Shown in pieces: positions 1 to 64,000 of a DNA stretch of 64,000 bases. Numbering within the stretch: the first letter of the stretch is position 1; each line of letters opens with the position of its first letter. The stretch spans positions 62,001 through 126,000 of the forward strand of contig JACQPN010000019.1 in NCBI GenBank assembly GCA_016207515.1. The letters are read 5' to 3'. A model generated the notes under the pieces. The model was not told the DNA's origin. It saw nothing but the letters and a program-made list of their open reading frames with translations, and did not search any database. This DNA is from Euryarchaeota archaeon (GTDB lineage: Archaea; Thermoplasmatota; SW-10-69-26; JACQPN01). Made by a program: the position numbers and the translations under genes.

Positions 1-860
1 TAGAGGATGGACAATATGCCGATGACGAGAAACCACGGGACGAACCATTGGGCGCCGAACGGAAGGGCGGGAAGCGCGATCCGCAGGAATCCGTATGCGC
101 CGAGCTTCAACAAAACGCCGGCGAGCATCACGGAACCGGCCGTCGGTGCCTCCACGTGGGCATCGGGGAGCCACGTGTGGAACGGGACCATCGGGAGTTT
201 CACGCCGAAGCCGATGAAAAGGGAGCCGAAGATGAGGATCTGAGTTGCATGTGGGATAAGCGGCGCGGCCTTCGCTATCTCCACCATCGAGAAAGTTCCC
301 ACACCCGTCTCGAAGTAGATGGCCATGAAGCCGAGGAGCATCACGAGCGAGGCGGTGAACGTGTAGACGAAGAACTTGATCGCCGCGTACTTCCGCCGGG
401 GACCGCCCCATATGGCGATGATGAAGTACATGGGGATGAGCACCACCTCCCAGAAAATGTAGAACAGGAAATAGTCGAGAGACGAGAAGACGCCCATGAC
501 GGCCGTCTCAAGAACGAGAAGAAGCGCGAAGAATTCGGTCGTCCGTTCCGTGACGTCCCACGAGAACCAGATGGAGAGCGTCGTGAGAAGGGCGGTGAGC
601 CAAAAAAGCGGCATGGAGAGCCCGTCGAGGCCGACCGAGTACGAGATGCCGAGTGTTGGGATCCACGGATACGTCGCCACATAATCGTACGGTATGCGCG
701 TGTTGAGGTTGAGCCACATCCAACTCGAGACCGCCAAGGCGACGAGGCTGACTGCGAACGCCGTGTACTTCACGATTGTATTGTTCTTGCCGACGAGGAA
801 GAGAAGTACAGCGCCGACGAACGGTATCGCGAGGGCCAACGAGATGTAATCGGTGGCCAT
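1..860 (-). CDS. nuoM: Complex I antiporter-like subunit NuoM (partial, 3' end beyond window)
   Basis: Proton-pumping membrane subunit of complex I, homologous to Mrp antiporters. About 286 residues are visible and the frame is still open at the left edge, so the C-terminal half is missing. The ATG is at 860, one base after the nuoL stop, so the two are translationally coupled. The family hallmark is present: a Lys in KLPMVPFHTWLPDAH followed by EAPTAGSVMLAG, the segment carrying the conserved pumping Lys and the His/Pro-broken helix. It is the last visible gene of an eleven-gene minus-strand operon that begins with nuoA; nuoN would be expected next, outside the window. Confidence 0.93.
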   Translation of the reverse strand, partial: MATDYISLALAIPFVGAVLLFLVGKNNTIVKYTAFAVSLVALAVSSWMWLNLNTRIPYDYVATYPWIPTLGISYSVGLDGLSMPLFWLTALLTTLSIWFSWDVTERTTEFFALLLVLETAVMGVFSSLDYFLFYIFWEVVLIPMYFIIAIWGGPRRKYAAIKFFVYTFTASLVMLLGFMAIYFETGVGTFSMVEIAKAAPLIPHATQILIFGSLFIGFGVKLPMVPFHTWLPDAHVEAPTAGSVMLAGVLLKLGAYGFLRIALPALPFGAQWFVPWFLVIGILSIL

Positions 861-861
861 G

Positions 862-2862
862 CTAGAGGCCTCCCCGCGGCAGTCTTGGCACGATGTAGAT
901 GACGAACATGAAGAGCACCACGAGGCCGCCGATCATCCAAGCGGCATAGTCCTGTACGTTGCCACTCGTCTGCTTTCTGGCACTCTCGGAGCCGGACTGC
1001 CCGGTGGTCGAGATCCCATTCACGACCGCGTCGATGACGTGCTCGTCGAACCAGTCGATGACCGCGGCGGCGCCGAGGACCACGCGATTTGCGAATGCGC
1101 CGTAGAGGTCGTCCATGTAGTATTTCTTGGTGAGGACAAGGTGGAAAGGCGCACCCCAGGTCCGTTTCACGTGGTCGGGGTCGATGGAGCCCTTCGAGTA
1201 GACGAGGTACGCAAGGAGGATGCCGCCGACCCCGGCGACGATGCTCACGTAGGTGAGAGGACTTGCAAAGGTCTCGGCGAGGATCTCGCCGAAACCGGCC
1301 GAATGGTGCTCGGCCTCGCCCACATGGAACGTCGAGGCGAACCCGCCAGTGGACACCGCCCACAATCCGCTGCCCACGGCGAGGACGGCCAGGACAAGGA
1401 GTGGTCCTGTCATTTTCAACGGGGACTCATGCGGCGTGCCGTGATGTTCGCCGGGGTGGTGCGCGACGTGGGTCGCGCCCCGGTGCTTTCCCTCGAACGT
1501 CATGAAGTAGAGCCGGAACATGTAGAAGGCCGTCATGAGCGCGGTCAGGACGCCTAGGACGTACAGTATGAGGAACGTCGTCCCGTACGTCGGGTGGCTT
1601 GTCGCAAGGAAAACGGTCGCGAGCAGTTCGTCCTTGCTCCAAAATCCGGAAAGCGGCGGGATGCCGGCGATCGAGAGCGACGCGAGAAGGAACGTGATCG
1701 CGGTGACAGGCATGAACTTGCGGAGCCCCCCCATCTCACGCATATCATTCGTATGCACGGCATGTATCACGCTTCCCGCCCCCAGGAACAGGAGCGCTTT
1801 GAAGAACGCGTGGTTCATGAGGTGGAACTGGGACGTCGTCCACCCTTCGGCCGCGACCGTCGTGCCGACGAGGGCCGCGCCGGCTCCGAGACCGAGGAAC
1901 ATGTACGCAAGCTGCGACACGGTGGAGTAGGCGAGGACCCGTTTGATGTCGTATGCGACGAGCGCCATGGACGCCGCGAGGAACGCCGTGAAGCCGCCGA
2001 TGATCGCCACCCACATGAGCGCGTCGGGGGCTTGCGTGAACAACGGGTACGAGCGCGCGACAAGGTAGACGCCCGCTTTGACCATCGTGGCGGCGTGGAT
2101 GAGGGCCGAGACGGTCGTCGGGCCCTCCATCGCGTCCGGTAGCCAGACGTGAAGCGGGAACTGGGCGCTTTTCCCCACGGCCCCGCCGAAGATGCAGAGC
2201 ATCGCGATAGTGAGGATCGGGGTCTGATCCGCGGGGACCGTCATGGAGAAGAGCGTCGTGAAGTCGAACGTCTTGAATGTCGCAAGCAGGATGATTATGC
2301 CGATGAGAAAGAGGATGTCGCCGATGCGGGTGACGAGGAACGCCTTCTTGGCGGCGGTGGCGGCTTCGGGCTTCTTGTACCAGTATCCGATGAGCAGGTA
2401 CGAGCAAAGGCCGACGAGCTCCCAAGTGATGAAGACCTCGAGATAATTGTCAGCGATGACGAGGGCGAGCATCGACGAGACGAAGAGGCATATCTCCGCG
2501 TAGTAACGCCGCCGGCCGAGGCCTTCCTCGCGCATGTAGGAATGGCTGTAGACGACCACCAAGGTCGCAACAAGCCCCACGACGATTAGCATCAACGCCG
2601 TGAGCCGATCGATGAAGATCCCTACGGTGAACGTGTACGGCGGCGACACGAACCAACTCGCCGTCGCGTGGTAAGGCAATTCGACCTTGCCTCCCAAGAC
2701 GTCGAGGACCACGCCTATCGAGACGACGAAACCGCCGCCCACGCCAAGAAGCGCGATGGGGCCCCCGCCCTCCGGAAGCTCGCGCTTCATCATCGTGAAA
2801 GCCCCGATGATGAGGAAGGCGGCCGCGGGAAGGACGGGGATGAGCCACGCGTTCTCGATCAA
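862..2862 (-). CDS. nuoL: Complex I antiporter-like subunit NuoL
   Basis: 666-residue polytopic membrane protein, the distal proton-pumping subunit with the long lateral helix at its C-terminus. It carries the conserved block VGKSAQFPLHVWLPDAMEG followed by PTTVSALIHAATMVKAGVY, with the functional Lys and His of the antiporter fold, and an N-terminal stretch containing the family's ELVGLCSYLLIGYW element. The start is TTG at 2862, preceded by a good Shine-Dalgarno (GAGGTGG) lying over the end of nuoK; no ATG lies nearby in frame. A His-rich stretch (around residues 465-480, HHPGEHHG) lies in the non-conserved connector before the C-terminal helices. Length is normal for the family. Confidence 0.95.
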   Translation of the reverse strand: MIENAWLIPVLPAAAFLIIGAFTMMKRELPEGGGPIALLGVGGGFVVSIGVVLDVLGGKVELPYHATASWFVSPPYTFTVGIFIDRLTALMLIVVGLVATLVVVYSHSYMREEGLGRRRYYAEICLFVSSMLALVIADNYLEVFITWELVGLCSYLLIGYWYKKPEAATAAKKAFLVTRIGDILFLIGIIILLATFKTFDFTTLFSMTVPADQTPILTIAMLCIFGGAVGKSAQFPLHVWLPDAMEGPTTVSALIHAATMVKAGVYLVARSYPLFTQAPDALMWVAIIGGFTAFLAASMALVAYDIKRVLAYSTVSQLAYMFLGLGAGAALVGTTVAAEGWTTSQFHLMNHAFFKALLFLGAGSVIHAVHTNDMREMGGLRKFMPVTAITFLLASLSIAGIPPLSGFWSKDELLATVFLATSHPTYGTTFLILYVLGVLTALMTAFYMFRLYFMTFEGKHRGATHVAHHPGEHHGTPHESPLKMTGPLLVLAVLAVGSGLWAVSTGGFASTFHVGEAEHHSAGFGEILAETFASPLTYVSIVAGVGGILLAYLVYSKGSIDPDHVKRTWGAPFHLVLTKKYYMDDLYGAFANRVVLGAAAVIDWFDEHVIDAVVNGISTTGQSGSESARKQTSGNVQDYAAWMIGGLVVLFMFVIYIVPRLPRGGL

Positions 2863-2863
2863 C

Positions 2864-3163
2864 TTACCACCTCAACGAGTCGACGCGGGAGATCGTGATC
2901 GTCTTACGCGTCCGGAAGAGGTTCACATAGATCGCAAGCCCTACGGCCGCTTCTGCGGCGGCGATGGCTATCACGAAGAGCACGAACACATATCCGTCCT
3001 GTGCCCCGAAGACGTTGGAGAAGGCCGCGAAGTTTATCGCAGCGGCGTTCAACATCAACTCTATCGACATGAGGACCTTGATCCCCGACTTCTGCGAGAT
3101 GTAACCGTACGCCCCGAGCGAGAAAAGCGCCATCGAGAGCACGAAATACCAATAAACGGGCAC
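2864..3163 (-). CDS. nuoK: Complex I subunit NuoK
   Basis: Small three-helix membrane subunit (99 residues) that forms part of the proton path, homologous to MrpC. The second helix carries the buried Glu (IELMLNAAAINF) and the third carries the second family Glu (AAAEAAVGLAI). Two GTG starts are possible: 3172, immediately after the nuoJ-C stop, and 3163. I chose 3163 because an AGGTGG ribosome-binding site sits five bases upstream and the protein then begins at the usual family position. It lies between the second half of nuoJ and nuoL. Confidence 0.93.
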   Translation of the reverse strand: MPVYWYFVLSMALFSLGAYGYISQKSGIKVLMSIELMLNAAAINFAAFSNVFGAQDGYVFVLFVIAIAAAEAAVGLAIYVNLFRTRKTITISRVDSLRW

Positions 3164-3172
3164 CGCTGCCAC

Positions 3173-3508
3173 CTAGGATGCCTCCTTTCTCGCGATGACT
3201 ATCGCTCCGATGAGGGCCACGAGGAGCACGATCGAGAGCACCTCGAAGGGAAGCACGTACTTGCCGAAGATGTCGGCCGCAAGAAGTCCCATGTCCTCCA
3301 TCCCCCCGGTCCCGCTCGTCCAATGGCTTGGGCACGCCTTGCAGACGCTCACCCAATCCGGTTTCCCCTGTGAGAACGCGACGAGGTTGATGTTGACGAC
3401 CGATAGGAAGACGAGGACGAAGACGAGGCCCACGGCCAAGGTCTTGAGATCCTCCTTGAGCGGCACGACGGGAGGCGCCCCCGCCCGCTTGGATCCGCTT
3501 GCGCTCAT
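3173..3508 (-). CDS. nuoJ2: Complex I subunit NuoJ, C-terminal part as a separate protein
   Basis: 111 residues corresponding to the C-terminal part of NuoJ: a transmembrane helix (LAVGLVFVLVFLSVVNI), a loop, then the typical closing segment YVLPFEVLSIVLLVALIGA followed by IVIARKE. Its start overlaps the stop of the N-terminal part by ATGA, so the two halves are made from one message by coupled translation. A split NuoJ is known for the methanogen F420H2 dehydrogenase (fpoJN/fpoJC), so this is an inherited arrangement rather than a frameshift; the N-half also ends in its own hydrophilic tail. The gene symbol is informal. Confidence 0.9.
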   Translation of the reverse strand: MSASGSKRAGAPPVVPLKEDLKTLAVGLVFVLVFLSVVNINLVAFSQGKPDWVSVCKACPSHWTSGTGGMEDMGLLAADIFGKYVLPFEVLSIVLLVALIGAIVIARKEAS

Positions 3509-3834
3509 AACGGTTCCTCCGGCAAGGGCACCTTCGCTCCGGCCGCCGGCGGCGGGAGACGCTCCGTCGGCGTTTCCTTTGCTTCCATCTCGGCTTCCTC
3601 CGGCGAGATGAGGAGTATCGTGAAGAGGATCAACGTGACCACCGCGCCGACGTAGACGAGGACCTGGACCACCGCGAGAAACTCCGCGCTGAGGCTCAGG
3701 TACAGGCCGGCCACGCCGATGAGCGTCATCGAAAGCCAGAACGTCGCGTGGATGAGGTCACGCGAGCGCAGTACCATCACGGCCGCGCCCAGGATGATCG
3801 CGGCGAGCACCGCGAAGACCGCTTCCTCAAACAT
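3505..3834 (-). CDS. nuoJ1: Complex I subunit NuoJ, N-terminal part as a separate protein
   Basis: 109 residues matching the first three helices of NuoJ: AVLAAIILGAAVMVLRSRD, the HATFWLSMTLIGVAGLYL helix, and the functionally important third helix AVVQVLVYVGAVVTLILF, which forms the pi-bulge segment in complex I. It ends with a charged, Pro-rich tail of about 30 residues before the split. The ATG overlaps the end of nuoI by eight bases, and its own stop overlaps the start of the C-terminal part. Confidence 0.9.
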   Translation of the reverse strand: MFEEAVFAVLAAIILGAAVMVLRSRDLIHATFWLSMTLIGVAGLYLSLSAEFLAVVQVLVYVGAVVTLILFTILLISPEEAEMEAKETPTERLPPPAAGAKVPLPEEPL

Positions 3835-4255
3835 GGTCGGACCTCTTCAAACGGTTGGCGCCTTCGTTCGCGGCGAGTTCCTTGCTGTCATAATCCGTGT
3901 AACCGCGCGTGTAGTGGGAGAGTCGGAATTCGTTGGAGAGGTATATCGCGTCGGTCGGGCACACCTCTTCGCAAAGGCCGCAGTACATGCACCGGGATAT
4001 CTCGACTTGAGGGAAAAGGCCGCGACGGTTCTTCGAGTGCGCCTCGCCCTTCTCCATCGTACAGCTTGCGTTGGGGCAGACGTCGGAGCAGCGCGTGCAG
4101 CCGATGCAGGCCTCGGGCCGGAGTTGTACGCGGCCCCTGAAACGCGGGGAGATCTCACGGAACTCGTCGGGGTATTGGATCGTCACAGGTTTCTCGAAGG
4201 CGCGCGAGATGGTCTCCGCGAAGCCTTTGATGAAACTCGTGAGCGGGATGGTCAT
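3827..4255 (-). CDS. nuoI: Complex I 8Fe-8S subunit NuoI
   Basis: Ferredoxin-like subunit of the hydrophilic arm (142 residues) that carries clusters N6a and N6b and passes electrons to NuoB. Two classic motifs are present, CIGCTRCSDVCP and CMYCGLCEEVCP. The open frame continues far upstream but is only the antisense-frame shadow of nuoH; the ATG at 4255 is chosen because it overlaps the nuoH stop as ATGA and the protein then starts with MTIPLTSFIKGFAETI, the usual amphipathic N-terminus. Confidence 0.95.
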   Translation of the reverse strand: MTIPLTSFIKGFAETISRAFEKPVTIQYPDEFREISPRFRGRVQLRPEACIGCTRCSDVCPNASCTMEKGEAHSKNRRGLFPQVEISRCMYCGLCEEVCPTDAIYLSNEFRLSHYTRGYTDYDSKELAANEGANRLKRSDHV

Positions 4256-5316
4256 GCGAGGCCGCCTCTCATGAAGTAGACCTCGAGCGCTGCTATGACG
4301 ACGGTGATTATCGAAAGAGGGAACATTGCCGTCCAGCCCACTTTCAGGAACTGGTCTATACGTACGCGAGGAAGCGTGAACCAGATCCAGAGCACGGCAA
4401 GCGTGAAGAGGATGGATTTGAGGAGGAACCACACGAGTGGCGGGAGGAAGGGCCCGCTCCAACCGCCGAAAAAGAGGGTCACCGTGACGGCGGAGATGAG
4501 GAAGATGTTCACGAACACCGTGAGGAAGAACACGCCGAAGCGCATGCCGCTGTACTCGGTGAAATAACCGGCGACTATCTCGGACTCCGCCTCCGGCAGA
4601 TCCATCGGGACGATGCCGACCTTCGCAAGGGCCCCTATGAAGAAGATCAGGGCACCGAGCGGTTGAAGGACGATGAACCAGACGCTTCCATCCTGGGCCG
4701 CCACGATGGATTGCGTGGAGGCAGAACCGGCGAGGAGGATGATGGCCGCAGCCGAGAAAACCATGGGGATCTCGTAGGAGACATCGAGCGCTGCGGCCCG
4801 AAGCGCACCGTACGTCGAGAACTTGTTGTTCGACGACCAACCTGCGATTATCTCGCCAAGCGGCGCGATCGCGGATACCGCGATGATGAAGAGAAGCCCG
4901 TACCGGATGTCGGAAAGGATGATGCCGCCAGACCACGGAAGCGGCGCGAAGGCGATGCACACGGGGATGAACACGAGATACGGTGCAAGACGGAAACCGA
5001 ACTTGTCAGCCCTCGTCGGGACGACGTCCTCCTTCATTGCGAGTTTGACGCCGTCGGCGAGCGGCTGCAGGAGGCCCTGTGGGCCGACGCGCATCGGGCC
5101 CTGGCGGTTCTGCATCCTGGCCATGACCTTTCGCATGACCCAGGAAAAGATCGGAGCGAAAGTGAGGATGAACCCGACCACGAGGACCGCTTCGACGATC
5201 ACGACGAGGACGTAGAGGATCCCCTGGTCGATGGTGAGACCGACGAGGCCCAAGAGCCAGTTGAAGAGGCCCATGAGCCCGCCGTTCCATTCCACATCTA
5301 TCGCGATCTGGGGCAC
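4252..5316 (-). CDS. nuoH: Complex I membrane subunit NuoH
   Basis: 354-residue membrane subunit at the junction of the two arms; it forms much of the quinone (or methanophenazine-like) entry chamber. Conserved blocks are visible: VMARMQNRQGPMRVGP, the LMKEDVVPTRADK-like segment, DLPEAESEIVAGYFTEYSGM on the charged cavity loop, and the C-terminal PRVRIDQFLKVGW. The upstream-most start is GTG at 5316; an ATG about 14 codons later (MGLFNWLLGL) is an alternative and I cannot decide between them. Confidence 0.94.
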   Translation of the reverse strand: MPQIAIDVEWNGGLMGLFNWLLGLVGLTIDQGILYVLVVIVEAVLVVGFILTFAPIFSWVMRKVMARMQNRQGPMRVGPQGLLQPLADGVKLAMKEDVVPTRADKFGFRLAPYLVFIPVCIAFAPLPWSGGIILSDIRYGLLFIIAVSAIAPLGEIIAGWSSNNKFSTYGALRAAALDVSYEIPMVFSAAAIILLAGSASTQSIVAAQDGSVWFIVLQPLGALIFFIGALAKVGIVPMDLPEAESEIVAGYFTEYSGMRFGVFFLTVFVNIFLISAVTVTLFFGGWSGPFLPPLVWFLLKSILFTLAVLWIWFTLPRVRIDQFLKVGWTAMFPLSIITVVIAALEVYFMRGGLA

Positions 5317-5359
5317 CCCTGTGTTTCGCAGCGGAAGGTTTCAATGCGCTCCATTCGGG

Positions 5360-6484
5360 TCACCTATCAATGTCGCCGAGCACGATGTCGATGGAACCCA
5401 ACGTCGCGACGAGGTCGGGCACCTTCTGGCCTCGTACCATCTGTGGAAGGGCGGAGAGGTTCTGGAAGCTGTGGGCGCGGATCTTCACGCGGAAGGGCTT
5501 GTAGCCGCCGTCTGCGACGACGTAGTAGCCGAGTTCCCCTCGCGGCGACTCGATGCGGGCGTATGATTCGCCCTTCATGGGCCGTAGCTTCATCTGTTTG
5601 ACGGCGTTGTCGTAATCCGGGCTCAGGTAAGGGCCCTGCGGGATCTGTTTCATCGCCTGGTGGAGTATCCTGATGGATTGCTTCATCTCCTCCATCCGCA
5701 CCTCGTAGCGGGCGTAACAATCGCCGGCGGTGCGCGTCGGGACCTCGAAGTCGAGTTTCGGGTAGACGTTGTACGGGTCGTCCTTCCTGATGTCGAACTT
5801 CACGCCGCAAGCGCGTAGCACGGGCCCGGTGAGGCCGGCGTTGATCGCGTCAATCTTCGAGATCGCGCCGACGCCCTTCGTCCTCGCGACGAATATCTCG
5901 TTCTTCGTGAGCAGCCGGTCCATTTCGGCGAGGCGCTTCTCGGCCCTCGGAAGGAAATCCGCGATCTTCTCCTCGAAGCCGTCGGGAAGGTCGAAGCGCA
6001 CGCCGCCAAAGCGCATGTAACTGTAGGTAAGGCGCGCTCCACACATCGATTCGAGTAGTCCGAGGACCTCCTCACGGTCGCGGAAGCACCAGAAGAACGG
6101 TGTCACCGCCCCAAGGTCGAGGCCGAAGGTCCCAAGCCACACGTAGTGGCTCGCGAGCCGGTTCAGTTCCTGCGCGATGACGCGGATGTACTCGGCCCGC
6201 TCCGGCGTCTTGATCCCCATGAGCTCTTCGACGGCGCGGCAGAACCCCATGTTGTTGTGCATGGCGGCGAGGTAATCGTCGCGGTCCGTGAGCGGGATGA
6301 ATTGGAGATAATAACCGTCCTCTGCGAGTTTCTCGACGCCGCGGTGGAGGTAACCGATTATCGGTTCCACATCGCGGATGATCTCCCCTTCGAGTTTCAC
6401 GCGAAGACGCAAGACGCCATGGGTCGACGGGTGCTGGGGCCCCATGTTGACGGTGAGGACTTTTTCGGCCTGCATCACGGGCAC
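5360..6484 (-). CDS. nuoD: Complex I 49-kDa subunit NuoD
   Basis: 374-residue soluble subunit related to the large subunit of NiFe hydrogenases; with NuoB it forms the quinone-reducing site. The N-terminal signature MGPQHPSTHGVLRL with the quinone-binding His, the GYLHRGVEKLAE segment and the C-terminal LGSIDIVLGDIDR are all present. Starts GTG 6484, GTG 6478 and ATG 6475 lie within ten bases; a GGAG sequence suits any of them. NuoD is separate from NuoC here, not fused. Confidence 0.95.
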   Translation of the reverse strand: MPVMQAEKVLTVNMGPQHPSTHGVLRLRVKLEGEIIRDVEPIIGYLHRGVEKLAEDGYYLQFIPLTDRDDYLAAMHNNMGFCRAVEELMGIKTPERAEYIRVIAQELNRLASHYVWLGTFGLDLGAVTPFFWCFRDREEVLGLLESMCGARLTYSYMRFGGVRFDLPDGFEEKIADFLPRAEKRLAEMDRLLTKNEIFVARTKGVGAISKIDAINAGLTGPVLRACGVKFDIRKDDPYNVYPKLDFEVPTRTAGDCYARYEVRMEEMKQSIRILHQAMKQIPQGPYLSPDYDNAVKQMKLRPMKGESYARIESPRGELGYYVVADGGYKPFRVKIRAHSFQNLSALPQMVRGQKVPDLVATLGSIDIVLGDIDR

Positions 6485-6531
6485 GCTCCGTCAAGAGTCG
6501 CGACGCGCCCCTGATTTCCAGAGTCCATCGC

Positions 6532-7188
6532 TTACCACCCCTTGCTTGGGTCGGTCGTCACGAGGTCGTCGCCGTCTGGAGCGATGTTCACGAACTGCTC
6601 CTTCGACCTGTCGTAGTCTTTCCTCAACGGGTGCCCCTGCCAGCCTTCCGGGAGGAGGATGCGCTTGAGGTCGGGGTGGCCGTTGAACGTCACGCCCAGA
6701 AGATCATAGATCTCACGCTCCGGCCAGTTCGCTCCCGACCAGATGGGGACCGCGCTGTCCATCGTGGGATTCGCACGCGGCAGGCGCAGCTTGACCGCAA
6801 GGTGGACCTTGTGCTCGTAACTGTAGAGATTGTAGACGACCTCGATGGTCGAGGGCGGCATGTCGATGCCGGTGACGCATGCGAGATGCTCGAACCTGAA
6901 CACGTCGTGGCAGTGCCGGATGATCCGAAGGAACTGGGCCGGATCCACGACGTACATCGGCTTGTTCGTCTGTGCGACGCGCTCGATGATCGCTGCCTTG
7001 AACGCGGCCTCGAACTGGTCGCTCAGGTGGTTTGACGGGAAGGGCGGGGGAGGAGCTGGCCCGGGAGGGGCAATCGCCGGCTTGGGAGGCGAGGCCGCGG
7101 GCTTTGGCGGCGCGGTTGCGGCCGGGCTTGCGGGCGATGCCGCGGGCTTCGGGATGGGCGCGGTTGGCGACGGCGTCTCGACGCTCAT
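6532..7188 (-). CDS. nuoC: Complex I 30-kDa subunit NuoC with a Pro/Ala-rich N-terminal extension
   Basis: 218 residues. The C-terminal ~150 residues are a normal NuoC domain, with [37 protein letters not shown] and the conserved YNLYS strand. The ATG at 7188 overlaps the nuoB stop as ATGA, which fixes the start. Before the folded domain lie about 50 residues made almost only of Pro, Ala, Ser and Lys; it looks like a disordered tether and is not a standard part of the family. A longer reading from 7284 is open but would run back through nuoB. Confidence 0.93.
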
Positions 7189-7706
7189 CTTTTCCGCCTC
7201 GAAATGGAGATCTCCTTCGATTCCACGATTTTCTGCTGGAGTTTCATGATTCCTTCGAGAAGCGCTTCCGGCCTCGGCGGGCAACCGGGGACGTAGACGT
7301 CCACGGGAATTATCTTGTCAACGCCCATTACGACGGAATAGGAGTTCTGGTAAGGGCCTCCGCACGTCGCGCAAGCGCCCATTGCGATGACCCATTTCGG
7401 CTCGGGCATCTGATCGTAAAGCCGTCTTATCCGCGGCGCCATCTTCTTCACGACCGTCCCGGGCACGATCATGAGATCGGCTTGACGAGGCGAGGCCCGG
7501 AACACCTCGGAGCCGAACCGGGCGATGTCGTAGGTCGCTCCTACGGTCGCCATCATCTCGATCGCGCAACACGCGAGACCGAACTGGAGCGGCCACAAGG
7601 AATTCGCTCTGCCCCACTTGGCGAGCTTGTCGAGTGTCGTGATGGTGATCCCTTCGCCGCCGGCTCCCCCGGCGCCGATCTCCTCGGTCTCGACGATCTG
7701 GGCCAC
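7185..7706 (-). CDS. nuoB: Complex I 20-kDa subunit NuoB
   Basis: Carries the terminal 4Fe-4S cluster N2. The four ligands are visible: the tandem pair in [11 protein letters not shown], one in [13 protein letters not shown] and one in [15 protein letters not shown] place the start at GTG 7706 because TTGGAGG lies six bases upstream of it; a TTG at 7724 is open but would place that ribosome-binding site inside the gene. About 120 bases without a gene separate it from nuoA upstream. Confidence 0.95.
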
Positions 7707-7823
7707 TTCAGGCCTCCAAAACAAGATGCCCGCGGGTGCGTCCCGACCGCCCGTAGCGCCGTGTCCAAGCCGCGACCATGTCGCTTGAGCCGCCAGTTTC
7801 CAGGCAATCGGCAGTCAAGCTCG

Positions 7824-8198
7824 CTACTCCGCCCACTTCAAGGCCCCCTTCTTCCACGCGTAGAGCCAACCCACGAGGAGAAGGCCTGCGAAGATGAATA
7901 TCTCGATCACCCCGGCGATGCCGAGCTTCGCGAATTGGAGCGCCCATGGGATGAGGAACAGGACTTCCACGTCGAGAACGAGGAAGATCAGGACGTACAT
8001 GTAATACTGGACATCTACGCCGCCCATCCGCGAGTCACCGACCGGCTCCTCGCCGCACTCGTACGTCGATTGCTTGAACCGGTCCGGACGGTGCGGCCGA
8101 CCGAGGAGGCGCCCGATGTTGAGCGTGACGAAGGCGATGCCTGCCACTATCAGGCCGAAGACGAGGATAGGGAAGTACGTCTCAAGTACAGTAGGCAC
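7824..8198 (-). CDS. nuoA: Complex I subunit NuoA
   Basis: 124-residue three-helix membrane subunit and first gene of the operon. It shows the family loop STYECGEEPVGDSRM with the conserved Cys used in active/deactive switching in other systems, and the second helix YMYVLIFLVLDVEVLFLIPW with its acidic residues. The start is GTG at 8198, with a GGTGG ribosome-binding site upstream. A clear TATA box lies about 50 bases before it. Confidence 0.94.
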   Translation of the reverse strand: MPTVLETYFPILVFGLIVAGIAFVTLNIGRLLGRPHRPDRFKQSTYECGEEPVGDSRMGGVDVQYYMYVLIFLVLDVEVLFLIPWALQFAKLGIAGVIEIFIFAGLLLVGWLYAWKKGALKWAE

Positions 8199-8224
8199 AG
8201 GACACCACCGAGCGCCGCTATTCG

Positions 8225-8260
8225 GATTCGGTTACTTAACCGTTTGTATATAAAGGAAAT
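8225..8260 (-). promoter_or_regulatory. Promoter of the complex I operon
   Basis: Reading leftwards, TTTCC followed by TTTATATA (8248-8255) looks like an archaeal BRE/TATA pair. A start site about 25 bases on, near 8225, would give a short leader before the nuoA GTG. The 276 bases between nuoA and the next gene (8199-8474) hold nothing else I can recognise. Confidence 0.7.
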
Positions 8261-8474
8261 TGCGCGGTGAAGGAGGGAAACGAGGTGTGATTTGGACCGG
8301 TGGCCAAGCCCGTCGGTGCGCTCTCTTCTCACCCACGGCCGCGTCGCTCACGCAGCGCCGGCGCAATCGCGTAATCTGACTCGCACCGCTTGAAATCTGC
8401 CGTCGAGTCCTCCTCGCCAGCGTGGCCATCATATCCCTGATCTTCGTGACAGGCCCGCCGAGGTCTCGAAACTT

Positions 8475-10034
8475 TCACGCGGACGGACTGGAACCGCTGA
8501 GGATTGACGTCGTCGGGACGATGATTGATCCTTCGGTCGCGGTCATCAGCGCATCGATGACCTTGTTGCGGATCTCAGACCCGACGACGTACCCTGCCGG
8601 TCGTTCCGGATGCGCTTGGACGATCCCACTCGATGCTAGACGTGACACGTGGAAGTTCACGGTGCTCTTCGCGAAGGCGAGACGTCCCCTCATCTCGGCC
8701 TGCGTGATTCCCGGCTCGAGGAGCACAAGCTTCGCGATCTTACGGCGCACCTCCGAGTCGAAGGCAAGGATGTAACCCTTCTCGTTGACGCCAAACGAGT
8801 TGTGGTTCTCGAACAACCGAATGAAACGACCCTTCCTCGCCAACTCGACGTGACCATAGTCGGCGAGAACACGAGAATGATGAAGGGCGGTCTTGAAATC
8901 GACGTTCAAGAGACGCGCCGTGTCAGACACGGAGATGCCAGGGTTCTTCTTGATCAAGGCAAGCATCTCTTGACGGATCGGGTTGTCGAGGATCTTACGC
9001 TCGTGGAGACGGCGGTAGAGGGCGAAGGCAATCCATGGCAGTCCCAGAGAAAACATCACTTCCAGGAGTTCAGTATTGGTTAACGACAGCGGTCCCGCGG
9101 GAGGAAGTGTGGGTTGCTTCGTGGCGTAACTTTTGGTGGTTCGAGGTGAATCTTCATAGAGCGTCCTTTTCACGGGAATCCAAGCGCCCCCGAGGTCGGC
9201 GACATTCGCCGCGCGTGGAGCGAAGCCCGTCGAATCGATTTCCGTGATATTCCCGCCCGACGCCCGCGCGTTGATGCCACCCGAGTCAAGGTCTGTTGAT
9301 TGGTAAGTGTCCGCTTCGACCGTCACGCGGCGATAGAATAACGAAACGTGTGCGTTGGGGCTCATTTCACGACCGGCTCCATCGACCCATGCATAATCAT
9401 CGAACACGCACGGGTTCGACTCGTCCTCGCCACAAACGACGGACTTCTTACCCTGCTCGTTCCAGAGTTGACCATCGGACGAATTAGGATTAGTCCCATA
9501 GTACGGGGTTGATAGAGACGTGTAATTGACCTCGTGGTCCGAATCGTCCCATTCAGAGACGGGCCATTCTCTGGCGGCAAATGGAGAGACGGCATCAGGC
9601 AAGATCAAAGCCGCCTCGCTTCGATTGAACTCCAGCCAAAGCCCGGTCGTTTCGGAAAGCGAGGAATGGCGGAAATCATCCGTTGTCGAATACGTTTCAA
9701 ACAATGGGTGGCGCATGGTCCAGTTTTCGTTTTCGGCTTGGGCGCTCGCATGTTGGCGTGGCACAAACGGCAAGTCGTTTACCGTAGCGTCAAAGGCCCC
9801 CACATCTTGGGTTACATACACACCCTGGTCGCCCAAATCGGAACCCGCGCTATCGTCGGCACGAATCCCGCACGAATCGACTTGCGGATCAAGACCGCAC
9901 CTACCGGGTTGCCCGTTGTGAAGGGCGACTTCGCCGTTCTCCGATGAAATCACGAAATCAGCCCCAACAGCCGGCGTCAGAGCCGTCACTATCGCGAAGA
10001 ACAGCGCCCCAAGCCGCGCAGATTGGAATGCCAA
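8475..10034 (-). CDS. Membrane-anchored double winged-helix regulator with extracellular sensor, copy 1
   Basis: 519 residues if started at TTG 10034, just after the stop of the small peptide gene (10052); the frame is open to 10154 but that would overlap the peptide. Layout: signal/anchor helix (LGALFFAIVTALTPAVGA), an extracytoplasmic domain of about 300 residues with several Cys, a transmembrane helix near residue 345 (LLEVMFSLGLPWIAFALY), then a cytosolic half with two winged-helix units: one around NPGISVSDTARLLNVDFKTA and one around EPGITQAEMRGRLAFAKSTV. The cytosolic half is about nine-tenths identical by eye to the gene at 55036-56571, while the extracellular half is only distantly alike (shared FE.YS.TD and SD..W patterns). 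Likely an outside-to-DNA signal transducer; target genes unknown. Confidence 0.8.
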   Translation of the reverse strand: MAFQSARLGALFFAIVTALTPAVGADFVISSENGEVALHNGQPGRCGLDPQVDSCGIRADDSAGSDLGDQGVYVTQDVGAFDATVNDLPFVPRQHASAQAENENWTMRHPLFETYSTTDDFRHSSLSETTGLWLEFNRSEAALILPDAVSPFAAREWPVSEWDDSDHEVNYTSLSTPYYGTNPNSSDGQLWNEQGKKSVVCGEDESNPCVFDDYAWVDGAGREMSPNAHVSLFYRRVTVEADTYQSTDLDSGGINARASGGNITEIDSTGFAPRAANVADLGGAWIPVKRTLYEDSPRTTKSYATKQPTLPPAGPLSLTNTELLEVMFSLGLPWIAFALYRRLHERKILDNPIRQEMLALIKKNPGISVSDTARLLNVDFKTALHHSRVLADYGHVELARKGRFIRLFENHNSFGVNEKGYILAFDSEVRRKIAKLVLLEPGITQAEMRGRLAFAKSTVNFHVSRLASSGIVQAHPERPAGYVVGSEIRNKVIDALMTATEGSIIVPTTSILSGSSPSA

Positions 10035-10051
10035 CCGCGTCCACTCCGGCC

Positions 10052-10303
10052 CTAGTTCTCCGGCGGACAATAGTCTCGGGACTTGCAAGGGACGTAGATT
10101 GGACATGGCTTCTTGAGGTTGGTACACGTCTGAACGCTCGCGACACACGCCCACAAGTCAACGTTGCCTAGGCGCCCGCCTTTGCATGCCGTAACCACAC
10201 CGGCGCTTTTCTCTGGCCCTTGCGGCGGACTCGCCACGGCCAAAGGCACAATCGAACAAACCAAGCCGATCACCAAGAGCAAGCTCAACACCAACCGTTT
10301 CAT
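10052..10303 (-). CDS. Small secreted Cys-rich peptide precursor, copy 1
   Basis: 83 residues. ATG at 10303 has a GGTGG ribosome-binding site six bases upstream. A signal peptide (MKRLVLSLLLVIGLVCSIVP, cleavage probably after AVAS) is followed by a mature part of about 57 residues with six Cys, enough for three disulphides. It aligns with the peptide at 56581-56814: both begin ASPP after cleavage and share a GRL..(D)L..C....V..CT core. It lies directly upstream of, and is probably co-transcribed with, the membrane regulator. No known family recognised; a signalling or inhibitor peptide is a guess from context. Confidence 0.72.
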   Translation of the reverse strand: MKRLVLSLLLVIGLVCSIVPLAVASPPQGPEKSAGVVTACKGGRLGNVDLWACVASVQTCTNLKKPCPIYVPCKSRDYCPPEN

Positions 10304-10386
10304 TCTGACCACCAAACCTCGAGTTGGAGGTGACCAGCCATATCAAGAATGTTTGCCAGGAAAAGACCCGGCCGCCCCAGTCCTTC

Positions 10387-10403
10387 GGGGAAAAGCTTAT
10401 ATG
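10387..10403. promoter_or_regulatory. Shared divergent promoter element, cassette copy 1
   Basis: A 13-base block, GGGGAAAAGCTTA at 10387-10399, continues into TATATG and forms a TATA-like box for the protease gene at 10450. The same 13 bases stand at 56904-56916 in the second cassette. The core AAGCTT is palindromic and the complementary strand also reads as a TATA-like CATATAAGC, so it may serve the peptide-regulator genes as well, about 84 bases from their first start codon. Confidence 0.6.
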
Positions 10404-10449
10404 ATGTCCGAATCGGGTATCTGTCGTTCTAGAAGCCTCTTAAGGGCGC

Positions 10450-11781
10450 ATGAACTGGAGAACCAACGTGGGACGCGGACGGTACGGATTTCTAGCCGTA
10501 ACAGTGGTCTTGGCGGGATGTATTTCGCCGCCAGCAGCCGACGATGCAGTCTTCACGGAACGGCTAGATGATGCAAATCCTCCAAGACCCGTCATCATCG
10601 CAGTGGTAGATACTGGCGTCAACCCTTATCATTCTCACTTCCGGAATTTCAATTCTACAAACGCTCGTTTGGTTATCAATCAGCTCGTGGCGGACGGCGT
10701 GAAAATAACGACGGTCAGCGTCTCAACCGGAAACTCGGCGGAAACCTATTCGCAGCGACTCGAAAGAGATAGAGCCACCTGGAATTCACTCGCGCCCGGA
10801 AACCTGTACTTCATTGATGGCACGCGGTTCCTCGGCGTCACACTTCCGTCCACATATGCCCCGGCGGATCCAATCTCTCAATCGCTTTATCCTGCTACCT
10901 CTACGGGACTGCTGGATGAAGAGGGTCATGGCACACAGGTAGTAGGGACCCTCGTGGATGCCTTTCCAGAAGCCTTGGTGCTCGTAGTCAAGATTCCGAG
11001 CGACTACTACGCGAATTCAGCCGAAGCGGTCCCGAATTTCGCGCGAGCCCTCCGATGGGTTGCCGACCAGCCATGGATCGACATCGTCTCGTTTTCCCAA
11101 GGAACGCCCGGAAACGCTCCAACCGTATGGGATGCCGACCTTTCGGCGGCCGTCAAATCAGTAGACCGAAGCGGAAAACTATTTTTTGCCGCTGTCTCCA
11201 ACGAACCCGGACACGCCACGGGGTCGGCCACTAATGGTCCCCCTTCGGTGATAAGCGTCGGAGCAGCCATACGGAACGAAAGCGGCGACAACATTGGTCC
11301 GTCAAAGGGAATCGATTTCGTGTCTGAGGCCGTTCATTTTCTTCCGACAGCTTTTTCCACCGATGAATACTCGATGGCATCGGGAACGAGCCTCGCAGCA
11401 CCAGTCGTGGCCGGGACAGCGGCTAGAATCCTTGCAGAGATGCGACAGAATGGCACCTGGGCCACTGCGGGTGATGCAGCGCGGCCACTGAGATTGTCGC
11501 TGAACGTGACGGCCCCCTACTTCAACACGTCCGATTGGGAGCCCTTCGGTGCCGGCTACAGCGATCCCAGCGACGACGTCATTTGGGCGCACACGGCCCC
11601 CATCCTCCCCACTCCCTGGGTCCAAATGGGTTGGGGCTACGTCGGTCCTGAAATAGTTCCTGCGGCGGTCGCATATCTTAAAGGCGAATCCATTCCTCCC
11701 CCTAAGCCCGCCGAGGCGATCCAGTACATGGAGACGACTTATGCGCTTCGCGAGGCGTATTGGGAGCAGCGCGGAGTTTGA
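10450..11781 (+). CDS. Secreted subtilisin-like serine protease (S8), lipoprotein, copy 1
   Basis: 443 residues with an N-terminal signal ending in a lipobox (VVLAGC), so probably lipid-anchored outside the cell. The catalytic triad is intact: Asp in VIIAVVDTGVNPYHSHF, His in DEEGHGTQVVGT and Ser in SGTSLAAPVVAGTAA; the oxyanion Asn is in AAVSNEPG. The mature catalytic domain starts close to the lipobox, with little room for a classical inhibitory prodomain. The final ~60 residues (from APILPTPWVQMGWGYVGPE) are nearly identical to those of the protease at 56985-58298, although the catalytic regions are much more diverged. Divergent from the peptide-regulator pair. Confidence 0.85.
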   Translation: MNWRTNVGRGRYGFLAVTVVLAGCISPPAADDAVFTERLDDANPPRPVIIAVVDTGVNPYHSHFRNFNSTNARLVINQLVADGVKITTVSVSTGNSAETYSQRLERDRATWNSLAPGNLYFIDGTRFLGVTLPSTYAPADPISQSLYPATSTGLLDEEGHGTQVVGTLVDAFPEALVLVVKIPSDYYANSAEAVPNFARALRWVADQPWIDIVSFSQGTPGNAPTVWDADLSAAVKSVDRSGKLFFAAVSNEPGHATGSATNGPPSVISVGAAIRNESGDNIGPSKGIDFVSEAVHFLPTAFSTDEYSMASGTSLAAPVVAGTAARILAEMRQNGTWATAGDAARPLRLSLNVTAPYFNTSDWEPFGAGYSDPSDDVIWAHTAPILPTPWVQMGWGYVGPEIVPAAVAYLKGESIPPPKPAEAIQYMETTYALREAYWEQRGV

Positions 11782-11853
11782 CGTCCGTCATTTTGGCGCG
11801 AGGCGTCCCAGCGGGCAAAAAGTATTATATGTAAGTGAATGTAGATACGTGTA

Positions 11854-12054
11854 ATGGAAGTCCACTTCACGCGGCACGCCCGCTTGCGGATGGTGGAGCG
11901 TGGAATCTCGACTTCTGAAGTGTTGGAATGTCTACGAACCGGAACCAAGAGGGTCCAAGGCGACAAACTCGTCGCCGCATTCACCTATTTCGAGGTGGTG
12001 TACCGGAAGGCCGGCCCGAACATCGTGGTCATCACGGTGGTTCCAAGGTGGTGA
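11854..12054 (+). CDS. DUF4258-type toxin of a toxin-antitoxin pair
   Basis: 66 residues, compact and basic, with the family's opening pattern FTRHARLRMVERGISTSEV and a closing beta-hairpin VVYRKAGPNIVVITVVPRW. DUF4258 proteins have an RNase-like fold related to RelE and occur as toxins. An upstream TATTATAT (about 11824) places the transcription start close to the ATG, so the message may be nearly leaderless. The next gene starts four bases after its stop and encodes the likely antitoxin. Confidence 0.78.
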   Translation: MEVHFTRHARLRMVERGISTSEVLECLRTGTKRVQGDKLVAAFTYFEVVYRKAGPNIVVITVVPRW

Positions 12055-12058
12055 CGTC

Positions 12059-12391
12059 ATGAAGAACTGTCCGTCTTGCGGCAAGGGCGCCTTGAAACGC
12101 TCAAAGACAACGGAGACGATGTACGGGATCGAGCTCGGCCGGTTCCCCGCAGACGTCTGCGGCTCGTGCGGAGAGTCTTTCGTGGACGAGACCGTGATGA
12201 AGGCGATCGAAGCCCGCGCGAAGGATGTCGGTGTCTGGGGCCTCGGCCGAAAACTCAAGATCTCGCGCTCCGGCAACTCGCTCGTCGTGAGGGTCCCGGC
12301 CGACGTCGCTAAGTTCCTGAACCTCGAAGAGGGCCAAGAGGTCTACGTGCACCCGGAGGGCAAGGAGAAGTTGGCGGTGGAGATAGGGTAG
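12059..12391 (+). CDS. Zinc-finger/AbrB antitoxin (MqsA/YgiT-like N-terminus)
   Basis: 110 residues in two parts. The N-terminal half is a YgiT/MqsA-type zinc finger with two CxxC pairs (NCPSCGKG and VCGSCGES). The C-terminal half is an AbrB/SpoVT swapped-hairpin DNA-binding domain (LKISRSGNSLVVRVPADVAK, then LNLEEGQEVYVHPEG). This build is typical of an antitoxin that neutralises its toxin and represses the pair's promoter. ATG at 12059 follows the toxin stop by four bases. Confidence 0.82.
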   Translation: MKNCPSCGKGALKRSKTTETMYGIELGRFPADVCGSCGESFVDETVMKAIEARAKDVGVWGLGRKLKISRSGNSLVVRVPADVAKFLNLEEGQEVYVHPEGKEKLAVEIG

Positions 12392-12455
12392 GAACGGGAA
12401 GACCGGTCGTCTGGCATCGTCCGGTCCCCCCATGGACCGTCGTTGAGATATTAAT

Positions 12456-15356
12456 TCAGAAGAGTCTTCCCGACCCGATTGACATTAACTGCTCTAGTTC
12501 AACGCGACACGCACCGAGTAGTGCTTCGAAGCCGGCGCCTGCATGGCGGGCAAATGTCTTCTCGGAAAGTAGGACGTATTCCCACGACTGAGGCTGGTCC
12601 AATTCGGCCGGCGGCTTGATGCGACTCGCGCCTTCGCACCAGCCTTGGGCTGCACGGGCCTTTCGGGAAACTACGGGGGAAAGCATGTCTTTGTCCGCCT
12701 TGGTTTCGACGAGGTACATCTTATCGGCCGTTTTGACCAGGAAGTCGGGGAAATAGTCTCGTGCGATGCCGAACTCGTTTCGGTATCGGATGGCGAACCG
12801 GTGACGATGTTGGTCCAACTTGACGAACGCCTTGATGCTTGAGTCTCGCCCAAGACACTGGGCCATGAAGCGCGCCTCGAATCCGCCACCCTTTGGATGC
12901 GGCGCCTGTCGCGGATAGATCGAGCGTTGCGTCTCCACCGCCGTTGAGGTCCGGACAAGGATTTCAGGAGCCTTTGAAACTCTTTCCCACAGCGCCTTGG
13001 GATCGTACTCATAGGCAACCTTCCCCAAGAGGTCCTGCAACGCCGCCCGCATCACGTTGAAGACATGCTCATGCAACTCAACGTGCATGAGAAGTCTGTA
13101 GTTCTCCTCCTGGCTGAAATCAATAGTCGCCTCGAACAGGCGATGCGAAACGTAATCGTCGAGGGCCGCCATCAAGTCGGCTTGACGGGACGAAAGAATT
13201 GCCCGATCGCCCGCAACTACTATGCGTCTTGACAGTTCGCGCAGGAAAAAGGCGTAGTCGAAGATCTTAGTGTCGAGTCTCCACGTGGAAGTTATCTTAT
13301 TGCTCGGCTCGTGAAGGTCTGCAATCACAATCGCGCCAAAACTTTTCTTGGCTTGCTCGAAGGAAAGTGGAAATGGCTTCAGCGTTGAAACGTCGATGAG
13401 GTGTGGATCGGGCGCCCTGCCTTCCTCGTGAAACTGTACAGGCCAACCAAGGTCGAAGCGTGCGATACGATCCTGTTCTGCCCGCACGCTGACCAAATCG
13501 CCAGTCGTCGCCAGCCCAGTACTGTCGCCCTGGAAAACCGGATAGCCCTCTTTTCGAAGGTTGTCGTAGAACGCTTGGAACTTGGGATGTTCGACGATGA
13601 AAAGGAAATCCAAAAGGGCCGCGGGTTGGTCGCCGCCCTGAATTTCCTTAAGTGATTGGAGTTTGGAATCAAAGTAATCGGGACCGTTGAACATCAGACG
13701 CAACCCACGGCCCACCATCTGCTCCAAAAGAATCGGCGATTCGCTCGCGCGAAGGATCACCGCCACACAGATATTGCGGACGTCAAAGCCCTCGCGAAGC
13801 ATCATGACGCTGACCACGATGCGCTTCTTGTTCACGTCCTCGGGTTGGTCAATGGTATCGAGGTCGAAGCGAAGCTTCTCCCAATCCTCAATCGCCATGT
13901 CGTGCTTCTTGTCGCTGTGTATCACTAGCAGTTGTTCGGAAAGTGGCCGACCACGAGTGTCGGTTTTGCCCCTAAGGTGTTCCTCCACCAGGTTGGCCAC
14001 GTCGTTTTCTTCGCATGCAACGTAGAGGACGGGCTTCTTATCTTGACCCAGTTTTTCGAACTCCGCCGCAATCTTGTCCAACTTTTCGATCCCGATTTCC
14101 AAAAGCAGGATCTGTCCCTTGGAAAGCGCTATGACCGCGCCGCGTTTCTTGCCGTCCTCGGCTTCTCGCACGGCGCGGAAATCGAGGGCCCCCACATCTT
14201 CGCCGCCGACGGCTTGACGTTTCTCAAGGAAAAGCTGCTTGACGAGCGGAAGGGGAACGTCGGTCTTCTTCACGGGCGAGTAGCCGTGCATCGCATTCTT
14301 CAGATCGTAGTCGAAAATTATGTGTGGGAAATACTCGCGTTTTTCCGCACTTTCACCGTAGAACGGTGTTGCCGAGAAATCCACCTGCATGAACAGTCCG
14401 GGACGGCGATGGTTTTCGTGGATGTCGGCCCGAAGGTCCTTGATGGCTTCCAGCCACTTCGCGTCCAGATCCTTGGTGGTTGCGCTTTTTGCTCGGCTGT
14501 GGACGTGATGCGCTTCATCATTGAAGATGACGAGGTCTGGGTAGGCCGCCAAGAAATCACGATAGACGAACGCCGAATCCTCCTTCTCGGCTCCGAACAA
14601 TTCGTCGGCGAGATTCCGCTTTTCTTCGCGAAGGAGGAGCTTGTGCCAATTCAAGAGCAGAACAAAAGGCCCGTCCAATGCTGGCGAACTTGCGTTGAGG
14701 TCCTCTGGTTTGAAGATCTTGAGTCGCCAGTCTCGACGCCATTCGGGAGGAATGAATAGGTCGGCATGATGGTAGAGGTCCTTCGTGTTCGCGTCTCGAT
14801 TCCCGGCCTGATCTTTCTTGCCCAAAAAGGCATCGAGAAGTCGCTCGAGCACCACGAGGCCTGGCGTGACCACCAAGAAGTGCTGGCTGAACGGAACTTG
14901 ACTTTCTCCTCTAATCGTGTTGAAGTATTGCCAAACAAGGGCCGCCTGCAGAATCCAGGTCTTCCCGGTTCCCGTGGCGAGTTTCAGGCAGTACTTGGGG
15001 TACTCGCCTTTGCCGGCCGCGTCCGCGATATGAGCGTGCGCCGCGAGGGCGTCGGGCGCCAGTGAATAGAGGTCTTGTAGCGTAGAAAAGGGACGACCAT
15101 CGACCTTCCGCACCTCGTGACAGTAGATGAGCGTCTCAATGGCTCGCCGTTGGCAGTCGTGAAATCGGGTTGTAGCCTCCTCGTCGCGGCTGAACCAGTA
15201 CCTTAGCAGTTGATGCGTCGTCTCCGTTGTACCCTTCCAACGCAAATCCACGGAGAGGTCATCGCTCGCCCATTGGTCGACCTCATCGGCCAGTCTCTTG
15301 CTGAGGAGAAGTTGGGAAACCTCCTCGCCCGGCGCCCTAAGAGTTGTCCTTGCCAT
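12456..15356 (-). CDS. res: Type III restriction enzyme, Res subunit (helicase-nuclease)
   Basis: 966 residues. SF2 helicase motifs are present in order: Walker A LATGTGKTW (about residue 145), DEAH-type box FNDEAHHVHS (about 280), motif III DFSATPFYG (about 335) and motif VI QMVGRGLRLMF (about 585). The C-terminal quarter contains a PD-(D/E)xK-type nuclease signature, DYFPDFLVK followed by YLVETKAD. This is the EcoP15I/EcoP1I Res architecture: it cuts DNA after ATP-driven communication between two unmodified sites, and needs Mod for recognition. The start ATG is four bases beyond the mod stop, and mod's last codons (AGGTGA) form the ribosome-binding site, so the two are coupled. Confidence 0.92.
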   Translation of the reverse strand: MARTTLRAPGEEVSQLLLSKRLADEVDQWASDDLSVDLRWKGTTETTHQLLRYWFSRDEEATTRFHDCQRRAIETLIYCHEVRKVDGRPFSTLQDLYSLAPDALAAHAHIADAAGKGEYPKYCLKLATGTGKTWILQAALVWQYFNTIRGESQVPFSQHFLVVTPGLVVLERLLDAFLGKKDQAGNRDANTKDLYHHADLFIPPEWRRDWRLKIFKPEDLNASSPALDGPFVLLLNWHKLLLREEKRNLADELFGAEKEDSAFVYRDFLAAYPDLVIFNDEAHHVHSRAKSATTKDLDAKWLEAIKDLRADIHENHRRPGLFMQVDFSATPFYGESAEKREYFPHIIFDYDLKNAMHGYSPVKKTDVPLPLVKQLFLEKRQAVGGEDVGALDFRAVREAEDGKKRGAVIALSKGQILLLEIGIEKLDKIAAEFEKLGQDKKPVLYVACEENDVANLVEEHLRGKTDTRGRPLSEQLLVIHSDKKHDMAIEDWEKLRFDLDTIDQPEDVNKKRIVVSVMMLREGFDVRNICVAVILRASESPILLEQMVGRGLRLMFNGPDYFDSKLQSLKEIQGGDQPAALLDFLFIVEHPKFQAFYDNLRKEGYPVFQGDSTGLATTGDLVSVRAEQDRIARFDLGWPVQFHEEGRAPDPHLIDVSTLKPFPLSFEQAKKSFGAIVIADLHEPSNKITSTWRLDTKIFDYAFFLRELSRRIVVAGDRAILSSRQADLMAALDDYVSHRLFEATIDFSQEENYRLLMHVELHEHVFNVMRAALQDLLGKVAYEYDPKALWERVSKAPEILVRTSTAVETQRSIYPRQAPHPKGGGFEARFMAQCLGRDSSIKAFVKLDQHRHRFAIRYRNEFGIARDYFPDFLVKTADKMYLVETKADKDMLSPVVSRKARAAQGWCEGASRIKPPAELDQPQSWEYVLLSEKTFARHAGAGFEALLGACRVELEQLMSIGSGRLF

Positions 15357-15360
15357 CGGG

Positions 15361-17457
15361 TCACCTCAAATCGACGCTGGTGGTCGCGGTCGCGTCATTT
15401 CCGAACACGTCTACCACGCGGACCGCAATGTCGTATTTCTTGCCTCCCGCAAGCGTGGTATTCGCCCGCGTCCCGACCACCTTCGTGTTCTTTCCGTTTC
15501 CGCGGAAGTCCTGCCACCGGCTTCGGAACGTCTTGCCGTCGTAGTCCCAATCGACCGCCCAATAGTCGATGAGGACCGGAAATTTGTCGCCGTGACTAAT
15601 TTCCTGAAGCGCAGCGCGGTCCTCTTCATCATCCACGGGGATCTCAGCCAACACGTAGCGGTCGATTGCAACGGCGACGTTATGCTCCGTCTCGTTCAAT
15701 GCCTTCGATTGGAGGGGACCAAGTTTGAGATACGGCTTGGCGCCGAACACGATCTTGGAGGCGAATTTCTCCTGGAGATCATCTTCGTTTTTGGATTTGC
15801 GAAGATATTCGTAGATGCTCGGCGGAATAAGGCGCGGCTCTACATCCACGCCGAAACCGCGCCGGCGTTCCTCCAGGTTCTGATCGTAGTTGTATTCGTA
15901 ATCCCACGCCAGCAGCACGAGCTTGTCGTAGCCCTCGCCGTCGAGGCTGCGGGCGGTCTTTACGAGTTCGGCCGTCTTCTTTGCCGTAAGCGGACGATCG
16001 GGATAGCCGACGTACACAAGTTTTCTGACCCCTTTTTCTTCGAACACGCCAAGGTCGGCGTGATTCGGATGAGGTTTCGCGCCGTAAAGCCGCATCACGA
16101 TTTTTTGCATCAGGCTGATGTTGCCGCCCTCGCGGTAGATGAGTTCGCGCTGGTAGTTGCCGATGTTCTCCAGGACGAAGGGGCGGCTCCCTTGCGCGAC
16201 GAGGCGGGCGCGGGTGATCTGGACGCCGACTTTGCCAAGGTCTGTGCAAATCCAGCGGCGGCCAAGTTTCTCGGCGACGAGTCCGGTCGTTCCAGAGCCA
16301 TGGAAGAAGTCGGCTACAAGGTCGCCTTCGTTGCTGGACGCCTTGATGATACGCTCAACGAGTGCGACGGGCTTCTGCGTATCAAAGCCTGTGTCCTCGT
16401 TGGCCCCCGGACCAATCGGGGGGATGTCCGTGACGATGGCTTGAATAGGCACGCCGGGCATTTCATCCAGGAATCGCTTGTAGGCCGGCATTTTTCCACG
16501 CGAATACTGGACGCGATCTTCTCGAATTAGTCGGTCCATCGCCGCCTGAACCGTTTCTCCGGTTTGGAGACCCAGCGCCCAATGCCGCCCCTGAGACGGA
16601 GCGACGGACTCACCGTTGATTATGACGGCTTTCCCTGAGTCGCCGGTTCGCGAGCCGGCGGCGGTTAGGTCGCCCAACCGAAAGCGCCGGCCGCTTGAGG
16701 GGTCAATATAGCGATAGAAACCGTCTACGTAGTCCTTGGAATATGGGAGATACTGCGGATTCCAGGAGTAGCGACTGCTCTTGTTATAGACCAAGATTTC
16801 GTCATAGTTCATCCCCCAGCTATGCGTATCCGAATGCGCCGAAGTTCTTTGCCAAATGATTTTTGCGCGCCAGTTTTCCTTGCCGAAGATTTCGTCCATC
16901 ATGACCGTGACGTGAGATGCCACGTTAGGACCAAGGTGCACGTAGATGGTACCCGTGTCGGACAGGAGCTCACGCATCAGTATGAGGCGCGGATAGAGCA
17001 TGTCGAAGTAGCTATCGTCGCCGTCGATCCAAGTGTCCTTGTAGGCTAGACGCTCTAGGATGCTTGGCGCCTTCACCACGTCGCCCGCGCCTTCGATTTT
17101 CATCTTGTGCGAGTAGTCCGAACTGCTAAGGAACGGCGGGTCGATGTAAATCAGTTGGATCTTGCCCGCATAGCCTTGAGCAAGCAGGGCTTGCATCGCC
17201 AGCAAGTTGTCGCCCCAGATCAGGCGATTCATCTTCGTGTCGTCCACTTCGCCCTGCGGCGTGCGGGGGAAAAGCATCTCCTGGCCGCCCTCGGCAGCCT
17301 TGTTGGGATAGACAATCTCGGCCGGTTGGAATTCGAGTTCTCGGGGGTTCGGGGGTTTCTTGGGCTTCGTATTCCAGACGAGCCGAACGGATTCCCGCCG
17401 CCGATGGGTCGGACCCGCCAAATCCGCCTTGCCTGCGTCCTTAGTTCCCTCGCTCAT
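15361..17457 (-). CDS. mod: Type III DNA methyltransferase, Mod subunit (N6-adenine, beta class)
   Basis: 698 residues. Catalytic motif IV (LIYIDPPFLSSSDY, DPPF rather than the commoner DPPY) precedes the AdoMet-binding motif I (DFFHGSGTTGLVAEKLG), the order of beta-class amino-methyltransferases. The central ~200 residues between them would hold the target-recognition part; the C-terminal ~250 residues are less conserved and end in a short beta-rich segment (VVDVFGNDATATT). It specifies the recognition sequence for itself and for the Res protein made from the same message. The ATG at 17457 lies close to a 19-bp palindrome (17471-17489), itself just downstream of a minus-strand TATA-like ATTAAATA. 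Confidence 0.92.
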   Translation of the reverse strand: MSEGTKDAGKADLAGPTHRRRESVRLVWNTKPKKPPNPRELEFQPAEIVYPNKAAEGGQEMLFPRTPQGEVDDTKMNRLIWGDNLLAMQALLAQGYAGKIQLIYIDPPFLSSSDYSHKMKIEGAGDVVKAPSILERLAYKDTWIDGDDSYFDMLYPRLILMRELLSDTGTIYVHLGPNVASHVTVMMDEIFGKENWRAKIIWQRTSAHSDTHSWGMNYDEILVYNKSSRYSWNPQYLPYSKDYVDGFYRYIDPSSGRRFRLGDLTAAGSRTGDSGKAVIINGESVAPSQGRHWALGLQTGETVQAAMDRLIREDRVQYSRGKMPAYKRFLDEMPGVPIQAIVTDIPPIGPGANEDTGFDTQKPVALVERIIKASSNEGDLVADFFHGSGTTGLVAEKLGRRWICTDLGKVGVQITRARLVAQGSRPFVLENIGNYQRELIYREGGNISLMQKIVMRLYGAKPHPNHADLGVFEEKGVRKLVYVGYPDRPLTAKKTAELVKTARSLDGEGYDKLVLLAWDYEYNYDQNLEERRRGFGVDVEPRLIPPSIYEYLRKSKNEDDLQEKFASKIVFGAKPYLKLGPLQSKALNETEHNVAVAIDRYVLAEIPVDDEEDRAALQEISHGDKFPVLIDYWAVDWDYDGKTFRSRWQDFRGNGKNTKVVGTRANTTLAGGKKYDIAVRVVDVFGNDATATTSVDLR

Positions 17458-17470
17458 CCAATGCCCGTTT

Positions 17471-17489
17471 GGTAGGAATAATTCCTACC
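17471..17489. promoter_or_regulatory. Perfect palindrome between mod and a ribbon-helix-helix gene; candidate operator
   Basis: GGTAGGAAT - A - ATTCCTACC: nine-base arms with a single central base and no mismatch. It lies 13 bases upstream of the mod start codon and 34 bases upstream of the divergent gene. The minus-strand TATA-like sequence (about 17510-17520) would start transcription within or next to the palindrome, so a bound dimer would block mod-res expression. Confidence 0.65.
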
Positions 17490-17523
17490 CTTCGCTAAAC
17501 GGTTCGGTGGTATTTAATCCGCC

Positions 17524-17739
17524 ATGCCCCGTCGGCCTGCCTCCCCGAGCGGCCCAAAACAAAAACGGAGTGTTGCTCTCGATGTCGATCTCTTGAAGTG
17601 GGTCGGCAGCCGAATCGGCCCCGGGAGAGAGTTCTCGAGTCTATCCAATGCGGTAGAACGTGGGTTGTTTTTGCTACGCACGAGAGAAGAGGGGGCGTCG
17701 GAGCCGACTCGTGGGAGTCGGACAAAGGCCGGGCGCTAG
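17524..17739 (+). CDS. Ribbon-helix-helix DNA-binding protein, candidate controller of the type III system
   Basis: 71 residues. The segment KRSVALDVDLLKWVGSRIG, then FSSLSNAVERGLFLLR, fits one strand plus two helices of a ribbon-helix-helix fold, the pattern in CopG-like regulators. It is divergent from mod-res with a perfect palindrome in the 66-base gap. Controller proteins are known for type II systems; a ribbon-helix-helix regulator for a type III system is inferred here from position only. Confidence 0.65.
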   Translation: MPRRPASPSGPKQKRSVALDVDLLKWVGSRIGPGREFSSLSNAVERGLFLLRTREEGASEPTRGSRTKAGR

Positions 17740-17764
17740 CGACGGGGTGCCAGAATCGGGAAAA

Positions 17765-18007
17765 TCAGAGCGCTTTGAATCGCCCGCTCCTCTTCATGTT
17801 CGCGAGAACCCGTCGCTGCCACTTCCGGTACTCGAAACGAGAATCGTTGTCGCCTTGTTTGTCGCTGGGTCGACGGCGGGACCAAGGGATGTTCTTGCGC
17901 TTCGTGTCGTGGCGATAATCGGAGACCGGGTCCACGGCGCCGATGAGGGGGCGGACCTTCTCGGCGGTTTTTTTGGCGATGGACTTTCGGGGACGGCCGC
18001 GGGGCAT
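17765..18007 (-). CDS. Small basic protein with an AT-hook-like N-terminus, unknown
   Basis: 80 residues, strongly basic. It starts MPRGRPRKS, resembling an AT-hook (RGRPRK), and contains YRHDTKRKNIPW. A TATA-like CCTTATG about 30 bases before the ATG would give a leaderless message, which supports it as a real gene. The R-H-D-x-K-R-x-N-I-P element reminds me of a motif near the N-terminus of many type III-like DNA methyltransferases, which the Mod protein here lacks; that resemblance is from memory and untested. Function unknown. Confidence 0.45.
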   Translation of the reverse strand: MPRGRPRKSIAKKTAEKVRPLIGAVDPVSDYRHDTKRKNIPWSRRRPSDKQGDNDSRFEYRKWQRRVLANMKRSGRFKAL

Positions 18008-18222
18008 ACGTTTCTATGGCGCCAACGGCCTTCGCGTCATAAGGGGATGGCGGTTGCTCGACTTTCGGCCGGATTCAACGGGTGCGGCCCATGATACTTT
18101 CGGCAAACCGCTGCGGCAACAATCTTTGATCACCGACGCGTCAATCGAATCGGAAGGACCGTGAAGGGGCCGGCAAATCCGACCAGACCTAGAAACCGGA
18201 TGGCGAGAGTGAGATCGAAGAA

Positions 18223-19158
18223 TTGCCCGAAAGGACAAAGGATGACATTTGGTGGAGGAAGCGCGTCGGAATCCTTTCGGAATTGGGTGGCAAAATCTCA
18301 GATATCGAGCCCGACTTTTGCTACGAAAAGCAGGGGTACTGGCCCGCCGTCAAGTTAGTCATCATGCAATACCTCGTGGGCCCATACGTAAAGATCATGG
18401 CCAATCAGCGGGAAGCTGGCCGCTGGGATTCCCTCCACTACGTTGACTTGTGCGCTGGAAGCGGCCTCACCCGCGTTTCACCAAAAAAACTTGGAACGCG
18501 GAAAACCGGGCCACGCGCAAAAAGCATTACGTTGGCCGGCAGTGCCCTCATAGGCGCTAATGAGCCTGGATTCGATTTGTACCATTTCGTTGAACCCGGG
18601 TTGAGAAAATCCAACGTGCTGGACCAACGCTTGAAAAAGCTTCTGCCACCCGAAAGGATTCGAACGTATCGGAAGCCGGCCGAGGCCGCTATCCCTGGAA
18701 TCATCGAGGCGATGAAGGCTCGTTCGACCAAACCTCATTTTCTGGCTGTCGCAGACCCCGAAGGGCTCGGCGAAGTGACTTTAACCGACCTTGGAGCCTT
18801 GACGAACGTAGGTCGAGGCGATTTCATCTTCAATTTTCAATTTCAGGGCGTTAACCGCGCCAAGGAAAGCGCAACTCGATTCTTCGGGACGCCGGCTTGG
18901 CCTCAAGGCGGAAACGACGAGGCCGTGAAAGGATTCTTTGAGACGCGCCTTGCTGACATCGGTCGACCCGCGACCGTGGCCTTCGATGTCAAATCGGGCA
19001 AGAGTAGATACGCATACGAGATAGTCTATTCAGCGGCCCAAACGAAGGGCGGAAACGAATGGCTTTGGAAAATCGCGACGGACCTACGAAAACGAGTCGA
19101 CTGGATAAGCGGGCGCACGCTTGAGAGTATTCTGTTTGGCCAGGACACCCTGTTCTAG
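18223..19158 (+). CDS. tcmP: Three-Cys-motif partner protein TcmP
   Basis: 311 residues from a TTG start. It matches the TcmP family: an opening W..K...L..YL segment (GYWPAVKLVIMQYLVGPYVK), then a Rossmann-like motif HYVDLCAGSGLTRV resembling AdoMet-binding motif I, and a later FLAVADPEGLGEV. TcmP is named for its genomic association with three-Cys-motif proteins, and exactly such a gene lies convergently next door, their stop codons overlapping. The biochemical activity of TcmP is not established. In-frame stop at 18190 and no ATG or GTG before 18223 fix the start region. Confidence 0.82.
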   Translation: MPERTKDDIWWRKRVGILSELGGKISDIEPDFCYEKQGYWPAVKLVIMQYLVGPYVKIMANQREAGRWDSLHYVDLCAGSGLTRVSPKKLGTRKTGPRAKSITLAGSALIGANEPGFDLYHFVEPGLRKSNVLDQRLKKLLPPERIRTYRKPAEAAIPGIIEAMKARSTKPHFLAVADPEGLGEVTLTDLGALTNVGRGDFIFNFQFQGVNRAKESATRFFGTPAWPQGGNDEAVKGFFETRLADIGRPATVAFDVKSGKSRYAYEIVYSAAQTKGGNEWLWKIATDLRKRVDWISGRTLESILFGQDTLF

Positions 19159-19877
19159 GCGGCCGCCAAAAGTTGTCGCGGCATGTCGTCGTACGTGCGG
19201 CCATCCAGAGAGCGCCCCGTCCTACTCTTGACCACACCGCCCCATTGCTTGAAAAAGAACGGCACGCGGCTGACGCGGCATTGTCGCCGTATGTCTTTGA
19301 CCCATTCCTCGAGCATTGGTCTTGATCCCGGCCCGCTCTCGCCCCCCACAATCACCCAATGGATCCCGCGAAGGTTCAGCTTCAGCGGCCCCAGCAAAGG
19401 CTCGCACGACAAGAACCGCACTTTCGCCGGAATCTGCTTCAGGGTCGCGATCCGCTTCGTGTAGAGCTGGCTTTCCACACTCACCCCCATCCAGATATTT
19501 GGTCCCCATTCCAGCTGATTCGCGATCTCCAGCGCCCTTTCCGGCCTCTTGGTGAGCACCTGGAACTGGTGCCAGTTCGCCTCGTTCATGACGTTGAAGC
19601 AACCCTCGATGAACTCGTCCGGCACCTCCGGATGGAACAGGTCGCTCATGCTGTTGACGAACACGCGCCTTGGACGACGCCAATGGAGGGGCTCCTCAAG
19701 GCGATCTGGCCACAACCTGATATCGAACCCCTGTTCGAACGGATGCCCTGGGACGCCCCTGAATCGTTCTGCGAAGCGCTCGGCGTAGCAGTTCTTGCAC
19801 CCGGGGCTGACCTTGGTGCACCCCGTCACGGGGTTCCAGGTCGCGTCAGTCCATTCGATTTGACTACCGTCCGACAA
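19155..19877 (-). CDS. Three-Cys-motif protein, phage Gp37/Gp68 family (DUF5131)
   Basis: 240 residues from TTG 19877, which has a GGTGG ribosome-binding site; a further TTG at 19907 would add WRWWW residues unlike the family. The signature is IEWTDATWNPVTGCTKVSPG followed by CKNCYAERFAERF: three Cys in the CxxxxxxCxxC spacing, proposed to bind an Fe-S cluster as in radical SAM-like proteins. Later conserved blocks RVFVNSMSDLFHPEVP, VLTKRPERA and WVIVGGESGPGSRP are all present. Found in phages and next to tcmP; the reaction is unknown. Confidence 0.85.
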   Translation of the reverse strand: MSDGSQIEWTDATWNPVTGCTKVSPGCKNCYAERFAERFRGVPGHPFEQGFDIRLWPDRLEEPLHWRRPRRVFVNSMSDLFHPEVPDEFIEGCFNVMNEANWHQFQVLTKRPERALEIANQLEWGPNIWMGVSVESQLYTKRIATLKQIPAKVRFLSCEPLLGPLKLNLRGIHWVIVGGESGPGSRPMLEEWVKDIRRQCRVSRVPFFFKQWGGVVKSRTGRSLDGRTYDDMPRQLLAAA

Positions 19878-20146
19878 GCGCCACCACCACCGCCAACAAC
19901 CGGACAATAAGCTTTACTCTTTCTCAAAAAGGCGCGTCCTGGGTGACGGAAAGTGGTGGGGGGCAGGGCGTCAGGTCTCGAGAACCACAATGGACGCCTC
20001 GCCGGTCCGGTTCCAGCGAAACTCTAGGTCATTCTCCCGGAACACGCGGCGGCCAAGTGGGTGCGGCGCACCGGAGCGTTGCCATCTCGGCGGCCGCCCA
20101 TAAGCCCCCGTCGGCAATCAGATTCGCCGCCGGGACCGTGCACCAC

Positions 20147-20197
20147 CCTTAAATATCGAGAAGGCGGATTAGAAATGATAAGACCGCTACGGAGGAC
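20147..20197 (+). promoter_or_regulatory. Promoter and ribosome-binding site of the Panacea gene
   Basis: CTTAAATAT at about 20148-20156 serves as TATA box, with a start expected near 20180; GGAGG at about 20192 is well spaced from the ATG at 20204. The remaining ~270 bases of the gap from 19878 contain no gene that I can see. Confidence 0.6.
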
Positions 20198-20203
20198 CAA
20201 CGA

Positions 20204-20815
20204 ATGACCCATGACGCTGACACCGGATCCGCCCCGGCTTCCGGGGAATCGGTCGCCAAGGTCCAAGCGGCGATCAGGGTGCTGGCGCAGCACTATCGCT
20301 ACCTCCACGAGAAGAGGATCCAGAAACTGCTCTTTCTCGCGGAACTCTACAGCCTCGAACGGACGGGGAAACCGTTGTTGGGTATCACGTTCAAGCGCTA
20401 CTTCTACGGCGTCTACAGCGAAGTCGCTTCCCTTGCCTTGAGCCAAATGGAGGATCTGAAGCCGGCGCCCGACATGACCGTGGGAGGCGAATCCACAGTG
20501 GTTTTCTTCCCCGAGCATTCCGTTCAGGCCGTGCCGCTCACGCCTGACGAGGAACGGTTCCTGGGGGAAGTCCATGAATGGACCAAGAACCTGACGACCG
20601 AGCAATTGAGTATCATCGGAAAAACCACAAGCGCGTGGGAAAAAGCCAATTTCGGCGAGGATCTGGATCTCAATGCACTACTGGAAGAGCCCGGTTTCCG
20701 GACCACGGTTGAACTCGAGAAGAGTCTTCTGGACGCAAAGAAACGGATACAAGCGGGGAATGTTCTCAAGTACGACACCACAGACAGCCTGCTTGCCGAT
20801 CTGGGCCTCGACTAG
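20204..20815 (+). CDS. Panacea-domain (DUF4065/SocA-like) antitoxin
   Basis: 203 residues. The Panacea domain spans about residues 20-130, with KRIQKLLFLAELYSLERTGK and the family's YFYGVYSEV element. This domain is known as a promiscuous antitoxin module paired with many unrelated toxins. The C-terminal part is helical and charged and may be the toxin-specific portion. A RelE-like gene starts eight bases after the stop, giving the usual antitoxin-first order. Confidence 0.8.
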   Translation: MTHDADTGSAPASGESVAKVQAAIRVLAQHYRYLHEKRIQKLLFLAELYSLERTGKPLLGITFKRYFYGVYSEVASLALSQMEDLKPAPDMTVGGESTVVFFPEHSVQAVPLTPDEERFLGEVHEWTKNLTTEQLSIIGKTTSAWEKANFGEDLDLNALLEEPGFRTTVELEKSLLDAKKRIQAGNVLKYDTTDSLLADLGLD

Positions 20816-20823
20816 GGTGGCGC

Positions 20824-21114
20824 TTGGCAACAACTGGGTGGCGGGTCCAGCAGACCCCGGAATTCAAGCGACAAGTCCTGGGTGCGCTCTCGAAAAATGG
20901 CGACCTCAAAGACCCGCTGCGAACCAAGATGAAAGCCGTGACCGCGAACCCGCTTCTTGGCGACCCGAAGACGGGCGCTCTCGTGGGTTTTCGGCAGATC
21001 CACGTCCATGACCACTGGGTACTCACTTGGTTCTTGGATCCAACGATCATCAATTCCCAACATCTCTCGCAACTTCGGACGATTACGTGGGCGAAGTTTG
21101 AAAAACACACGTGA
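20824..21114 (+). CDS. RelE/YafQ-like toxin
   Basis: 96 residues from a TTG start that has GGGTGG close upstream. It has an N-terminal helix (TPEFKRQVLGAL), a loop NPLLGDPKTGALVGF, and strands RQIHVHDHWVLTWFLDPTII, a layout matching small RelE-superfamily mRNA interferases and including basic residues in the central strand. Partner of the Panacea antitoxin upstream. The exact subfamily and the cleavage activity are inference. Confidence 0.7.
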   Translation: MATTGWRVQQTPEFKRQVLGALSKNGDLKDPLRTKMKAVTANPLLGDPKTGALVGFRQIHVHDHWVLTWFLDPTIINSQHLSQLRTITWAKFEKHT

Positions 21115-21158
21115 AGAATCTGTGGCTCGGCGCCGTCGTGGTCTACTCCATGGCATTT

Positions 21159-21168
21159 GCTTATATAT
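21159..21168 (+). promoter_or_regulatory. Strong TATA box for the 42-residue gene
   Basis: CTTATATATT, the most canonical TATA box in this part of the window. It predicts a start near 21186, eight bases before the ATG at 21194. Confidence 0.65.
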
Positions 21169-21193
21169 TGTGGCGACAGATAGGAGAACACGC

Positions 21194-21322
21194 ATGAACG
21201 AGAGGCCAAAATCCCGCGTCCGGAAGGCGGGGCCGATTGAGCGGCCCGGGCCAAGCATCATCATCAAGTCGGGAGAGGACAGCGCCGGACGGAAGCGCTT
21301 CCGCGGAAATCTCGAAGACTGA
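21194..21322 (+). CDS. 42-residue basic protein, unknown, in its own transcription unit
   Basis: The protein starts MNERPKSRVRKAGPIERPGP and is rich in Arg, Lys, Pro and Gly with one hydrophobic patch (SIIIKSGEDS). It has no recognised relative. It is supported as a gene by context: a canonical TATA box 25-35 bases upstream, a TAGGAG ribosome-binding site, and a hairpin terminator with a T-run shortly after the stop. It stands at the right end of the accessory region, after the Panacea/toxin pair. An alternative is that the transcript acts as a small RNA. Confidence 0.6.
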   Translation: MNERPKSRVRKAGPIERPGPSIIIKSGEDSAGRKRFRGNLED

Positions 21323-21350
21323 CTTCCACTGGGCGTGTGAAGCGGGGCAA

Positions 21351-21378
21351 CGCCAGGTGTGACCTGGCGCGCGTTTTT
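21351..21378 (+). terminator. Hairpin terminator after the 42-residue gene
   Basis: An eight-base perfect stem, CGCCAGGT / ACCTGGCG with loop GTG (21351-21369), is followed four bases later by a run of five T. It ends the plus-strand unit just before the convergent cystathionine beta-synthase gene. Confidence 0.65.
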
Positions 21379-21397
21379 CAATATGGGGGTTCCGGAT

Positions 21398-22774
21398 CTA
21401 CCGCCTCGCGAACTCCTCCACGAAATCGTACTTCGTCAATATCCCCTGCAGCTTCCCGGCCTTCGATACGAGTAGCGCCGGATGCTTTTTCAATAGGGCC
21501 AGCGCGTGCCCGATGTCCAAAGCGCCGTCGAGGATCGGGAGGCTTCCTTGCATGACCTTGTCAACGTCGGATTCGAGGACGGCCGCCTTTTCAAGCGCCG
21601 CCGTCATGAGTTCTGTCTCCGTGACGAGTCCAACGGAAACGCCCGCGTCGTCGACGACGGGAAGCTGCGACACGCCCATCTTGTTCATGAGTTCAATGGC
21701 CTTCCTCACCTTGTCGTGGGGCTTCACCGAGATAATCTCGCGCGGCCCGTGCTTTCGGTCGAGTATCTGCACGAGGTTCGGCTGGTCAGTCAGGAATCCG
21801 TTCTCCCTCATCCAGTCGTCATTGTAGAATTTCGACAAGTACCGCTCTCCCGAATCTGGCAGGAGCACGACGACGACCTTGTCCTCGCCGAGGTTCTGGG
21901 CGCGGACGTATTTCATGCACCCCGCTATGGCGGAGCCGGCGCTTCCGCCCATCACCATCCCCTCCTCCCGGGCGAGACGGCGCGCGTAGCTGAACGCTTC
22001 CGTGTCATTCGAACGGACGACCTCGTCGATGTAGTCGACCCAGAGGGTCTTAGGGATGATGTCCTCGCCGATCCCTTCGACCTTGTAGGTGCGGAAGGTC
22101 TTGCCGATGATCTTCCCATTGCTGTCCTTGTAGTCCTTGAGTATCGAGCCTTCGGGATCGACGCCGATGACTTTCACGGCGGGATTCTTTTCCTTCAGAT
22201 ATTTCCCGACCCCAGAGATGGTGCCGGCGGTGCCGACGCCGCAGACAAACACGTCGACTTTCCCATCGGTCTGTTTCCAGATCTCGGGTCCGGTCGTCCT
22301 GTAGTGGGCGAGCGGGTTCTCCTGGTTGTTGTACTGGTCCGGGTAGAGGCAGTTCGGCGTTTCGCGTTGGATCCTTTTCGCGACGGTGTAATAGGACTCC
22401 GGGTGGTCGGGCGGGACGGCGGTGGGCGTGATTATCACGTCGGCCCCGTACGCCCGAAGGAGGCGGATCTTTTCCATGCTCATCTTGTCCGGCATGGTGA
22501 AGATCGCGCGGTAGCCGCGGATGGCGCAGACCATCGCAAGCCCGACACCGGTGTTTCCTGACGTGCCCTCGACGACGGTGCCGCCCGGTTTGAGAAGGCC
22601 TTTCTTCTCCGCGTCCTCGATCATGGCGATTCCGATGCGGTCCTTCACGGAACTTCCGGGGTTGAAGCTCTCCACCTTCGCCAGTATCAGGGGCTTGAGT
22701 CCATCGTTTACCTTGTTGAGCCGGATGAGGGGAGTGTTGCCGATCGTCTCCAGGATGTTGTTGTAATAGTGCAT
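21398..22774 (-). CDS. cbs: Cystathionine beta-synthase (PLP enzyme with C-terminal CBS pair)
   Basis: 458 residues. Condenses homocysteine and serine (or O-acetylserine, depending on family member) to cystathionine in transsulphuration. The PLP Lys is in NPGSSVKDRIGIAM; the substrate loop EGTSGNTGVGLAM and the phosphate-binding GVGTAGTISGVG are present. The last ~125 residues form two CBS domains (from ISVKPHDKVRKAIELMNKMG), usually a regulatory nucleotide- or AdoMet-binding module. Start is ATG at 22774 (MHYYNNILETIGNTPLIRL, the canonical N-terminus); the frame is open further upstream without homology. Confidence 0.92.
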   Translation of the reverse strand: MHYYNNILETIGNTPLIRLNKVNDGLKPLILAKVESFNPGSSVKDRIGIAMIEDAEKKGLLKPGGTVVEGTSGNTGVGLAMVCAIRGYRAIFTMPDKMSMEKIRLLRAYGADVIITPTAVPPDHPESYYTVAKRIQRETPNCLYPDQYNNQENPLAHYRTTGPEIWKQTDGKVDVFVCGVGTAGTISGVGKYLKEKNPAVKVIGVDPEGSILKDYKDSNGKIIGKTFRTYKVEGIGEDIIPKTLWVDYIDEVVRSNDTEAFSYARRLAREEGMVMGGSAGSAIAGCMKYVRAQNLGEDKVVVVLLPDSGERYLSKFYNDDWMRENGFLTDQPNLVQILDRKHGPREIISVKPHDKVRKAIELMNKMGVSQLPVVDDAGVSVGLVTETELMTAALEKAAVLESDVDKVMQGSLPILDGALDIGHALALLKKHPALLVSKAGKLQGILTKYDFVEEFARR

Positions 22775-23096
22775 CGCGCGCCTTCTTCCGCTTTTCCGAA
22801 GACAGAGGTGGGGATGGATAAGAGTTACTGATGGGTGGTTACAATGGGGAATCGTCGGCCGGGCACGAGGGCCCCGGCCGCCGTCCGGAAGTCGACATAA
22901 GGATTCCCTAGATTTCCGCACGCGTAGCCTGCCGCCATGGTGACAAGTTGTAACTGTCGCGAGAGAAGTGACATCGGGTTACCGCGATCGGGTGACAGTG
23001 TGAAAAACGCTTGGGCGGACAACGGGAAAGGGCGCGTTTCTCCCGGGGATGACCCAAAACCTACATCTTGCGGGGTCGGGATAGGGAGGGCCGAAG
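22775..23096. other. Intergenic region without a recognisable gene
   Basis: 322 bases between two divergent genes. It holds a GC-rich inverted sequence around 22858-22882 (GGCCGGGCACGAGGGCCCCGGCC) and a GGGAGGG ribosome-binding site just before 23097. I see no convincing coding frame or RNA gene. Confidence 0.4.
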
Positions 23097-23441
23097 ATGG
23101 CTGCCTCCCTCGAGACGATCCCCGCCGCGGATTTCACGCCAGACGGTCGTCTGACGCGTGGCGGCGCCGTCGCGGTGCTCTTCCATGCGGACTGGTGCGG
23201 ATATTGCGAGGAGTTCATGCCCGGATTCGTCGCGTTCGCCGGCGGACATCACGAGACGGCGTGGGCATTGGCCGATATCTCGGACGAGGAGGACGTGAGG
23301 TGGGACGCCTTCAGGATACCCGTCGTCCCGACGCTCGTTCTTTTCGTCGATGGGAGGGAGGCGGCGCGCAGGAACGGCCGTCGCGGTTACGGACTCGACG
23401 AAACGGACCTCGCCTTCATATCCGCCGCGGGCGTCGCCTAA
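23097..23441 (+). CDS. Thioredoxin-like protein
   Basis: 114 residues with the thioredoxin active site in VLFHADWCGYCEEFMPGF (CGYC instead of CGPC) and the cis-Pro loop IPVVPTLVLFVDGREAARR. No signal peptide, so probably cytosolic; likely a thiol reductase or carrier. GGGAGGG precedes the ATG. The CGYC active-site pair is seen in some thioredoxin-like and glutaredoxin-like proteins and may shift its redox potential; its partner is unknown. Confidence 0.85.
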   Translation: MAASLETIPAADFTPDGRLTRGGAVAVLFHADWCGYCEEFMPGFVAFAGGHHETAWALADISDEEDVRWDAFRIPVVPTLVLFVDGREAARRNGRRGYGLDETDLAFISAAGVA

Positions 23442-23447
23442 GTCGCC

Positions 23448-23900
23448 TCATCGGCGGCGTAGCGGCCCGAAAAGCCCGCCAAGGAGGCCCTTTCCCGCGC
23501 TGGCCCTCTTCTTCATTATCATCTCGTCGTAGACTTCCGCCCACTTCTCGGGGCTCAACTTCGAGAAATCCTCCTTGGATTCGGCGAGTTTCTTCAACTC
23601 GCCCGTATCGAGCCACACGCCCTTGCAAGAGATGCATACGTCGAGGATGACGTCTCCCGCCTTCTCGTCGTCCATGAGGCCGCCGCACGACGGGCAGACG
23701 AGCTGCGATCCCGTATCGATGCCGAGATACTTCGTGAGGAGTGCGTTGAGGTCCCGGTTTCCAGTGAGCTTGCGTATCTCGCCGACGTCGAGGAAGATCC
23801 CGTCACATTCGGAACAGGCGTCGATCGTGACGTTCGACAGGCCGCGCTTTCGCTGCTCCGGCTTCAATGGAGTGTGGTCTCGCGGACAATCGCGGCGCAT
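23448..23900 (-). CDS. zf-TFIIB-like double zinc-finger protein
   Basis: 150 residues with two zinc-knuckle units: CPRDHTPL...IDACSECDGIFLDVGEI and CPSCGGLMDD...LDVCISCKGVWLDTGEL. Each is the CxxC...CxxCxGxWLDxGEL pattern of the zf-TFIIB family (a domain name only; not a transcription factor IIB). The C-terminus is Lys/Arg/Gly-rich. The ATG at 23900 has AAGGGA seven bases upstream; alternative ATGs at 23915 and 23921 fall inside a 25-bp sequence duplicated from the end of guaAB. Function unknown. Confidence 0.78.
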   Translation of the reverse strand: MRRDCPRDHTPLKPEQRKRGLSNVTIDACSECDGIFLDVGEIRKLTGNRDLNALLTKYLGIDTGSQLVCPSCGGLMDDEKAGDVILDVCISCKGVWLDTGELKKLAESKEDFSKLSPEKWAEVYDEMIMKKRASAGKGLLGGLFGPLRRR

Positions 23901-23911
23901 CGGTTTTCCCT

Positions 23912-24004
23912 TCATTCCCATTCGACCGTCCCAGGCCCTGGTGGACTCACTTGGCTCGTCCACTGACCCTGTGACGGTCTCATTCCCATTCGACCGTCCC
24001 AGGC
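23912..24004. repeat. 25-bp direct repeat copying the 3' end of guaAB
   Basis: Bases 23912-23936 and 23980-24004 are identical. The right copy is the true end of guaAB (last residues PGTVEWE plus stop); the left copy lies 68 bases further on, in front of the zinc-finger gene, and contributes two of its possible ATG codons. Confidence 0.9.
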
Positions 24005-24930
24005 GGTTTGTGGGTAATGTCGTAGACCACCCTGTTCACCTTGTCCTTCAACCGGTTCGTGATCCGGACGGAGATGGCATCGAGCACCTCGTGCGGGATG
24101 TGCATGTAGTTCGCGCTCATCGCGTCGAGGCTCTCCACACAACGCACGACTATCGTGTCGCCATAGGCCCGGATATCGCCATGGACGCCGACGGTCCGCA
24201 CGGGGATGAGGACGGCGAAGTACTGCCATGGCCGTTCGATTCTTTTGGCCATCGCCGCCTTCTCTATCTCCTCTTCGACGATGGCGCACGCCTCGCGAAC
24301 CACCTCGGTGCGCTCGGGCGTCGCCTCGCCGAGGACGCGGATGGCGAGGCCCGGGCCGGGGAAGGGCTGTCTTTCCGCGACGGTAAGTTTCAGTTCCCGC
24401 GCTACTTTGCGGACCTCGTCCTTGTAGAGGTCGCGCAGCGGCTCGACGAGCTTCAGGCCGAAATCCGCCGGAAGTCCACCAACATTGTGATGGCTCTTGA
24501 TCGTGTCTCGCAAACCTCCGCCGGATTCTATCCAGTCCGGGGCTATCGTGCCTTGTACGAGGAACTCGGCGCCCGTCCCCTTCGCTTCGCGCTCGAATAT
24601 CCTAATGAACCTCTCACCGATGATCTTCCGTTTCTTCTCGGGATCCGTGACACCTTTGAGCGCCGCGTAGTATTCGTGGCTCGCTTCCACGATCTTGAGT
24701 CTTAACGGGAGATGTCCGAAGTTCTGCTGGATCTCGGCCGCCTCGTTTTTCCGCATGTAACCCGTGTCGACGAAAACGGAGACGAGGCGGTCGCCGATGG
24801 CGCGGCTCACGATCGCAGCGGCCACGCTGGAATCCACGCCGCCCGAGAGGGCGATGACGGCCTGCCCGTTGCCGATGGTCTTCTTGACCTCTGCGGTCTG
24901 TTCCTCGATGAATTTGGCGGCGTTGAACAA
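23980..24930 (-). CDS. guaAB: GMP synthase ATP-pyrophosphatase subunit (GuaAb)
   Basis: 316 residues. Activates XMP with ATP and aminates it with ammonia from a separate glutaminase subunit, as in most archaea where GuaA is split. The P-loop VIALSGGVDSSVAAAIV, the XMP-binding region, GGLPADFGLKLVEPLRDLYK and ERQPFPGPGLAIRVLGE, and the C-terminal dimerisation/XMP-binding end DITHKPPGTVEWE are all present. The glutaminase subunit is not in the window. It follows purE by 45 bases on the same strand, so both are probably one purine operon. Confidence 0.95.
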   Translation of the reverse strand: MFNAAKFIEEQTAEVKKTIGNGQAVIALSGGVDSSVAAAIVSRAIGDRLVSVFVDTGYMRKNEAAEIQQNFGHLPLRLKIVEASHEYYAALKGVTDPEKKRKIIGERFIRIFEREAKGTGAEFLVQGTIAPDWIESGGGLRDTIKSHHNVGGLPADFGLKLVEPLRDLYKDEVRKVARELKLTVAERQPFPGPGLAIRVLGEATPERTEVVREACAIVEEEIEKAAMAKRIERPWQYFAVLIPVRTVGVHGDIRAYGDTIVVRCVESLDAMSANYMHIPHEVLDAISVRITNRLKDKVNRVVYDITHKPPGTVEWE

Positions 24931-24975
24931 GTCAGGACACTCCGGCGATAGGGGTCGTTCCCTCGCGTGCGACGT

Positions 24976-25461
24976 TCATTTCCACGACGCCCCCTCGCTT
25001 GCTTCTACGTCCTTCGCATCCGCGATGTTCTTTTCGCGTATCTTCTGCCGATAGGCCTCGACGGCCTTCGCGACTTTGGAGTCTTTGAGCGCGATCATCT
25101 CGCCGGCAAGGACCGCCGCGTTCTCGCCGCCGTCGATGGCCACGGCCGCGACGGGGATGCCGGGCGGCATCTGGCTCACGGCAAGGACCGAGTCGAGGTT
25201 CACCTTGCCGGAGACCGGCACGCCGATGACGGGCTTTGTTGTGTGGGCGGCGATCGTCCCGGGGAGGGCTGCGGACATTCCTGCGATCCCGATGAAGACG
25301 TCGATCTCTGGCCTTCGAGCGAGCTCCGCGACGCGCTCGGGGTTACGGTGAGCAGAGGCGACCGTGATGGTGTATTTGATCCCCAGTTCCTTGAGGACGG
25401 CGCCGGCTTTCTTCGCGACCTCGAAATCGGATTTGCTTCCGAGGAGGATTGCGACACTCAT
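24976..25461 (-). CDS. purE: 5-(carboxyamino)imidazole ribonucleotide mutase / AIR carboxylase PurE
   Basis: 161 residues. Interconverts N5-CAIR and CAIR (class I) or carboxylates AIR (class II) in purine synthesis. Family motifs: LLGSKSDFEVAKKAG at the N-terminus, VASAHRNPERV with the catalytic His, and GIAGMSAALPGTIAAHTTKP followed by VIGVPVSG. No purK is visible nearby, so the class cannot be decided here. Upstream, TATA-like sequences lie around 25490-25530. Confidence 0.93.
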   Translation of the reverse strand: MSVAILLGSKSDFEVAKKAGAVLKELGIKYTITVASAHRNPERVAELARRPEIDVFIGIAGMSAALPGTIAAHTTKPVIGVPVSGKVNLDSVLAVSQMPPGIPVAAVAIDGGENAAVLAGEMIALKDSKVAKAVEAYRQKIREKNIADAKDVEASEGASWK

Positions 25462-25552
25462 CGTCTCGGGAAACGAAGCCCGTTCTATTAACGTATGCGA
25501 CGGACAACGCCCCGATGTAGGTACTTATACGTACTCTCGGCGAGCGCTACGT

Positions 25553-25566
25553 CGTTGGTTTTATCT
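25553..25566 (+). promoter_or_regulatory. Promoter of lipoprotein A, repeated before lipoprotein B
   Basis: CGTTGGTTTTATCT at 25553-25566 recurs with one change (CGTTGATTTTATCT) at 26033-26046, 30-33 bases before each ATG. It is probably a BRE/TATA pair with very short leaders. Confidence 0.6.
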
Positions 25567-25595
25567 CCGCCTTTCGCGTGCAAGTACCGGGTCCC

Positions 25596-26009
25596 ATGAG
25601 GAGAAACACGGTTTCGGCGATGGCGTTCTTCCTGGCGCTTGCGCTACTTTCGGCCGGGTGCACCAACCTGCCCAAGGGTACGGGGGAGGAACCAACGTAC
25701 TCGAAAAGCGTCGGCAATGCGAAGGACTCGTTCGGGTTCACGTACTCGGCCGTGAACCACACCGGCTCCGAGGACTTCCTGTGGGAGAACTCGAAGACCA
25801 AGGCGACGGTGGGCCTCAGCCAAGCGCAGCAAGGGGGAACGCTCATCGTCGTGATACAGGACGCTACAGGCCGGGAAGTCTATCGGGCCGAACCCAAGCC
25901 AACACGTAGCGTCGTGACCCCTACCGGTATCCCAGGCTCTTGGAGGATAATGATCGAGTTCAAGGGGCTCACCGGCTCGGGCTCGCTGGGGATCGCCGCC
26001 TCCACGTGA
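25596..26009 (+). CDS. Small secreted lipoprotein A
   Basis: 137 residues. The signal peptide ends with a lipobox (LLSAGC), so it is probably lipid-anchored to the outer face of the membrane. The mature part is a predicted beta-sandwich with KDSFGFTYSAVNHTGSEDF, LWENSKTKATV and GIPGSWRIMIEFKG. It is paralogous to the next gene (shared KD.F, WEN.KT.A.V, PG.W.I.I.F). No family recognised. ATG 25596 is used because it begins the signal peptide; an in-frame start six codons earlier is possible. Confidence 0.75.
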   Translation: MRRNTVSAMAFFLALALLSAGCTNLPKGTGEEPTYSKSVGNAKDSFGFTYSAVNHTGSEDFLWENSKTKATVGLSQAQQGGTLIVVIQDATGREVYRAEPKPTRSVVTPTGIPGSWRIMIEFKGLTGSGSLGIAAST

Positions 26010-26078
26010 AGGTCCAGCCCTTCCCCGCTGGACGTTGATTTTATCTATGGTAGAGGGGCTCCACGGCCAGGGACTTCG

Positions 26079-26471
26079 ATGACTAAACCCACCTTGCTTG
26101 CAGCGCTATGTGTTTTGGGGCTTCTCTCCGGTTGCACCTTCAACCAGGGGGCAGGCGGTCAGGCGGGCGTGTCTAACCAGAAGGACCATTTCGCCTACGG
26201 GCTTCAAGGCTCCAAGTCCGGGGAAGAGACCTTCAAATGGGAGAACACGAAGACCAGGGCGAGCGTCAACTGGGGCGGACAGGGGACCGGCACCTTCACC
26301 GTCCAGATCACCGATAGCGCCGGCACGAGAGTACTCTCCGACGCGTTCGGCGGCGCGGCGCAGGCGGGAAACAGCAAGACCACGGGCGCAGGTGCGCCGG
26401 GCACTTGGACGATCGTCATCGCCTTCTCCAACTTCAACGGCCAAGGCGGATTCGCCGTCGACGCCGTGTGA
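26079..26471 (+). CDS. Small secreted lipoprotein B, paralogue of A
   Basis: 130 residues with a lipobox signal (GLLSGC) and a Gly/Thr-rich mature part sharing the WENTKTRASV and GAPGTWTIVIAFSN landmarks with lipoprotein A. The two are tandem, separated by 69 bases, each with its own near-identical promoter. This suggests a local gene duplication that included the promoter. Function unknown. Confidence 0.75.
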   Translation: MTKPTLLAALCVLGLLSGCTFNQGAGGQAGVSNQKDHFAYGLQGSKSGEETFKWENTKTRASVNWGGQGTGTFTVQITDSAGTRVLSDAFGGAAQAGNSKTTGAGAPGTWTIVIAFSNFNGQGGFAVDAV

Positions 26472-26512
26472 CGGGCGCAAACCGTTTTCACCCCCCGGTG
26501 GTTTCGACACCT

Positions 26513-27253
26513 GTGGACATCCCGCGCTCGCACCCCCGCTACGAGAGCCTCATGACCCGCGAGAAGCTCGTGGCGGCCTTCCGCGAAGGGATAGTGGTCG
26601 AGGAGGGGCTCATCGCCCACGGTCGCGGCGAGGCATACGATTATCTTCTCGGCGAGGCGAGCCGCGACTTCGCCCTTCTCGCCGCGCGTAGCGGCGCGGC
26701 CGCGCTGCTTTCCGCAAAGCACCCTGTGATCTCCGTGAACGGCAACGCCGCAGCACTTGTGCCCGACGCTTTGGGCCTGCTCTCGAAGGCCACGGGCGCG
26801 CCGTTGGAGGTGAACCTTTTCCACCGGACGGAGAAGCGCGTCGCGGCCATCGAAGAGCATCTACGGGGATCGAGCTGCGACCATCTCCTGTCCGGTCCCC
26901 CGGACGCGATGATACCGGGCATCGACCATGCGAGGGCCAAGTGCCACAGGGACGGGATGTTCTCCGCCGATGTGGTAGTAGTGCCCCTTGAGGACGGGGA
27001 CCGTTGCGAGGCGCTCGTGAGGATGGGAAAGACCGTGATCGCCATCGACCTAAACCCACTCTCGCGCACAGCCCGCGCCGCCACCATCACGATCGTCGAC
27101 AACGTAACGCGAGCGGTGCCGAACATGGCCTCGGCGGCCTTCGAGATGAAATCAATGTCGCACGATTATCTTGGCCGACTCTCCGGTTCGCACGACAACG
27201 CAAAGACGCTCGCCGCTGCTGAAAGGTACATGAGGGAGAGCGCGTCGGAATAG
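26513..27253 (+). CDS. 4-phosphopantoate-beta-alanine ligase (archaeal phosphopantothenate synthetase)
   Basis: About 246 residues. Archaeal coenzyme A pathway enzyme that joins 4-phosphopantoate with beta-alanine using ATP. It shows the family opening IPRSHPRYESLMTREKLV, LIAHGRGEAYDYLLGE, the HPVISVNGNAAALVPDAL loop, EVNLFHRTEKRV, and the NMASAAFEM close to the C-terminus. Start is either GTG 26498 or GTG 26513; the second is nearer to the usual family N-terminus and has GGTGG upstream at long spacing. Confidence 0.9.
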   Translation: MDIPRSHPRYESLMTREKLVAAFREGIVVEEGLIAHGRGEAYDYLLGEASRDFALLAARSGAAALLSAKHPVISVNGNAAALVPDALGLLSKATGAPLEVNLFHRTEKRVAAIEEHLRGSSCDHLLSGPPDAMIPGIDHARAKCHRDGMFSADVVVVPLEDGDRCEALVRMGKTVIAIDLNPLSRTARAATITIVDNVTRAVPNMASAAFEMKSMSHDYLGRLSGSHDNAKTLAAAERYMRESASE

Positions 27254-27476
27254 ACCGGTCTATGCGGGATGCGACCCGCTGGGGGGCGTCGGTGACATGA
27301 GAGTTGGTTGTGGAGGCCGCGTTGGCCCTCGGCGGACCCATCTATCAGAACAAATTCTCATTTGGATATGAGCACCCGTCAAAGTATATGCTCGTGGCCC
27401 GCTTCGCCCGCCTTCGACTCACAAGCGCCTTCTGGCGGCTCTGACACGCCAAGGTAAATTAGTCCGGCCGCGGATA

Positions 27477-28196
27477 GTGCGGAGCGTGGCCGACCTCGCC
27501 CGTTACGCAACGACGATCGGCGGGATCATCACGATAGTGCCGGCGCTCGTGATCCTTGTCGCGGCCCTTTCCCGGTTCGACCGGCGGTTCAAGGACGAGA
27601 CGCTTTTCCTCATGTTCATGGGCGGCCTTGTGGCCGGCTTTCTCCTCGCCCTTTTCGAGGCCTTCACGGTTTTCATCTCGCCGGGCGGCATGGCGCTTCT
27701 AGGTTTTCCCGGCGTCGAACAGCTGGCGAAGACCGCGATACTCAACCGGAAGAAGCACCAGGACGATCGGGCGATCGTCTTCTACGGTGGTGCTTTCGGC
27801 GTGGGACTCGCGGCGATGCTCTCGCTCGTGCGAAGTGCCAGGGATCCCGCTTTCCAGACCTTCGACACGTTCGAACCCGCGTTCTACGTGATAATCGTCG
27901 GAGTGAGCCTGCTCCTCGTCCACTTCGCGACAGGGAGCGCGATCGGTCGGGGCGTGCTGCAGAAAACGCCGTTCCACGCGTGCGCATTGGCGGTCGTCTT
28001 GACGGCGCCGCTCTACGTGATGATGTTCGAGTTCGACCGGGGAAGGGCGCTACTCTACCTCCCGATGATGCTAGCCTACGGGCTCGCCCTCTTCTATTGG
28101 GCGACGGACAAGATCCTTCCCGAAGGCCTCGACGACGAGGCTAGGCGCCAGCTTCGAAGGGCGAAGAGGAAACAAGCGCGAGACGAGGTCGAGTAG
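27477..28196 (+). CDS. Polytopic membrane protein, unknown
   Basis: 239 residues (GTG start) with six or seven predicted transmembrane segments and a basic, charged C-terminal tail. Between the third and fourth segments is FPGVEQLAKTAILNRKKHQD, then FYGGAFGVGLAAML. The E-x-x-x-K and downstream small-residue helix faintly recall PrsW-type intramembrane proteases, but the second Glu motif of that family is not clear, so I leave it unassigned. TATA-like AAGTATATG at about 27379 lies upstream. Confidence 0.6.
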   Translation: MRSVADLARYATTIGGIITIVPALVILVAALSRFDRRFKDETLFLMFMGGLVAGFLLALFEAFTVFISPGGMALLGFPGVEQLAKTAILNRKKHQDDRAIVFYGGAFGVGLAAMLSLVRSARDPAFQTFDTFEPAFYVIIVGVSLLLVHFATGSAIGRGVLQKTPFHACALAVVLTAPLYVMMFEFDRGRALLYLPMMLAYGLALFYWATDKILPEGLDDEARRQLRRAKRKQARDEVE

Positions 28197-28267
28197 GAAA
28201 CGCGTTCGAGATGCCGTCAAGAGCGCGACCTAGGGGGCTACAAGTGGCGCCCTGAGGGACATCCCGG

Positions 28268-28720
28268 TCAGACGAAACGGAATCTTCCGGGCGTGGGTTC
28301 GTAGATCACTCCGCCGGCCACCAGCCGTTCGATGTGGGAAGCGGCGCGATCTCCGTCGATGCCTTCGGCCTCCAGCCTTTGCGCGAGACCCTTCTCGTCG
28401 AATTCGACCACGCCACCGCGCATGCCCTCGACAAGTGAATCCACGGTCGCGGCCTCCCCGCGCCTTGCCTCGACGCCCATCGGCACGGGGCGGCTTTGGG
28501 CCTCGCGGAACTCCTCGTAGGCCTCGAGCTTCCCAGAAAGGCGGACATTCAACTCGCCGAGGGCGCGACGCGCCTCCTCATCGGAATCGGTCGTGTAGAA
28601 CTTCTTGATCGCCGCCGACTCGTGCCGCTTTCCGCAACGTTGGCACGAGAACGTCTTGGGGGAAAGGTCGATTATCCGCGCGGTCCGGCAGTCGGGGCAG
28701 GCCACGACGCCGAACTTCAC
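28268..28720 (-). CDS. Zinc-ribbon protein with C-terminal winged-helix-like domain
   Basis: 150 residues. The N-terminus is a zinc ribbon (VACPDCRTARIIDLSPKTFS then CQRCGKRHESAAIKKFY), a build seen in small archaeal proteins of unknown role (DUF5817-like). The C-terminal ~60 residues form a helical segment ending RLVAGGVIYEPTPGRFRFV, like the wing of a winged helix. GTG start overlaps the pdaD stop (GTGA), so the pair is co-translated. A DNA- or RNA-binding role is likely but unproven. Confidence 0.7.
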   Translation of the reverse strand: MKFGVVACPDCRTARIIDLSPKTFSCQRCGKRHESAAIKKFYTTDSDEEARRALGELNVRLSGKLEAYEEFREAQSRPVPMGVEARRGEAATVDSLVEGMRGGVVEFDEKGLAQRLEAEGIDGDRAASHIERLVAGGVIYEPTPGRFRFV

Positions 28721-29193
28721 TTAACGAACACCAATGCCGCAAGGCATGTGCCGTAGTGGTCCATCGGGATGCTCAGTTCCTCGATGACGTAGCGCACGCG
28801 AAGGAGCTTGATGCCTCGGAGTTTCGCGATCTCCTCCATCTTCCACCGGAGGATCTCCTGCAGCGCTCGCTTGTTCATGTGGCCGTGGGATTCGGCGACG
28901 TAGCCGCCTTGGCCGTCCTCACGAAAACCATATGCGACGCCCGCGCTGATGGTCTCGCCTTCGCTTCCGCGCTGCTGCGCAAGGACGCAATGGGTGATGG
29001 CACCCATGGGAAGCTTGGTGCGACCCACCTTCTTGATGCCTATCGGAAGGACGCTCGACACGGGCACAAGGTTCTGTTCCGAGATGCGGGCGCGCATCAG
29101 CGCCTCGTCGAAGGCGTTGAGGTCCGATACCTTGCTGATGGCCTTCCCGCTAGTCGCAAAGAATCGTTGGGGAACAATCAGGATGTCGCTCAG
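28717..29193 (-). CDS. pdaD: Pyruvoyl-dependent arginine decarboxylase, apparently with a CTG start
   Basis: 158 residues if started at CTG 29193. The enzyme decarboxylates arginine to agmatine for polyamine synthesis; the proenzyme cleaves itself between two Ser, and the second becomes the pyruvoyl group. The cleavage site is in LVPVSSVLPIG; LPMGAITHCVLAQQRG and GETISAGVAYGF follow. The N-terminal region IVPQRFFATSGKAISKVSDL and NAFDEAL is conserved in the family, yet between the in-frame stop at about 29212 and the ATG at 29097 there is no ATG, GTG or TTG. The CTG has AGGTG seven bases upstream and gives MSDILIVPQ. Starting at ATG 29097 would delete the beta-subunit N-terminus. Confidence 0.82.
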   Translation of the reverse strand: MSDILIVPQRFFATSGKAISKVSDLNAFDEALMRARISEQNLVPVSSVLPIGIKKVGRTKLPMGAITHCVLAQQRGSEGETISAGVAYGFREDGQGGYVAESHGHMNKRALQEILRWKMEEIAKLRGIKLLRVRYVIEELSIPMDHYGTCLAALVFVK

Positions 29194-29339
29194 CGTCTCA
29201 CACCTTCGGACCTATAAACCCGTTAGGCCGACGAATCAAGTTTCGATACTTAAGGGTGACGGTGGGCCGCGGCGACCGTGATCGGCGCATGGCCGTCGGG
29301 CACAAAAATTCTTGAACGTCGCGACGCTAACACACGCCG

Positions 29340-30635
29340 ATGACCGCCCGCAATTGGACGAAGATCAGCCACATCCTCAAGGGAGAGCCGGGCGCAAGCG
29401 TAGCGCTACGAGGTTGGCTCTACCGCATCCGTTCGAGCGGTGGCATCGCGTTCGCGGTCGTTCGCGACGAGACCGGCATCATTCAAGTCGCCGTGAAGAA
29501 GGGAAACGTGCCGGAGGAGGACTTCCAACGCGCCGCGAAGACCAGCATCGAAGCGTCGGTGGAACTCGTCGGCGACGTCCACGCCGATCCCCGGGCCCCC
29601 GGGGGGAAGGAGATCCGCGCGAAAGAGTTCAAGATCATCGGCGGCTCCACGGATTTCCCCATCTACGAGGATCAATCGACAGAGCACCTCATGGACAAGC
29701 GCCACCTGTGGCTACGCTCTCGAAAACTCACCCAGATGATGCGCGTCAAGGCACAGATGCTCCATGGGTTCCGGGACTGGTTCGACGAGAACGGTTTCAG
29801 CGAGACGACGCCGTCGGTCATCACGACCAACGCGTGCGAGGGCGGCTCGACGCTTTTCAAGTTCGATTACTTCGGACAGGAGGCGTTCCTGTCCCAAAGC
29901 TCGCAGATGTACCTCGAAGCACTCATCTTCAGCCTCGGCAACGTCTGGTGCCTCACGCCGAGCTTCCGCGCCGAAAAGAGCCGCACGACAAAACACCTCA
30001 CCGAATTCGGCCACCTTGAAGCGGAGGAGCCTTGGGTTGACTACAAAGGAAACATGGAGATCCAGGAGCAACTCGTGTCCCACGTGGCCCAACACGTCGC
30101 GAAGACTTGCGAGACGGAACTCGTGGAACTCGGCCGCGAACCCGCCGCGCTGAAGAAGGTGACCGCGCCTTTCAGACGCTACACTTACGACGAGGCCGTC
30201 GAAATCCTGCAGAAACGGGGTTTCCCGGACTTCGAGTGGGGCGAGGACTTCGGCCAACCCCACGAGAGAGCGCTCGTCGAGGGCGAGGAGAAGCCCATCT
30301 TCGTGACACTCTGGCCGAGCGAGATCAAGGCCTTCTACATGGCGCAGGAGGGAAACCATGCACGCTGCGCGGACATGATCGCCCCCGAGGGATACGGAGA
30401 AATCATAGGTGGAAGCGAACGCGGGCTCGACATCGATTACATGAAAAAAAGGCTCGAAGCGGAGGGCGCCAAGTTGGAGGCGTACGAGTGGTACTTCGAC
30501 TTAAGGAGGTACGGCAGCGTGCCGCACTCAGGGTTCGGGCTCGGCACCGAGCGTGTTCTCACGTGGCTCACGAAGGCCGAGCATATCAGGGATGCGACGC
30601 CGTTTCCGCGCACCATTAATCGGGCGTACCCATAG
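29340..30635 (+). CDS. asnS: Asparaginyl-tRNA synthetase (class II)
   Basis: 431 residues. N-terminal OB-fold anticodon-binding domain (about 1-110), then the class II catalytic core with motif 2 TPSFRAEKSRTTKHLTEFGH and motif 3 GFGLGTERVLTWL. It is assigned as AsnRS rather than AspRS by TTNACEGGSTLFKFDYFGQE and the ending PFPRTINRAYP. A class II AsnRS gives direct Asn-tRNA formation. A TATA-like CAAAAATT lies about 35 bases before the ATG. Confidence 0.92.
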   Translation: MTARNWTKISHILKGEPGASVALRGWLYRIRSSGGIAFAVVRDETGIIQVAVKKGNVPEEDFQRAAKTSIEASVELVGDVHADPRAPGGKEIRAKEFKIIGGSTDFPIYEDQSTEHLMDKRHLWLRSRKLTQMMRVKAQMLHGFRDWFDENGFSETTPSVITTNACEGGSTLFKFDYFGQEAFLSQSSQMYLEALIFSLGNVWCLTPSFRAEKSRTTKHLTEFGHLEAEEPWVDYKGNMEIQEQLVSHVAQHVAKTCETELVELGREPAALKKVTAPFRRYTYDEAVEILQKRGFPDFEWGEDFGQPHERALVEGEEKPIFVTLWPSEIKAFYMAQEGNHARCADMIAPEGYGEIIGGSERGLDIDYMKKRLEAEGAKLEAYEWYFDLRRYGSVPHSGFGLGTERVLTWLTKAEHIRDATPFPRTINRAYP

Positions 30636-30682
30636 TGCGCGGAAACAAGATGACGAGCGAAGCGAAGTCATCGACGTTTCCG
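30602..30682. repeat. Nested inverted repeats across the asnS stop codon
   Basis: A perfect 12-base pair of arms, GTTTCCGCGCAC (30602-30613) and GTGCGCGGAAAC (30635-30646), straddles the stop codon. A third copy of GTTTCCG at 30676-30682 can pair with the same CGGAAAC, and GATGAC/GTCATC inside that span extends the alternative stem. Two mutually exclusive hairpins are possible. Confidence 0.7.
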
Positions 30683-30709
30683 AGAACGACGAACCGGGCC
30701 TACCCTTAG
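30677..30709 (+). pseudogene. Remnant of a second asnS 3' end
   Basis: The 11 codons read FPRTTNRAYP plus stop, compared with FPRTINRAYP plus stop at the end of the intact asnS 74 bases upstream. Nine of ten residues agree, but several codons differ at synonymous positions (for example CGC/AGA, AAT/AAC, CCA/CCT), so this is not a fresh tandem copy. It looks like the tail of a different asnS allele left behind by recombination or by an element that integrated at the gene's 3' end. Confidence 0.6.
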
Positions 30710-30819
30710 TTTTGGGGGCCCTATGATCGTCGAAGGAAAGATCGTTCGACAGCTCAGGCAGCATTTCGGACGGACACCTCGGCCAGGGGTCGGCAGTCAT
30801 TTCTGCAGCGATCAGTAGC

Positions 30820-31386
30820 TCAGATGTCGACGCCAGCCGCACGACATCTTTCTTCCTTCTCCTTCGCTCCCTTGGTCGCAAAGTAGGTCACGATCGCGAA
30901 GACGATCCCCACGAAGAAGAAGATGAAACCAATGAATATGATTCCAAGACCGGCCCCCGCGGCCACCCCCAAGGCTGCGCCCCCGGACTCGTCCGATGCA
31001 TCAGCAACCTGTCGGGCCCCGAAAACGGTAGCGCTCAACGGCACGAGGAATGAAAGCACCGTGCAAATCAGCCACATGCGGGGCCACGCTCTGAATTTCG
31101 ATTTCCCGATCCAGTAGCCTGCCGGCACCGCCACCACGATGGGGAGCCAGGTGGCGCTGAGATAGGTGGCGTGGAAGCTGGCGAAGACCAACACGATCAA
31201 GCCGCCGCCAACCGCTGCCCCCCATCGGAAACCCTTGGGAACCTTGAAATTGATCTCCACCGTCCGCAAAACGCGCCCGCAATTGGGACAACTTTGGGCC
31301 GTTTTGCTTACATCCTTCCCGCAGTCGGGGCAGCGCGTGAGATTCTGGCCGGGAACGCTTGGAACCACTGGACTGTCCTGGCTCAT
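30820..31386 (-). CDS. Zinc-ribbon membrane protein, unknown
   Basis: 188 residues. The N-terminus has a double-CxxC zinc ribbon (LTRCPDCGKDVSKTAQSCPN, then CGRVL), followed by about four transmembrane helices (from WGAAVGGGLIVLVFASFHA to IGFIFFFVGIVFAIVTYFA) and a charged tail. A zinc ribbon fused to a membrane domain is common in archaea but has no general function. It lies just downstream of the two-domain lipoprotein gene on the same strand (12-base gap), so they may form one unit. Confidence 0.65.
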   Translation of the reverse strand: MSQDSPVVPSVPGQNLTRCPDCGKDVSKTAQSCPNCGRVLRTVEINFKVPKGFRWGAAVGGGLIVLVFASFHATYLSATWLPIVVAVPAGYWIGKSKFRAWPRMWLICTVLSFLVPLSATVFGARQVADASDESGGAALGVAAGAGLGIIFIGFIFFFVGIVFAIVTYFATKGAKEKEERCRAAGVDI

Positions 31387-31398
31387 GGCACGGCCTAA

Positions 31399-32166
31399 TC
31401 AATATGGCGGAACCGCCGCGGTCTCGGGCTCCAACATCCAAGAGGCCTCATACTGGACCTTGGCGATGTTTGAATCGCCGGAAGGCTCGAACTGGATCGT
31501 CAGGTCGCCTTGGCTGCCCGGGGAGATTGCGTCCGGCCCATCCACGTTATAGGCGTTGAAGGAATTGCCGTCCGCGTTTAAGCCCTTCCAGTAGAACTGA
31601 CTTCCATCGACCTTCTCCTTCGCGTTGTCGTTCTTGACGTGAACGATGATCGTATGACATGTCTTGTCGTCGCCAAAGATGCACCCCCCGACCGTCTTCT
31701 CGGCCGAAGTTACTGTGATTCCGATGTTGGCCGTCCATGGCGTTATCGCATAGGGGGGAATCGCGGCGGTCGCGGCTTCGCTCATCCAGATCGCCCTGTA
31801 TCGAAGTGTAGTCAGGATTGCAGTGCCAGTGGAGTCAAACCTGAGGGTGAGGTCCCCCTGATTTCCGGGCGTAATTGCGTCGGCCCCTTCCGTATTGGGC
31901 GTCTTTATGATGGTTCCGTTTGAACTCGCCGCCTCCCAATAGAACATGTTGTTGGAAAAATCCTCTTTCGTATTGTTGTTCAAGACGTGGACGGTGAGCG
32001 TATGGCAGACTTTGTCCTTCGCGGAGAAAACGCAACCGCCTACCAGCGCCGAAGCAGCGGTAACGGTTAGCGAGATGTTCGGTTTGGTTAACTCCGGGTT
32101 GCTCGTGCACCCCGCGAGTGGCAACGCAATCAGCAGGCCAATGGTCAGCAAAACGTTTCGATTCAT
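31399..32166 (-). CDS. Secreted lipoprotein with two tandem Cys-paired repeats
   Basis: 255 residues. ATG 32166 begins a lipobox signal (IALPLAGC). The mature protein is two repeats of ~105 residues, each with VGGC.F....C HT followed by VHV.N.N.KE, FYW, a G.DAI.PG.QGDLT..F segment and Y.A.WM.E..TAA.PPY. The two Cys per repeat probably form a disulphide in a beta-sandwich, comparable with secreted DUF4352-like telokin domains, but I cannot assign it firmly. A TATA-like TTATTTATGG (about 32200) lies just upstream. Confidence 0.7.
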   Translation of the reverse strand: MNRNVLLTIGLLIALPLAGCTSNPELTKPNISLTVTAASALVGGCVFSAKDKVCHTLTVHVLNNNTKEDFSNNMFYWEAASSNGTIIKTPNTEGADAITPGNQGDLTLRFDSTGTAILTTLRYRAIWMSEAATAAIPPYAITPWTANIGITVTSAEKTVGGCIFGDDKTCHTIIVHVKNDNAKEKVDGSQFYWKGLNADGNSFNAYNVDGPDAISPGSQGDLTIQFEPSGDSNIAKVQYEASWMLEPETAAVPPY

Positions 32167-32256
32167 CACGACCCCGCCATCAGGCGTAAATGGGGAATCC
32201 CCATAAATAATCATCCACAAATAAAGAGAAAGCCAGAATGGCATTCTTATAGGGGG

Positions 32257-32436
32257 ATGCCACGAAGAGGAGAAGACCGCGGAAAGCCCCGACTCATCGA
32301 CCGTCAGAATCGGGTAGCGCTACCTTCCGAGGTCATGTCCGTTCTGCAGGTGGGGCCCGGTGATTATGTCACGTTCACAGTTGACGGCCAAGATGTGCGG
32401 ATTCTGAGGGTGCGGTGGTCCGTCGAGAAGAAGTAG
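32257..32436 (+). CDS. AbrB/SpoVT-type swapped-hairpin DNA-binding protein
   Basis: 59 residues: an Arg-rich N-terminus (MPRRGEDRGKPRLIDRQNR), then VALPSEVMSVLQVGPGDYV and VDGQDVRILRVRWSVEKK. The pattern R-x-ALPxEV...L.VGPGDYV is the swapped-hairpin AbrB fold used by small archaeal regulators and antitoxins. No toxin gene follows on the same strand; the RelE-like pair nearby is on the other strand with its own antitoxin. It is divergent from the lipoprotein gene, with a 90-base intergenic region it might regulate. Confidence 0.68.
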   Translation: MPRRGEDRGKPRLIDRQNRVALPSEVMSVLQVGPGDYVTFTVDGQDVRILRVRWSVEKK

Positions 32437-32507
32437 GGAGCGCCACTCCGTGGGCCTCTGCGTCCTGCCTGGGCGCCTTGGCCTAGCCAGACAGGTCCAA
32501 GAACACA

Positions 32508-32858
32508 TTATCGTCCCCTCCCCGGAAACCACTTGCTGTAGGTTTCGTGGTCCACAATCCGAATAACGCTAACGCAAGGGACGCCAGCGCGATTGAACAC
32601 GGTATAGAGTAGTCGCCAGAACGACGGCAAGTCTTCGACGTAAAGGCAAGAAAGCCTGTACCTGCCGAGAAGCGCAGGTGGAATGGCGGATCTTCGCACG
32701 ACTTCGCCGTGGAGCGCGTCCGCGAGCAATGCCTTTTTTATCGCATTGACGCGCCGAACTATTGATTTGGCTCGCTTGGAATGCTCGCGCTCCAGCTGCG
32801 AAAGGCCTTCGAAGGCTTCCTCCGTGAGGAAAACGTCCTGGGAACGCACGCCGGTCAA
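32508..32858 (-). CDS. RelE-superfamily toxin-like protein
   Basis: 116 residues. The N-terminal helices carry Lys/Arg (EREHSKRAKSIVRRVNAIKK), then HGEVVRRSAIPPALLGRYRL, LYVEDLPSFWRLLYTV and a closing VIRIVDHETYSKWFPGR. The final H.eYdKWF motif and the D-L-P-x-F-W-R-L-L-Y-T core are those of archaeal RelE-like toxins. TTG start overlaps the upstream stop as TTGA, so it is co-translated with the winged-helix partner. Confidence 0.7.
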   Translation of the reverse strand: MTGVRSQDVFLTEEAFEGLSQLEREHSKRAKSIVRRVNAIKKALLADALHGEVVRRSAIPPALLGRYRLSCLYVEDLPSFWRLLYTVFNRAGVPCVSVIRIVDHETYSKWFPGRGR

Positions 32859-33154
32859 AGTTTGCGGCCGTTTCGGATTGCTTCCGCGAGTTCGGGCGAC
32901 GCCTCAGGGACCCAAATAATCCCCTTGCTTCCTTCGAGAACGGAGCCGTCCTCCGCAAGAAACCGGAGAATCGCGTTCAAGCTCTGGCGCGTGGTCGAGT
33001 GCCGCCACCTCGCAAGCTGTTCGAGAATCGCATTTCGACTGATGGGCTCCTCGGCTTCTTGCAGTATGGCCCGGACGAGCTCAATCGTCGCAAGCGTCGG
33101 GTTGGCGCCCGTCTTGGCGAATTTGGGCTTGGGCGGCCTCAGGCTGGGCATCAT
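32855..33154 (-). CDS. Winged-helix antitoxin-like protein
   Basis: 99 residues from ATG 33154 (or 33151). Basic N-terminal 20 residues, then a winged-helix-like domain: TIELVRAILQEAEEPISRNA, ILEQLARWRHSTTRQSLNAI and LRFLAEDGSVLEGSKGIIWV. TATA-like TTACATATACC (33176-33186) predicts a start at about the ATG, so the message is probably leaderless. Position upstream of and overlapping the RelE-like gene suggests an antitoxin and autorepressor, with DNA binding by the winged helix. Confidence 0.65.
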   Translation of the reverse strand: MMPSLRPPKPKFAKTGANPTLATIELVRAILQEAEEPISRNAILEQLARWRHSTTRQSLNAILRFLAEDGSVLEGSKGIIWVPEASPELAEAIRNGRKL

Positions 33155-33259
33155 GGGTATATGGATAAATGGAGGTATATGTAAGCTTGCACCCCCTCCC
33201 GCCGACGAAAGTATCGGCGCCCTTGGGGGAGTCGTATGCAGCGCACGCCTAGAGGTGTG

Positions 33260-33343
33260 CGCCCGGGGCGGGATTCGAACCCGCATGGCTGCTACGCCAC
33301 TGGCTTTTCAGGCCAGCGTCCTACCAGCTTAGACTACCCGGGC
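33260..33343 (-). tRNA. Class II (Ser-like) tRNA with a GAA anticodon loop
   Basis: 84-nt cloverleaf. Acceptor stem GCCCGGG/CCCGGGC; D arm GTCT-AAGCTGGTA-GGAC; anticodon arm CTGGC-CTGAAAA-GCCAG; long variable arm of 15 nt (TGGC-GTAGCA-GCCA); T arm GCGGG-TTCGAAT-CCCGC; discriminator G73. The long arm plus G73 fits tRNA-Ser, but with canonical spacing (U33) the anticodon is GAA, which reads Phe codons; tRNA-Phe has a short variable loop and A73. A Ser(GGA) loop would differ by a single base. No intron is evident. Confidence 0.8.
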
Positions 33344-33428
33344 GTGGCGCCGTAGTCTCGGCGCCCGACCCCATTTGGCGATGAGAAAGACTTATGCTTT
33401 GTCCCGGCTGATTGGACACTGGCTGCTA

Positions 33429-33493
33429 GGCCCCCCACCTTCCGGTCGGGGGTCCCCAGTTAGACTACTGGGTTGGGGCCCCTAAGGGGCCCC
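33429..33493. terminator. Cluster of three adjacent hairpins, probable terminator of the MFS gene
   Basis: Three stems follow one another: GGcCCCCC-ACC with loop TTCC (33429-33455), CCCAGT-TAGACT-ACTGGG (33455-33472) and the perfect GGGGCCCC-TAA-GGGGCCCC (33475-33493). They lie 15 bases past the end of the minus-strand MFS gene and before the tRNA promoter. No T-run follows, so factor-independent termination is uncertain. Confidence 0.5.
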
Positions 33494-33507
33494 TCCAATT
33501 CCTTCCC

Positions 33508-34695
33508 CTATTTCCCCCCCGCCATCCCTGTTCCTTTCCTTGGCGAGGCCACGAACATCGCAAGCGACACGAGTGACAACCCGGCCACGACCAGGAAGGG
33601 CCACTCGATCCCGTAAGCGTCCGCTATTGCGCCCGCGATGCTCGCCATCAAGGCCCCGCCGCCAAGCTGCAGCGCGAAAACGACACCATACGCCGTTCCA
33701 CGATCCGCGGCTGCCGTGGTCTCTGCGACATGCGAGAACACGGCCGGGTAGGTCACGAAGAGGAACATGCCTAGAAAGACCATGATCGGCAGGAGGAGCG
33801 CCGCGGACGTGTTGAGGAACATGGCCGTGAACGCCGCGCTCATCCCCGCGTACGAGATGATGAGGCCGTTCCTGCGCCCGACGCGGCTGCTGAACTCACC
33901 GTAGAAGTACGCTCCGATGACGCCCGTACCGACGGCGGCCGCCAGGAGCAACGCTGCGTCCCTCGGAGCCACGCCGTAACGGTCGACGAAGAGCAGCGGA
34001 CCGAAATTGGAGGCCACGTTGAACGCGGCACCCCCCACTGCGAAGAGAAAGAGGTCGGACCCGAAGCGGCGCGCCTCGTCGCGTGCGCGCCGGGCCGGGT
34101 CGGTGCGAGCCGGAAACGTCTCCTTGACCGGCGCCGTGAGAAGGAGGCCCAACACACCTGCCGAGATGATCATCGTCCCCGAAAGTATGAAAGGCGCGTT
34201 CCAACCGTAGACCGCGCCGACGATCCCGGCCGCCGTGATCGCGAACACGTGGCCCACGTTTCCCGCGCTGCTGTTTATCCCGATCGCCTTTTCGCGGCCC
34301 CCGCCTTCATACGTGCGCGAGAGCCAGGCGACCCCCAACGGGTGGTAAGTCGATGATCCGATGCGGATGATCATGAGGGCAACGAAAAGCGCCCAGAACG
34401 TGTTGGAAATGGCGACGAGGAGGCTTCCCGCCCCAAGGAGGATGATGCCCATGGCAAGGGGGCCGCGGGCCGAGCGACGGTCGCCGAGCTTGCCGAAGTA
34501 CACTTGTAGGCCGACCGTGAGCACGAGCCCGGCGGCGGTCAAGAGACCGATCTCGGTGTATGAGAGGTCGAAGGCGAGGCGGATCAACGGCATGAGGGCG
34601 GGCACGACCGCGCCGCCTCCGTCGTTGACGAGGTGGAAAAGACTCGTCGTAGCGAGCACCCGCTCCTCGACTTTCACGCAACGCACATCGTCCAC
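33508..34695 (-). CDS. MFS transporter, fosmidomycin-resistance/sugar-type
   Basis: 395 residues, 12 predicted helices. Typical MFS loop 2-3 motif YFGKLGDRRSARGPLAMG; the order of segments (VNDGGGAVVPALMPLIRLAF at the start, AWLSRTYEGGGREKAIGINS mid-protein) resembles the fosmidomycin-resistance/antiporter branch. Substrate unknown. GTG start; it is divergent from the aminotransferase gene. The hairpin cluster at 33429-33493 follows its 3' end. Confidence 0.85.
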   Translation of the reverse strand: MDDVRCVKVEERVLATTSLFHLVNDGGGAVVPALMPLIRLAFDLSYTEIGLLTAAGLVLTVGLQVYFGKLGDRRSARGPLAMGIILLGAGSLLVAISNTFWALFVALMIIRIGSSTYHPLGVAWLSRTYEGGGREKAIGINSSAGNVGHVFAITAAGIVGAVYGWNAPFILSGTMIISAGVLGLLLTAPVKETFPARTDPARRARDEARRFGSDLFLFAVGGAAFNVASNFGPLLFVDRYGVAPRDAALLLAAAVGTGVIGAYFYGEFSSRVGRRNGLIISYAGMSAAFTAMFLNTSAALLLPIMVFLGMFLFVTYPAVFSHVAETTAAADRGTAYGVVFALQLGGGALMASIAGAIADAYGIEWPFLVVAGLSLVSLAMFVASPRKGTGMAGGK

Positions 34696-34767
34696 ATGAA
34701 GATAAGATTTCAGCCTTTACATTGGCAACCGCCAAATAGGAGCGAAGGAATCACGAGGACGAGACCC

Positions 34768-35901
34768 GTGCCATTCGACCCCAAGGACAATGTCTTCCTT
34801 CTCGCCGGCCCCGTGAAGATGCACACGCGCGTCCTTGGGGCGATGACCGCGCCTACTTTCTCGCACCGGGGCCCCGAGTTCGCGGCAGTGAACAAGGAAC
34901 TCATCGAGTTGCTCAAGTACGTGTTCCAGACGAAAAACGATGTGGTCGTCCTCTCGGGATCCGGCACTGCCGGGATGGAGGCGGCGGCGTCGAGCCTGCT
35001 CGATCCGACCGATCGCGTCGTGGCCATCGAAAACGGCAAGTTCGGGAACAGGATGGCCGACCTCGTCTCGCTCTACGGGAGACCCGAGATCCTCCACTTC
35101 GAATGGGGCCAACCGCCGGACCTGGCCGCGGTGGAAGCGGCGGTGGCGAAGCCCGGCACCAAGGCGCTTTTCCTGACGCACAACGAGACGTCCTGCGGGG
35201 TCGCGAACCCCCTGAAGGAGATCGCGGCGATGGCCCACCGGCACCGCGTGCTCGTGGTGGCCGATTGCGTCTCATCCATCGGCGGCCTGCCAGTGCCCGT
35301 CGATGACTGGGGGATCGACATCGCGATCACTGGAAGCCAGAAGTGCATCGGCGCACCACCTGGCCTTGCCTTCGTGAGTGTGTCGAAGCGGGCCGAGGAG
35401 AGGATGCCCCACCCACGGTCGCTCTACCTCAACCTTCGCAGCTACCTCGAGAGGCAACGAAAGGACGGCCAGTACCCGTTCACGCCCGCCACCCACATGT
35501 TCCTCGCCGCCCTTGAAGGGTTACGCATGATAAGGGAGGAGACGCGGGAAGCGCGTTTCTCCCGCGTCCACCGGATAGGTGAAGCGACCCGGGCGGCCGC
35601 GAAGGCGATGGGCCTGGAACTGTTCCCGACACCGGGCTACGAATCGGACACCGTCACCGCGATCAAGTACCCGAAAGGCGTCGACGATTCGGCGTTTCGA
35701 GGGTACTTGCGCGAACGCGGCGTCATAATAAGCGGGGGACAGGACCGGCTCAAGGGGAAGATCTTCCGCCTTGGACACATGGGGACGGTCGAACTGCGGG
35801 ACATCGCAGGGGCTCTCACGGTCATCGGGGCCGCCCTCGACAAGCAGGGCTTCAAGGCCGACACCGGGGCTAGTCTTGCCGCGTTGCAGTCCCACTTGTG
35901 A
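34768..35901 (+). CDS. Class V aminotransferase (serine-pyruvate / alanine-glyoxylate type)
   Basis: 377 residues from GTG 34768 (protein begins with FDPKDNVFLLAGPVKMH, the family's substrate-loop opening). The PLP Lys is in AITGSQKCIGAPPGLAF; other blocks: VVLSGSGTAGMEAAASSLLD, FLTHNETSCGV and VVADCVSSIGGL. This branch includes serine-glyoxylate, serine-pyruvate and phosphoserine-like archaeal enzymes; the exact substrate cannot be told from sequence. It may serve serine/glycine metabolism. Confidence 0.88.
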   Translation: MPFDPKDNVFLLAGPVKMHTRVLGAMTAPTFSHRGPEFAAVNKELIELLKYVFQTKNDVVVLSGSGTAGMEAAASSLLDPTDRVVAIENGKFGNRMADLVSLYGRPEILHFEWGQPPDLAAVEAAVAKPGTKALFLTHNETSCGVANPLKEIAAMAHRHRVLVVADCVSSIGGLPVPVDDWGIDIAITGSQKCIGAPPGLAFVSVSKRAEERMPHPRSLYLNLRSYLERQRKDGQYPFTPATHMFLAALEGLRMIREETREARFSRVHRIGEATRAAAKAMGLELFPTPGYESDTVTAIKYPKGVDDSAFRGYLRERGVIISGGQDRLKGKIFRLGHMGTVELRDIAGALTVIGAALDKQGFKADTGASLAALQSHL

Positions 35902-35949
35902 CCTGGAAAATAGCAAACGTTTTCCGGGTGCTCGGGCGTCTCGGGACCC

Positions 35950-37017
35950 GTGCTTCTTCAAGCCCGGGGACTCGTGAAATCCTACCCTGGAGCCAGGCAG
36001 GCGACGCGGAGCCGCGCGCGCTCCAATGCGACGGGCGCCGCAGAGGCTCCCGACCCTCACCGCCCGAGCGAGAAGGACGGCGAGGCAAGGCGCGCCGTGG
36101 ACGGCGTTTCGTTCGAGGTGAACGCCGGGGAGGTCTTCGGTCTCTTCGGCCCCAACGGGGCCGGCAAGAGCACGAGTCTCCGACTCGTCTCCGGCATGAC
36201 GCGACCGGACGAGGGGAAGATCTGGGTCTGCGGCGTCGATGCCGTGGCGCGGCCGAACGACGTGCGAGGCCAGATGTCGATCCTCCTCGAGGCGCCCCTT
36301 GTCTACGAGGGGCTCACCGCGCGCGATTACCTACGCACCTTTGCCCGCGTATCTGGCCTTTCGAGCGCGCGTTCAAGGCAACGCGTCGATGAAGTGTGCC
36401 GGCTCATTGACGTCGCGAAACTCATGGACAAGAGGCTTGTCCACATGAGCCTCGGCGAACGGCAACGCATGGAGATAGCGCGCGTTCTCATACCTGACAG
36501 GAAGCTCTTGGTGCTTGACGAGCCGTTCAACGGCGTCGACGTGGAGATGCGTAGAAGGATCCGAGAGCACCTACGGACGCTGCTCAAGGACGGCCATGGG
36601 ATAATCTTCACGTCCCACAACCTGGTCGAGAGCGAAGGCTTCGTGGACCGGTTCGCGTTCATCGTGAGCGGGCGCATCCTCGCGGTGGGGGGAGCGAAGG
36701 ATCTTCGGGAGAAGTTCCTTCTCCCGGTCTTCCGCCTCGATGTCACGGACCGCAAGAAAGCGCGAAGGCTGATCGAGGACCTTCCTTCGGTGCGCGACGT
36801 CCAGGACGACGATTCGGCCTTGCGCGTCGTGTTCGACAGGCGGGAGTCTGCCGCCGGCGTCGTACGGGTCCTTGTCGAAGGCGGCGTCGGGGTCCTGGAG
36901 CTACGAGGGGCGGGCACGATGGAAGACGTGTTCTTCAAACTCGCCGACAGCCGCGGCGCCTCGGCCGAGCGCGGGCCGAACCCTCGAAACGATCCGGAGG
37001 GTGGTCGCGGCGCCTAG
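35950..37017 (+). CDS. ABC transporter ATP-binding protein
   Basis: 355 residues from GTG. Walker A GLFGPNGAGKST, signature MSLGERQRMEIARVLI (LGERQ in place of LSGGQ, known in some ABC-2 exporters), Walker B KLLVLDEPFNG and the switch His in FTSHNLVES. An unusual ~30-residue insert rich in Arg, Ala and Ser lies after strand 1 (residues ~17-45), before the DGVSFEV strand. The C-terminal ~90 residues are a regulatory/accessory domain. Partner of the permease that overlaps its 3' end. Confidence 0.9.
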   Translation: MLLQARGLVKSYPGARQATRSRARSNATGAAEAPDPHRPSEKDGEARRAVDGVSFEVNAGEVFGLFGPNGAGKSTSLRLVSGMTRPDEGKIWVCGVDAVARPNDVRGQMSILLEAPLVYEGLTARDYLRTFARVSGLSSARSRQRVDEVCRLIDVAKLMDKRLVHMSLGERQRMEIARVLIPDRKLLVLDEPFNGVDVEMRRRIREHLRTLLKDGHGIIFTSHNLVESEGFVDRFAFIVSGRILAVGGAKDLREKFLLPVFRLDVTDRKKARRLIEDLPSVRDVQDDDSALRVVFDRRESAAGVVRVLVEGGVGVLELRGAGTMEDVFFKLADSRGASAERGPNPRNDPEGGRGA

Positions 37018-38359
37018 TCACCGTTTCTCATTTGTCCTCGGAATCGTGTCGAAGGACCTGCGGGACGTGAAATGGATCCTCGTACCTGCCCTTGCTTTGT
37101 CCTTGGTCCTCGCGGCCGTGTTCCTCGCTGGGCGGGAAGAGGCGCGCCCGATAGGCGAACCGGGAGGCGACGTACGGGACGCTTCGCACGACATCCTCGG
37201 CGCGAGAGTCGTCGCGGGCGCGGGGGACTCCTTGACGCTCGTCGTCGAGACGAGGGCCCGTCCCACGGACGGTTCGTTCTTCGTAGGGTTCCTTTCCACA
37301 ATAGGCGACGGCGGGACCGTCGCGACGCCGCACCTTGTCGTGGTGAATGCCAGCTCCAACGGTACGGGCTGGACATCGAAGGCCGGCCTCGCGATCCGCA
37401 CCATCGCCCCCCGATCCAACGAACTCCCATCGACGCCGACCCATACCGCCATTCCATCGACGGCAAGTGCCGGCGACGACGGGCTGTCGATCGGCCTGGA
37501 CCTGGTGTCGATCGGCGGCGAACGCTTCGGAGACCAGCTGTACGCCATCCGACTCCTGACGCTTGACGAGGACGGGGCAAAGGTCGACCAACTGGACACG
37601 GAGACGCTCGATGTTTTCTACTCCTCTAAGGTGCCGCGCGCCGCGCCGGAACGCGTGAGATCGTCGGTGACTGGGCAATTGTCCTTCGGCGCCGTCGTGG
37701 CCTTCATAGGTCTCGTCACCCTCACAAGCAGGCTCTACGGACGCGAGGTGACGCGAGGAACCGTGAAGATCCTCGCCTCCTACCCCGTCGGCGTGAATTG
37801 GCTCCACTTCGCGAAATCGTTGAGCATCACCTTCTCCGTGGGTGTCCTGTTGCTCGTCGTCACGCTCCTCGCACTCCCGAACGTTATTGCGACGATCCCG
37901 GGCGAGTCGCTCCTTCCCGTGCTCTTCGGGCCTTTTTTGGCCCTTGTGGGGGCGGTCGGCCTCATAGTATTCGAAGCATTCGCGCTTTCGAACGTCCTCT
38001 ACTCCTGGCGTAAGAGTGCCCGCCATGGGCCGACGCTACTGGTCCCTCTCATCAGCGTGCTGGGCCTTGCCACGACGCTGGCCGCATCCGGGACGGTCAT
38101 CTCGATATATTCCGCCGCGCAACGCGAGATCGCCGGAAGCGTGGCGCCCGCCGAAGAACTGGCCGGCGTCGGCGGGGCCCTCACCACGATCGGGACGCTT
38201 CTTCCCTTCCGCCTCGCCGGCGAATCGGCCGCTTGGTTAGCCGGCCCGGGCCCCGCGCCCGGGGCGACGATCGCCGCGGTCGCGGTATTCATGCTATTGG
38301 CCGCGGCGGGGGTCGAGGCGGGCCGCCGGACCTACGTGGACGTGTTCTTCAACGACTAG
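37001..38359 (+). CDS. ABC-2 type permease
   Basis: About 452 residues. One N-terminal transmembrane helix (WILVPALALSLVLAAVFLAG), a ~170-residue extracytoplasmic domain, then five more helices from FGAVVAFIGLVTLTSRLYGR. The cytoplasmic element YGREVTRGTVKILASYPVG is the family's coupling motif. Start is uncertain: GTG 37001 follows GGAGG with no gap and overlaps the ATPase gene; later GTG codons are possible. Exporter of unknown substrate, possibly a lipid, peptide or sugar. Confidence 0.82.
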   Translation: MVAAPSHRFSFVLGIVSKDLRDVKWILVPALALSLVLAAVFLAGREEARPIGEPGGDVRDASHDILGARVVAGAGDSLTLVVETRARPTDGSFFVGFLSTIGDGGTVATPHLVVVNASSNGTGWTSKAGLAIRTIAPRSNELPSTPTHTAIPSTASAGDDGLSIGLDLVSIGGERFGDQLYAIRLLTLDEDGAKVDQLDTETLDVFYSSKVPRAAPERVRSSVTGQLSFGAVVAFIGLVTLTSRLYGREVTRGTVKILASYPVGVNWLHFAKSLSITFSVGVLLLVVTLLALPNVIATIPGESLLPVLFGPFLALVGAVGLIVFEAFALSNVLYSWRKSARHGPTLLVPLISVLGLATTLAASGTVISIYSAAQREIAGSVAPAEELAGVGGALTTIGTLLPFRLAGESAAWLAGPGPAPGATIAAVAVFMLLAAAGVEAGRRTYVDVFFND

Positions 38360-38443
38360 ACGGGCCCGCGGCGAGGGGGCTTCCATGGCCCAAGAACCGG
38401 GCCCGCTAAGCCTAAATACCGGGTCCCCGTAGTCGCCGCGTCG

Positions 38444-41209
38444 ATGCTCGAAGCAGAGTACGACCTCCGCTATTTCAAGGAAAACGGCTTCTCCCGCCGC
38501 AAGTGCGCCCAATGCAATTCCTACTTTTGGAGCCAAGACCAGAAGCGGACGCTATGCGGGGATCCACCATGCAACGAGTACACCTTCATCGGTGCCCCGG
38601 AGGCGAAGAAACCCCTAGACCTCCGCGAGATGCGAGAGACCTTCCTCCGGTTCTTCGAGGCGCATGGCCACACGCGCGTGAAACGGTTTCCTGTTGTGGC
38701 GCGTTGGCGCGACGACATATACCTCACCATAGCGTCGATCGCTGACTTCCAACCGCATGTGACGAGCGGTGAGGTCCCGCCGCCCGCGAACCCACTATGC
38801 ATCAGTCAACCGTGCATCCGCTTGAACGACGTCGACTCCGTCGGCAAAAGCGGTCGCCACCTCACGAACTTCGAGATGATGGCGCACCACGCGTTCAACA
38901 GCAAGGAGTTCGGCCAACCATACTTCAAGGAGGAATGCACGAAGTACTGCCACGAATTCCTCACGAAGGAGCTTGGCATCCCGGGCGCTTCGGTGACTTA
39001 CAAGGAGAAGCCTTGGGCAGGAGGCGGCAACGCCGGGGCGGCCTTCGAGGTGCTCGTCGGGGGTCTCGAGGTCGCGACCCTCGTGTTCATGTCGCTTGAG
39101 GCGGACCCGGCGGGCCCGATCGAGCTCTACGGCGAGCGGTACAAGCAGATGGACCTCAAGATCGTGGACACGGGGTACGGCCTTGAACGGCTCGTGTGGG
39201 CGACGACCGGGAGCCCGACGATCTACGACGCCATCTACCCGGACATGGTCAAACGCCTCGTCGAGAAGGCCGGCCTCTCGCACGACCTTGAGGACCCAAG
39301 ACACGCAAAGATCCTTTCGGAGACGGCGAGGCTAGCTAGCCTCATGGAAGTGAACACAGGCGCGAAGGTGGCGTCGCTGCGGGAGGCCGTGACGGCGAGG
39401 CTTGCCGAACGCGGCGTGAAGACCACGCCAGCGGAGCTCGCCTCCATCATGGGCCCGCTCGAATCCATCTTCGCCGTGATCGACCACACGAGGTGCGTCG
39501 CTTTCATGCTAGGCGACGGCATAGTGCCGTCGAACGTCAAGGAAGGGTACCTGGCGCGGCTTCTCATACGTCGCACACTGCGCCTACTGGACGAGTTGGG
39601 ACTCGACCTGACGCTCGCGGAACTCATCGGCGAACAGCTCGATTCTCTTAGCGGCGACTTCCCGGAACTGTCGCAGGCCCGCGAGACCATCCTGGAGATG
39701 TGCACGCTCGAGGCGGAGCGCTACCGCGAGACGATGGAGAAGGGATCGCGCCTCGTGGAGCGCGAAGCGGGGAAGCTCAAGGAGAAGGGATTCACCGAAG
39801 AGAAACTCATCGAATTCTACGACACGCACGGTCTTCCGCCCGACATCGTGAGCGCGGTCGCGCGTGAAAAAGGCGTCAAAGTCGAAGTCCCGGACGACTT
39901 CTATCAACGCGTCGCGGCGCTACACAGCAGGGAGACGGCCACGAAACCGGTCAAGGCCAAGATGGAATTCCCGAAGACACGCCTCATCTACTACGAGAGC
40001 CAGGACACGCGCGAGTTCGAAGCGATCGTCCTTGGCGTGAAAAACGACGAGGTCGTGCTCGACGGCACGGCGTTCTTCGCCGAAAAAGGCGGCCAACCGG
40101 CAGACCACGGATTCCTGTCGACGGCCGACGCGATGGCGGAAGTGAAGGACGTACAGATCCGAGACGGCGTGGTCGTGCACACGATAGAGCCGAAGAACGC
40201 AAAGGTTCGGCGCGGCGAGGTCGTGCGCGGCCGGGTGGATTGGGGGCGACGCACCAGCCACACGCGCCACCACAGCGCCACCCACATCCTCCTGGCCTCG
40301 ACGCGCAGGGTCCTGGGGCCGCATGTCTGGCAGGCCGGCGTGCAAAAAGGCGCCGAGAGGTCGCGCCTTGATGTGACGCACTTCAGGAACATCAGTGAGG
40401 AGGAGCTTCGCGAGATCGAGGCGCTCGCGAACACCGTCGTCCTTGAAGGTTACCCGGTGGAGAAACTGTGGCTCGACCGCAACGAGGCGGAGAAGCGGTT
40501 CGGCTTCCAACTCTACCAAGGCGGGATACCGCCCACGAGGCAGGTCCGCGTCGTCAAGATCGGCGACTTCGACGTTGAGTGCTGCGGCGGGACGCACGTG
40601 AAGACCACGACCGAGGTGGGACCCATCAAGATCCTCAAGGCCGAGCGTATCCAGGACGGGATAATCCGGCTCGAATTCTCGGCCGGGCTCGCAGCCTTAC
40701 GCCGCATCCAGGAGAAGGACGCGATACTCAAGGAAGCAGCCCAGGTGTTCGACGTGCTTCCCGAGCAATTGCCAAAGACCGCTGAAAGGTTCCTCACCGA
40801 ATGGAAGGAGCTGCGAAAACAGGTGGAGGCCCTCAAGCCTTACGCGGCCGTCGTGCATAAGCAGGAGCTTCTTTCGACCGCGACAACCGTCGGAAACGTG
40901 CGCCTCGCCGTCCGGACCGACGAGTCGGACATGGACGACCTTGTGCTCCTCGCCAGCGAAGCGACGAAGGGGACGTCGACCATCGTCATCCTTGGGTCAA
41001 CGAAGGGCGGGGCGAAGATCGTGGTGGCCCGCTCAGACGACCTGAAAGTGAACTCTGGCGACGTCGTGCGGGAGGCGTGCAAGGCGATGGGAGGAGGAGG
41101 CGGTGGAAAACCGAACCTCGCGCAGGGCGGCGGGCCCGATGCATCGAAGCTTCCCTTGGCGATGAAGAGGGCCGAGGAAGTCGTGCGAGACGCTTTGGCG
41201 AAGGCTTAG
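38444..41209 (+). CDS. alaS: Alanyl-tRNA synthetase, archaeal type
   Basis: 921 residues. It has the archaeal N-terminal zinc site (RRKCAQCNSYFWSQ...CGDPPC), class II aminoacylation core (GHTRVKRFPVVARW), editing-domain zinc ligands HHSATHILLAS and CCGGTHVKTTTEVG, and the C-terminal DHHA1-like C-Ala domain with a Gly-rich end (GGGGGGKPNLAQGGGPD). CCTAAATACC (about 38411-38420) predicts a start a few bases before the ATG, so the message is nearly leaderless. Full length. Confidence 0.96.
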   Translation: MLEAEYDLRYFKENGFSRRKCAQCNSYFWSQDQKRTLCGDPPCNEYTFIGAPEAKKPLDLREMRETFLRFFEAHGHTRVKRFPVVARWRDDIYLTIASIADFQPHVTSGEVPPPANPLCISQPCIRLNDVDSVGKSGRHLTNFEMMAHHAFNSKEFGQPYFKEECTKYCHEFLTKELGIPGASVTYKEKPWAGGGNAGAAFEVLVGGLEVATLVFMSLEADPAGPIELYGERYKQMDLKIVDTGYGLERLVWATTGSPTIYDAIYPDMVKRLVEKAGLSHDLEDPRHAKILSETARLASLMEVNTGAKVASLREAVTARLAERGVKTTPAELASIMGPLESIFAVIDHTRCVAFMLGDGIVPSNVKEGYLARLLIRRTLRLLDELGLDLTLAELIGEQLDSLSGDFPELSQARETILEMCTLEAERYRETMEKGSRLVEREAGKLKEKGFTEEKLIEFYDTHGLPPDIVSAVAREKGVKVEVPDDFYQRVAALHSRETATKPVKAKMEFPKTRLIYYESQDTREFEAIVLGVKNDEVVLDGTAFFAEKGGQPADHGFLSTADAMAEVKDVQIRDGVVVHTIEPKNAKVRRGEVVRGRVDWGRRTSHTRHHSATHILLASTRRVLGPHVWQAGVQKGAERSRLDVTHFRNISEEELREIEALANTVVLEGYPVEKLWLDRNEAEKRFGFQLYQGGIPPTRQVRVVKIGDFDVECCGGTHVKTTTEVGPIKILKAERIQDGIIRLEFSAGLAALRRIQEKDAILKEAAQVFDVLPEQLPKTAERFLTEWKELRKQVEALKPYAAVVHKQELLSTATTVGNVRLAVRTDESDMDDLVLLASEATKGTSTIVILGSTKGGAKIVVARSDDLKVNSGDVVREACKAMGGGGGGKPNLAQGGGPDASKLPLAMKRAEEVVRDALAKA

Positions 41210-41250
41210 TTTCCTGGAAAGGCGAATGGTCTTGCGGTTTTCCGGCCTTA

Positions 41251-42180
41251 TCACCCTGTGGGGCCTTTGCCCAGCTTTCTTGGTTCCACGTAGACGTACT
41301 TGAGGACCGGCAGCGCGGTCTTGAGAGCGGATTCTAGCCTCACGAGCGTCGCCTCGATCTCGTGCGAGGGCATCCCATCGACGAGGTCCACTTCGAGCCC
41401 CAACAGCACGGTGTCCGCTCCCAGGTACATGCTCTCGACCGACAAGACACCCTCCACCGCCGCGTCGCCGTCCACCACTTTCCGCACGGTCGACAAGTCC
41501 CGCTTGGAGAGGCCACGCCCCACGAGGAGCGCCTCCACTTCTTTGGCAAGAAACACCGCGAATGTCATTAACATGAGGCCGATGATGATGCTCCCGACGC
41601 CGTCCCAGACCGGATTCCCCGTATAATGGGTGAGAAGAAGGGCCGCGGCGGCGATTGGGAGCCCGACCAGGGCGAGCGAGTCCTCAACGAGCACGGTGAG
41701 AAGGGTCGCGTCCCGGTTCTCTTCGAGGAACTGGCGAAAGCCGACGATGTTGCGGGCACGGGCCGCCTTCTTCGCCTGGCCCAAGGCCACCGAAAGGGAC
41801 CACGCCTCAAGGATGAACGCGCCAAGGAGGACGCCGAGCGAGAGCGTGATGTCGTCCACCACGTGCGGGTGCTGGATCTTCTCGACTCCTTCGAAAAGCG
41901 AGAAAGCACCCGCCACCCCAAAGAGGATTATGGCGACCAGGAACGACCATAGGTAAGCGGCCTTGGACGTCCCGTACGGGTGCTCGTCTGTGGGCGGTCG
42001 ATGGGAGCGGCGTAGCCCGATGTAGAGCATCACCTGGTTTCCCACGTCGCTGAAGGAGTGGGCGGCCTCGGCTAGCATCGCGGAACTCCCGCCGATGATG
42101 GCGGCGAAGAGTTTCACGAGCGCGATCGCGAGGTTTCCAAGGAGTGCGGCGATCACTGCGGTCTTGGTCTCGGTGGCCAC
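41251..42180 (-). CDS. Cation diffusion facilitator (CDF) metal transporter
   Basis: 309 residues, six predicted helices plus a cytosolic C-terminal ferredoxin-like domain. Metal-site residues of the family are in AEAAHSFSDVGNQVML (helix 2, HxxxD) and VLVEDSLALVGLP (helix 5, ExxxD-like instead of HxxxD, as in the ZNT9-like/bacterial branch). The C-terminal domain is present but shortened (SMYLGADTVLLGLEVDL, then VYVEPRKL). Divalent metal export, perhaps Zn, Mn or Fe. Confidence 0.9.
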   Translation of the reverse strand: MATETKTAVIAALLGNLAIALVKLFAAIIGGSSAMLAEAAHSFSDVGNQVMLYIGLRRSHRPPTDEHPYGTSKAAYLWSFLVAIILFGVAGAFSLFEGVEKIQHPHVVDDITLSLGVLLGAFILEAWSLSVALGQAKKAARARNIVGFRQFLEENRDATLLTVLVEDSLALVGLPIAAAALLLTHYTGNPVWDGVGSIIIGLMLMTFAVFLAKEVEALLVGRGLSKRDLSTVRKVVDGDAAVEGVLSVESMYLGADTVLLGLEVDLVDGMPSHEIEATLVRLESALKTALPVLKYVYVEPRKLGKGPTG

Positions 42181-42333
42181 GAGGGAGGCGAAGGTGCCTT
42201 TGAAGATGGAGGTTTCGGTCGTGGGCGCAAGACCCGTTTGCGCCCGACAAGCCCCGCACCCGTCTCAACGTCCCAGACCCTCGTGTCGGAGTGATCCCCC
42301 TTGGGAAGCGTTCTCACCTCGGTGGGAAGGGCC

Positions 42334-42948
42334 CTAGTGCATCCTTCCGCCGTGTTGGGGCCCGAAGGCGTCCCGGGGCTCGGGGGGCCGGACGAAGAGA
42401 TGGTACTTCTGGTTGGGGTCCGTTATCTCCAACTCGATCCTATGCGCCAGGAGCTTCGCGGGCTGGTGGAGCTGCTTGACGCGCTCCTCCATGTCCTTGA
42501 AGCCCTTGAAAACACCCTTCTTGCGCTCGTTCAAGACGGCCCACATCAGTTTCTTGCCGAGGCCCGGGAGCAATTCCAGGACGTGTAACCTCGTGGTTAT
42601 CGGAGGCGCCTCGTTGTAGAAGCGGATGAAACGCTCCTCGTTCTTCGTCACCATCGCCTCGATCGCGAAGCGTAGCTCCGATTGCGCCGCATGGGTCATC
42701 TCCTCGAAGCGGACTCGGCCACGGACATGGTCGATCTTCTCCCTTTTTTCGGGTTGGTCCTTGCCGACGTAGACGCGCTCGCCCCCGACGAGGACGACGT
42801 TCGGTTTTGGCACTATCTCAAGAAGGGCGAAATTCTGCTCTCCGAGGCCGTACGCCAGGGCGTCACGGCCGCGACGTGGGTCGTCTGGCCTGCCTTGGGG
42901 CAAGTGGTCCAATATGTAAGCGTACTCCTCCAAGACGGCCGACCTCAC
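42334..42948 (-). CDS. DUF655 helix-hairpin-helix protein
   Basis: 204 residues. DUF655 is an archaeal family with a tandem helix-hairpin-helix nucleic-acid-binding region, here around LHVLELLPGLGKKLMWAVL. Other blocks: LEEYAYILDHLPQGRPDDP and GEQNFALLEIVPKPNV. It overlaps rpoF (GTGA) in a cluster pus10-eL21-rpoF-DUF655 widespread in Euryarchaeota, suggesting a role in RNA processing or translation; the function is not established. Confidence 0.9.
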   Translation of the reverse strand: MRSAVLEEYAYILDHLPQGRPDDPRRGRDALAYGLGEQNFALLEIVPKPNVVLVGGERVYVGKDQPEKREKIDHVRGRVRFEEMTHAAQSELRFAIEAMVTKNEERFIRFYNEAPPITTRLHVLELLPGLGKKLMWAVLNERKKGVFKGFKDMEERVKQLHQPAKLLAHRIELEITDPNQKYHLFVRPPEPRDAFGPQHGGRMH

Positions 42949-43289
42949 TTCTTGTAAGAGAGGACCAATTCAATAATCTTATCTAGCTGCTCTTTCGACA
43001 GGTTGGTCTTTTCCTTGTGGAAGAGCCCGCGCAGGTCATCTGGGTGGGTCGGGAGGGTATCGACGATCTTGAAAGCGACTTCGTCGCCGACCACGTTCAA
43101 CGCCTTTACGGCCTTGAGGAGTTCAGCGGCGGTCTCGGTCGGGAGGCGCCCGAATATCTTCGCGTGCTCCAACGCGAGCTTCTGCTCGTAGGAGAGCTCC
43201 TCCTTCCGGTCGGCCTGTTCCTTCTCCAGGATGTCCCGCACCTCGGCCTGCAGGACGCGGCGGCCCTCCGTCGACTGGACCTGCATCAC
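42945..43289 (-). CDS. rpoF: RNA polymerase subunit Rpb4 (RpoF)
   Basis: 114 residues. Stalk subunit of the archaeal RNA polymerase that pairs with RpoE (Rpb7) and is used in open-complex formation and transcript guidance. It shows the HRDC-like helical end FHKEKTNLSKEQLDKIIELV and the N-terminal tip QVQSTEGRRVLQAEVRDILE. The start overlaps the eL21 stop by four bases (ATGA), its own stop overlaps the DUF655 start. Confidence 0.93.
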   Translation of the reverse strand: MMQVQSTEGRRVLQAEVRDILEKEQADRKEELSYEQKLALEHAKIFGRLPTETAAELLKAVKALNVVGDEVAFKIVDTLPTHPDDLRGLFHKEKTNLSKEQLDKIIELVLSYKK

Positions 43290-43603
43290 TGCACCTTCTG
43301 GACTTGGGACGCCTTGTGTATCTGAAGATGCTCGGGGCGGGCGACCACCGTCTTGTACTTGCCGCCCATCCTGACCCTCAATACGAACGAGGTGCCGCGC
43401 CGGCCGGTGACGACGGCCGTCTGGCCGTGGAAGCGGGAATGGGGCTGTCCCTTGTGGACGCTGGGGTTCACGACGATTGCGACGTGATCGCCATCGTCGA
43501 AGCTTCGAAGCGAATGGGTCACGGGGGGCCGTCCCCGCTCGCGTAGCTTCTTCTGGAACTTGTGGCGGGTCTTGCTCCTTGGTCCTTTCGATCTCTCTGC
43601 CAT
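43286..43603 (-). CDS. rpl21e: Ribosomal protein eL21
   Basis: 105 residues. Large-subunit protein with the typical sequence SKGPRSKTRHKFQKKLRERG followed by VAIVVNPSVHKGQPHSRFHG and TAVVTGRRGTSFVLRV. AGGAGG lies eight bases upstream of the ATG. Together with RpoF and Pus10 it marks the window as archaeal. It is the first gene of the three-gene overlap chain; pus10 is 102 bases further upstream. Confidence 0.96.
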   Translation of the reverse strand: MAERSKGPRSKTRHKFQKKLRERGRPPVTHSLRSFDDGDHVAIVVNPSVHKGQPHSRFHGQTAVVTGRRGTSFVLRVRMGGKYKTVVARPEHLQIHKASQVQKVQ

Positions 43604-43705
43604 GGGTGGATCCTCCTTTCGGGGGGTTGGTCGATCGTCTTTCGCGCTCGACCGGTGATCGTATCTATGCGCCTGCCTTGCGCCAAGGACTCGCGCGCCC
43701 GGGCG

Positions 43706-44944
43706 TCACGTCGTCTTGACCGTTTCCTGGTCTTCGACGTCCACGACATCGAGTTCGACGACGCGGGCTTGGGAATCCATCAGCTCCGAGAGCGATGGGC
43801 GTGTCCTGCCGTCGTCGCCGCTCACGAGTTCCTTGATGTACAGGCCGGCGTCGCCCTTGATGACCACGGTGGCCTCTGGTCCTGCGAGGGACTCCACGCT
43901 CATGTCGAGAACGGTTCTCGACCTCACGAGGTCGCTTCGCCGGGCCGTGACCCGTTGTGGCGTGCGCTGGGCGATGGCGCGCCCGCGTAATGCCGCGACC
44001 ACCTTTAAGAACCTTTCGCCATCCGGGGGGCTGTCGAAGAGTACCTTGGCCCGATAGGTCTTCACGGCCCGCGATTCCTTGACGGCGGCCACTTCGGCGC
44101 GCGCTGCGAACCGGAGACCCTCGATCTCAACGGAACCAGAGCGGTTCACCTCGGAGGCGGCGGCCGCGAGGTCGATGGATCTCACGCGCGGGGACCGCAG
44201 TTCGAGGATGAACGGTCGTCCCCGCCCAAGGCAACGCGCGTCGATGTCTTCGCGGCCCATCCCGTGGAAATCGTTGTCCGTCGCCTGTGAAAGTCGGACG
44301 AAGGGGCCCGCCACGATGTCTTGGACGCTCGTAGGGTATTGGCGACCAGTGAAGGCGCATTCGAGGCATCCGGTACCCTTGCAATTGGAACATGGCCATC
44401 TTGTCTGGGGGATGCCTCGCACGAGTTTCCGGTACCTTGCGTAGACGAAGATGGGCGAGATCTCTGCCGTCGCATGGGCGAAGCGCGTATCGATTATGAC
44501 GGTGACGTCGGGCTTCTTGAACTCGACGTCCTTGCCTAACTCGATCGAGAGGCGTTTTCCGATCTCACGGTTCATCTCCGACGTGGCTGCCTCCCGCGTC
44601 TCCTCCGGGGTGATCGCGTCAAGGGCCGCCTCGCGATCCGCGAACGCGTTGGAAAGCCTGGTCCCGATAAGGAGATTCCTGAACTCAAGACCGGCCAACG
44701 CCCGCTTTCCGGCGTCGACGAACTCCCTGACGGCCAAGTAGACGCCCTCGCAATTCCCGCAATCCGGCTCCGAAGGGCCTGAGGGGACGCTCGTGTCCTC
44801 CCGGATCGCCCGCCCGCGCTCGGGGTTCGAGAGCCCGTGCTCTACCTTGCCGAAGCGCCGACCGAGGCATCGATCGCAAAGCGTCGATGCCGGGAGCTTC
44901 GAGACGGCCTCGATGACCTTCGGGGCGAGGAGTTCGCGTTCCAT
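43706..44944 (-). CDS. pus10: tRNA pseudouridine synthase Pus10
   Basis: 412 residues. Makes pseudouridine 55 (and 54) in archaeal tRNA, replacing bacterial TruB. N-terminal THUMP-like domain with zinc-type CxxC pairs (LCDRCLGR, CGNCEG); catalytic domain contains the Asp of DNDFHGMGREDIDARCLGRG, and a tail with RPFILELRSPRVRSIDL and IKELVSGDDGRTRPSLSEL. Preceded by a TATA-like GGTTATTAGC near 44967. It heads the cluster with eL21, rpoF and DUF655. Confidence 0.94.
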   Translation of the reverse strand: MERELLAPKVIEAVSKLPASTLCDRCLGRRFGKVEHGLSNPERGRAIREDTSVPSGPSEPDCGNCEGVYLAVREFVDAGKRALAGLEFRNLLIGTRLSNAFADREAALDAITPEETREAATSEMNREIGKRLSIELGKDVEFKKPDVTVIIDTRFAHATAEISPIFVYARYRKLVRGIPQTRWPCSNCKGTGCLECAFTGRQYPTSVQDIVAGPFVRLSQATDNDFHGMGREDIDARCLGRGRPFILELRSPRVRSIDLAAAASEVNRSGSVEIEGLRFAARAEVAAVKESRAVKTYRAKVLFDSPPDGERFLKVVAALRGRAIAQRTPQRVTARRSDLVRSRTVLDMSVESLAGPEATVVIKGDAGLYIKELVSGDDGRTRPSLSELMDSQARVVELDVVDVEDQETVKTT

Positions 44945-45025
44945 TGTTGGGGAGCGAACCGTGCCCTTGCTAATAACCTAGGCCCACGGGAGCCCCTCGT
45001 CGCAGCGGGACACGCTCCTTCCTCG

Positions 45026-48000
45026 TCAGCCCCAATCCTCGAACCAGGCGACGAGTTTGACGTTGTATGCAGGGTTCTCTGCCACGGTCCCGTCGGGAAG
45101 CGTCACTACGAAATAATCGACGAGACGGGCGGACCCGGCGATCGAGACGCCCACCACCTGCGTCCATGAGATCTCGGTTATGACAGGGTATGCGCCGAAG
45201 AACGAATTCTGTGGGATAGTCCACGAGTGTCGGTAGTTGCCGGGGATCGCCTGCGGGGTCTTGGTCCACAGGGGGTCTCCCGTTCCCCCGCACGGGTCGG
45301 CGGAGTACACGGCGACCGCACCGTCCTCGCGCGCCACGGCCACTTCCAAGCCGACGTTGGACGTGACGAGTTCACCGATGACGACGTCGTTTATCTGTGC
45401 CGGCGCTCCTGCAAAAGTCAGCCCGCACCCGAAGATCGGTTGACCAGCCACAGTCGTCGTCTGGTAGAGGGTGATGCGGTAACCCGGCGTCGCATCCGTA
45501 GAATCGTTCAACGCCACGATGAGCACGCGTGTATTCACGCCATCGGCGAAGGACCTGATGATGTAAGGAACCGCGTCGGGCTCGAGAAGCGCCCCATCTA
45601 GCACCTGTGCCTTCGTCCCCTTTCGGCCGTCGACGACATAGACCTCGGCACCGACGTCAAAAAGCGTCTCGTTCACGCCGTCTCCCGTGAAGTCCACGCT
45701 CGAATCTATGTCGTGCACCTGGGACGACGTGTTCGAGACCAGCGTCGCGTTAGTTCCGTAGATCGACTGGACGTCCCAGCTCCATAGGTCGCCGTAGGTC
45801 TGCAGGCGGGCGCTTTTCAACGTCGTGTTCCATTCGGCCCCCGAGACCGACACGTCGTAATTGGTCGTCGATGAGAAATCCTCGCGATATACGGCGGACG
45901 AGCCAAGGGTGCCGTTGTAGCTCAGGTTGAGATAGTAGTCGCGGGGCGCGATGCTTAGCCCCAGGGCGTTTGTCGCCAGGGTCATGCGCCAGCGGAGGTC
46001 GTTGCCAAGGGTCCCGAAGGTGATGGTCTTGATGACGCTGTTGTTACCGGTCACGGTCACCCACGTTGCGCCGCCGTCGTTTGACACCTCGAGCGTTATT
46101 GGCGCCGTCGTCGACCCCGATGCTGGGACGAAGTACGGGATCCATTCGTCCTTTGGGACCTCGATGAACACGTTGGCGATGGTTTCGAGCCCCGCAAAGG
46201 AGCCGACCTTCTTTGATCGCAACGTTTCGGAACTCGCCACAAGGGAATGGCCCATAAGGTAGCTCGTGTCGCTGGAGCGGCCCCCGTAGACGTAGGTGTA
46301 GTTTGCGCCCGGTGTCACTACCACGGTCCAATTATTGATCCCCGGGGACGGCTCCGAATGCCAATTGAGGCCTCCATCGACCGTCCTCCAAAGCCTGGAG
46401 TTCGTGCCCACGGCCCACCCGTGCGTGCCGTTCGAGAAACTCACCGAATTCACGACCTCGTTCAATCCCTCGACCCAGCCGCGCGACCACGATGTCCCAC
46501 CGTTCGTCGTATAATAGATGTCGGCGACGGCCGTGTTGTTGTTCCCGGTCAAGTTGGCCTTGACCCTCGCGCAGAACTGGGCGCTTCCCGTCACCTGCGT
46601 GCAGTACGCCTCGGTCGGTTCGACGAGGCCGCCGGCCCCGATCCAGCCGTGCGTTGCGTTCGCGAACGTCACGGACCGCAGCGTAAGCCCGAAGGGTTTG
46701 CCCGACTCGGCCTCGATCTGCAGGCTCGACCACGTCGTGGCGCCGTCGGTCGTCTTGAACACGTACCCGTCCTCGCCCACGACGAAGCCCAAGGTGTCGC
46801 TTACGAAGTGGACGCTGATGAAACTGTACCCACCTGCGACGCTCGGGGGCGTCGGGGTGACGTTCGTCCACGTGACGCCGCGGTCGTTGGTCTTGTACAC
46901 GGCGTTATGACCGGCCCAATAGCCCGTCGTTGCGTTCACGAATTGGATCGCGTGGATGGGTGTTTTCGGGAACAGGGTGAAGTTGGATCCGTCCATGGTG
47001 TTCGCCAATGCATCAATGCACCGCGGGTCCTCGATGCCGCGGTTGTCGCAGACCCAGACCAACCCGTCGCCGAGTTCGAGCGGGTCCGTCCCGAACGATT
47101 CTTCGGTGACGCCTCCTGCGACGCCCGCGATGGCGAAGAAACTCGTCGTCGGGTAGGTGACGGAAGTGAGGCGCAGGGTCTTGGACGCGTTGATGATGAT
47201 GTAAGAGCTGGGTGGCGTCCCGCGTACGACGGGCGCGAGTATCCCCGTCCCTCCGCTATCGCCGACGATGAGGCCACGGTCCTCGTCGATGAAAGCGGCA
47301 TCATAGACGGTCGTCGCGACGAACCCGGACGAGAGTACTCCCGAAAAGACGTTCCCCGCGGAGATCCCGTTGTACGCGCGGACCTTGCTCGTGGGAGCGA
47401 GGGTCAAGTAGTCGCTGATCCCGTCCCCGTTCAAGTCGCTTTGGACGACCTTCGGAACGACGATCGGTGGCTTCGGCCCGTCGAGCGCCGCCGTGGAGGC
47501 CACCGGTGTACCGCCGTACGTGACGTTCCTACGCGGGACCCCCGTGGGGGTGTAAGTCCACTTCCCCTCGCCTTCGAACGTGAAACCCGCAACTGTGCCG
47601 TCGAGTCCTTGGATGACGAGGCCGCCCGAACGGGCCCAGGTGGCGCTCCCCGTGTGGTTACCGACGGCGCCCAAGGCCATGCTTCCGATAGGTATGAGCA
47701 ACTGTTTTGCCCACTGGAGTGTGCCCGCCGACGTGAACTTCGCAAGTTGTCCATCGTACACCGTGGAGTTCTGACACGTGCCACCTGCGCCCGCGTAGAC
47801 GTAATCGATGATGCCGTCGCCTTCGTTGTCGTGGAGCGCTATTGCGTTCACGCTGTAATTGAACCGGTAGCTCCACACCGTGTCCCCTGATGACCCGGCA
47901 AGCGCGTAAAGCGCCCCATCGCACGTGCCGACCACGGTGCCGTAGTTCGTGAGACTCAGACGGCCGGACGCCATCGCAGTCACTTGCGAAGCGACGCCCT

Positions 48001-51000
48001 TCTGCCACAACTGCGGATGCGCGCCATCGCCATCTATTGCGTAGACGACACCCGTCTTCGAGCCGACCACGACGTCGTTTGCCCCCGCGCCGTTGGAATT
48101 GATGATGTTGACCTTCGACAACGCGCTCACGGTGCCCTCAGCATAGGCGCCGACCAAGGTCTTGATCGGGACACCGCTATCAAGAGAGGCAGGACCGTAG
48201 ATCCTGGTCGTCTCGATGATGTTCAAGGCCCCGAGCCCTGACAATTGATCGACGAGCGACTGCGCCCGGACCGTGATGTTCACGTTGCCGCCGAGAGTGT
48301 AGTAGCGACGCTCGACGTCCATGGTGCTGTTGTAAAGAGCGCTACGGAGTGTCCCCACAAGCGTGGACGTGGAAACGCCGTTTGCATCGTACGTGGTCTT
48401 TCCGGCGACCGCCTTCTTTCCAAGTAGAAGGGACGACGTCACATTGAAAGTGTTGTTTATCACAAGTTTTGTGGTCGAATCCCGGGCCTTGTACCCTGTG
48501 GACATCAAGGCGCCGCTGGTGCTGTTGACCTTGTCGGGCGGGATGTCGCGGTAGTACACGGACGGGGAGGCCGAGAACCGATCGAGAGTCGTCTGGTAAC
48601 TGTTATCAAACGTGACAGGTGTGAATGCGTACGAGTCGTTTTGCAACCCCGTTGCATAACCATTGGCCGTCACGTTGAAGATGAATTCCGCGGCGGTGGT
48701 CTTTGTCACGCTTCTTGCTCCCGTCCAATAGACTCGCGTGGCATTGAAGAGGTGCCACCCCGACGTCGTGAATTTCGTTCCCGTGTGGACCGCCGTCGGG
48801 CCGGTGGTGATGCCGCCGAGTATCCGGGCGGAGGAATTCCCCGCCGGGAAGCCGCCCTGCGCAAAAGCCGTCGGCGTGACGACGACGCGTTGGGTCTCGA
48901 CCATGAATCGCTCCGTCTCAGAATGGAATTTCGTGATTGAGCTGTTGTATCCACCGGAGTTCAGGCCGCCGAACAGGTATGCCTCGCGGAATTGCTCGTC
49001 GTTCAAGAGCAGCGCGCCGGCTATCGGCCATGGCAGGTTCGCGGAGGCCGGCGCCGAGACGATGGAGGTGTCCGCGTCGTAGATGACGGTAGTGTTGAGA
49101 TAATTCGTCCCGTCGTGCCCTCCGAACGTGTACGCCCGGCGCGTTATTGGATCCCACATCGCCGACGTGTTGGCGCGCGCAGATGGAAGGCTCCCGGCGA
49201 GCGTGATCTTCTGGTTCGGGAGGTCGATCTTCATTATGTCGCTGAAGAACTGGGTGCCGTTGTAGCCGCCGAAGACGTACAAGATCTGGTCGCGCGCGTC
49301 GAACGCGGCGCTGGCGCCGGCCCGGGCCGGCGGCAATGAATGCTGGACCACGGTCACGTCGTCGACGTATGTGGTCGTCATCGCGTCATAGTCGAGCGTG
49401 GCGCCGAACCAGTCGTTCATCGTCGAAACACCGACACTCACGTTGATGGTGGACGCCGTGGGGACCACCATGGTGGAGAGCTGCAACCAACCGGTCGCGG
49501 CGGTCCCGTTGCCTTTCCAAGGGTCGTGTCGATCCTTGGTGTCGCCGTCGATCTGGAGGTACTGTCGCAGGTACTTCTTGTTGAGGACGCCCGCGGGGTC
49601 GTAGGCATCGTAGATCCAAGCGGACACGAGCGTGGGCACGTTCGGTGTGACTGTCACGCTGCGGTAGATGAACGTCCTGTTACCGTTGGATTGGTTCCCG
49701 GCCAGGTTTATCTTGTAACTCTTCGACCCGCCGTGCGCTTGTGTCGTCACAAGGCCGCCGTCGACGCCCGGAGCGCCGCTGTAGGTGTCGCTTTGCGACG
49801 CGAACGTCCATCCCGGCGACGATTCGAAATCGCTCGACAACGCCGTCGTGTTGACGTACGTCGTGAAATCGGCGGAGAGGTTCAACACCTCGCCTGGCGA
49901 ATCCCCACTGTGCGGGAGGACATTATAGACGTACGGCGAATAGCCCGACAGCAGTTTCCCGCCGTATAGCAGCGTCGACCCATCGCTCTCCGTCTGCGCG
50001 TATGCCATGTGCGAAAGGTTCACCGGCAGCCTGAACGTGGCGTTCGATTGGAACATCGTGGCGTTCACACGGGTGATGTCCGCCGTCACGTAACCCGCCC
50101 GCTCACCACCGATGAGCCAGAAGTTCTCACGGTCGATGCCTGTCGCGGCGAAGGCACGGCTGGCGTTGAGAACGGCAACATTCGGATCGAACTTCGCGGA
50201 CGGCGTCAACCCGATGACGCCGGCAAAGAGCGATCTATTGTTGATCGACGACACGCTGAACCGACCAAGGTTCACATCGGCGATGCCGTTGGCGAACCCG
50301 GCCGTGAAGGTCGTTTGCGCGTTGACGCCTAGCGGGTACGGGACGGCCGTGGAGACGAGCGGGCGAAGTGATGCCGCGCCAACGCCGGCCGGCATCTCGA
50401 CGATGAAACGCGCGCGGCCCAACGAGCCGTTCCCCAGGAAGGCGGAGAACTCGTAGAAATGCTTGGTCGCTTTGGTCGTGTAGATTGCCGTGGAAAATTT
50501 GAAAATACGCGTATCGTTCACCAATGGCAGGGTTCGGTTTGCCGTGATGTTCCATCCGAGGTCGCTGTTGCCCGTTACTTTGGCGGCCGCCCAGTTGTAT
50601 TGACTATTCGTGACGTCGTCTGGGAGCGCGTCGTCCCAATCGGGCGGAAGCATTACGGTAAGTGTGCTCCCGTTCGGAAGTGTGCCATCTTGCGTCTCGC
50701 GGAGGCGAATGAAAAAAGTAATCGGTACTGAACTGGTCGTCGAAAGCTCCGTGACCGAGATCTTCCTGAAACCTTGTGGAATATGCGGTGGGTTCTGATT
50801 CTTTGTAAACAACAATTCCGATGAATGGACGGGGGCCAACGTTGATCCTTCCGCCGTGATTTCGTGCTGTTTGATCATCGGCAATCCGGCCCCCGCCAAC
50901 GTGATATTCAACAATTCGCCTCTCATCTCTTCGACTTTCGAACTTTTTACAGGAAGGGAATAGACGCCCATCTCGGCGAGTCCGTCGTAGAAATTCAAAT

Positions 51001-51433
51001 CGGGAACCACCAGGTCGTACGACCATTGTGGCGTGATGATGCGACTCCCAGTCACGGTTTCGCCCAGCGGGTCCCGCTTCTTGTATATCTCGAACGGCTC
51101 GTACCCGTTGTCGATGTAGACGCTGTAGATGGATCCGACGCCAAGCAGGTTATTGAGCTTGCTAGTGAGGTTCGTCGAATCGCCTTGGATTGATTGCGCC
51201 ACGTACTTCGAGAGCGTGTTGTCCCCGTACTTCCAGTCAGTGGCCGGGAGCTCGTGGACGACGTTCAGGGCATCGCTAGACCGCAGTTCGAGCTCGGCCC
51301 GCGTCTTTGACGTCGGCGACGACGGCAAAGAGAACGACAATACGAAGAGCACCGTGGCGAGGATCAAGATACCGACAAGCACGGCCTCCAAGACCTGGAC
51401 CTGCCCTTGGTCTCCGCTCAATCTCTTGCTCAT
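45026..51433 (-). CDS. Giant pilin-anchored surface protein with several beta-propellers
   Basis: 2135 residues from ATG 51433. The N-terminus (SKRLSGDQGQVQVLEAVLVG, then a hydrophobic stretch) resembles archaeal type IV pilin-like signal/anchor segments. Domains in order: ~200-residue beta region; Kelch-type repeats about 435-830 (ILYVFGGYNGTQ, RRAYTFGGHDGTN, AYLFGGLNSGG); PQQ/FG-GAP-like repeats about 1110-1345 (NDVVVGSKTGVVYAIDGDG); Ycf48/BNR-like repeats about 1480-1700 (TGYWAGHNAVYKTNDRGVTW, HGWAVGTNSRLWRTVDGGLN); and a second FG-GAP region about 1900-2050. No C-terminal anchor. Probably a cell-surface adhesion or assembly platform; function unknown. Confidence 0.8.
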   Translation of the reverse strand: MSKRLSGDQGQVQVLEAVLVGILILATVLFVLSFSLPSSPTSKTRAELELRSSDALNVVHELPATDWKYGDNTLSKYVAQSIQGDSTNLTSKLNNLLGVGSIYSVYIDNGYEPFEIYKKRDPLGETVTGSRIITPQWSYDLVVPDLNFYDGLAEMGVYSLPVKSSKVEEMRGELLNITLAGAGLPMIKQHEITAEGSTLAPVHSSELLFTKNQNPPHIPQGFRKISVTELSTTSSVPITFFIRLRETQDGTLPNGSTLTVMLPPDWDDALPDDVTNSQYNWAAAKVTGNSDLGWNITANRTLPLVNDTRIFKFSTAIYTTKATKHFYEFSAFLGNGSLGRARFIVEMPAGVGAASLRPLVSTAVPYPLGVNAQTTFTAGFANGIADVNLGRFSVSSINNRSLFAGVIGLTPSAKFDPNVAVLNASRAFAATGIDRENFWLIGGERAGYVTADITRVNATMFQSNATFRLPVNLSHMAYAQTESDGSTLLYGGKLLSGYSPYVYNVLPHSGDSPGEVLNLSADFTTYVNTTALSSDFESSPGWTFASQSDTYSGAPGVDGGLVTTQAHGGSKSYKINLAGNQSNGNRTFIYRSVTVTPNVPTLVSAWIYDAYDPAGVLNKKYLRQYLQIDGDTKDRHDPWKGNGTAATGWLQLSTMVVPTASTINVSVGVSTMNDWFGATLDYDAMTTTYVDDVTVVQHSLPPARAGASAAFDARDQILYVFGGYNGTQFFSDIMKIDLPNQKITLAGSLPSARANTSAMWDPITRRAYTFGGHDGTNYLNTTVIYDADTSIVSAPASANLPWPIAGALLLNDEQFREAYLFGGLNSGGYNSSITKFHSETERFMVETQRVVVTPTAFAQGGFPAGNSSARILGGITTGPTAVHTGTKFTTSGWHLFNATRVYWTGARSVTKTTAAEFIFNVTANGYATGLQNDSYAFTPVTFDNSYQTTLDRFSASPSVYYRDIPPDKVNSTSGALMSTGYKARDSTTKLVINNTFNVTSSLLLGKKAVAGKTTYDANGVSTSTLVGTLRSALYNSTMDVERRYYTLGGNVNITVRAQSLVDQLSGLGALNIIETTRIYGPASLDSGVPIKTLVGAYAEGTVSALSKVNIINSNGAGANDVVVGSKTGVVYAIDGDGAHPQLWQKGVASQVTAMASGRLSLTNYGTVVGTCDGALYALAGSSGDTVWSYRFNYSVNAIALHDNEGDGIIDYVYAGAGGTCQNSTVYDGQLAKFTSAGTLQWAKQLLIPIGSMALGAVGNHTGSATWARSGGLVIQGLDGTVAGFTFEGEGKWTYTPTGVPRRNVTYGGTPVASTAALDGPKPPIVVPKVVQSDLNGDGISDYLTLAPTSKVRAYNGISAGNVFSGVLSSGFVATTVYDAAFIDEDRGLIVGDSGGTGILAPVVRGTPPSSYIIINASKTLRLTSVTYPTTSFFAIAGVAGGVTEESFGTDPLELGDGLVWVCDNRGIEDPRCIDALANTMDGSNFTLFPKTPIHAIQFVNATTGYWAGHNAVYKTNDRGVTWTNVTPTPPSVAGGYSFISVHFVSDTLGFVVGEDGYVFKTTDGATTWSSLQIEAESGKPFGLTLRSVTFANATHGWIGAGGLVEPTEAYCTQVTGSAQFCARVKANLTGNNNTAVADIYYTTNGGTSWSRGWVEGLNEVVNSVSFSNGTHGWAVGTNSRLWRTVDGGLNWHSEPSPGINNWTVVVTPGANYTYVYGGRSSDTSYLMGHSLVASSETLRSKKVGSFAGLETIANVFIEVPKDEWIPYFVPASGSTTAPITLEVSNDGGATWVTVTGNNSVIKTITFGTLGNDLRWRMTLATNALGLSIAPRDYYLNLSYNGTLGSSAVYREDFSSTTNYDVSVSGAEWNTTLKSARLQTYGDLWSWDVQSIYGTNATLVSNTSSQVHDIDSSVDFTGDGVNETLFDVGAEVYVVDGRKGTKAQVLDGALLEPDAVPYIIRSFADGVNTRVLIVALNDSTDATPGYRITLYQTTTVAGQPIFGCGLTFAGAPAQINDVVIGELVTSNVGLEVAVAREDGAVAVYSADPCGGTGDPLWTKTPQAIPGNYRHSWTIPQNSFFGAYPVITEISWTQVVGVSIAGSARLVDYFVVTLPDGTVAENPAYNVKLVAWFEDWG

Positions 51434-51562
51434 GCCACCAACCGGACCCTTCCACCTCTCCAGCGGTCTGAGTCTGAGTAGTCTAAGAGCGGCCACATTT
51501 AGGCGTTCCGGAAAGGGCGCCGAAGGCTATATAGGCCGCGCTGGTTTGGTGACGCCCGTCCT

Positions 51563-53176
51563 TCAAACGCGAACCGGCGGGCTTCCCGTACCGGAGGCGG
51601 CGGTTCCATCGCGACCCACCCCGCGCCCGGATTCTCCCTGATCCCATTCGATGTCATTGCCCCAAGGGCCGACGGGGACGTTATGGTCGAAATCGTAGAA
51701 GTCGGCTTCCGGGCCCTCGTCAAGGAAAACGGCGTCTCCGCCCACGTCGTGGGAGAAGCCATTCGAGGCGGCCTTGGTCCAATAATTGTCGAAACCGGAA
51801 CGGTCGGAGAACCTTGCGTAGGCTTGATCGCCCGTGGTGTACGCCCTCGCGCAACAGATGCTGGCGTTGTGCGTGTCGCTTCCCGATTGGTCGATGAAGA
51901 CGCCGATGGCCCGATCTCCCGTCGTGCCGAAACCGCCCCAGGCGTAACCCTGACCTTGCGAAACAATCCAATTGCCGTCATCTCCCGAGTAATCCAGGAA
52001 GATGCCCACACCCCTGAAAAAGCCCGAGCCTTGAGACTCGACGCCTGAACTACGATTGTCGTCTCCCCCGATGTCGACGGCGATTCCGATCCCTGCAAGC
52101 CGTCCCGCACCCTGGCAGGTCGACATCCCAGAATACGTGTCGTTACCTTGCTCATCGTGTAGGATGCCGATGGCCGCACTGGCGCCGCCTTGGCAATAGT
52201 CGGTGCCCCAATAGGTATCGTCCCCGGCGATATCCAAAACGGCCGATACGATGATGCCATCGCCGCCGAGCTGCGTGGGGAGACCCATGCTTCCCCCGGC
52301 GGCCATGCTGTAGGTGTCGTTGCCGCCGAGATCGACGATTAAGATTGCCGTGTGGTCGTATTTCACGGTCGGCACCTCGACCTTGGGGTTGTACGGACCC
52401 TCGTAGGTGGTGGCCCCGCTCCCACCGACGATTATGAGGCCCGTGGGGTCGGAGAAGATGATGTCGTCCTCCGTGTCGTCGTCGCCGTTTGGCGTTATCG
52501 ACGAGAGCCCTTCCGTCTGGCTCTTGGCCAACGAATAGGAAACGAACTGTGATCGAGTCTCCGCGATCGCTTCGAGCATCACCGCCGCGGCGATCCTTGA
52601 GCTCGGCATGTCGACCTTTGCTAGCGCTGATTGCGCGCGTTTGGACGGGGCGCGCGGATCCGGTCCGTCCCTTTGCTTCTCGTACTCGGCCAACGCGTTC
52701 CAATCTTCGGTGGTCAATGCGCTCCACGCAGAACGCTCAAGAGATGTGGCAAGCGCGGTCGCGGCCACTAGCTTGGCGATTGGGCGCTGGATTTCCAACG
52801 GCAAGGAGCAGGCTGTGCCGTGGAGTTGCGTCAATGACTCCGCAGGAGGATTGAATTGATTGCTTGCATACAGCGACTCGGCCGCCAACGCCAACGGGCA
52901 GAGTTGCCCACTGAAATCCTGCGGCATCGGCAATGGGCCCAGCGGCTCACCCGGAAGAGACCGGAGCACTTCCGCCGGCTGTTCGGGGATTCCGGCGCGG
53001 GCAAGCCCTGTTGCGGGCGTCGAGGCCCGTGGCGCCTGGCCGTCGTCTCCAACAAAATCGTCACGGTCGCGCGAAAGGGGAAAGAGACTGTCTGAAACGA
53101 AAGGGAGCGCCACCGTGGCGATCACTAGGCTTGACACGACGAGAACGACAAGAGTAGCGTCTCGATCCACGGGCAC
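51563..53176 (-). CDS. Secreted G-x-D-x-Y repeat protein, copy 1
   Basis: 537 residues. N-terminal signal/anchor helix (ATLVVLVVSSLVIATVALPF), a 220-residue helical region with paired Cys, then SDPTGLIIVGGSGATTYEGP and about seven ~30-residue repeats of the form (V/I)D.GG.D.Y......QG.G...GIG, e.g. LIVDLGGNDTYSM, VLDIAGDDTYWGTDYCQGG. The regular Asp/Gly/Tyr spacing suggests a beta-solenoid, perhaps calcium-binding like RTX repeats. Paralogous to the next gene. Family unknown to me. Confidence 0.68.
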   Translation of the reverse strand: MPVDRDATLVVLVVSSLVIATVALPFVSDSLFPLSRDRDDFVGDDGQAPRASTPATGLARAGIPEQPAEVLRSLPGEPLGPLPMPQDFSGQLCPLALAAESLYASNQFNPPAESLTQLHGTACSLPLEIQRPIAKLVAATALATSLERSAWSALTTEDWNALAEYEKQRDGPDPRAPSKRAQSALAKVDMPSSRIAAAVMLEAIAETRSQFVSYSLAKSQTEGLSSITPNGDDDTEDDIIFSDPTGLIIVGGSGATTYEGPYNPKVEVPTVKYDHTAILIVDLGGNDTYSMAAGGSMGLPTQLGGDGIIVSAVLDIAGDDTYWGTDYCQGGASAAIGILHDEQGNDTYSGMSTCQGAGRLAGIGIAVDIGGDDNRSSGVESQGSGFFRGVGIFLDYSGDDGNWIVSQGQGYAWGGFGTTGDRAIGVFIDQSGSDTHNASICCARAYTTGDQAYARFSDRSGFDNYWTKAASNGFSHDVGGDAVFLDEGPEADFYDFDHNVPVGPWGNDIEWDQGESGRGVGRDGTAASGTGSPPVRV

Positions 53177-53299
53177 TATTTTCCTCCAAACCTATTTATG
53201 GGAACGTCCGGCGACGCTTGGCCATTTCTCCCCAAAACACCCCGGGCGGCTGACATGTAAAGGCGCCCGGGGCAGTCGTGGGGGATTGGCATGACACTT

Positions 53300-54889
53300 C
53301 TACGTCACTGACGGGCCGTCTACGCCGCGTCCTTCGCCGGCGCCTTGCGTCCAAATCTTGTTGTTCCCGCACGGGCAGATGTAGTCGGTCGCCGAATAGA
53401 CGTCCTGCTCCGTACCCTCGTCCACGAACAAGGCGTTGCCACTTGTGTCCCAAGCAAGGCCGTTCGCGGCGACGTGGGTCAGGTACTGGTCGAGACCGCC
53501 CTTGTCGACGAACCACCCGCTGGCGGCGCTGCCGACAGTATACCCGCGGCCGCAACAAATGCTGAGATTGTAGTAGTCGTTGCCGGTGTAGTCGAGGACG
53601 ATGCCCACGGCCCGCTGGTCGCTAACGCCGTAGCCGCCCCACGCGTAGCCTTGGGCGGCGCTCGTGGCCCAGTATTCGTCGCTTCCGTCGAGATCCACGA
53701 GGAGCCCCACGCCGCGGAAGAGGCCGGATCCCTGTGATTCGGTTCCAGCGCTCCGGTAGTCTGAGCCCAATTCGTCGATGAATATGCCAACACCGGCCAA
53801 TCGCCCGGATCCTTGGCAGTGGGACCCCGCGTTGTAACGGTCGTTCCCCGATGAATCGATGAGGATGCCGATCGCTGTGTCGCCGGCTCCTTGGCAGTTC
53901 TCCGAGCCATCGTAGTAGTCGTTGCCCCCTAAGTCTATGACGACGGAGACCGGGATACCGTCGCCGCCCAGCTGTACTGGTAGGCCGTTCCCGCCGCCGG
54001 CGCGGCCGCCGTACGTGTCGTCGCCACCGAGGTCGATAGTGAGAACGCTTGCGACGTCCTGGTTCACCGTCGGCACGTCCACTTGCGGGTTCCAAGCGCC
54101 CACGTAGTTCGCGGCGCTTGAGCCTCCGATGATGAAAAGGCCAGTGGGATCGGAGAATAGCACGGCGTCCGTCGGGACGATTTGGTGCGGAATGATGCCG
54201 GACGCGTCGTCTATCAGGTCGGATGAATCCCCGCCATGGATCGGCGCGTCGTCGTTCCCGTTGCCGTTTTCAAGCTTACCGGCGCTTGTCGACTCCTGGT
54301 TCTGGTATTCAACCAGCAGGGGCTTCGCCTGTTCAATGGCCGACAAAAGTGAGTACGCCGCTTTGACGCTGGCGCTCTGGTCGATGAATTCCAGGAACGG
54401 TTGTTCCTTTGACGCGAGTGACGCGTGGTCGCTGTCGAGGCTGCCGGTCAAGGCTTTCCGGATTGCCGCGATGTTCTCTGCGCCCACAGCACCCATCTGC
54501 GCCTTCTCGACATCGCCGGCCTCGGTGATGGCGTAGATGATCTGGGCGACCGGGATCTGGAGTTGCAATGGAAGCGCGCACGCGTCCATCTGCAACTTAT
54601 CCTTGTGCTTCGTCTCGACGACGATGTCGTTCGCCGCATAATACTCGGCGATAGCCGTTCTCATGGGACACGTGTCGCCGACGAGGTTCTGGTTCTCCCA
54701 GTCCTCGAGGGTCACACCGCGCGCGAGGGGGACCATGCCGAGGAAATCGGAATACTGCGAACCGGAAGCAGGCGGGGTCTTAGGATTCGAAGCGAGTGTC
54801 AGCGGCTCGTCGCCCTGGTTGAGCGGCAACATGGCCACTGCGATCATGATACCAATCACCATCAGGGCCTTCATTCGGTTGTCGAACAT
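53300..54889 (-). CDS. Secreted G-x-D-x-Y repeat protein, copy 2
   Basis: 529 residues. N-terminal membrane anchor (ALMVIGIMIAVAMLPLN), helical region, then SDPTGLFIIGGSSAANYVGA and the same repeat series (LTIDLGGDDTYGG, VVIDLGGNDYYDG, ILIDSSGNDRYNAGSHCQGS). The repeat half aligns well with the copy at 51563-53176; the N-terminal half aligns poorly apart from Cys positions. GGTGGGG precedes the ATG and a TATA-like AATTATATTAATT lies near 54930. Both copies follow the second regulator cassette on the same strand. Confidence 0.68.
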   Translation of the reverse strand: MFDNRMKALMVIGIMIAVAMLPLNQGDEPLTLASNPKTPPASGSQYSDFLGMVPLARGVTLEDWENQNLVGDTCPMRTAIAEYYAANDIVVETKHKDKLQMDACALPLQLQIPVAQIIYAITEAGDVEKAQMGAVGAENIAAIRKALTGSLDSDHASLASKEQPFLEFIDQSASVKAAYSLLSAIEQAKPLLVEYQNQESTSAGKLENGNGNDDAPIHGGDSSDLIDDASGIIPHQIVPTDAVLFSDPTGLFIIGGSSAANYVGAWNPQVDVPTVNQDVASVLTIDLGGDDTYGGRAGGGNGLPVQLGGDGIPVSVVIDLGGNDYYDGSENCQGAGDTAIGILIDSSGNDRYNAGSHCQGSGRLAGVGIFIDELGSDYRSAGTESQGSGLFRGVGLLVDLDGSDEYWATSAAQGYAWGGYGVSDQRAVGIVLDYTGNDYYNLSICCGRGYTVGSAASGWFVDKGGLDQYLTHVAANGLAWDTSGNALFVDEGTEQDVYSATDYICPCGNNKIWTQGAGEGRGVDGPSVT

Positions 54890-55035
54890 CTACCCCACCA
54901 ACCCCCTGCTCCATTCGAAGTAATTAATATAATTTCGCCAAAGGACCCATCTACTCCCCCGGGGAAATGGGCCCTGACAAGACGTGCCTTGGCTGACCGG
55001 TCAGCGAAGGGTGGAGGGGTGGCGCGCGATGTCGT

Positions 55036-56571
55036 TCAGGCCCCGGTCGCTGACGACTCCAAAGCCTTTCCGACCGCCGAGCTTCCTCGGGGCGCCTCGG
55101 CGGCGGTGACCAAGGCATCGATGACCTTGTTACGGATCTCCGGAGCCACGACGTAACCGGTCGGCCGCTCCGGGTGCGCTTGGACGATCCCGCTCGACGC
55201 TAAGCGCGACACGTGGAAATTCACCGTGCTCTTCGCGTAATCGAGGCGGCCGCGCATCTCTGCCTGGGAAATGCCAGGCTCAAGAAGGACGAGTTTCGCA
55301 ATCTTACGGCGAACGTCCGAGTCGAACGCAAGGATGTAGCCCTTCTCATTGACACCGAAGGAATTGTGGTTCTCAAAGAGGCGAAGGAACCGACCCTTCT
55401 TCGCCAACTCGATATGATGATAATCCGCAAGGACCCGAGAGTGATGAAGAGCCGTCTTGAAATCAATACCCAACAGGCGAGCCGTATCCGAAACAGAGAT
55501 GCCAGGACTCTTCTTAATGAGCGCAAGCATCTGCTGACGAATAGGGTTGTCAAGAATCTTACGCTCGTGGAGACGACGGCAGAGGGCCAGCGCGGGGCCA
55601 ACAAGAAGGAGAATTGAAGCGGCGAATTCGACACCTAGAAATCCTTTGTCGGATGAGGCTGCCCCAATCTCTGTTTGGTCCGTCCGGTGATTGGATGTGG
55701 GCGAATCGTCTGAGATTGGTATTCGCATCGTCGACGTTCTTGGAAGCTGTGAGTCGTTTGCGCCCACCCGGAAAGCACTGCCTCGAATCGGAAACTCAAT
55801 GGGGGCTATGCCCAATTCGACTGGCGGGAGAGCGCCCGCGCCCCCAGAATCCTCCATCGAAACAGAAACTCTCACCTGCCTGTAATTTAACGAAAACAGG
55901 ACGTTCGGGGTCGCGCCTCGGCCCTCTTCGGCAAATGGTACGAAGGCGTCGTGCGGGCAATCAGGAATCTCCAGTGGCAACATGTCGCATGCCAAACCCC
56001 CATAAAGGTCCGGATTCCATGCTTGTTCGTCCGAAGGCGCGGGATTCAACCCATAACCGATGGCCACGTAATCGTATCCGAGTCTATCCTGCTCGGTCCC
56101 CCATGAATAAACGTACGACGTCTGCCAAGGGATCGAAATCCCCGCAATTTCGGGCGGCACCACCAAAGAGAAGCCTTCGTATGACGCATCCGCGGTGGCG
56201 CCCGCCAAGCCCAGAATAGGTTGACGCGTGTGGTCCGTAGACGAATAGTGCTCAAATACCGAATGGCTAATCTCCATGTACTCGAAATCGACATCGTTTT
56301 CCTGTTGAATGGGTGGAAGGCCCGCCCCCGCCGCCTCTAGGCGAACACTCCTGGGCTCGCGCGAAACCACAAACTCGTCGTCGCCTGGGCCGGCAGTCCC
56401 GTTGTCGGAATACTTGAACACACACGCCGTAACCACTTGAAAGGGTGTACATCGCGCCGATCCAGGCTCCGTTGCGTCAGCGCGAAGCGGGCCGCCTTCG
56501 ACCGCGACATCGGCAAATGTGGTCGGCGCCAACAATAGGAGAAGAATGCCTGCCAACAGGGAGACGCGCAT
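55036..56571 (-). CDS. Membrane-anchored double winged-helix regulator with extracellular sensor, copy 2
   Basis: 511 residues from ATG 56571, which has AGGTG six bases upstream lying over the stop of the peptide gene. Signal helix (VSLLAGILLLLLAPTTFA), extracytoplasmic domain of about 290 residues with Cys, one transmembrane helix (LGVEFAASILLLVGPALALC), then two winged-helix units, SPGISVSDTARLLGIDFKTA and EPGISQAEMRGRLDYAKSTV. The cytosolic half matches copy 1 almost exactly; the extracellular half shares only sparse motifs (FEHYSSTDHTR, NPAPSDEQAW). Same gene order and orientation as copy 1. Confidence 0.8.
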   Translation of the reverse strand: MRVSLLAGILLLLLAPTTFADVAVEGGPLRADATEPGSARCTPFQVVTACVFKYSDNGTAGPGDDEFVVSREPRSVRLEAAGAGLPPIQQENDVDFEYMEISHSVFEHYSSTDHTRQPILGLAGATADASYEGFSLVVPPEIAGISIPWQTSYVYSWGTEQDRLGYDYVAIGYGLNPAPSDEQAWNPDLYGGLACDMLPLEIPDCPHDAFVPFAEEGRGATPNVLFSLNYRQVRVSVSMEDSGGAGALPPVELGIAPIEFPIRGSAFRVGANDSQLPRTSTMRIPISDDSPTSNHRTDQTEIGAASSDKGFLGVEFAASILLLVGPALALCRRLHERKILDNPIRQQMLALIKKSPGISVSDTARLLGIDFKTALHHSRVLADYHHIELAKKGRFLRLFENHNSFGVNEKGYILAFDSDVRRKIAKLVLLEPGISQAEMRGRLDYAKSTVNFHVSRLASSGIVQAHPERPTGYVVAPEIRNKVIDALVTAAEAPRGSSAVGKALESSATGA

Positions 56572-56580
56572 GATGAGCAC

Positions 56581-56814
56581 CTACCGTGGCGACCAGTAAG
56601 GGATTCCTTCCGGTTTGCATCCGCCACCGCCGGTGGTGCAGTTACCGACCGCAATGCGACACTCATTAAGATCGAGACGTCCCGCCTTGTTTCCTCCACA
56701 GTCGTTGTGGACCGTACCATCCCCCGGTTCCGGCGGACTTGCCGCTGCGGGCGAAAATATGGCCATCAACGTTGCCAAGCTCACTACGATTACCCAACCA
56801 CGATCTCCCAACAT
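56581..56814 (-). CDS. Small secreted Cys-rich peptide precursor, copy 2
   Basis: 77 residues from ATG 56814 (GGGGGA upstream). Signal helix (WVIVVSLATLMAIFSPAAAS), then a short mature part, ASPPEPGDGTVHNDCGG and GRLDLNECRIAVGNCTTGGG, with four Cys and an end rich in Pro/Gly (CKPEGIPYWSPR). It shares the ASPP start and the GRL.DL..C core with copy 1, which has six Cys. The stop codon directly abuts the regulator's ribosome-binding site, so the two are translationally linked. Confidence 0.7.
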   Translation of the reverse strand: MLGDRGWVIVVSLATLMAIFSPAAASPPEPGDGTVHNDCGGNKAGRLDLNECRIAVGNCTTGGGGCKPEGIPYWSPR

Positions 56815-56903
56815 GATATTCCCCCGGCTTTTCCGGCGTGGTTTGGTGGCATCGTGGCTACAAAGACCTTTCGCCGCAACGGGCAATCTTGGCCGGCACG
56901 ACC

Positions 56904-56916
56904 GGGGAAAAGCTTA
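56904..56916. promoter_or_regulatory. Shared divergent promoter element, cassette copy 2
   Basis: GGGGAAAAGCTTA, identical to 10387-10399, followed by AATGGG. It lies about 69 bases before the protease start and 90 bases before the peptide start on the other strand. Confidence 0.6.
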
Positions 56917-56984
56917 AATGGGCTTCAGGCTGGCTAGAGTTCGTTCAGGAAATGCCAAATACGGTTGGAAGGGCAGGAGTTGCG

Positions 56985-58298
56985 ATGAGGGCGGTCCTTT
57001 GGGCTCTAATCATCGTGGGCCCCCTAATGGCCGGCTGCGTTTCTACAGACGCCCCAGTCGAAATACAGCTGGTCCCCGAAGCTACGACGGCGTCGAATCT
57101 AAAACCCGTAGTCATCGCCGTACTTGATACCGGCGTTGCGCCGTACCACGAAATTTTTGCCCAGAGTTACGACCCGGGACGTTCGGCCACTGTCAGGGGA
57201 CTCGCCGCACAAACTTGGGGGCCCGTCCCCGCCGTCGATCTCCAAATTGGTCCCGGCGATGATGGTACTTTTACGAATCGACTGGAGTCGGACAAGGCAG
57301 TATGGGCCACCCTTCGGAACGAGACACTCTATTACTTCAACGGGACAAATGTATTCGGTTACTCCATGCCGTCAACATTCAATCCGCCGTTCCCACATTC
57401 CTCTGTTTCCGCGTCAGAACAGGTACCGGTACTCGACGAGGATGGACACGGAACCGTCATGGCCTCAATAATCGCGTCGGCCGGTGCCATCGTGGTCGCG
57501 ATCAAGATTCCGAACGCCTACTATGAGAACCAGCAGGAGGTCACACGGAATACCGCCAGAGCCCTCGATTGGATTGCAAACCAAACCTGGATTGACTTCG
57601 TTTCGTATTCATTCGGTGTTCGAGGAAATCCCCCCACGCCTTGGGACGCCGAAATGCTGTCGGGAATCAAGAACGTAGGCGCCAAGGGAAAACTCTTCTT
57701 CACGGCATCTGGAAACGAGCCTTCGACCGTAATCACCTCTGGGGCACAGGGACCGCCGGAGGCAATCGCCGTTGGTGCCTTCCACAACGCGTCTCATGGT
57801 GACCGCCCCGATACAGGAAAACAGATGGACTACGTTTCCGACTACGTCATGTGGGTTATCGATCCACACTCTAGAGCCGGCTGGAATTGGAATTCCGGCA
57901 CATCCCTTTCTGCACCCTACGCGGCCGGAACTGCGGCCGCAATTCTCCTTGAGCTTCGGAGGGCCACTCCGGACCGAAGTTTGTCCGCCGCCGAAATTCG
58001 AAATGCACTCAACGTGTCCGCGAAATATTGGCGCGCTTCAGATTGGCAAGAAAAAATTACCAACTACTCAGATCCCGGCGATGGCGTTTTCCTTGGCGGC
58101 TCGGCCCCCATCCTCCCCACGCCCTGGGTCCAGATGGGCTGGGGTTACGTCGGTCCCGAAATCGTCCCGGCCGCCGTCGCCTACTTGAAGGGCGAATCCA
58201 CTCCTCCCCCTAAGCCCGCCGAGGCCATCCAGTACATGGAGACCACTTACGCTCTTCGCGAGGCGTATTGGGCGCAGCGCGGCGATCTCGCGTCGTGA
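56985..58298 (+). CDS. Secreted subtilisin-like serine protease (S8), lipoprotein, copy 2
   Basis: 437 residues. I start at the ATG of the signal peptide (MRAVLWALIIVGPLMAGC, lipobox MAGC); the frame is open for 49 codons upstream, but this would cover the promoter. Triad: Asp in VVIAVLDTGVAPYHEIF, His in DEDGHGTVMASIIA, Ser in SGTSLSAPYAAGTAAAI; oxyanion Asn in FTASGNEPS. Catalytic domain clearly diverged from copy 1, but the last ~60 residues (from APILPTPWVQMGWGYVGPE) are almost the same, with only two amino acid changes before the last few residues. Confidence 0.85.
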   Translation: MRAVLWALIIVGPLMAGCVSTDAPVEIQLVPEATTASNLKPVVIAVLDTGVAPYHEIFAQSYDPGRSATVRGLAAQTWGPVPAVDLQIGPGDDGTFTNRLESDKAVWATLRNETLYYFNGTNVFGYSMPSTFNPPFPHSSVSASEQVPVLDEDGHGTVMASIIASAGAIVVAIKIPNAYYENQQEVTRNTARALDWIANQTWIDFVSYSFGVRGNPPTPWDAEMLSGIKNVGAKGKLFFTASGNEPSTVITSGAQGPPEAIAVGAFHNASHGDRPDTGKQMDYVSDYVMWVIDPHSRAGWNWNSGTSLSAPYAAGTAAAILLELRRATPDRSLSAAEIRNALNVSAKYWRASDWQEKITNYSDPGDGVFLGGSAPILPTPWVQMGWGYVGPEIVPAAVAYLKGESTPPPKPAEAIQYMETTYALREAYWAQRGDLAS

Positions 58299-58448
58299 TG
58301 CCACCAGATCGCAGACGGGCTCCACCTGCGCCGGTGCCCCGCAGCCAACGTCCTGCATTCGTAGCCCACCACATTCTCGCCCTTCAAGGCGCGGCCCCTT
58401 TCTCTCGGACACAGGGCCCACCGGGGCCACGACTTGAGGCGAAACGCG

Positions 58449-59378
58449 ATGAAAAGAGTCACAAGCATCCTGTTGGGCCTGTTAACGATGACAGCCATCT
58501 TCGGTTCCGGGTTAGCTTCGGCGTCGCACACCGCGAACGAATGCGCCGATCCGAGCTATTCTGAGGTCCTGTGCCCTGATCCGACGGCGAACGGCGCCTC
58601 CTGCCTCTCCTATGGCATCGTCATCATCGAGCGCGACCAGACCGCTTCCCTCTTCGGCGGCAACGTGCTCGGCGACGCGGTGATCGACTATTCCGAGAGT
58701 CGTGCTTGGACGTGGGCGATCCCCGGGCCCTGGCCACCGATACCCCCGCCGCCCCACCAGGGACAACCCGGTTTGATGGCTCCGCCGGGGGACCCATCGG
58801 CCCACGCTGACGCCAACCAGATGGGCGTGACATACACGAACATGTTCCTCGGCATCGGCCTCGACACAAAGACGGTGTTCAGCCGGTGCGACGTGCTCGC
58901 GATAGAGGATCCCGTCGATGGGCTGTACACGGAGGCCTACGGCCGCGCAGGTGTCGAGGACTTCGAGCTCTCGCTATTCGGTGGCACGCTTCAGTTGAAC
59001 GCGGAAGTCCTCGACTACGAGGAGCAGGCGATCGGCCTTCCGTGGGTCACATGGGCGGCGGCCGCCTGCGACGTGGCGGAACTGGAGGTCGTGCCCGTCA
59101 CGTCCTTCGCTTACTGTCCGCCCCCGAATTCCGGTCTCGGTGCCCTGATCGTGACCGTCGAGGTCAACGAGGAGTGGGGGCCGGTCCCGAACAGCGCCGG
59201 GCAATGGGTGTACGGCGGAGCCGCGCTCCACGTGACCGTCTATGGTGGCGTGTCGCAAGTCGACATATACGTGGGTTACGTCTCCGTCGCCGTCACCGGT
59301 GGTACTCCGATGCCGCCGATCTGGGTGAGCGATCCGTGCCTCTCTGGCATCACGCCACCCGCGCTCGGCATCTGCTGA
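58449..59378 (+). CDS. Secreted protein, unknown
   Basis: 309 residues. Signal peptide (MKRVTSILLGLLTMTAIFGS, cleavage after LASAS), a Pro-rich linker (PGPWPPIPPPPHQGQPG), and about ten Cys in the mature part, pointing to an extracellular, disulphide-stabilised protein. Blocks such as SLFGGNVLGDAVIDYSESRA and ALIVTVEVNEEWGPVPNSAG suggest beta structure. No family recognised. It follows the second protease in the same direction after 150 bases and may be its substrate or partner, which is only a positional hint. Confidence 0.6.
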   Translation: MKRVTSILLGLLTMTAIFGSGLASASHTANECADPSYSEVLCPDPTANGASCLSYGIVIIERDQTASLFGGNVLGDAVIDYSESRAWTWAIPGPWPPIPPPPHQGQPGLMAPPGDPSAHADANQMGVTYTNMFLGIGLDTKTVFSRCDVLAIEDPVDGLYTEAYGRAGVEDFELSLFGGTLQLNAEVLDYEEQAIGLPWVTWAAAACDVAELEVVPVTSFAYCPPPNSGLGALIVTVEVNEEWGPVPNSAGQWVYGGAALHVTVYGGVSQVDIYVGYVSVAVTGGTPMPPIWVSDPCLSGITPPALGIC

Positions 59379-59434
59379 TTCCGCGGCCAACGGCGCATCG
59401 CCGGTCGTCCCTGATGGCCGGCGCATCTTCTTTT

Positions 59435-60142
59435 TCAAGGCTTTCTAAAAAGGAGGATCGTTTTCCCGGTCCGCACGACAGTTCCGTTATCGACTTTCTG
59501 CACGGCCCCCCGGGGGAGCCGTTTCCAGTCCACGTACGTGCCGTTGCTACTGTAGAGGTCGGCGACCTCGAAACCGCCCGGGACGCGGCGCACTTCCGCG
59601 TGCCTCGTGCTCACGAACGGGTCGTAGTCGAGGCAGACGCCTGAATTCGGGTCGCGCCCGATGAGCCAGGGGCCGTTGCCGGAAAGGGTCATGGTCGAAC
59701 CGATGCGCATCCCGTGGACGATTGTGAGGCGGGGAAGGTCCTGTTCCCGGGGCGTCGGAGCGCCCGTTACCATGGGTCGGGTGGGCGGGCGGAGATCCTC
59801 CGCATCGTCGAGTTCGGGTTCAAGGACGCCGAGTTTTCCGAACTCCTCGTAGATGCTGAAGAGGCGTTGCGGGACCACGACGTAATCCGTCACGGGTCCA
59901 TGCTCTCGCCGTCCTCGTAGGCGCTGTACGACGCCGATGTCGAGGAGTTGTTGCACGTGCTCCTGCGCCGTCTGGCGGGCCATCTTGAGTTCGGACGCGA
60001 TCTCCTCGATGTAATGCGGCTTCACGAGGAATTTGAGAAGGCCGAGGCGCTTGGCGTTGCCGAGCACTTTCAGGTAGCTCGCCAGGGCATCGATGCTGCC
60101 GACACGCGCCTCCTCGCCCGCTTCTTCGAGGCCCTCTTCCAC
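59435..60142 (-). CDS. Winged-helix transcription factor fused to an FHA domain
   Basis: 235 residues. N-terminal ArsR-like winged helix (about 18-95: VLGNAKRLGLLKFLVKPHYI, EEIASELKMARQTAQEHVQQ, LLDIGVVQRLRGRREHG). C-terminal FHA domain (about 150-235) with its phosphothreonine-binding signature: WLIGRDPNSGVCLDYDPFVS, then TRHAEVRRV and SSNGTYVDWKR. It should bind phosphorylated Thr and DNA in one chain. It lies 36 bases downstream of a Hanks-type kinase gene on the same strand, a natural phosphorylation partner. Confidence 0.86.
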   Translation of the reverse strand: MEEGLEEAGEEARVGSIDALASYLKVLGNAKRLGLLKFLVKPHYIEEIASELKMARQTAQEHVQQLLDIGVVQRLRGRREHGPVTDYVVVPQRLFSIYEEFGKLGVLEPELDDAEDLRPPTRPMVTGAPTPREQDLPRLTIVHGMRIGSTMTLSGNGPWLIGRDPNSGVCLDYDPFVSTRHAEVRRVPGGFEVADLYSSNGTYVDWKRLPRGAVQKVDNGTVVRTGKTILLFRKP

Positions 60143-60178
60143 GGGGATGGTATGGTTCCCGATTCATGAAGCCTTTGC

Positions 60179-62302
60179 CTAGGCGAGAAGGCCAGGCGCG
60201 GCGTTTCGGATGGCGCCACGCATCTCGGAAGCGTCCTTGAACCGGTCCTCCGGATCCTTGGAAAGTGCGCTTCGAAGGAACGTCTCGACAGGTTCCCCGT
60301 GATCCTTCACCGACAGGACGGGCTCGCCCTCGAGGATCAATTGACGCACCTGGAAATCGTCCTTTCCGGCTATTCGAAGGTAGAAACGTCCGGTGAGCGC
60401 CTGGTGGAATACGACCGCGGCCGCGTAGAGGTCGCTGCGGCCGTCCACGGCGAGCCCCCGCACCTGTTCCGGACTCATGTAAAGGAGCGTCCCGGCGACA
60501 CCACCCGCCGTTATGCCCGTTGCGTCGGGGCGTGATTCCCGCGCCACGCCGAAATCGCCGAGCTTCACCGTCCCGTCCTTCATGAGGAGGATGTTCTCCG
60601 GTTTCACGTCTCGATGCACGATCGCCTTCGCGTGCGCCGCCTCGAGTCCTGAAAGGATCTGGTCGAGGAGCGACGTGGCCTCCGCCAAGCTCAGCCGTCC
60701 ACGACGTTTGAGAAGCGAGTAGAGGTTTCCCCCGTCCGCGTACTCCATCACGATTATCGCCTCGTAGGCGCCCTCCGCCACGTCGTGGATCGCGATGACG
60801 TTCGGATGCTGGAGCGACCCGGCGAGTCGCGCTTCACGAAGCAGCATCGATGCCGCTTTCCCGCCGAGGCTCATCGTGCCAACGGCCTTGACGACCACCT
60901 CGCGGTCGAGCTTCTGGTCATACGCGAGGTAGGCCCTGCCATAGGCCCCCTCGCCAAGGAGCCGGCTCACCTTGTAACCGTCGAGGAGGACCGCTCCCGG
61001 CTCGACGCGCGGGGGCGCCTGCGGTTCGGGGGGCGCCTTCGTGCCAAGGTTCTCTCGGACCATGAACACCATGACCTGGTGCTCCGACTCGCTAATGCCG
61101 AGGCTTTTCCTCACACGTTTCACTTCCCCGTCGTCAAGAGGCGCAGTCTCCGCGATCGCCCTCTCGAGGCTCGCACGATACACTTCCAGCTTCCGTTGGC
61201 GGATGTAATCCGGCTCGTCCTTGACACCCGGAAATAGGGCGTTCCCGACGGCGTCGCGCGACATCCATGTCGTTCCCGCGATTAGCGTTCCCACGAGGAT
61301 GGGCGGTCCGGCCATGTCGATCCCCGCCCCGCTCGCCGCGTACGCCAGCGAGCCGAGCGCTCCAAAACCGATGGCAAGCCCAGCGATGCCGGGGCCTGCA
61401 AGGCGTTTCAGGCGAAGGTCGAGGTCGAAGAGCTGGTGGCGGGCGAGGGTGTAGACGAGCGCGCCGACCGTGGCGAGGCGCCAGAGGCCGGCGGTATCGA
61501 ACGCCACCGCCGATGGGACAAGCAGGCTCTCGATCGCGGCGACGGCACCCGGGACGACGAACGCGGCGACGAGCCCTATATCGCGCTCCTCGGGCGGTGG
61601 CGGCCTTAGGAGAAGGTGGACCAATAATCCGGACACCACGAGGAGGCCAAGGGCGAAGAAAACGGTGATGGGGAGCGGCGAAGGCGCCCCCGCGACGAGG
61701 ATCGTTTCGGGCGGATCGATCGAGACGAGTAGGTTACGCGTCGTCACGTAGCTCGTGAAGAGGGCGAGCGCCAGGACCAATCCCCGGTAGCGCTTTCGCG
61801 GCGAGCCCGCTCCGGACATCCTGTATCGCCGGTACATCGCGACGAGTGCGACGAAGAAGACGGCGTAGAACGGAGCGATGAAGAGCGGGAACGCGAGAGG
61901 ACCAAGTGTGGTCGCCGGCGGGCCTTGGCGCTCTCCGACGGCCGCGACCACGAGCGGCGGATCGAAGAGTAGGGCGACCGTTCCCGCGAGCGCGACGATC
62001 CCGGCGGTCACGGGGACGACCAAAGCCACCAACCCCTTTTCCCGGCGTAGCGCGAAGTGGGTGAGGAAAAGGAAGGCGGCCGGCATCACCGCGAAAGACA
62101 GGAGATAGCTCGTGGAGTGGACCTGGGCGCTTTCGAGGACCCGGCCCAGGTTGGCGCTTGAGACCTGGACCCCCCAAAGGACCGCGAAGCTGCCGAAGAA
62201 GAACTGGTCGCGCCTTGCCGGGCGGATGGTGAGCAGTATCGCGCCAAGGACAACAAGCGGGACGCCGGAAGCGAATGCGAGAACCGCGTCGGCCGACGTC
62301 AT
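60179..62302 (-). CDS. Membrane-bound Ser/Thr protein kinase (Hanks type)
   Basis: 707 residues. The N-terminal ~330 residues form about eight transmembrane helices, a 7TM-like sensor of the kind seen on histidine kinases. The kinase domain (about 430-700) has all key residues: P-loop LLGEGAYGRAYLAY, Lys in REVVVKAVG, HRDVKPENILLMKD, LGDFGVARE and activation segment GTLLYMSPEQVRGL. This is a full eukaryotic-type active-site set. It is expected to phosphorylate cytosolic targets in response to a membrane signal; the FHA-winged-helix gene 36 bases downstream is the obvious candidate reader. Confidence 0.9.
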   Translation of the reverse strand: MTSADAVLAFASGVPLVVLGAILLTIRPARRDQFFFGSFAVLWGVQVSSANLGRVLESAQVHSTSYLLSFAVMPAAFLFLTHFALRREKGLVALVVPVTAGIVALAGTVALLFDPPLVVAAVGERQGPPATTLGPLAFPLFIAPFYAVFFVALVAMYRRYRMSGAGSPRKRYRGLVLALALFTSYVTTRNLLVSIDPPETILVAGAPSPLPITVFFALGLLVVSGLLVHLLLRPPPPEERDIGLVAAFVVPGAVAAIESLLVPSAVAFDTAGLWRLATVGALVYTLARHQLFDLDLRLKRLAGPGIAGLAIGFGALGSLAYAASGAGIDMAGPPILVGTLIAGTTWMSRDAVGNALFPGVKDEPDYIRQRKLEVYRASLERAIAETAPLDDGEVKRVRKSLGISESEHQVMVFMVRENLGTKAPPEPQAPPRVEPGAVLLDGYKVSRLLGEGAYGRAYLAYDQKLDREVVVKAVGTMSLGGKAASMLLREARLAGSLQHPNVIAIHDVAEGAYEAIIVMEYADGGNLYSLLKRRGRLSLAEATSLLDQILSGLEAAHAKAIVHRDVKPENILLMKDGTVKLGDFGVARESRPDATGITAGGVAGTLLYMSPEQVRGLAVDGRSDLYAAAVVFHQALTGRFYLRIAGKDDFQVRQLILEGEPVLSVKDHGEPVETFLRSALSKDPEDRFKDASEMRGAIRNAAPGLLA

Positions 62303-62334
62303 GAGCGACCCTCAGGTGCGATGGAAAGATGAAC

Positions 62335-63012
62335 CTAATTGACCTGATACGTCCCGAGGTCGTAGCCGGTCATTGCGTTGACGAGACCCACGCAGGTGTA
62401 GTGGCACGTCTTCGTCCCGGGCGTCGGCGGCTCCGTCAAGACGGCCCGTATCTGGATTGTCTGTGTCCCGGGCTCTTTCGCCTCGAATACGACTTTCAGG
62501 TTTCCGGCGGCCGTCGGGTGGCCGCTTCCGAGCGGCATCTCGCAACCGGGTCCCCACGCATCGAGATAGACCTCGAGAAGGCCCTCGTCTTGCAGTTTCG
62601 CCATCACGGGCGAGGGTTGGAGGGTAACGATGAACACTGGTGCGTCCTCCAGGATGGGGTCCCACGGCGCGACGAGGAGGGCATAATCGTCCTCCGGGTC
62701 GTCCTTGGGGGTGAGAAGACCGCTCGTCATCTCGTCGATCTCAAGCTGCGGGTCGGGATTCGCGCAGACGTCGCTCGCATCCCCGTGCTCCCCGCCGTCG
62801 AATTGAATGGCGCAACCGTCCGGGATAACGGCCGGACCGCCGCATTGCGATTGAAGGGTGTCTTCGGTGTAGCTGCGGCCCGGCGAGCCCTGGACCATGA
62901 GCGCGTGTTCGTCGGCTTGTGCGGCGGTTCCGATTCCGGATTCTCCCGGAAACGCGTAGATCGCGGGAACGGCCACGACCGCGATGGCGACGAATACCGT
63001 GCTCAGCCTCAT
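62335..63012 (-). CDS. Secreted protein, unknown
   Basis: 225 residues from ATG 63012, which has GGGAG seven bases upstream; the frame is open further. Signal sequence (MRLSTVFVAIAVVAVPAIYA), then a soluble extracellular part with several Cys (LQSQCGGPAVIPDGCAIQFD, GPGCEMP, CHYTCVG). Blocks YALLVAPWDPILEDAPVFIV and EPGTQTIQIRAVLTEPP suggest a beta-sandwich. It is 32 bases upstream of the kinase gene on the same strand, so it may be an extracellular component of the same signalling unit; not proven. Confidence 0.62.
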   Translation of the reverse strand: MRLSTVFVAIAVVAVPAIYAFPGESGIGTAAQADEHALMVQGSPGRSYTEDTLQSQCGGPAVIPDGCAIQFDGGEHGDASDVCANPDPQLEIDEMTSGLLTPKDDPEDDYALLVAPWDPILEDAPVFIVTLQPSPVMAKLQDEGLLEVYLDAWGPGCEMPLGSGHPTAAGNLKVVFEAKEPGTQTIQIRAVLTEPPTPGTKTCHYTCVGLVNAMTGYDLGTYQVN

Positions 63013-63216
63013 GCGGTCTCCCGCTCGCCTATCGACCTCAGGGTTACTTGAGGCTTTTCGTGACATCCTATGTCGATAGCCATCGCCATGTGGCGGGACA
63101 CTTGGGTGCGCCATAAGCTGGTGCCTGTGGCCGGGCTGCCGGCGCAGGGAAAAGGCTGCGCACCTCTTTCGGCCGACCCGGGGAACCGTTATTCGGGCCC
63201 ATCCGTATCACGGCGC

Positions 63217-64000
63217 GTGGATGATGCATCGCTCGGCGCGGCGGCACGGTCTCTTTCTACCCTTGCAGCGCGGCACACGGGGCTGCCGCTCGAGGTCAAG
63301 AGTGTCCTGCCAAGTGTTCCCGCCGAGGTCGCGGCAATCGACGGGAGTTCGGCGGAGGTCCTCAAAGGCGGGGGCGTGACCGTAGGGCTGGTGCGCGTCG
63401 GCGTGGTCGAGGTCAGCAGGGGGAAGGTCTTTCGGCGGCCGGGGGAAGCGCAACTGGAAGTGTTCGATCCCACGGTGGAGAACCGGGCGATCCGCCGCTT
63501 GTCTGACTCTCTGGGCGTTTCACTCGAGACACGGCCCGCCGCGTGGTCGCTTGAGGTGTTCCGGGAGCTGTCAGAGTACGCCGCAGCGCGCGAACTCGTG
63601 GAATCGCTTTCGCCGGGCGGGCTCCTGTTGATCGACGGGTCGTTCCAAGATCCCGTGGTGGGAGCGAAGGGCTTGGAGGCGCTTCTCGGGCGCGCGAGTG
63701 CCCGGGGCGTTTTCGTCGCGGCCGTTTCCAAGTCGACGAGGTTGCGCCATGGCGGTGTCTCCGCGCTCTCGGCGGCGTGGATGGCGGGAGAGCACACATC
63801 TTCCGAGTCTCCTTGGGAAGCTCGCGTCCCGCAACCACAGGCATCGACATTTGTCACGTTTGTCGCAAAACTCCATGGGAAATCGCGCGTCGCGTTCCGG
63901 ATTGACACCGCGATCGATGACGCCGCCACTGTCATCGGCAAGATCGCTGGTCTCGCCGGGGACCCCGCCTACCTCGGCTACCCGTACCCCTTGGCCCTCG
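63217..64000 (+). CDS. nurA: NurA-family 5'-3' nuclease (partial, 3' end beyond window)
   Basis: About 261 residues are visible; the frame is open at the right edge. NurA resects DNA ends together with the HerA helicase in archaeal recombination. Family signatures: AAIDGSSAEVLKGGG with the first catalytic Asp, LLLIDGSFQDP with the second, VAAVSKSTRLRHG, and near the edge PAYLGYPYPLA. Start GTG 63217 is chosen since GTTATTCG about 28 bases upstream could give a leaderless message; earlier in-frame starts exist. herA is expected nearby but outside the window. Confidence 0.85.
   Translation, partial: MDDASLGAAARSLSTLAARHTGLPLEVKSVLPSVPAEVAAIDGSSAEVLKGGGVTVGLVRVGVVEVSRGKVFRRPGEAQLEVFDPTVENRAIRRLSDSLGVSLETRPAAWSLEVFRELSEYAAARELVESLSPGGLLLIDGSFQDPVVGAKGLEALLGRASARGVFVAAVSKSTRLRHGGVSALSAAWMAGEHTSSESPWEARVPQPQASTFVTFVAKLHGKSRVAFRIDTAIDDAATVIGKIAGLAGDPAYLGYPYPLAL

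Follow-up and report, generated by a model that had tools for sequence, protein, structure and literature searches.

The window, the whole stretch of 64,000 nucleotides of DNA that was analyzed, contains two cassettes in which the genes for a small exported peptide and a membrane-bound transcription regulator lie next to a divergent gene for an S8 subtilase. A three-gene module had been proposed from the window alone. The module proved to be real and conserved, but its core is narrower: the constant unit is the peptide together with the regulator (11/11 loci), and the divergent S8 lipoprotein is a usual companion (9/11). From this anatomy we infer, tentatively and with slightly less than even confidence, that the peptide serves as ligand for the ectodomain of the regulator, that the S8 gene is under the regulator's control, and that the protease acts on the peptide, either processing or clearing it.

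Organization of the Two Cassettes in the Window

The same three genes were found in the same order and orientations in both copies, with matching coordinates and strands, as the sequence-only reading had described. The copy 1 regulator occupies positions 8475–10154 of the minus strand as an open reading frame, and its true start is probably downstream of 10154, near 10049–10106. The protein has two HTH_24 matches, and AF2 modeling showed a signal helix at the N terminus, a single transmembrane helix and the two winged helices; the part outside the membrane is large. This variable ectodomain (9078–9977) is followed by the transmembrane helix (8991–9077, AF2 helix 325–353) and the two winged helices (8583–8981), all encoded on the minus strand. 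The copy 1 peptide gene (10052–10303, minus strand) codes for 83 amino acids, a signal peptide and then about 59 residues with 6 Cys, and the regulator gene starts almost without a gap after this short frame. On the plus strand, the BRE+TATA-like element GGGGAAAAGCTTATAT (10387–10402) precedes the S8 subtilase gene (10450–11781), whose product is a predicted lipoprotein with an LAGC lipobox and intact Asp, His and Ser motifs.

Copy 2 consists of a regulator at 55036–56580 (minus strand, start at 56571 or 56580), a peptide of 77 amino acids at 56581–56814 (minus strand), with a signal peptide and then about 52 residues that include 4 Cys, the S8 promoter element GGGGAAAAGCTTAAAT at 56904–56919 (plus strand), and an S8 subtilase at 56952–58298 (plus strand, start at 56952 or 56985), also a predicted lipoprotein, with an MAGC lipobox. 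Copies 1 and 2 share 46% identity in their regulators (over 492 amino acids, E 1e-115) and 46% in their S8 proteins (E 8e-117). Their peptides are weakly related (E 3e-4; shuffle Z 5.4), and the peptides of copies 1 and 3 are clearly related (shuffle Z 7.3).

The regulator has a DNA-binding domain and at least one predicted transmembrane region, the two elements that define a transmembrane transcription regulator; it has winged helices and no kinase domain. AF2 modeling of the whole protein left the ectodomain poorly modeled, and when an ectodomain profile was run against solved structures, only weak matches came back, mostly to antibody chains (best E 0.09). The S8 assignment is supported by matches to PF00082 (E 2e-16 and 1e-19 for the two window copies), by a best Foldseek match of the modeled structure to subtilisin BPN' (E 5e-9), and by the Asp, His and Ser motifs of peptidase family S8, present in 9/9 of the cassette proteins. 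The protease had been described as secreted. An archaeal-type lipobox in all nine proteins makes it a predicted lipoprotein, so that it is probably anchored on the outside of the membrane. Only about 30 amino acids separate the lipobox from the catalytic Asp motif; thus, there is no N-terminal propeptide.

Distribution of the Cassette and Its Constant Unit

Although the window does hold the two copies reported earlier, the genome total is five. The host genome (2.67 Mb, 25 contigs) has three more outside the window: L022 on contig 25, L024 on contig 5 and L025 at the right-hand edge of contig 12. The L025 regulator seems to run on into L023, at the left end of contig 19, and we infer that the join between contigs 12 and 19 restores the single regulator of copy 4. 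This regulator is interrupted by a sequence repeated elsewhere in the genome, and because it is split in this way the sensor function of copy 4 may be lost. Nine complete cassettes were found altogether, in three genomes that represent three families within a single order of Thermoplasmatota; besides the host genome, these are G001, with one cassette, and G004, with three. A complete cassette was found neither in G002 or G003, nor in the two other genomes of the class, nor in any inspected S8 locus from the rest of the phylum. The cassette is so far known only from genomes of one lineage.

The peptide genes were recognized as frames that encode a signal peptide and three or more Cys. Such a frame occurred on the regulator strand in 9/9 intervals between regulator and S8 gene and on the opposite strand in 0/9, and the background rate under the same criterion was 0–2.7% in shuffled sequences and 1.0% in random 400-nt stretches. 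Since this criterion was fixed after the first cases had been seen, a search with an ectodomain-only profile serves as the independent test. Across 390 genomes of the phylum, the profile had matches in three; a fourth genome gave one marginal fragment (E 9e-4) that contains stops, and apart from this fragment the profile was confined to one order. It added two new strong matches, both in G004 (contigs 39 and 33), and each of these extra regulators has a peptide directly upstream and no adjacent S8 gene. The total sample is therefore nine cassettes and two peptide–regulator pairs from three genomes of one order.

A peptide lies directly upstream, on the same strand, of 11/11 regulators with this ectodomain and of 0/26 other membrane winged-helix paralogues from the same order (Fisher p 4e-9). 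The sequence-only reading had suggested the C-terminal half of the regulator as the query for finding further cassettes. The DNA-binding half, however, belongs to a far larger family of membrane winged-helix regulators, of which these 26 paralogues all lack the peptide, and it is the ectodomain that predicts the cassette. A peptide was also missing from 43 of 44 lone S8 relatives, the remaining one being a doubtful match. As the lone S8 relatives lack the peptide and two peptide–regulator pairs lack the S8 gene, the obligate partner of the peptide is the regulator, and its strict association is with the ectodomain. S8 relatives occur in 120/390 genomes of the phylum, and the idea that the whole S8 subfamily is part of the system was rejected on comparison with the three genomes that have the ectodomain. 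A contig scan with the S8 protein added only two distant lone genes, identical to the G128 and G151 loci.

The earlier proposal depended on conservation of the peptide frames in relatives, and the frames do recur in related genomes. The number of Cys is even in every one of the 11 mature peptides, either 4 or 6, and their length is about 42–62 amino acids; 9/11 have a negative net charge (−1 to −10). The signal peptides, assessed by simple rules and not with a dedicated predictor, have Ala at position −1 of the predicted cleavage site in 11/11. Outside the signal and Cys features the peptides are hypervariable, with clear relatedness only among copies 1, 2 and 3. They matched no Pfam family, a profile search of solved structures gave no matches, and no conserved reactive loop was found among them.

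Variable Outer Domains, a Constant Inner Half and the S8 Promoter

The regulators of copies 1–4 share only 18–28% identity across the ectodomain and transmembrane helix and 90–95% across the 157 cytosolic residues, which include the two winged helices; the change is abrupt and falls at the membrane. Within the cytosolic part, fourfold sites are only 42–61% identical, so these copies are not fresh duplicates. The same value leaves pure gene conversion as an incomplete explanation of the constant half, which is maintained by selection, perhaps together with older conversion. The S8 proteins of copies 1–4 have 18–54% identity in 50-residue windows of the body and 74–92% in the tail. In the G004 paralogues the inner and outer halves of the regulator are about equally diverged; therefore, the contrast between outside and inside is a property of copies 1–4 and not of the family. 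Divergence of the peptides correlated with that of the ectodomains (Mantel r 0.29, p 0.04), but co-divergence was not specific, as the cytosolic part correlated too (r 0.39, p 0.007).

A shared divergent promoter element had been proposed. The two copies do share an element, but it is one-sided: GGGGAAAAGCTTAWAT, at 10387–10402 and 56904–56919 of the plus strand, lies only on the S8 side, where it resembles a BRE+TATA core promoter. When the intergenic regions of copies 1–4 were searched for another operator in common, nothing convincing against shuffled sequences emerged. GGGGAAAAGCTTAWAT does not serve as the general promoter of this DNA: no other site in the window comes within three mismatches of it. 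A degenerate 15-mer built from copies 1–4 occurs exactly four times in the 2.67-Mb genome, once before each S8 gene of these copies, against a chance expectation of about 0.04 occurrences. Copy 5 and the cassettes of the other genomes have different DNA-binding halves and different sequences upstream of the S8 gene. This covariation of element and DNA-binding half suggests that the winged helices may act at the shared S8 promoter element.

Discussion

In the mechanism we propose, the operon would yield a small exported peptide of the disulfide type and a membrane regulator whose ectodomain faces outward and whose winged helices face the cytosol. The cell itself or its kin would make the peptide, which would bind the ectodomain of its own regulator. 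Once bound, the regulator would act, from its place in the membrane, on the promoter of the neighboring S8 gene and probably also on its own operon. The tethered S8 lipoprotein could then mature the peptide or, more likely, clear it, closing a feedback loop. The ligand role is the simplest one for the peptide because a soluble exported product adjoins a receptor-type regulator and is hypervariable like the regulator's outer half. A divergent arrangement is usual for a regulator and its target gene. The divergent S8 gene would be the natural target, and clearance or maturation of the peptide the natural job of its product. In Bacillus, subtilisin is induced by ComX and in turn degrades it (PMC5799266). 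Because copies 1–4 share their DNA-binding halves and S8 element and differ in their outer halves, several peptide channels probably feed into the same target sites. The fuller description, an archaeal peptide pheromone system with hypervariable disulfide peptides, matching one-component membrane factors, a shared promoter element and tuning by a subtilase, is possible and is offered with a little more reserve.

The best-supported rival is a co-component system of the ToxR/ToxS or TcpP/TcpH type, in which the small protein would stabilize or shield the ectodomain, the S8 enzyme would act as site-1 protease of the unshielded regulator, and the signal would be an environmental ligand or stress and not the peptide. 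We consider it unlikely overall. In its favor, the small exported Cys-containing partner is strictly in cis, in an operon with the regulator, a membrane-tethered protease lies alongside, and proteins associated with transmembrane transcription regulators are known to inhibit their proteolysis (PMC10269533; PMC11323476). However, ToxS and TcpH are larger and anchored, whereas the cassette peptides have Ala cleavage sites in all 11 cases and mature parts of only about 42–62 amino acids, features that point to release of the partner rather than anchoring. An archaeon with a single membrane should release peptides that bear signal peptides, and shielding does not need hypervariability.

The remaining two rivals give the peptide a role centered on the protease or on other cells. 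If it inhibited the S8 enzyme or helped it to fold, with the regulator sensing free protease or inhibitor, it would fit the lack of a propeptide, and small Cys-stabilized proteins are frequent subtilase inhibitors; this account is the least probable of those considered, given that the lone S8 relatives do without a peptide, that two peptide–regulator pairs have no adjacent S8 gene, and that the peptides lack a conserved reactive loop. It is only slightly less improbable that the peptide is an archaeocin matured by the S8 enzyme, with the regulator sensing it and governing its production or self-protection. A role of this kind would suit small exported Cys peptides that are hypervariable and encoded beside a protease, and subtilases mature some peptide toxins. 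Archaeocins such as halocins and sulfolobicins (PMC4609331) are exported archaeal peptides, as the cassette peptides are predicted to be. The cassette peptides differ from them in being always paired with a membrane transcription regulator and mostly acidic, in loci with no constant immunity gene or transporter, two of which have no S8 gene.

With our preferred reading, in which the peptide is the ligand, the cassette combines features of two known kinds of system, one-component membrane regulation with a partner in cis and peptide signaling. ToxR/ToxS and TcpP/TcpH resemble it in the single-pass regulator, which senses outside the membrane and binds DNA through winged helices, and in the small partner gene in cis, which in the cassettes is upstream on the same strand in 11/11; proteolysis is part of the known systems (PMC10269533; PMC11323476). 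The cassette regulator has the opposite topology, with its N-terminal ectodomain outside and two C-terminal winged helices inside. Its partner is a short exported peptide of the disulfide type, a dedicated S8 lipoprotein is encoded divergently, and several paralogues share one promoter element. The cassette is not classed with the ToxRS-type co-component systems, as anchoring of its partner, judged by simple rules, is doubtful and a shielding function of the partner putative.

In ComQXP, the processing enzyme, the peptide and the N-terminal half of the receptor are polymorphic and the C-terminal half of the receptor is constant (PMC5385187). The same combination of hypervariable peptide, processing enzyme and outer receptor half with a constant inner half links ComQXPA and agr with the cassette (PMC5385187); here it was found in copies 1–4 only and not in the G004 paralogues. 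In the cassette, variation lies between paralogues in one genome, whereas in ComQXPA and agr it lies between strains. The cassette has no histidine kinase, response regulator, ComQ isoprenyl transferase or AgrB peptidase; its enzyme is an S8 subtilase, the candidate receptor is itself the transcription factor, and the peptide is larger, with 4–6 Cys. It also differs from RRNPP systems, as its winged-helix protein is in the membrane and has an ectodomain, in place of a cytosolic TPR-type receptor of a re-imported peptide. The cassette does not belong to the ComQXPA, agr or RRNPP systems, as it lacks the enzymes, kinases or cytosolic receptors that define them. ArnR and ArnR1 of Sulfolobus are likewise archaeal membrane-bound one-component regulators, but they regulate the archaellum and pili, and the published abstract mentions no peptide or protease partner for them (PMC6396743). 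The statement that no described system has this make-up agreed with the literature searched, in which none was found, nor was an archaeal pair of peptide signal and receptor; a 2015 review covers acyl homoserine lactones and diketopiperazines (PMC4609331).

Cell-to-cell signaling in archaea is poorly known, and the compact loci of the cassette provide candidates for the peptide, the receptor, the protease and the target promoter. The cassettes also suggest a way for paralogous receptors that differ in input to converge on a common output. If the peptide is a diffusible ligand, this would be an archaeal peptide-signaling system in which the receptor is itself the transcription factor.

Sequence Features of the Copy 2 and Copy 4 Cassettes

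The C-terminal tails of the S8 proteases of copy 2 (window 58100-58298) and copy 4 (on L025, the right end of contig 12) are identical at 25 of 27 fourfold sites, while immediately upstream the two genes agree at only one of nine. Because of this difference, the shared tail looks like a recent gene-conversion tract. In the S8 genes of L025 and of L024, the cassette locus on contig 5, the GN motif of the copy 4 protease is without its usual Asn, TADVP being found in place of GNEP. The loss of this residue makes the activity of the copy 4 enzyme doubtful. The regulator of the same copy is split, apparently between contigs 12 and 19 of the window's genome (L025:5508-5647 and L023:1-110), and both contig ends contain sequence that recurs elsewhere in the genome. 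The ectodomain was probably interrupted by an inserted mobile or repeated element.

Genomic Neighborhoods and Regulator Expansion

Next to copy 1 (window 11854-12391) lies a gene for a DUF4258 protein, and after it comes a reading frame that starts like a CxxC zinc finger and ends like AbrB; the two may form a toxin-antitoxin pair. Copy 2 is adjoined by two side-by-side exported paralogues with GGDDTY-type repeats (window 51563-54889), for which no Pfam match was found, and to its right lie an FHA and winged-helix protein and an adjoining membrane Ser/Thr kinase-like protein (window 59435-62302). Downstream of the cassette on contig 39 of genome G004 is an exported Cys-rich protein of about 198 amino acids (L093:6899-7495). 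Membrane winged-helix regulators reached 22-47 matches per genome in G001-G004, four other genomes of the same order, a large expansion when judged against the published archaeal mean of 4 ± 2 transmembrane transcription regulators per genome (PMC10269533).
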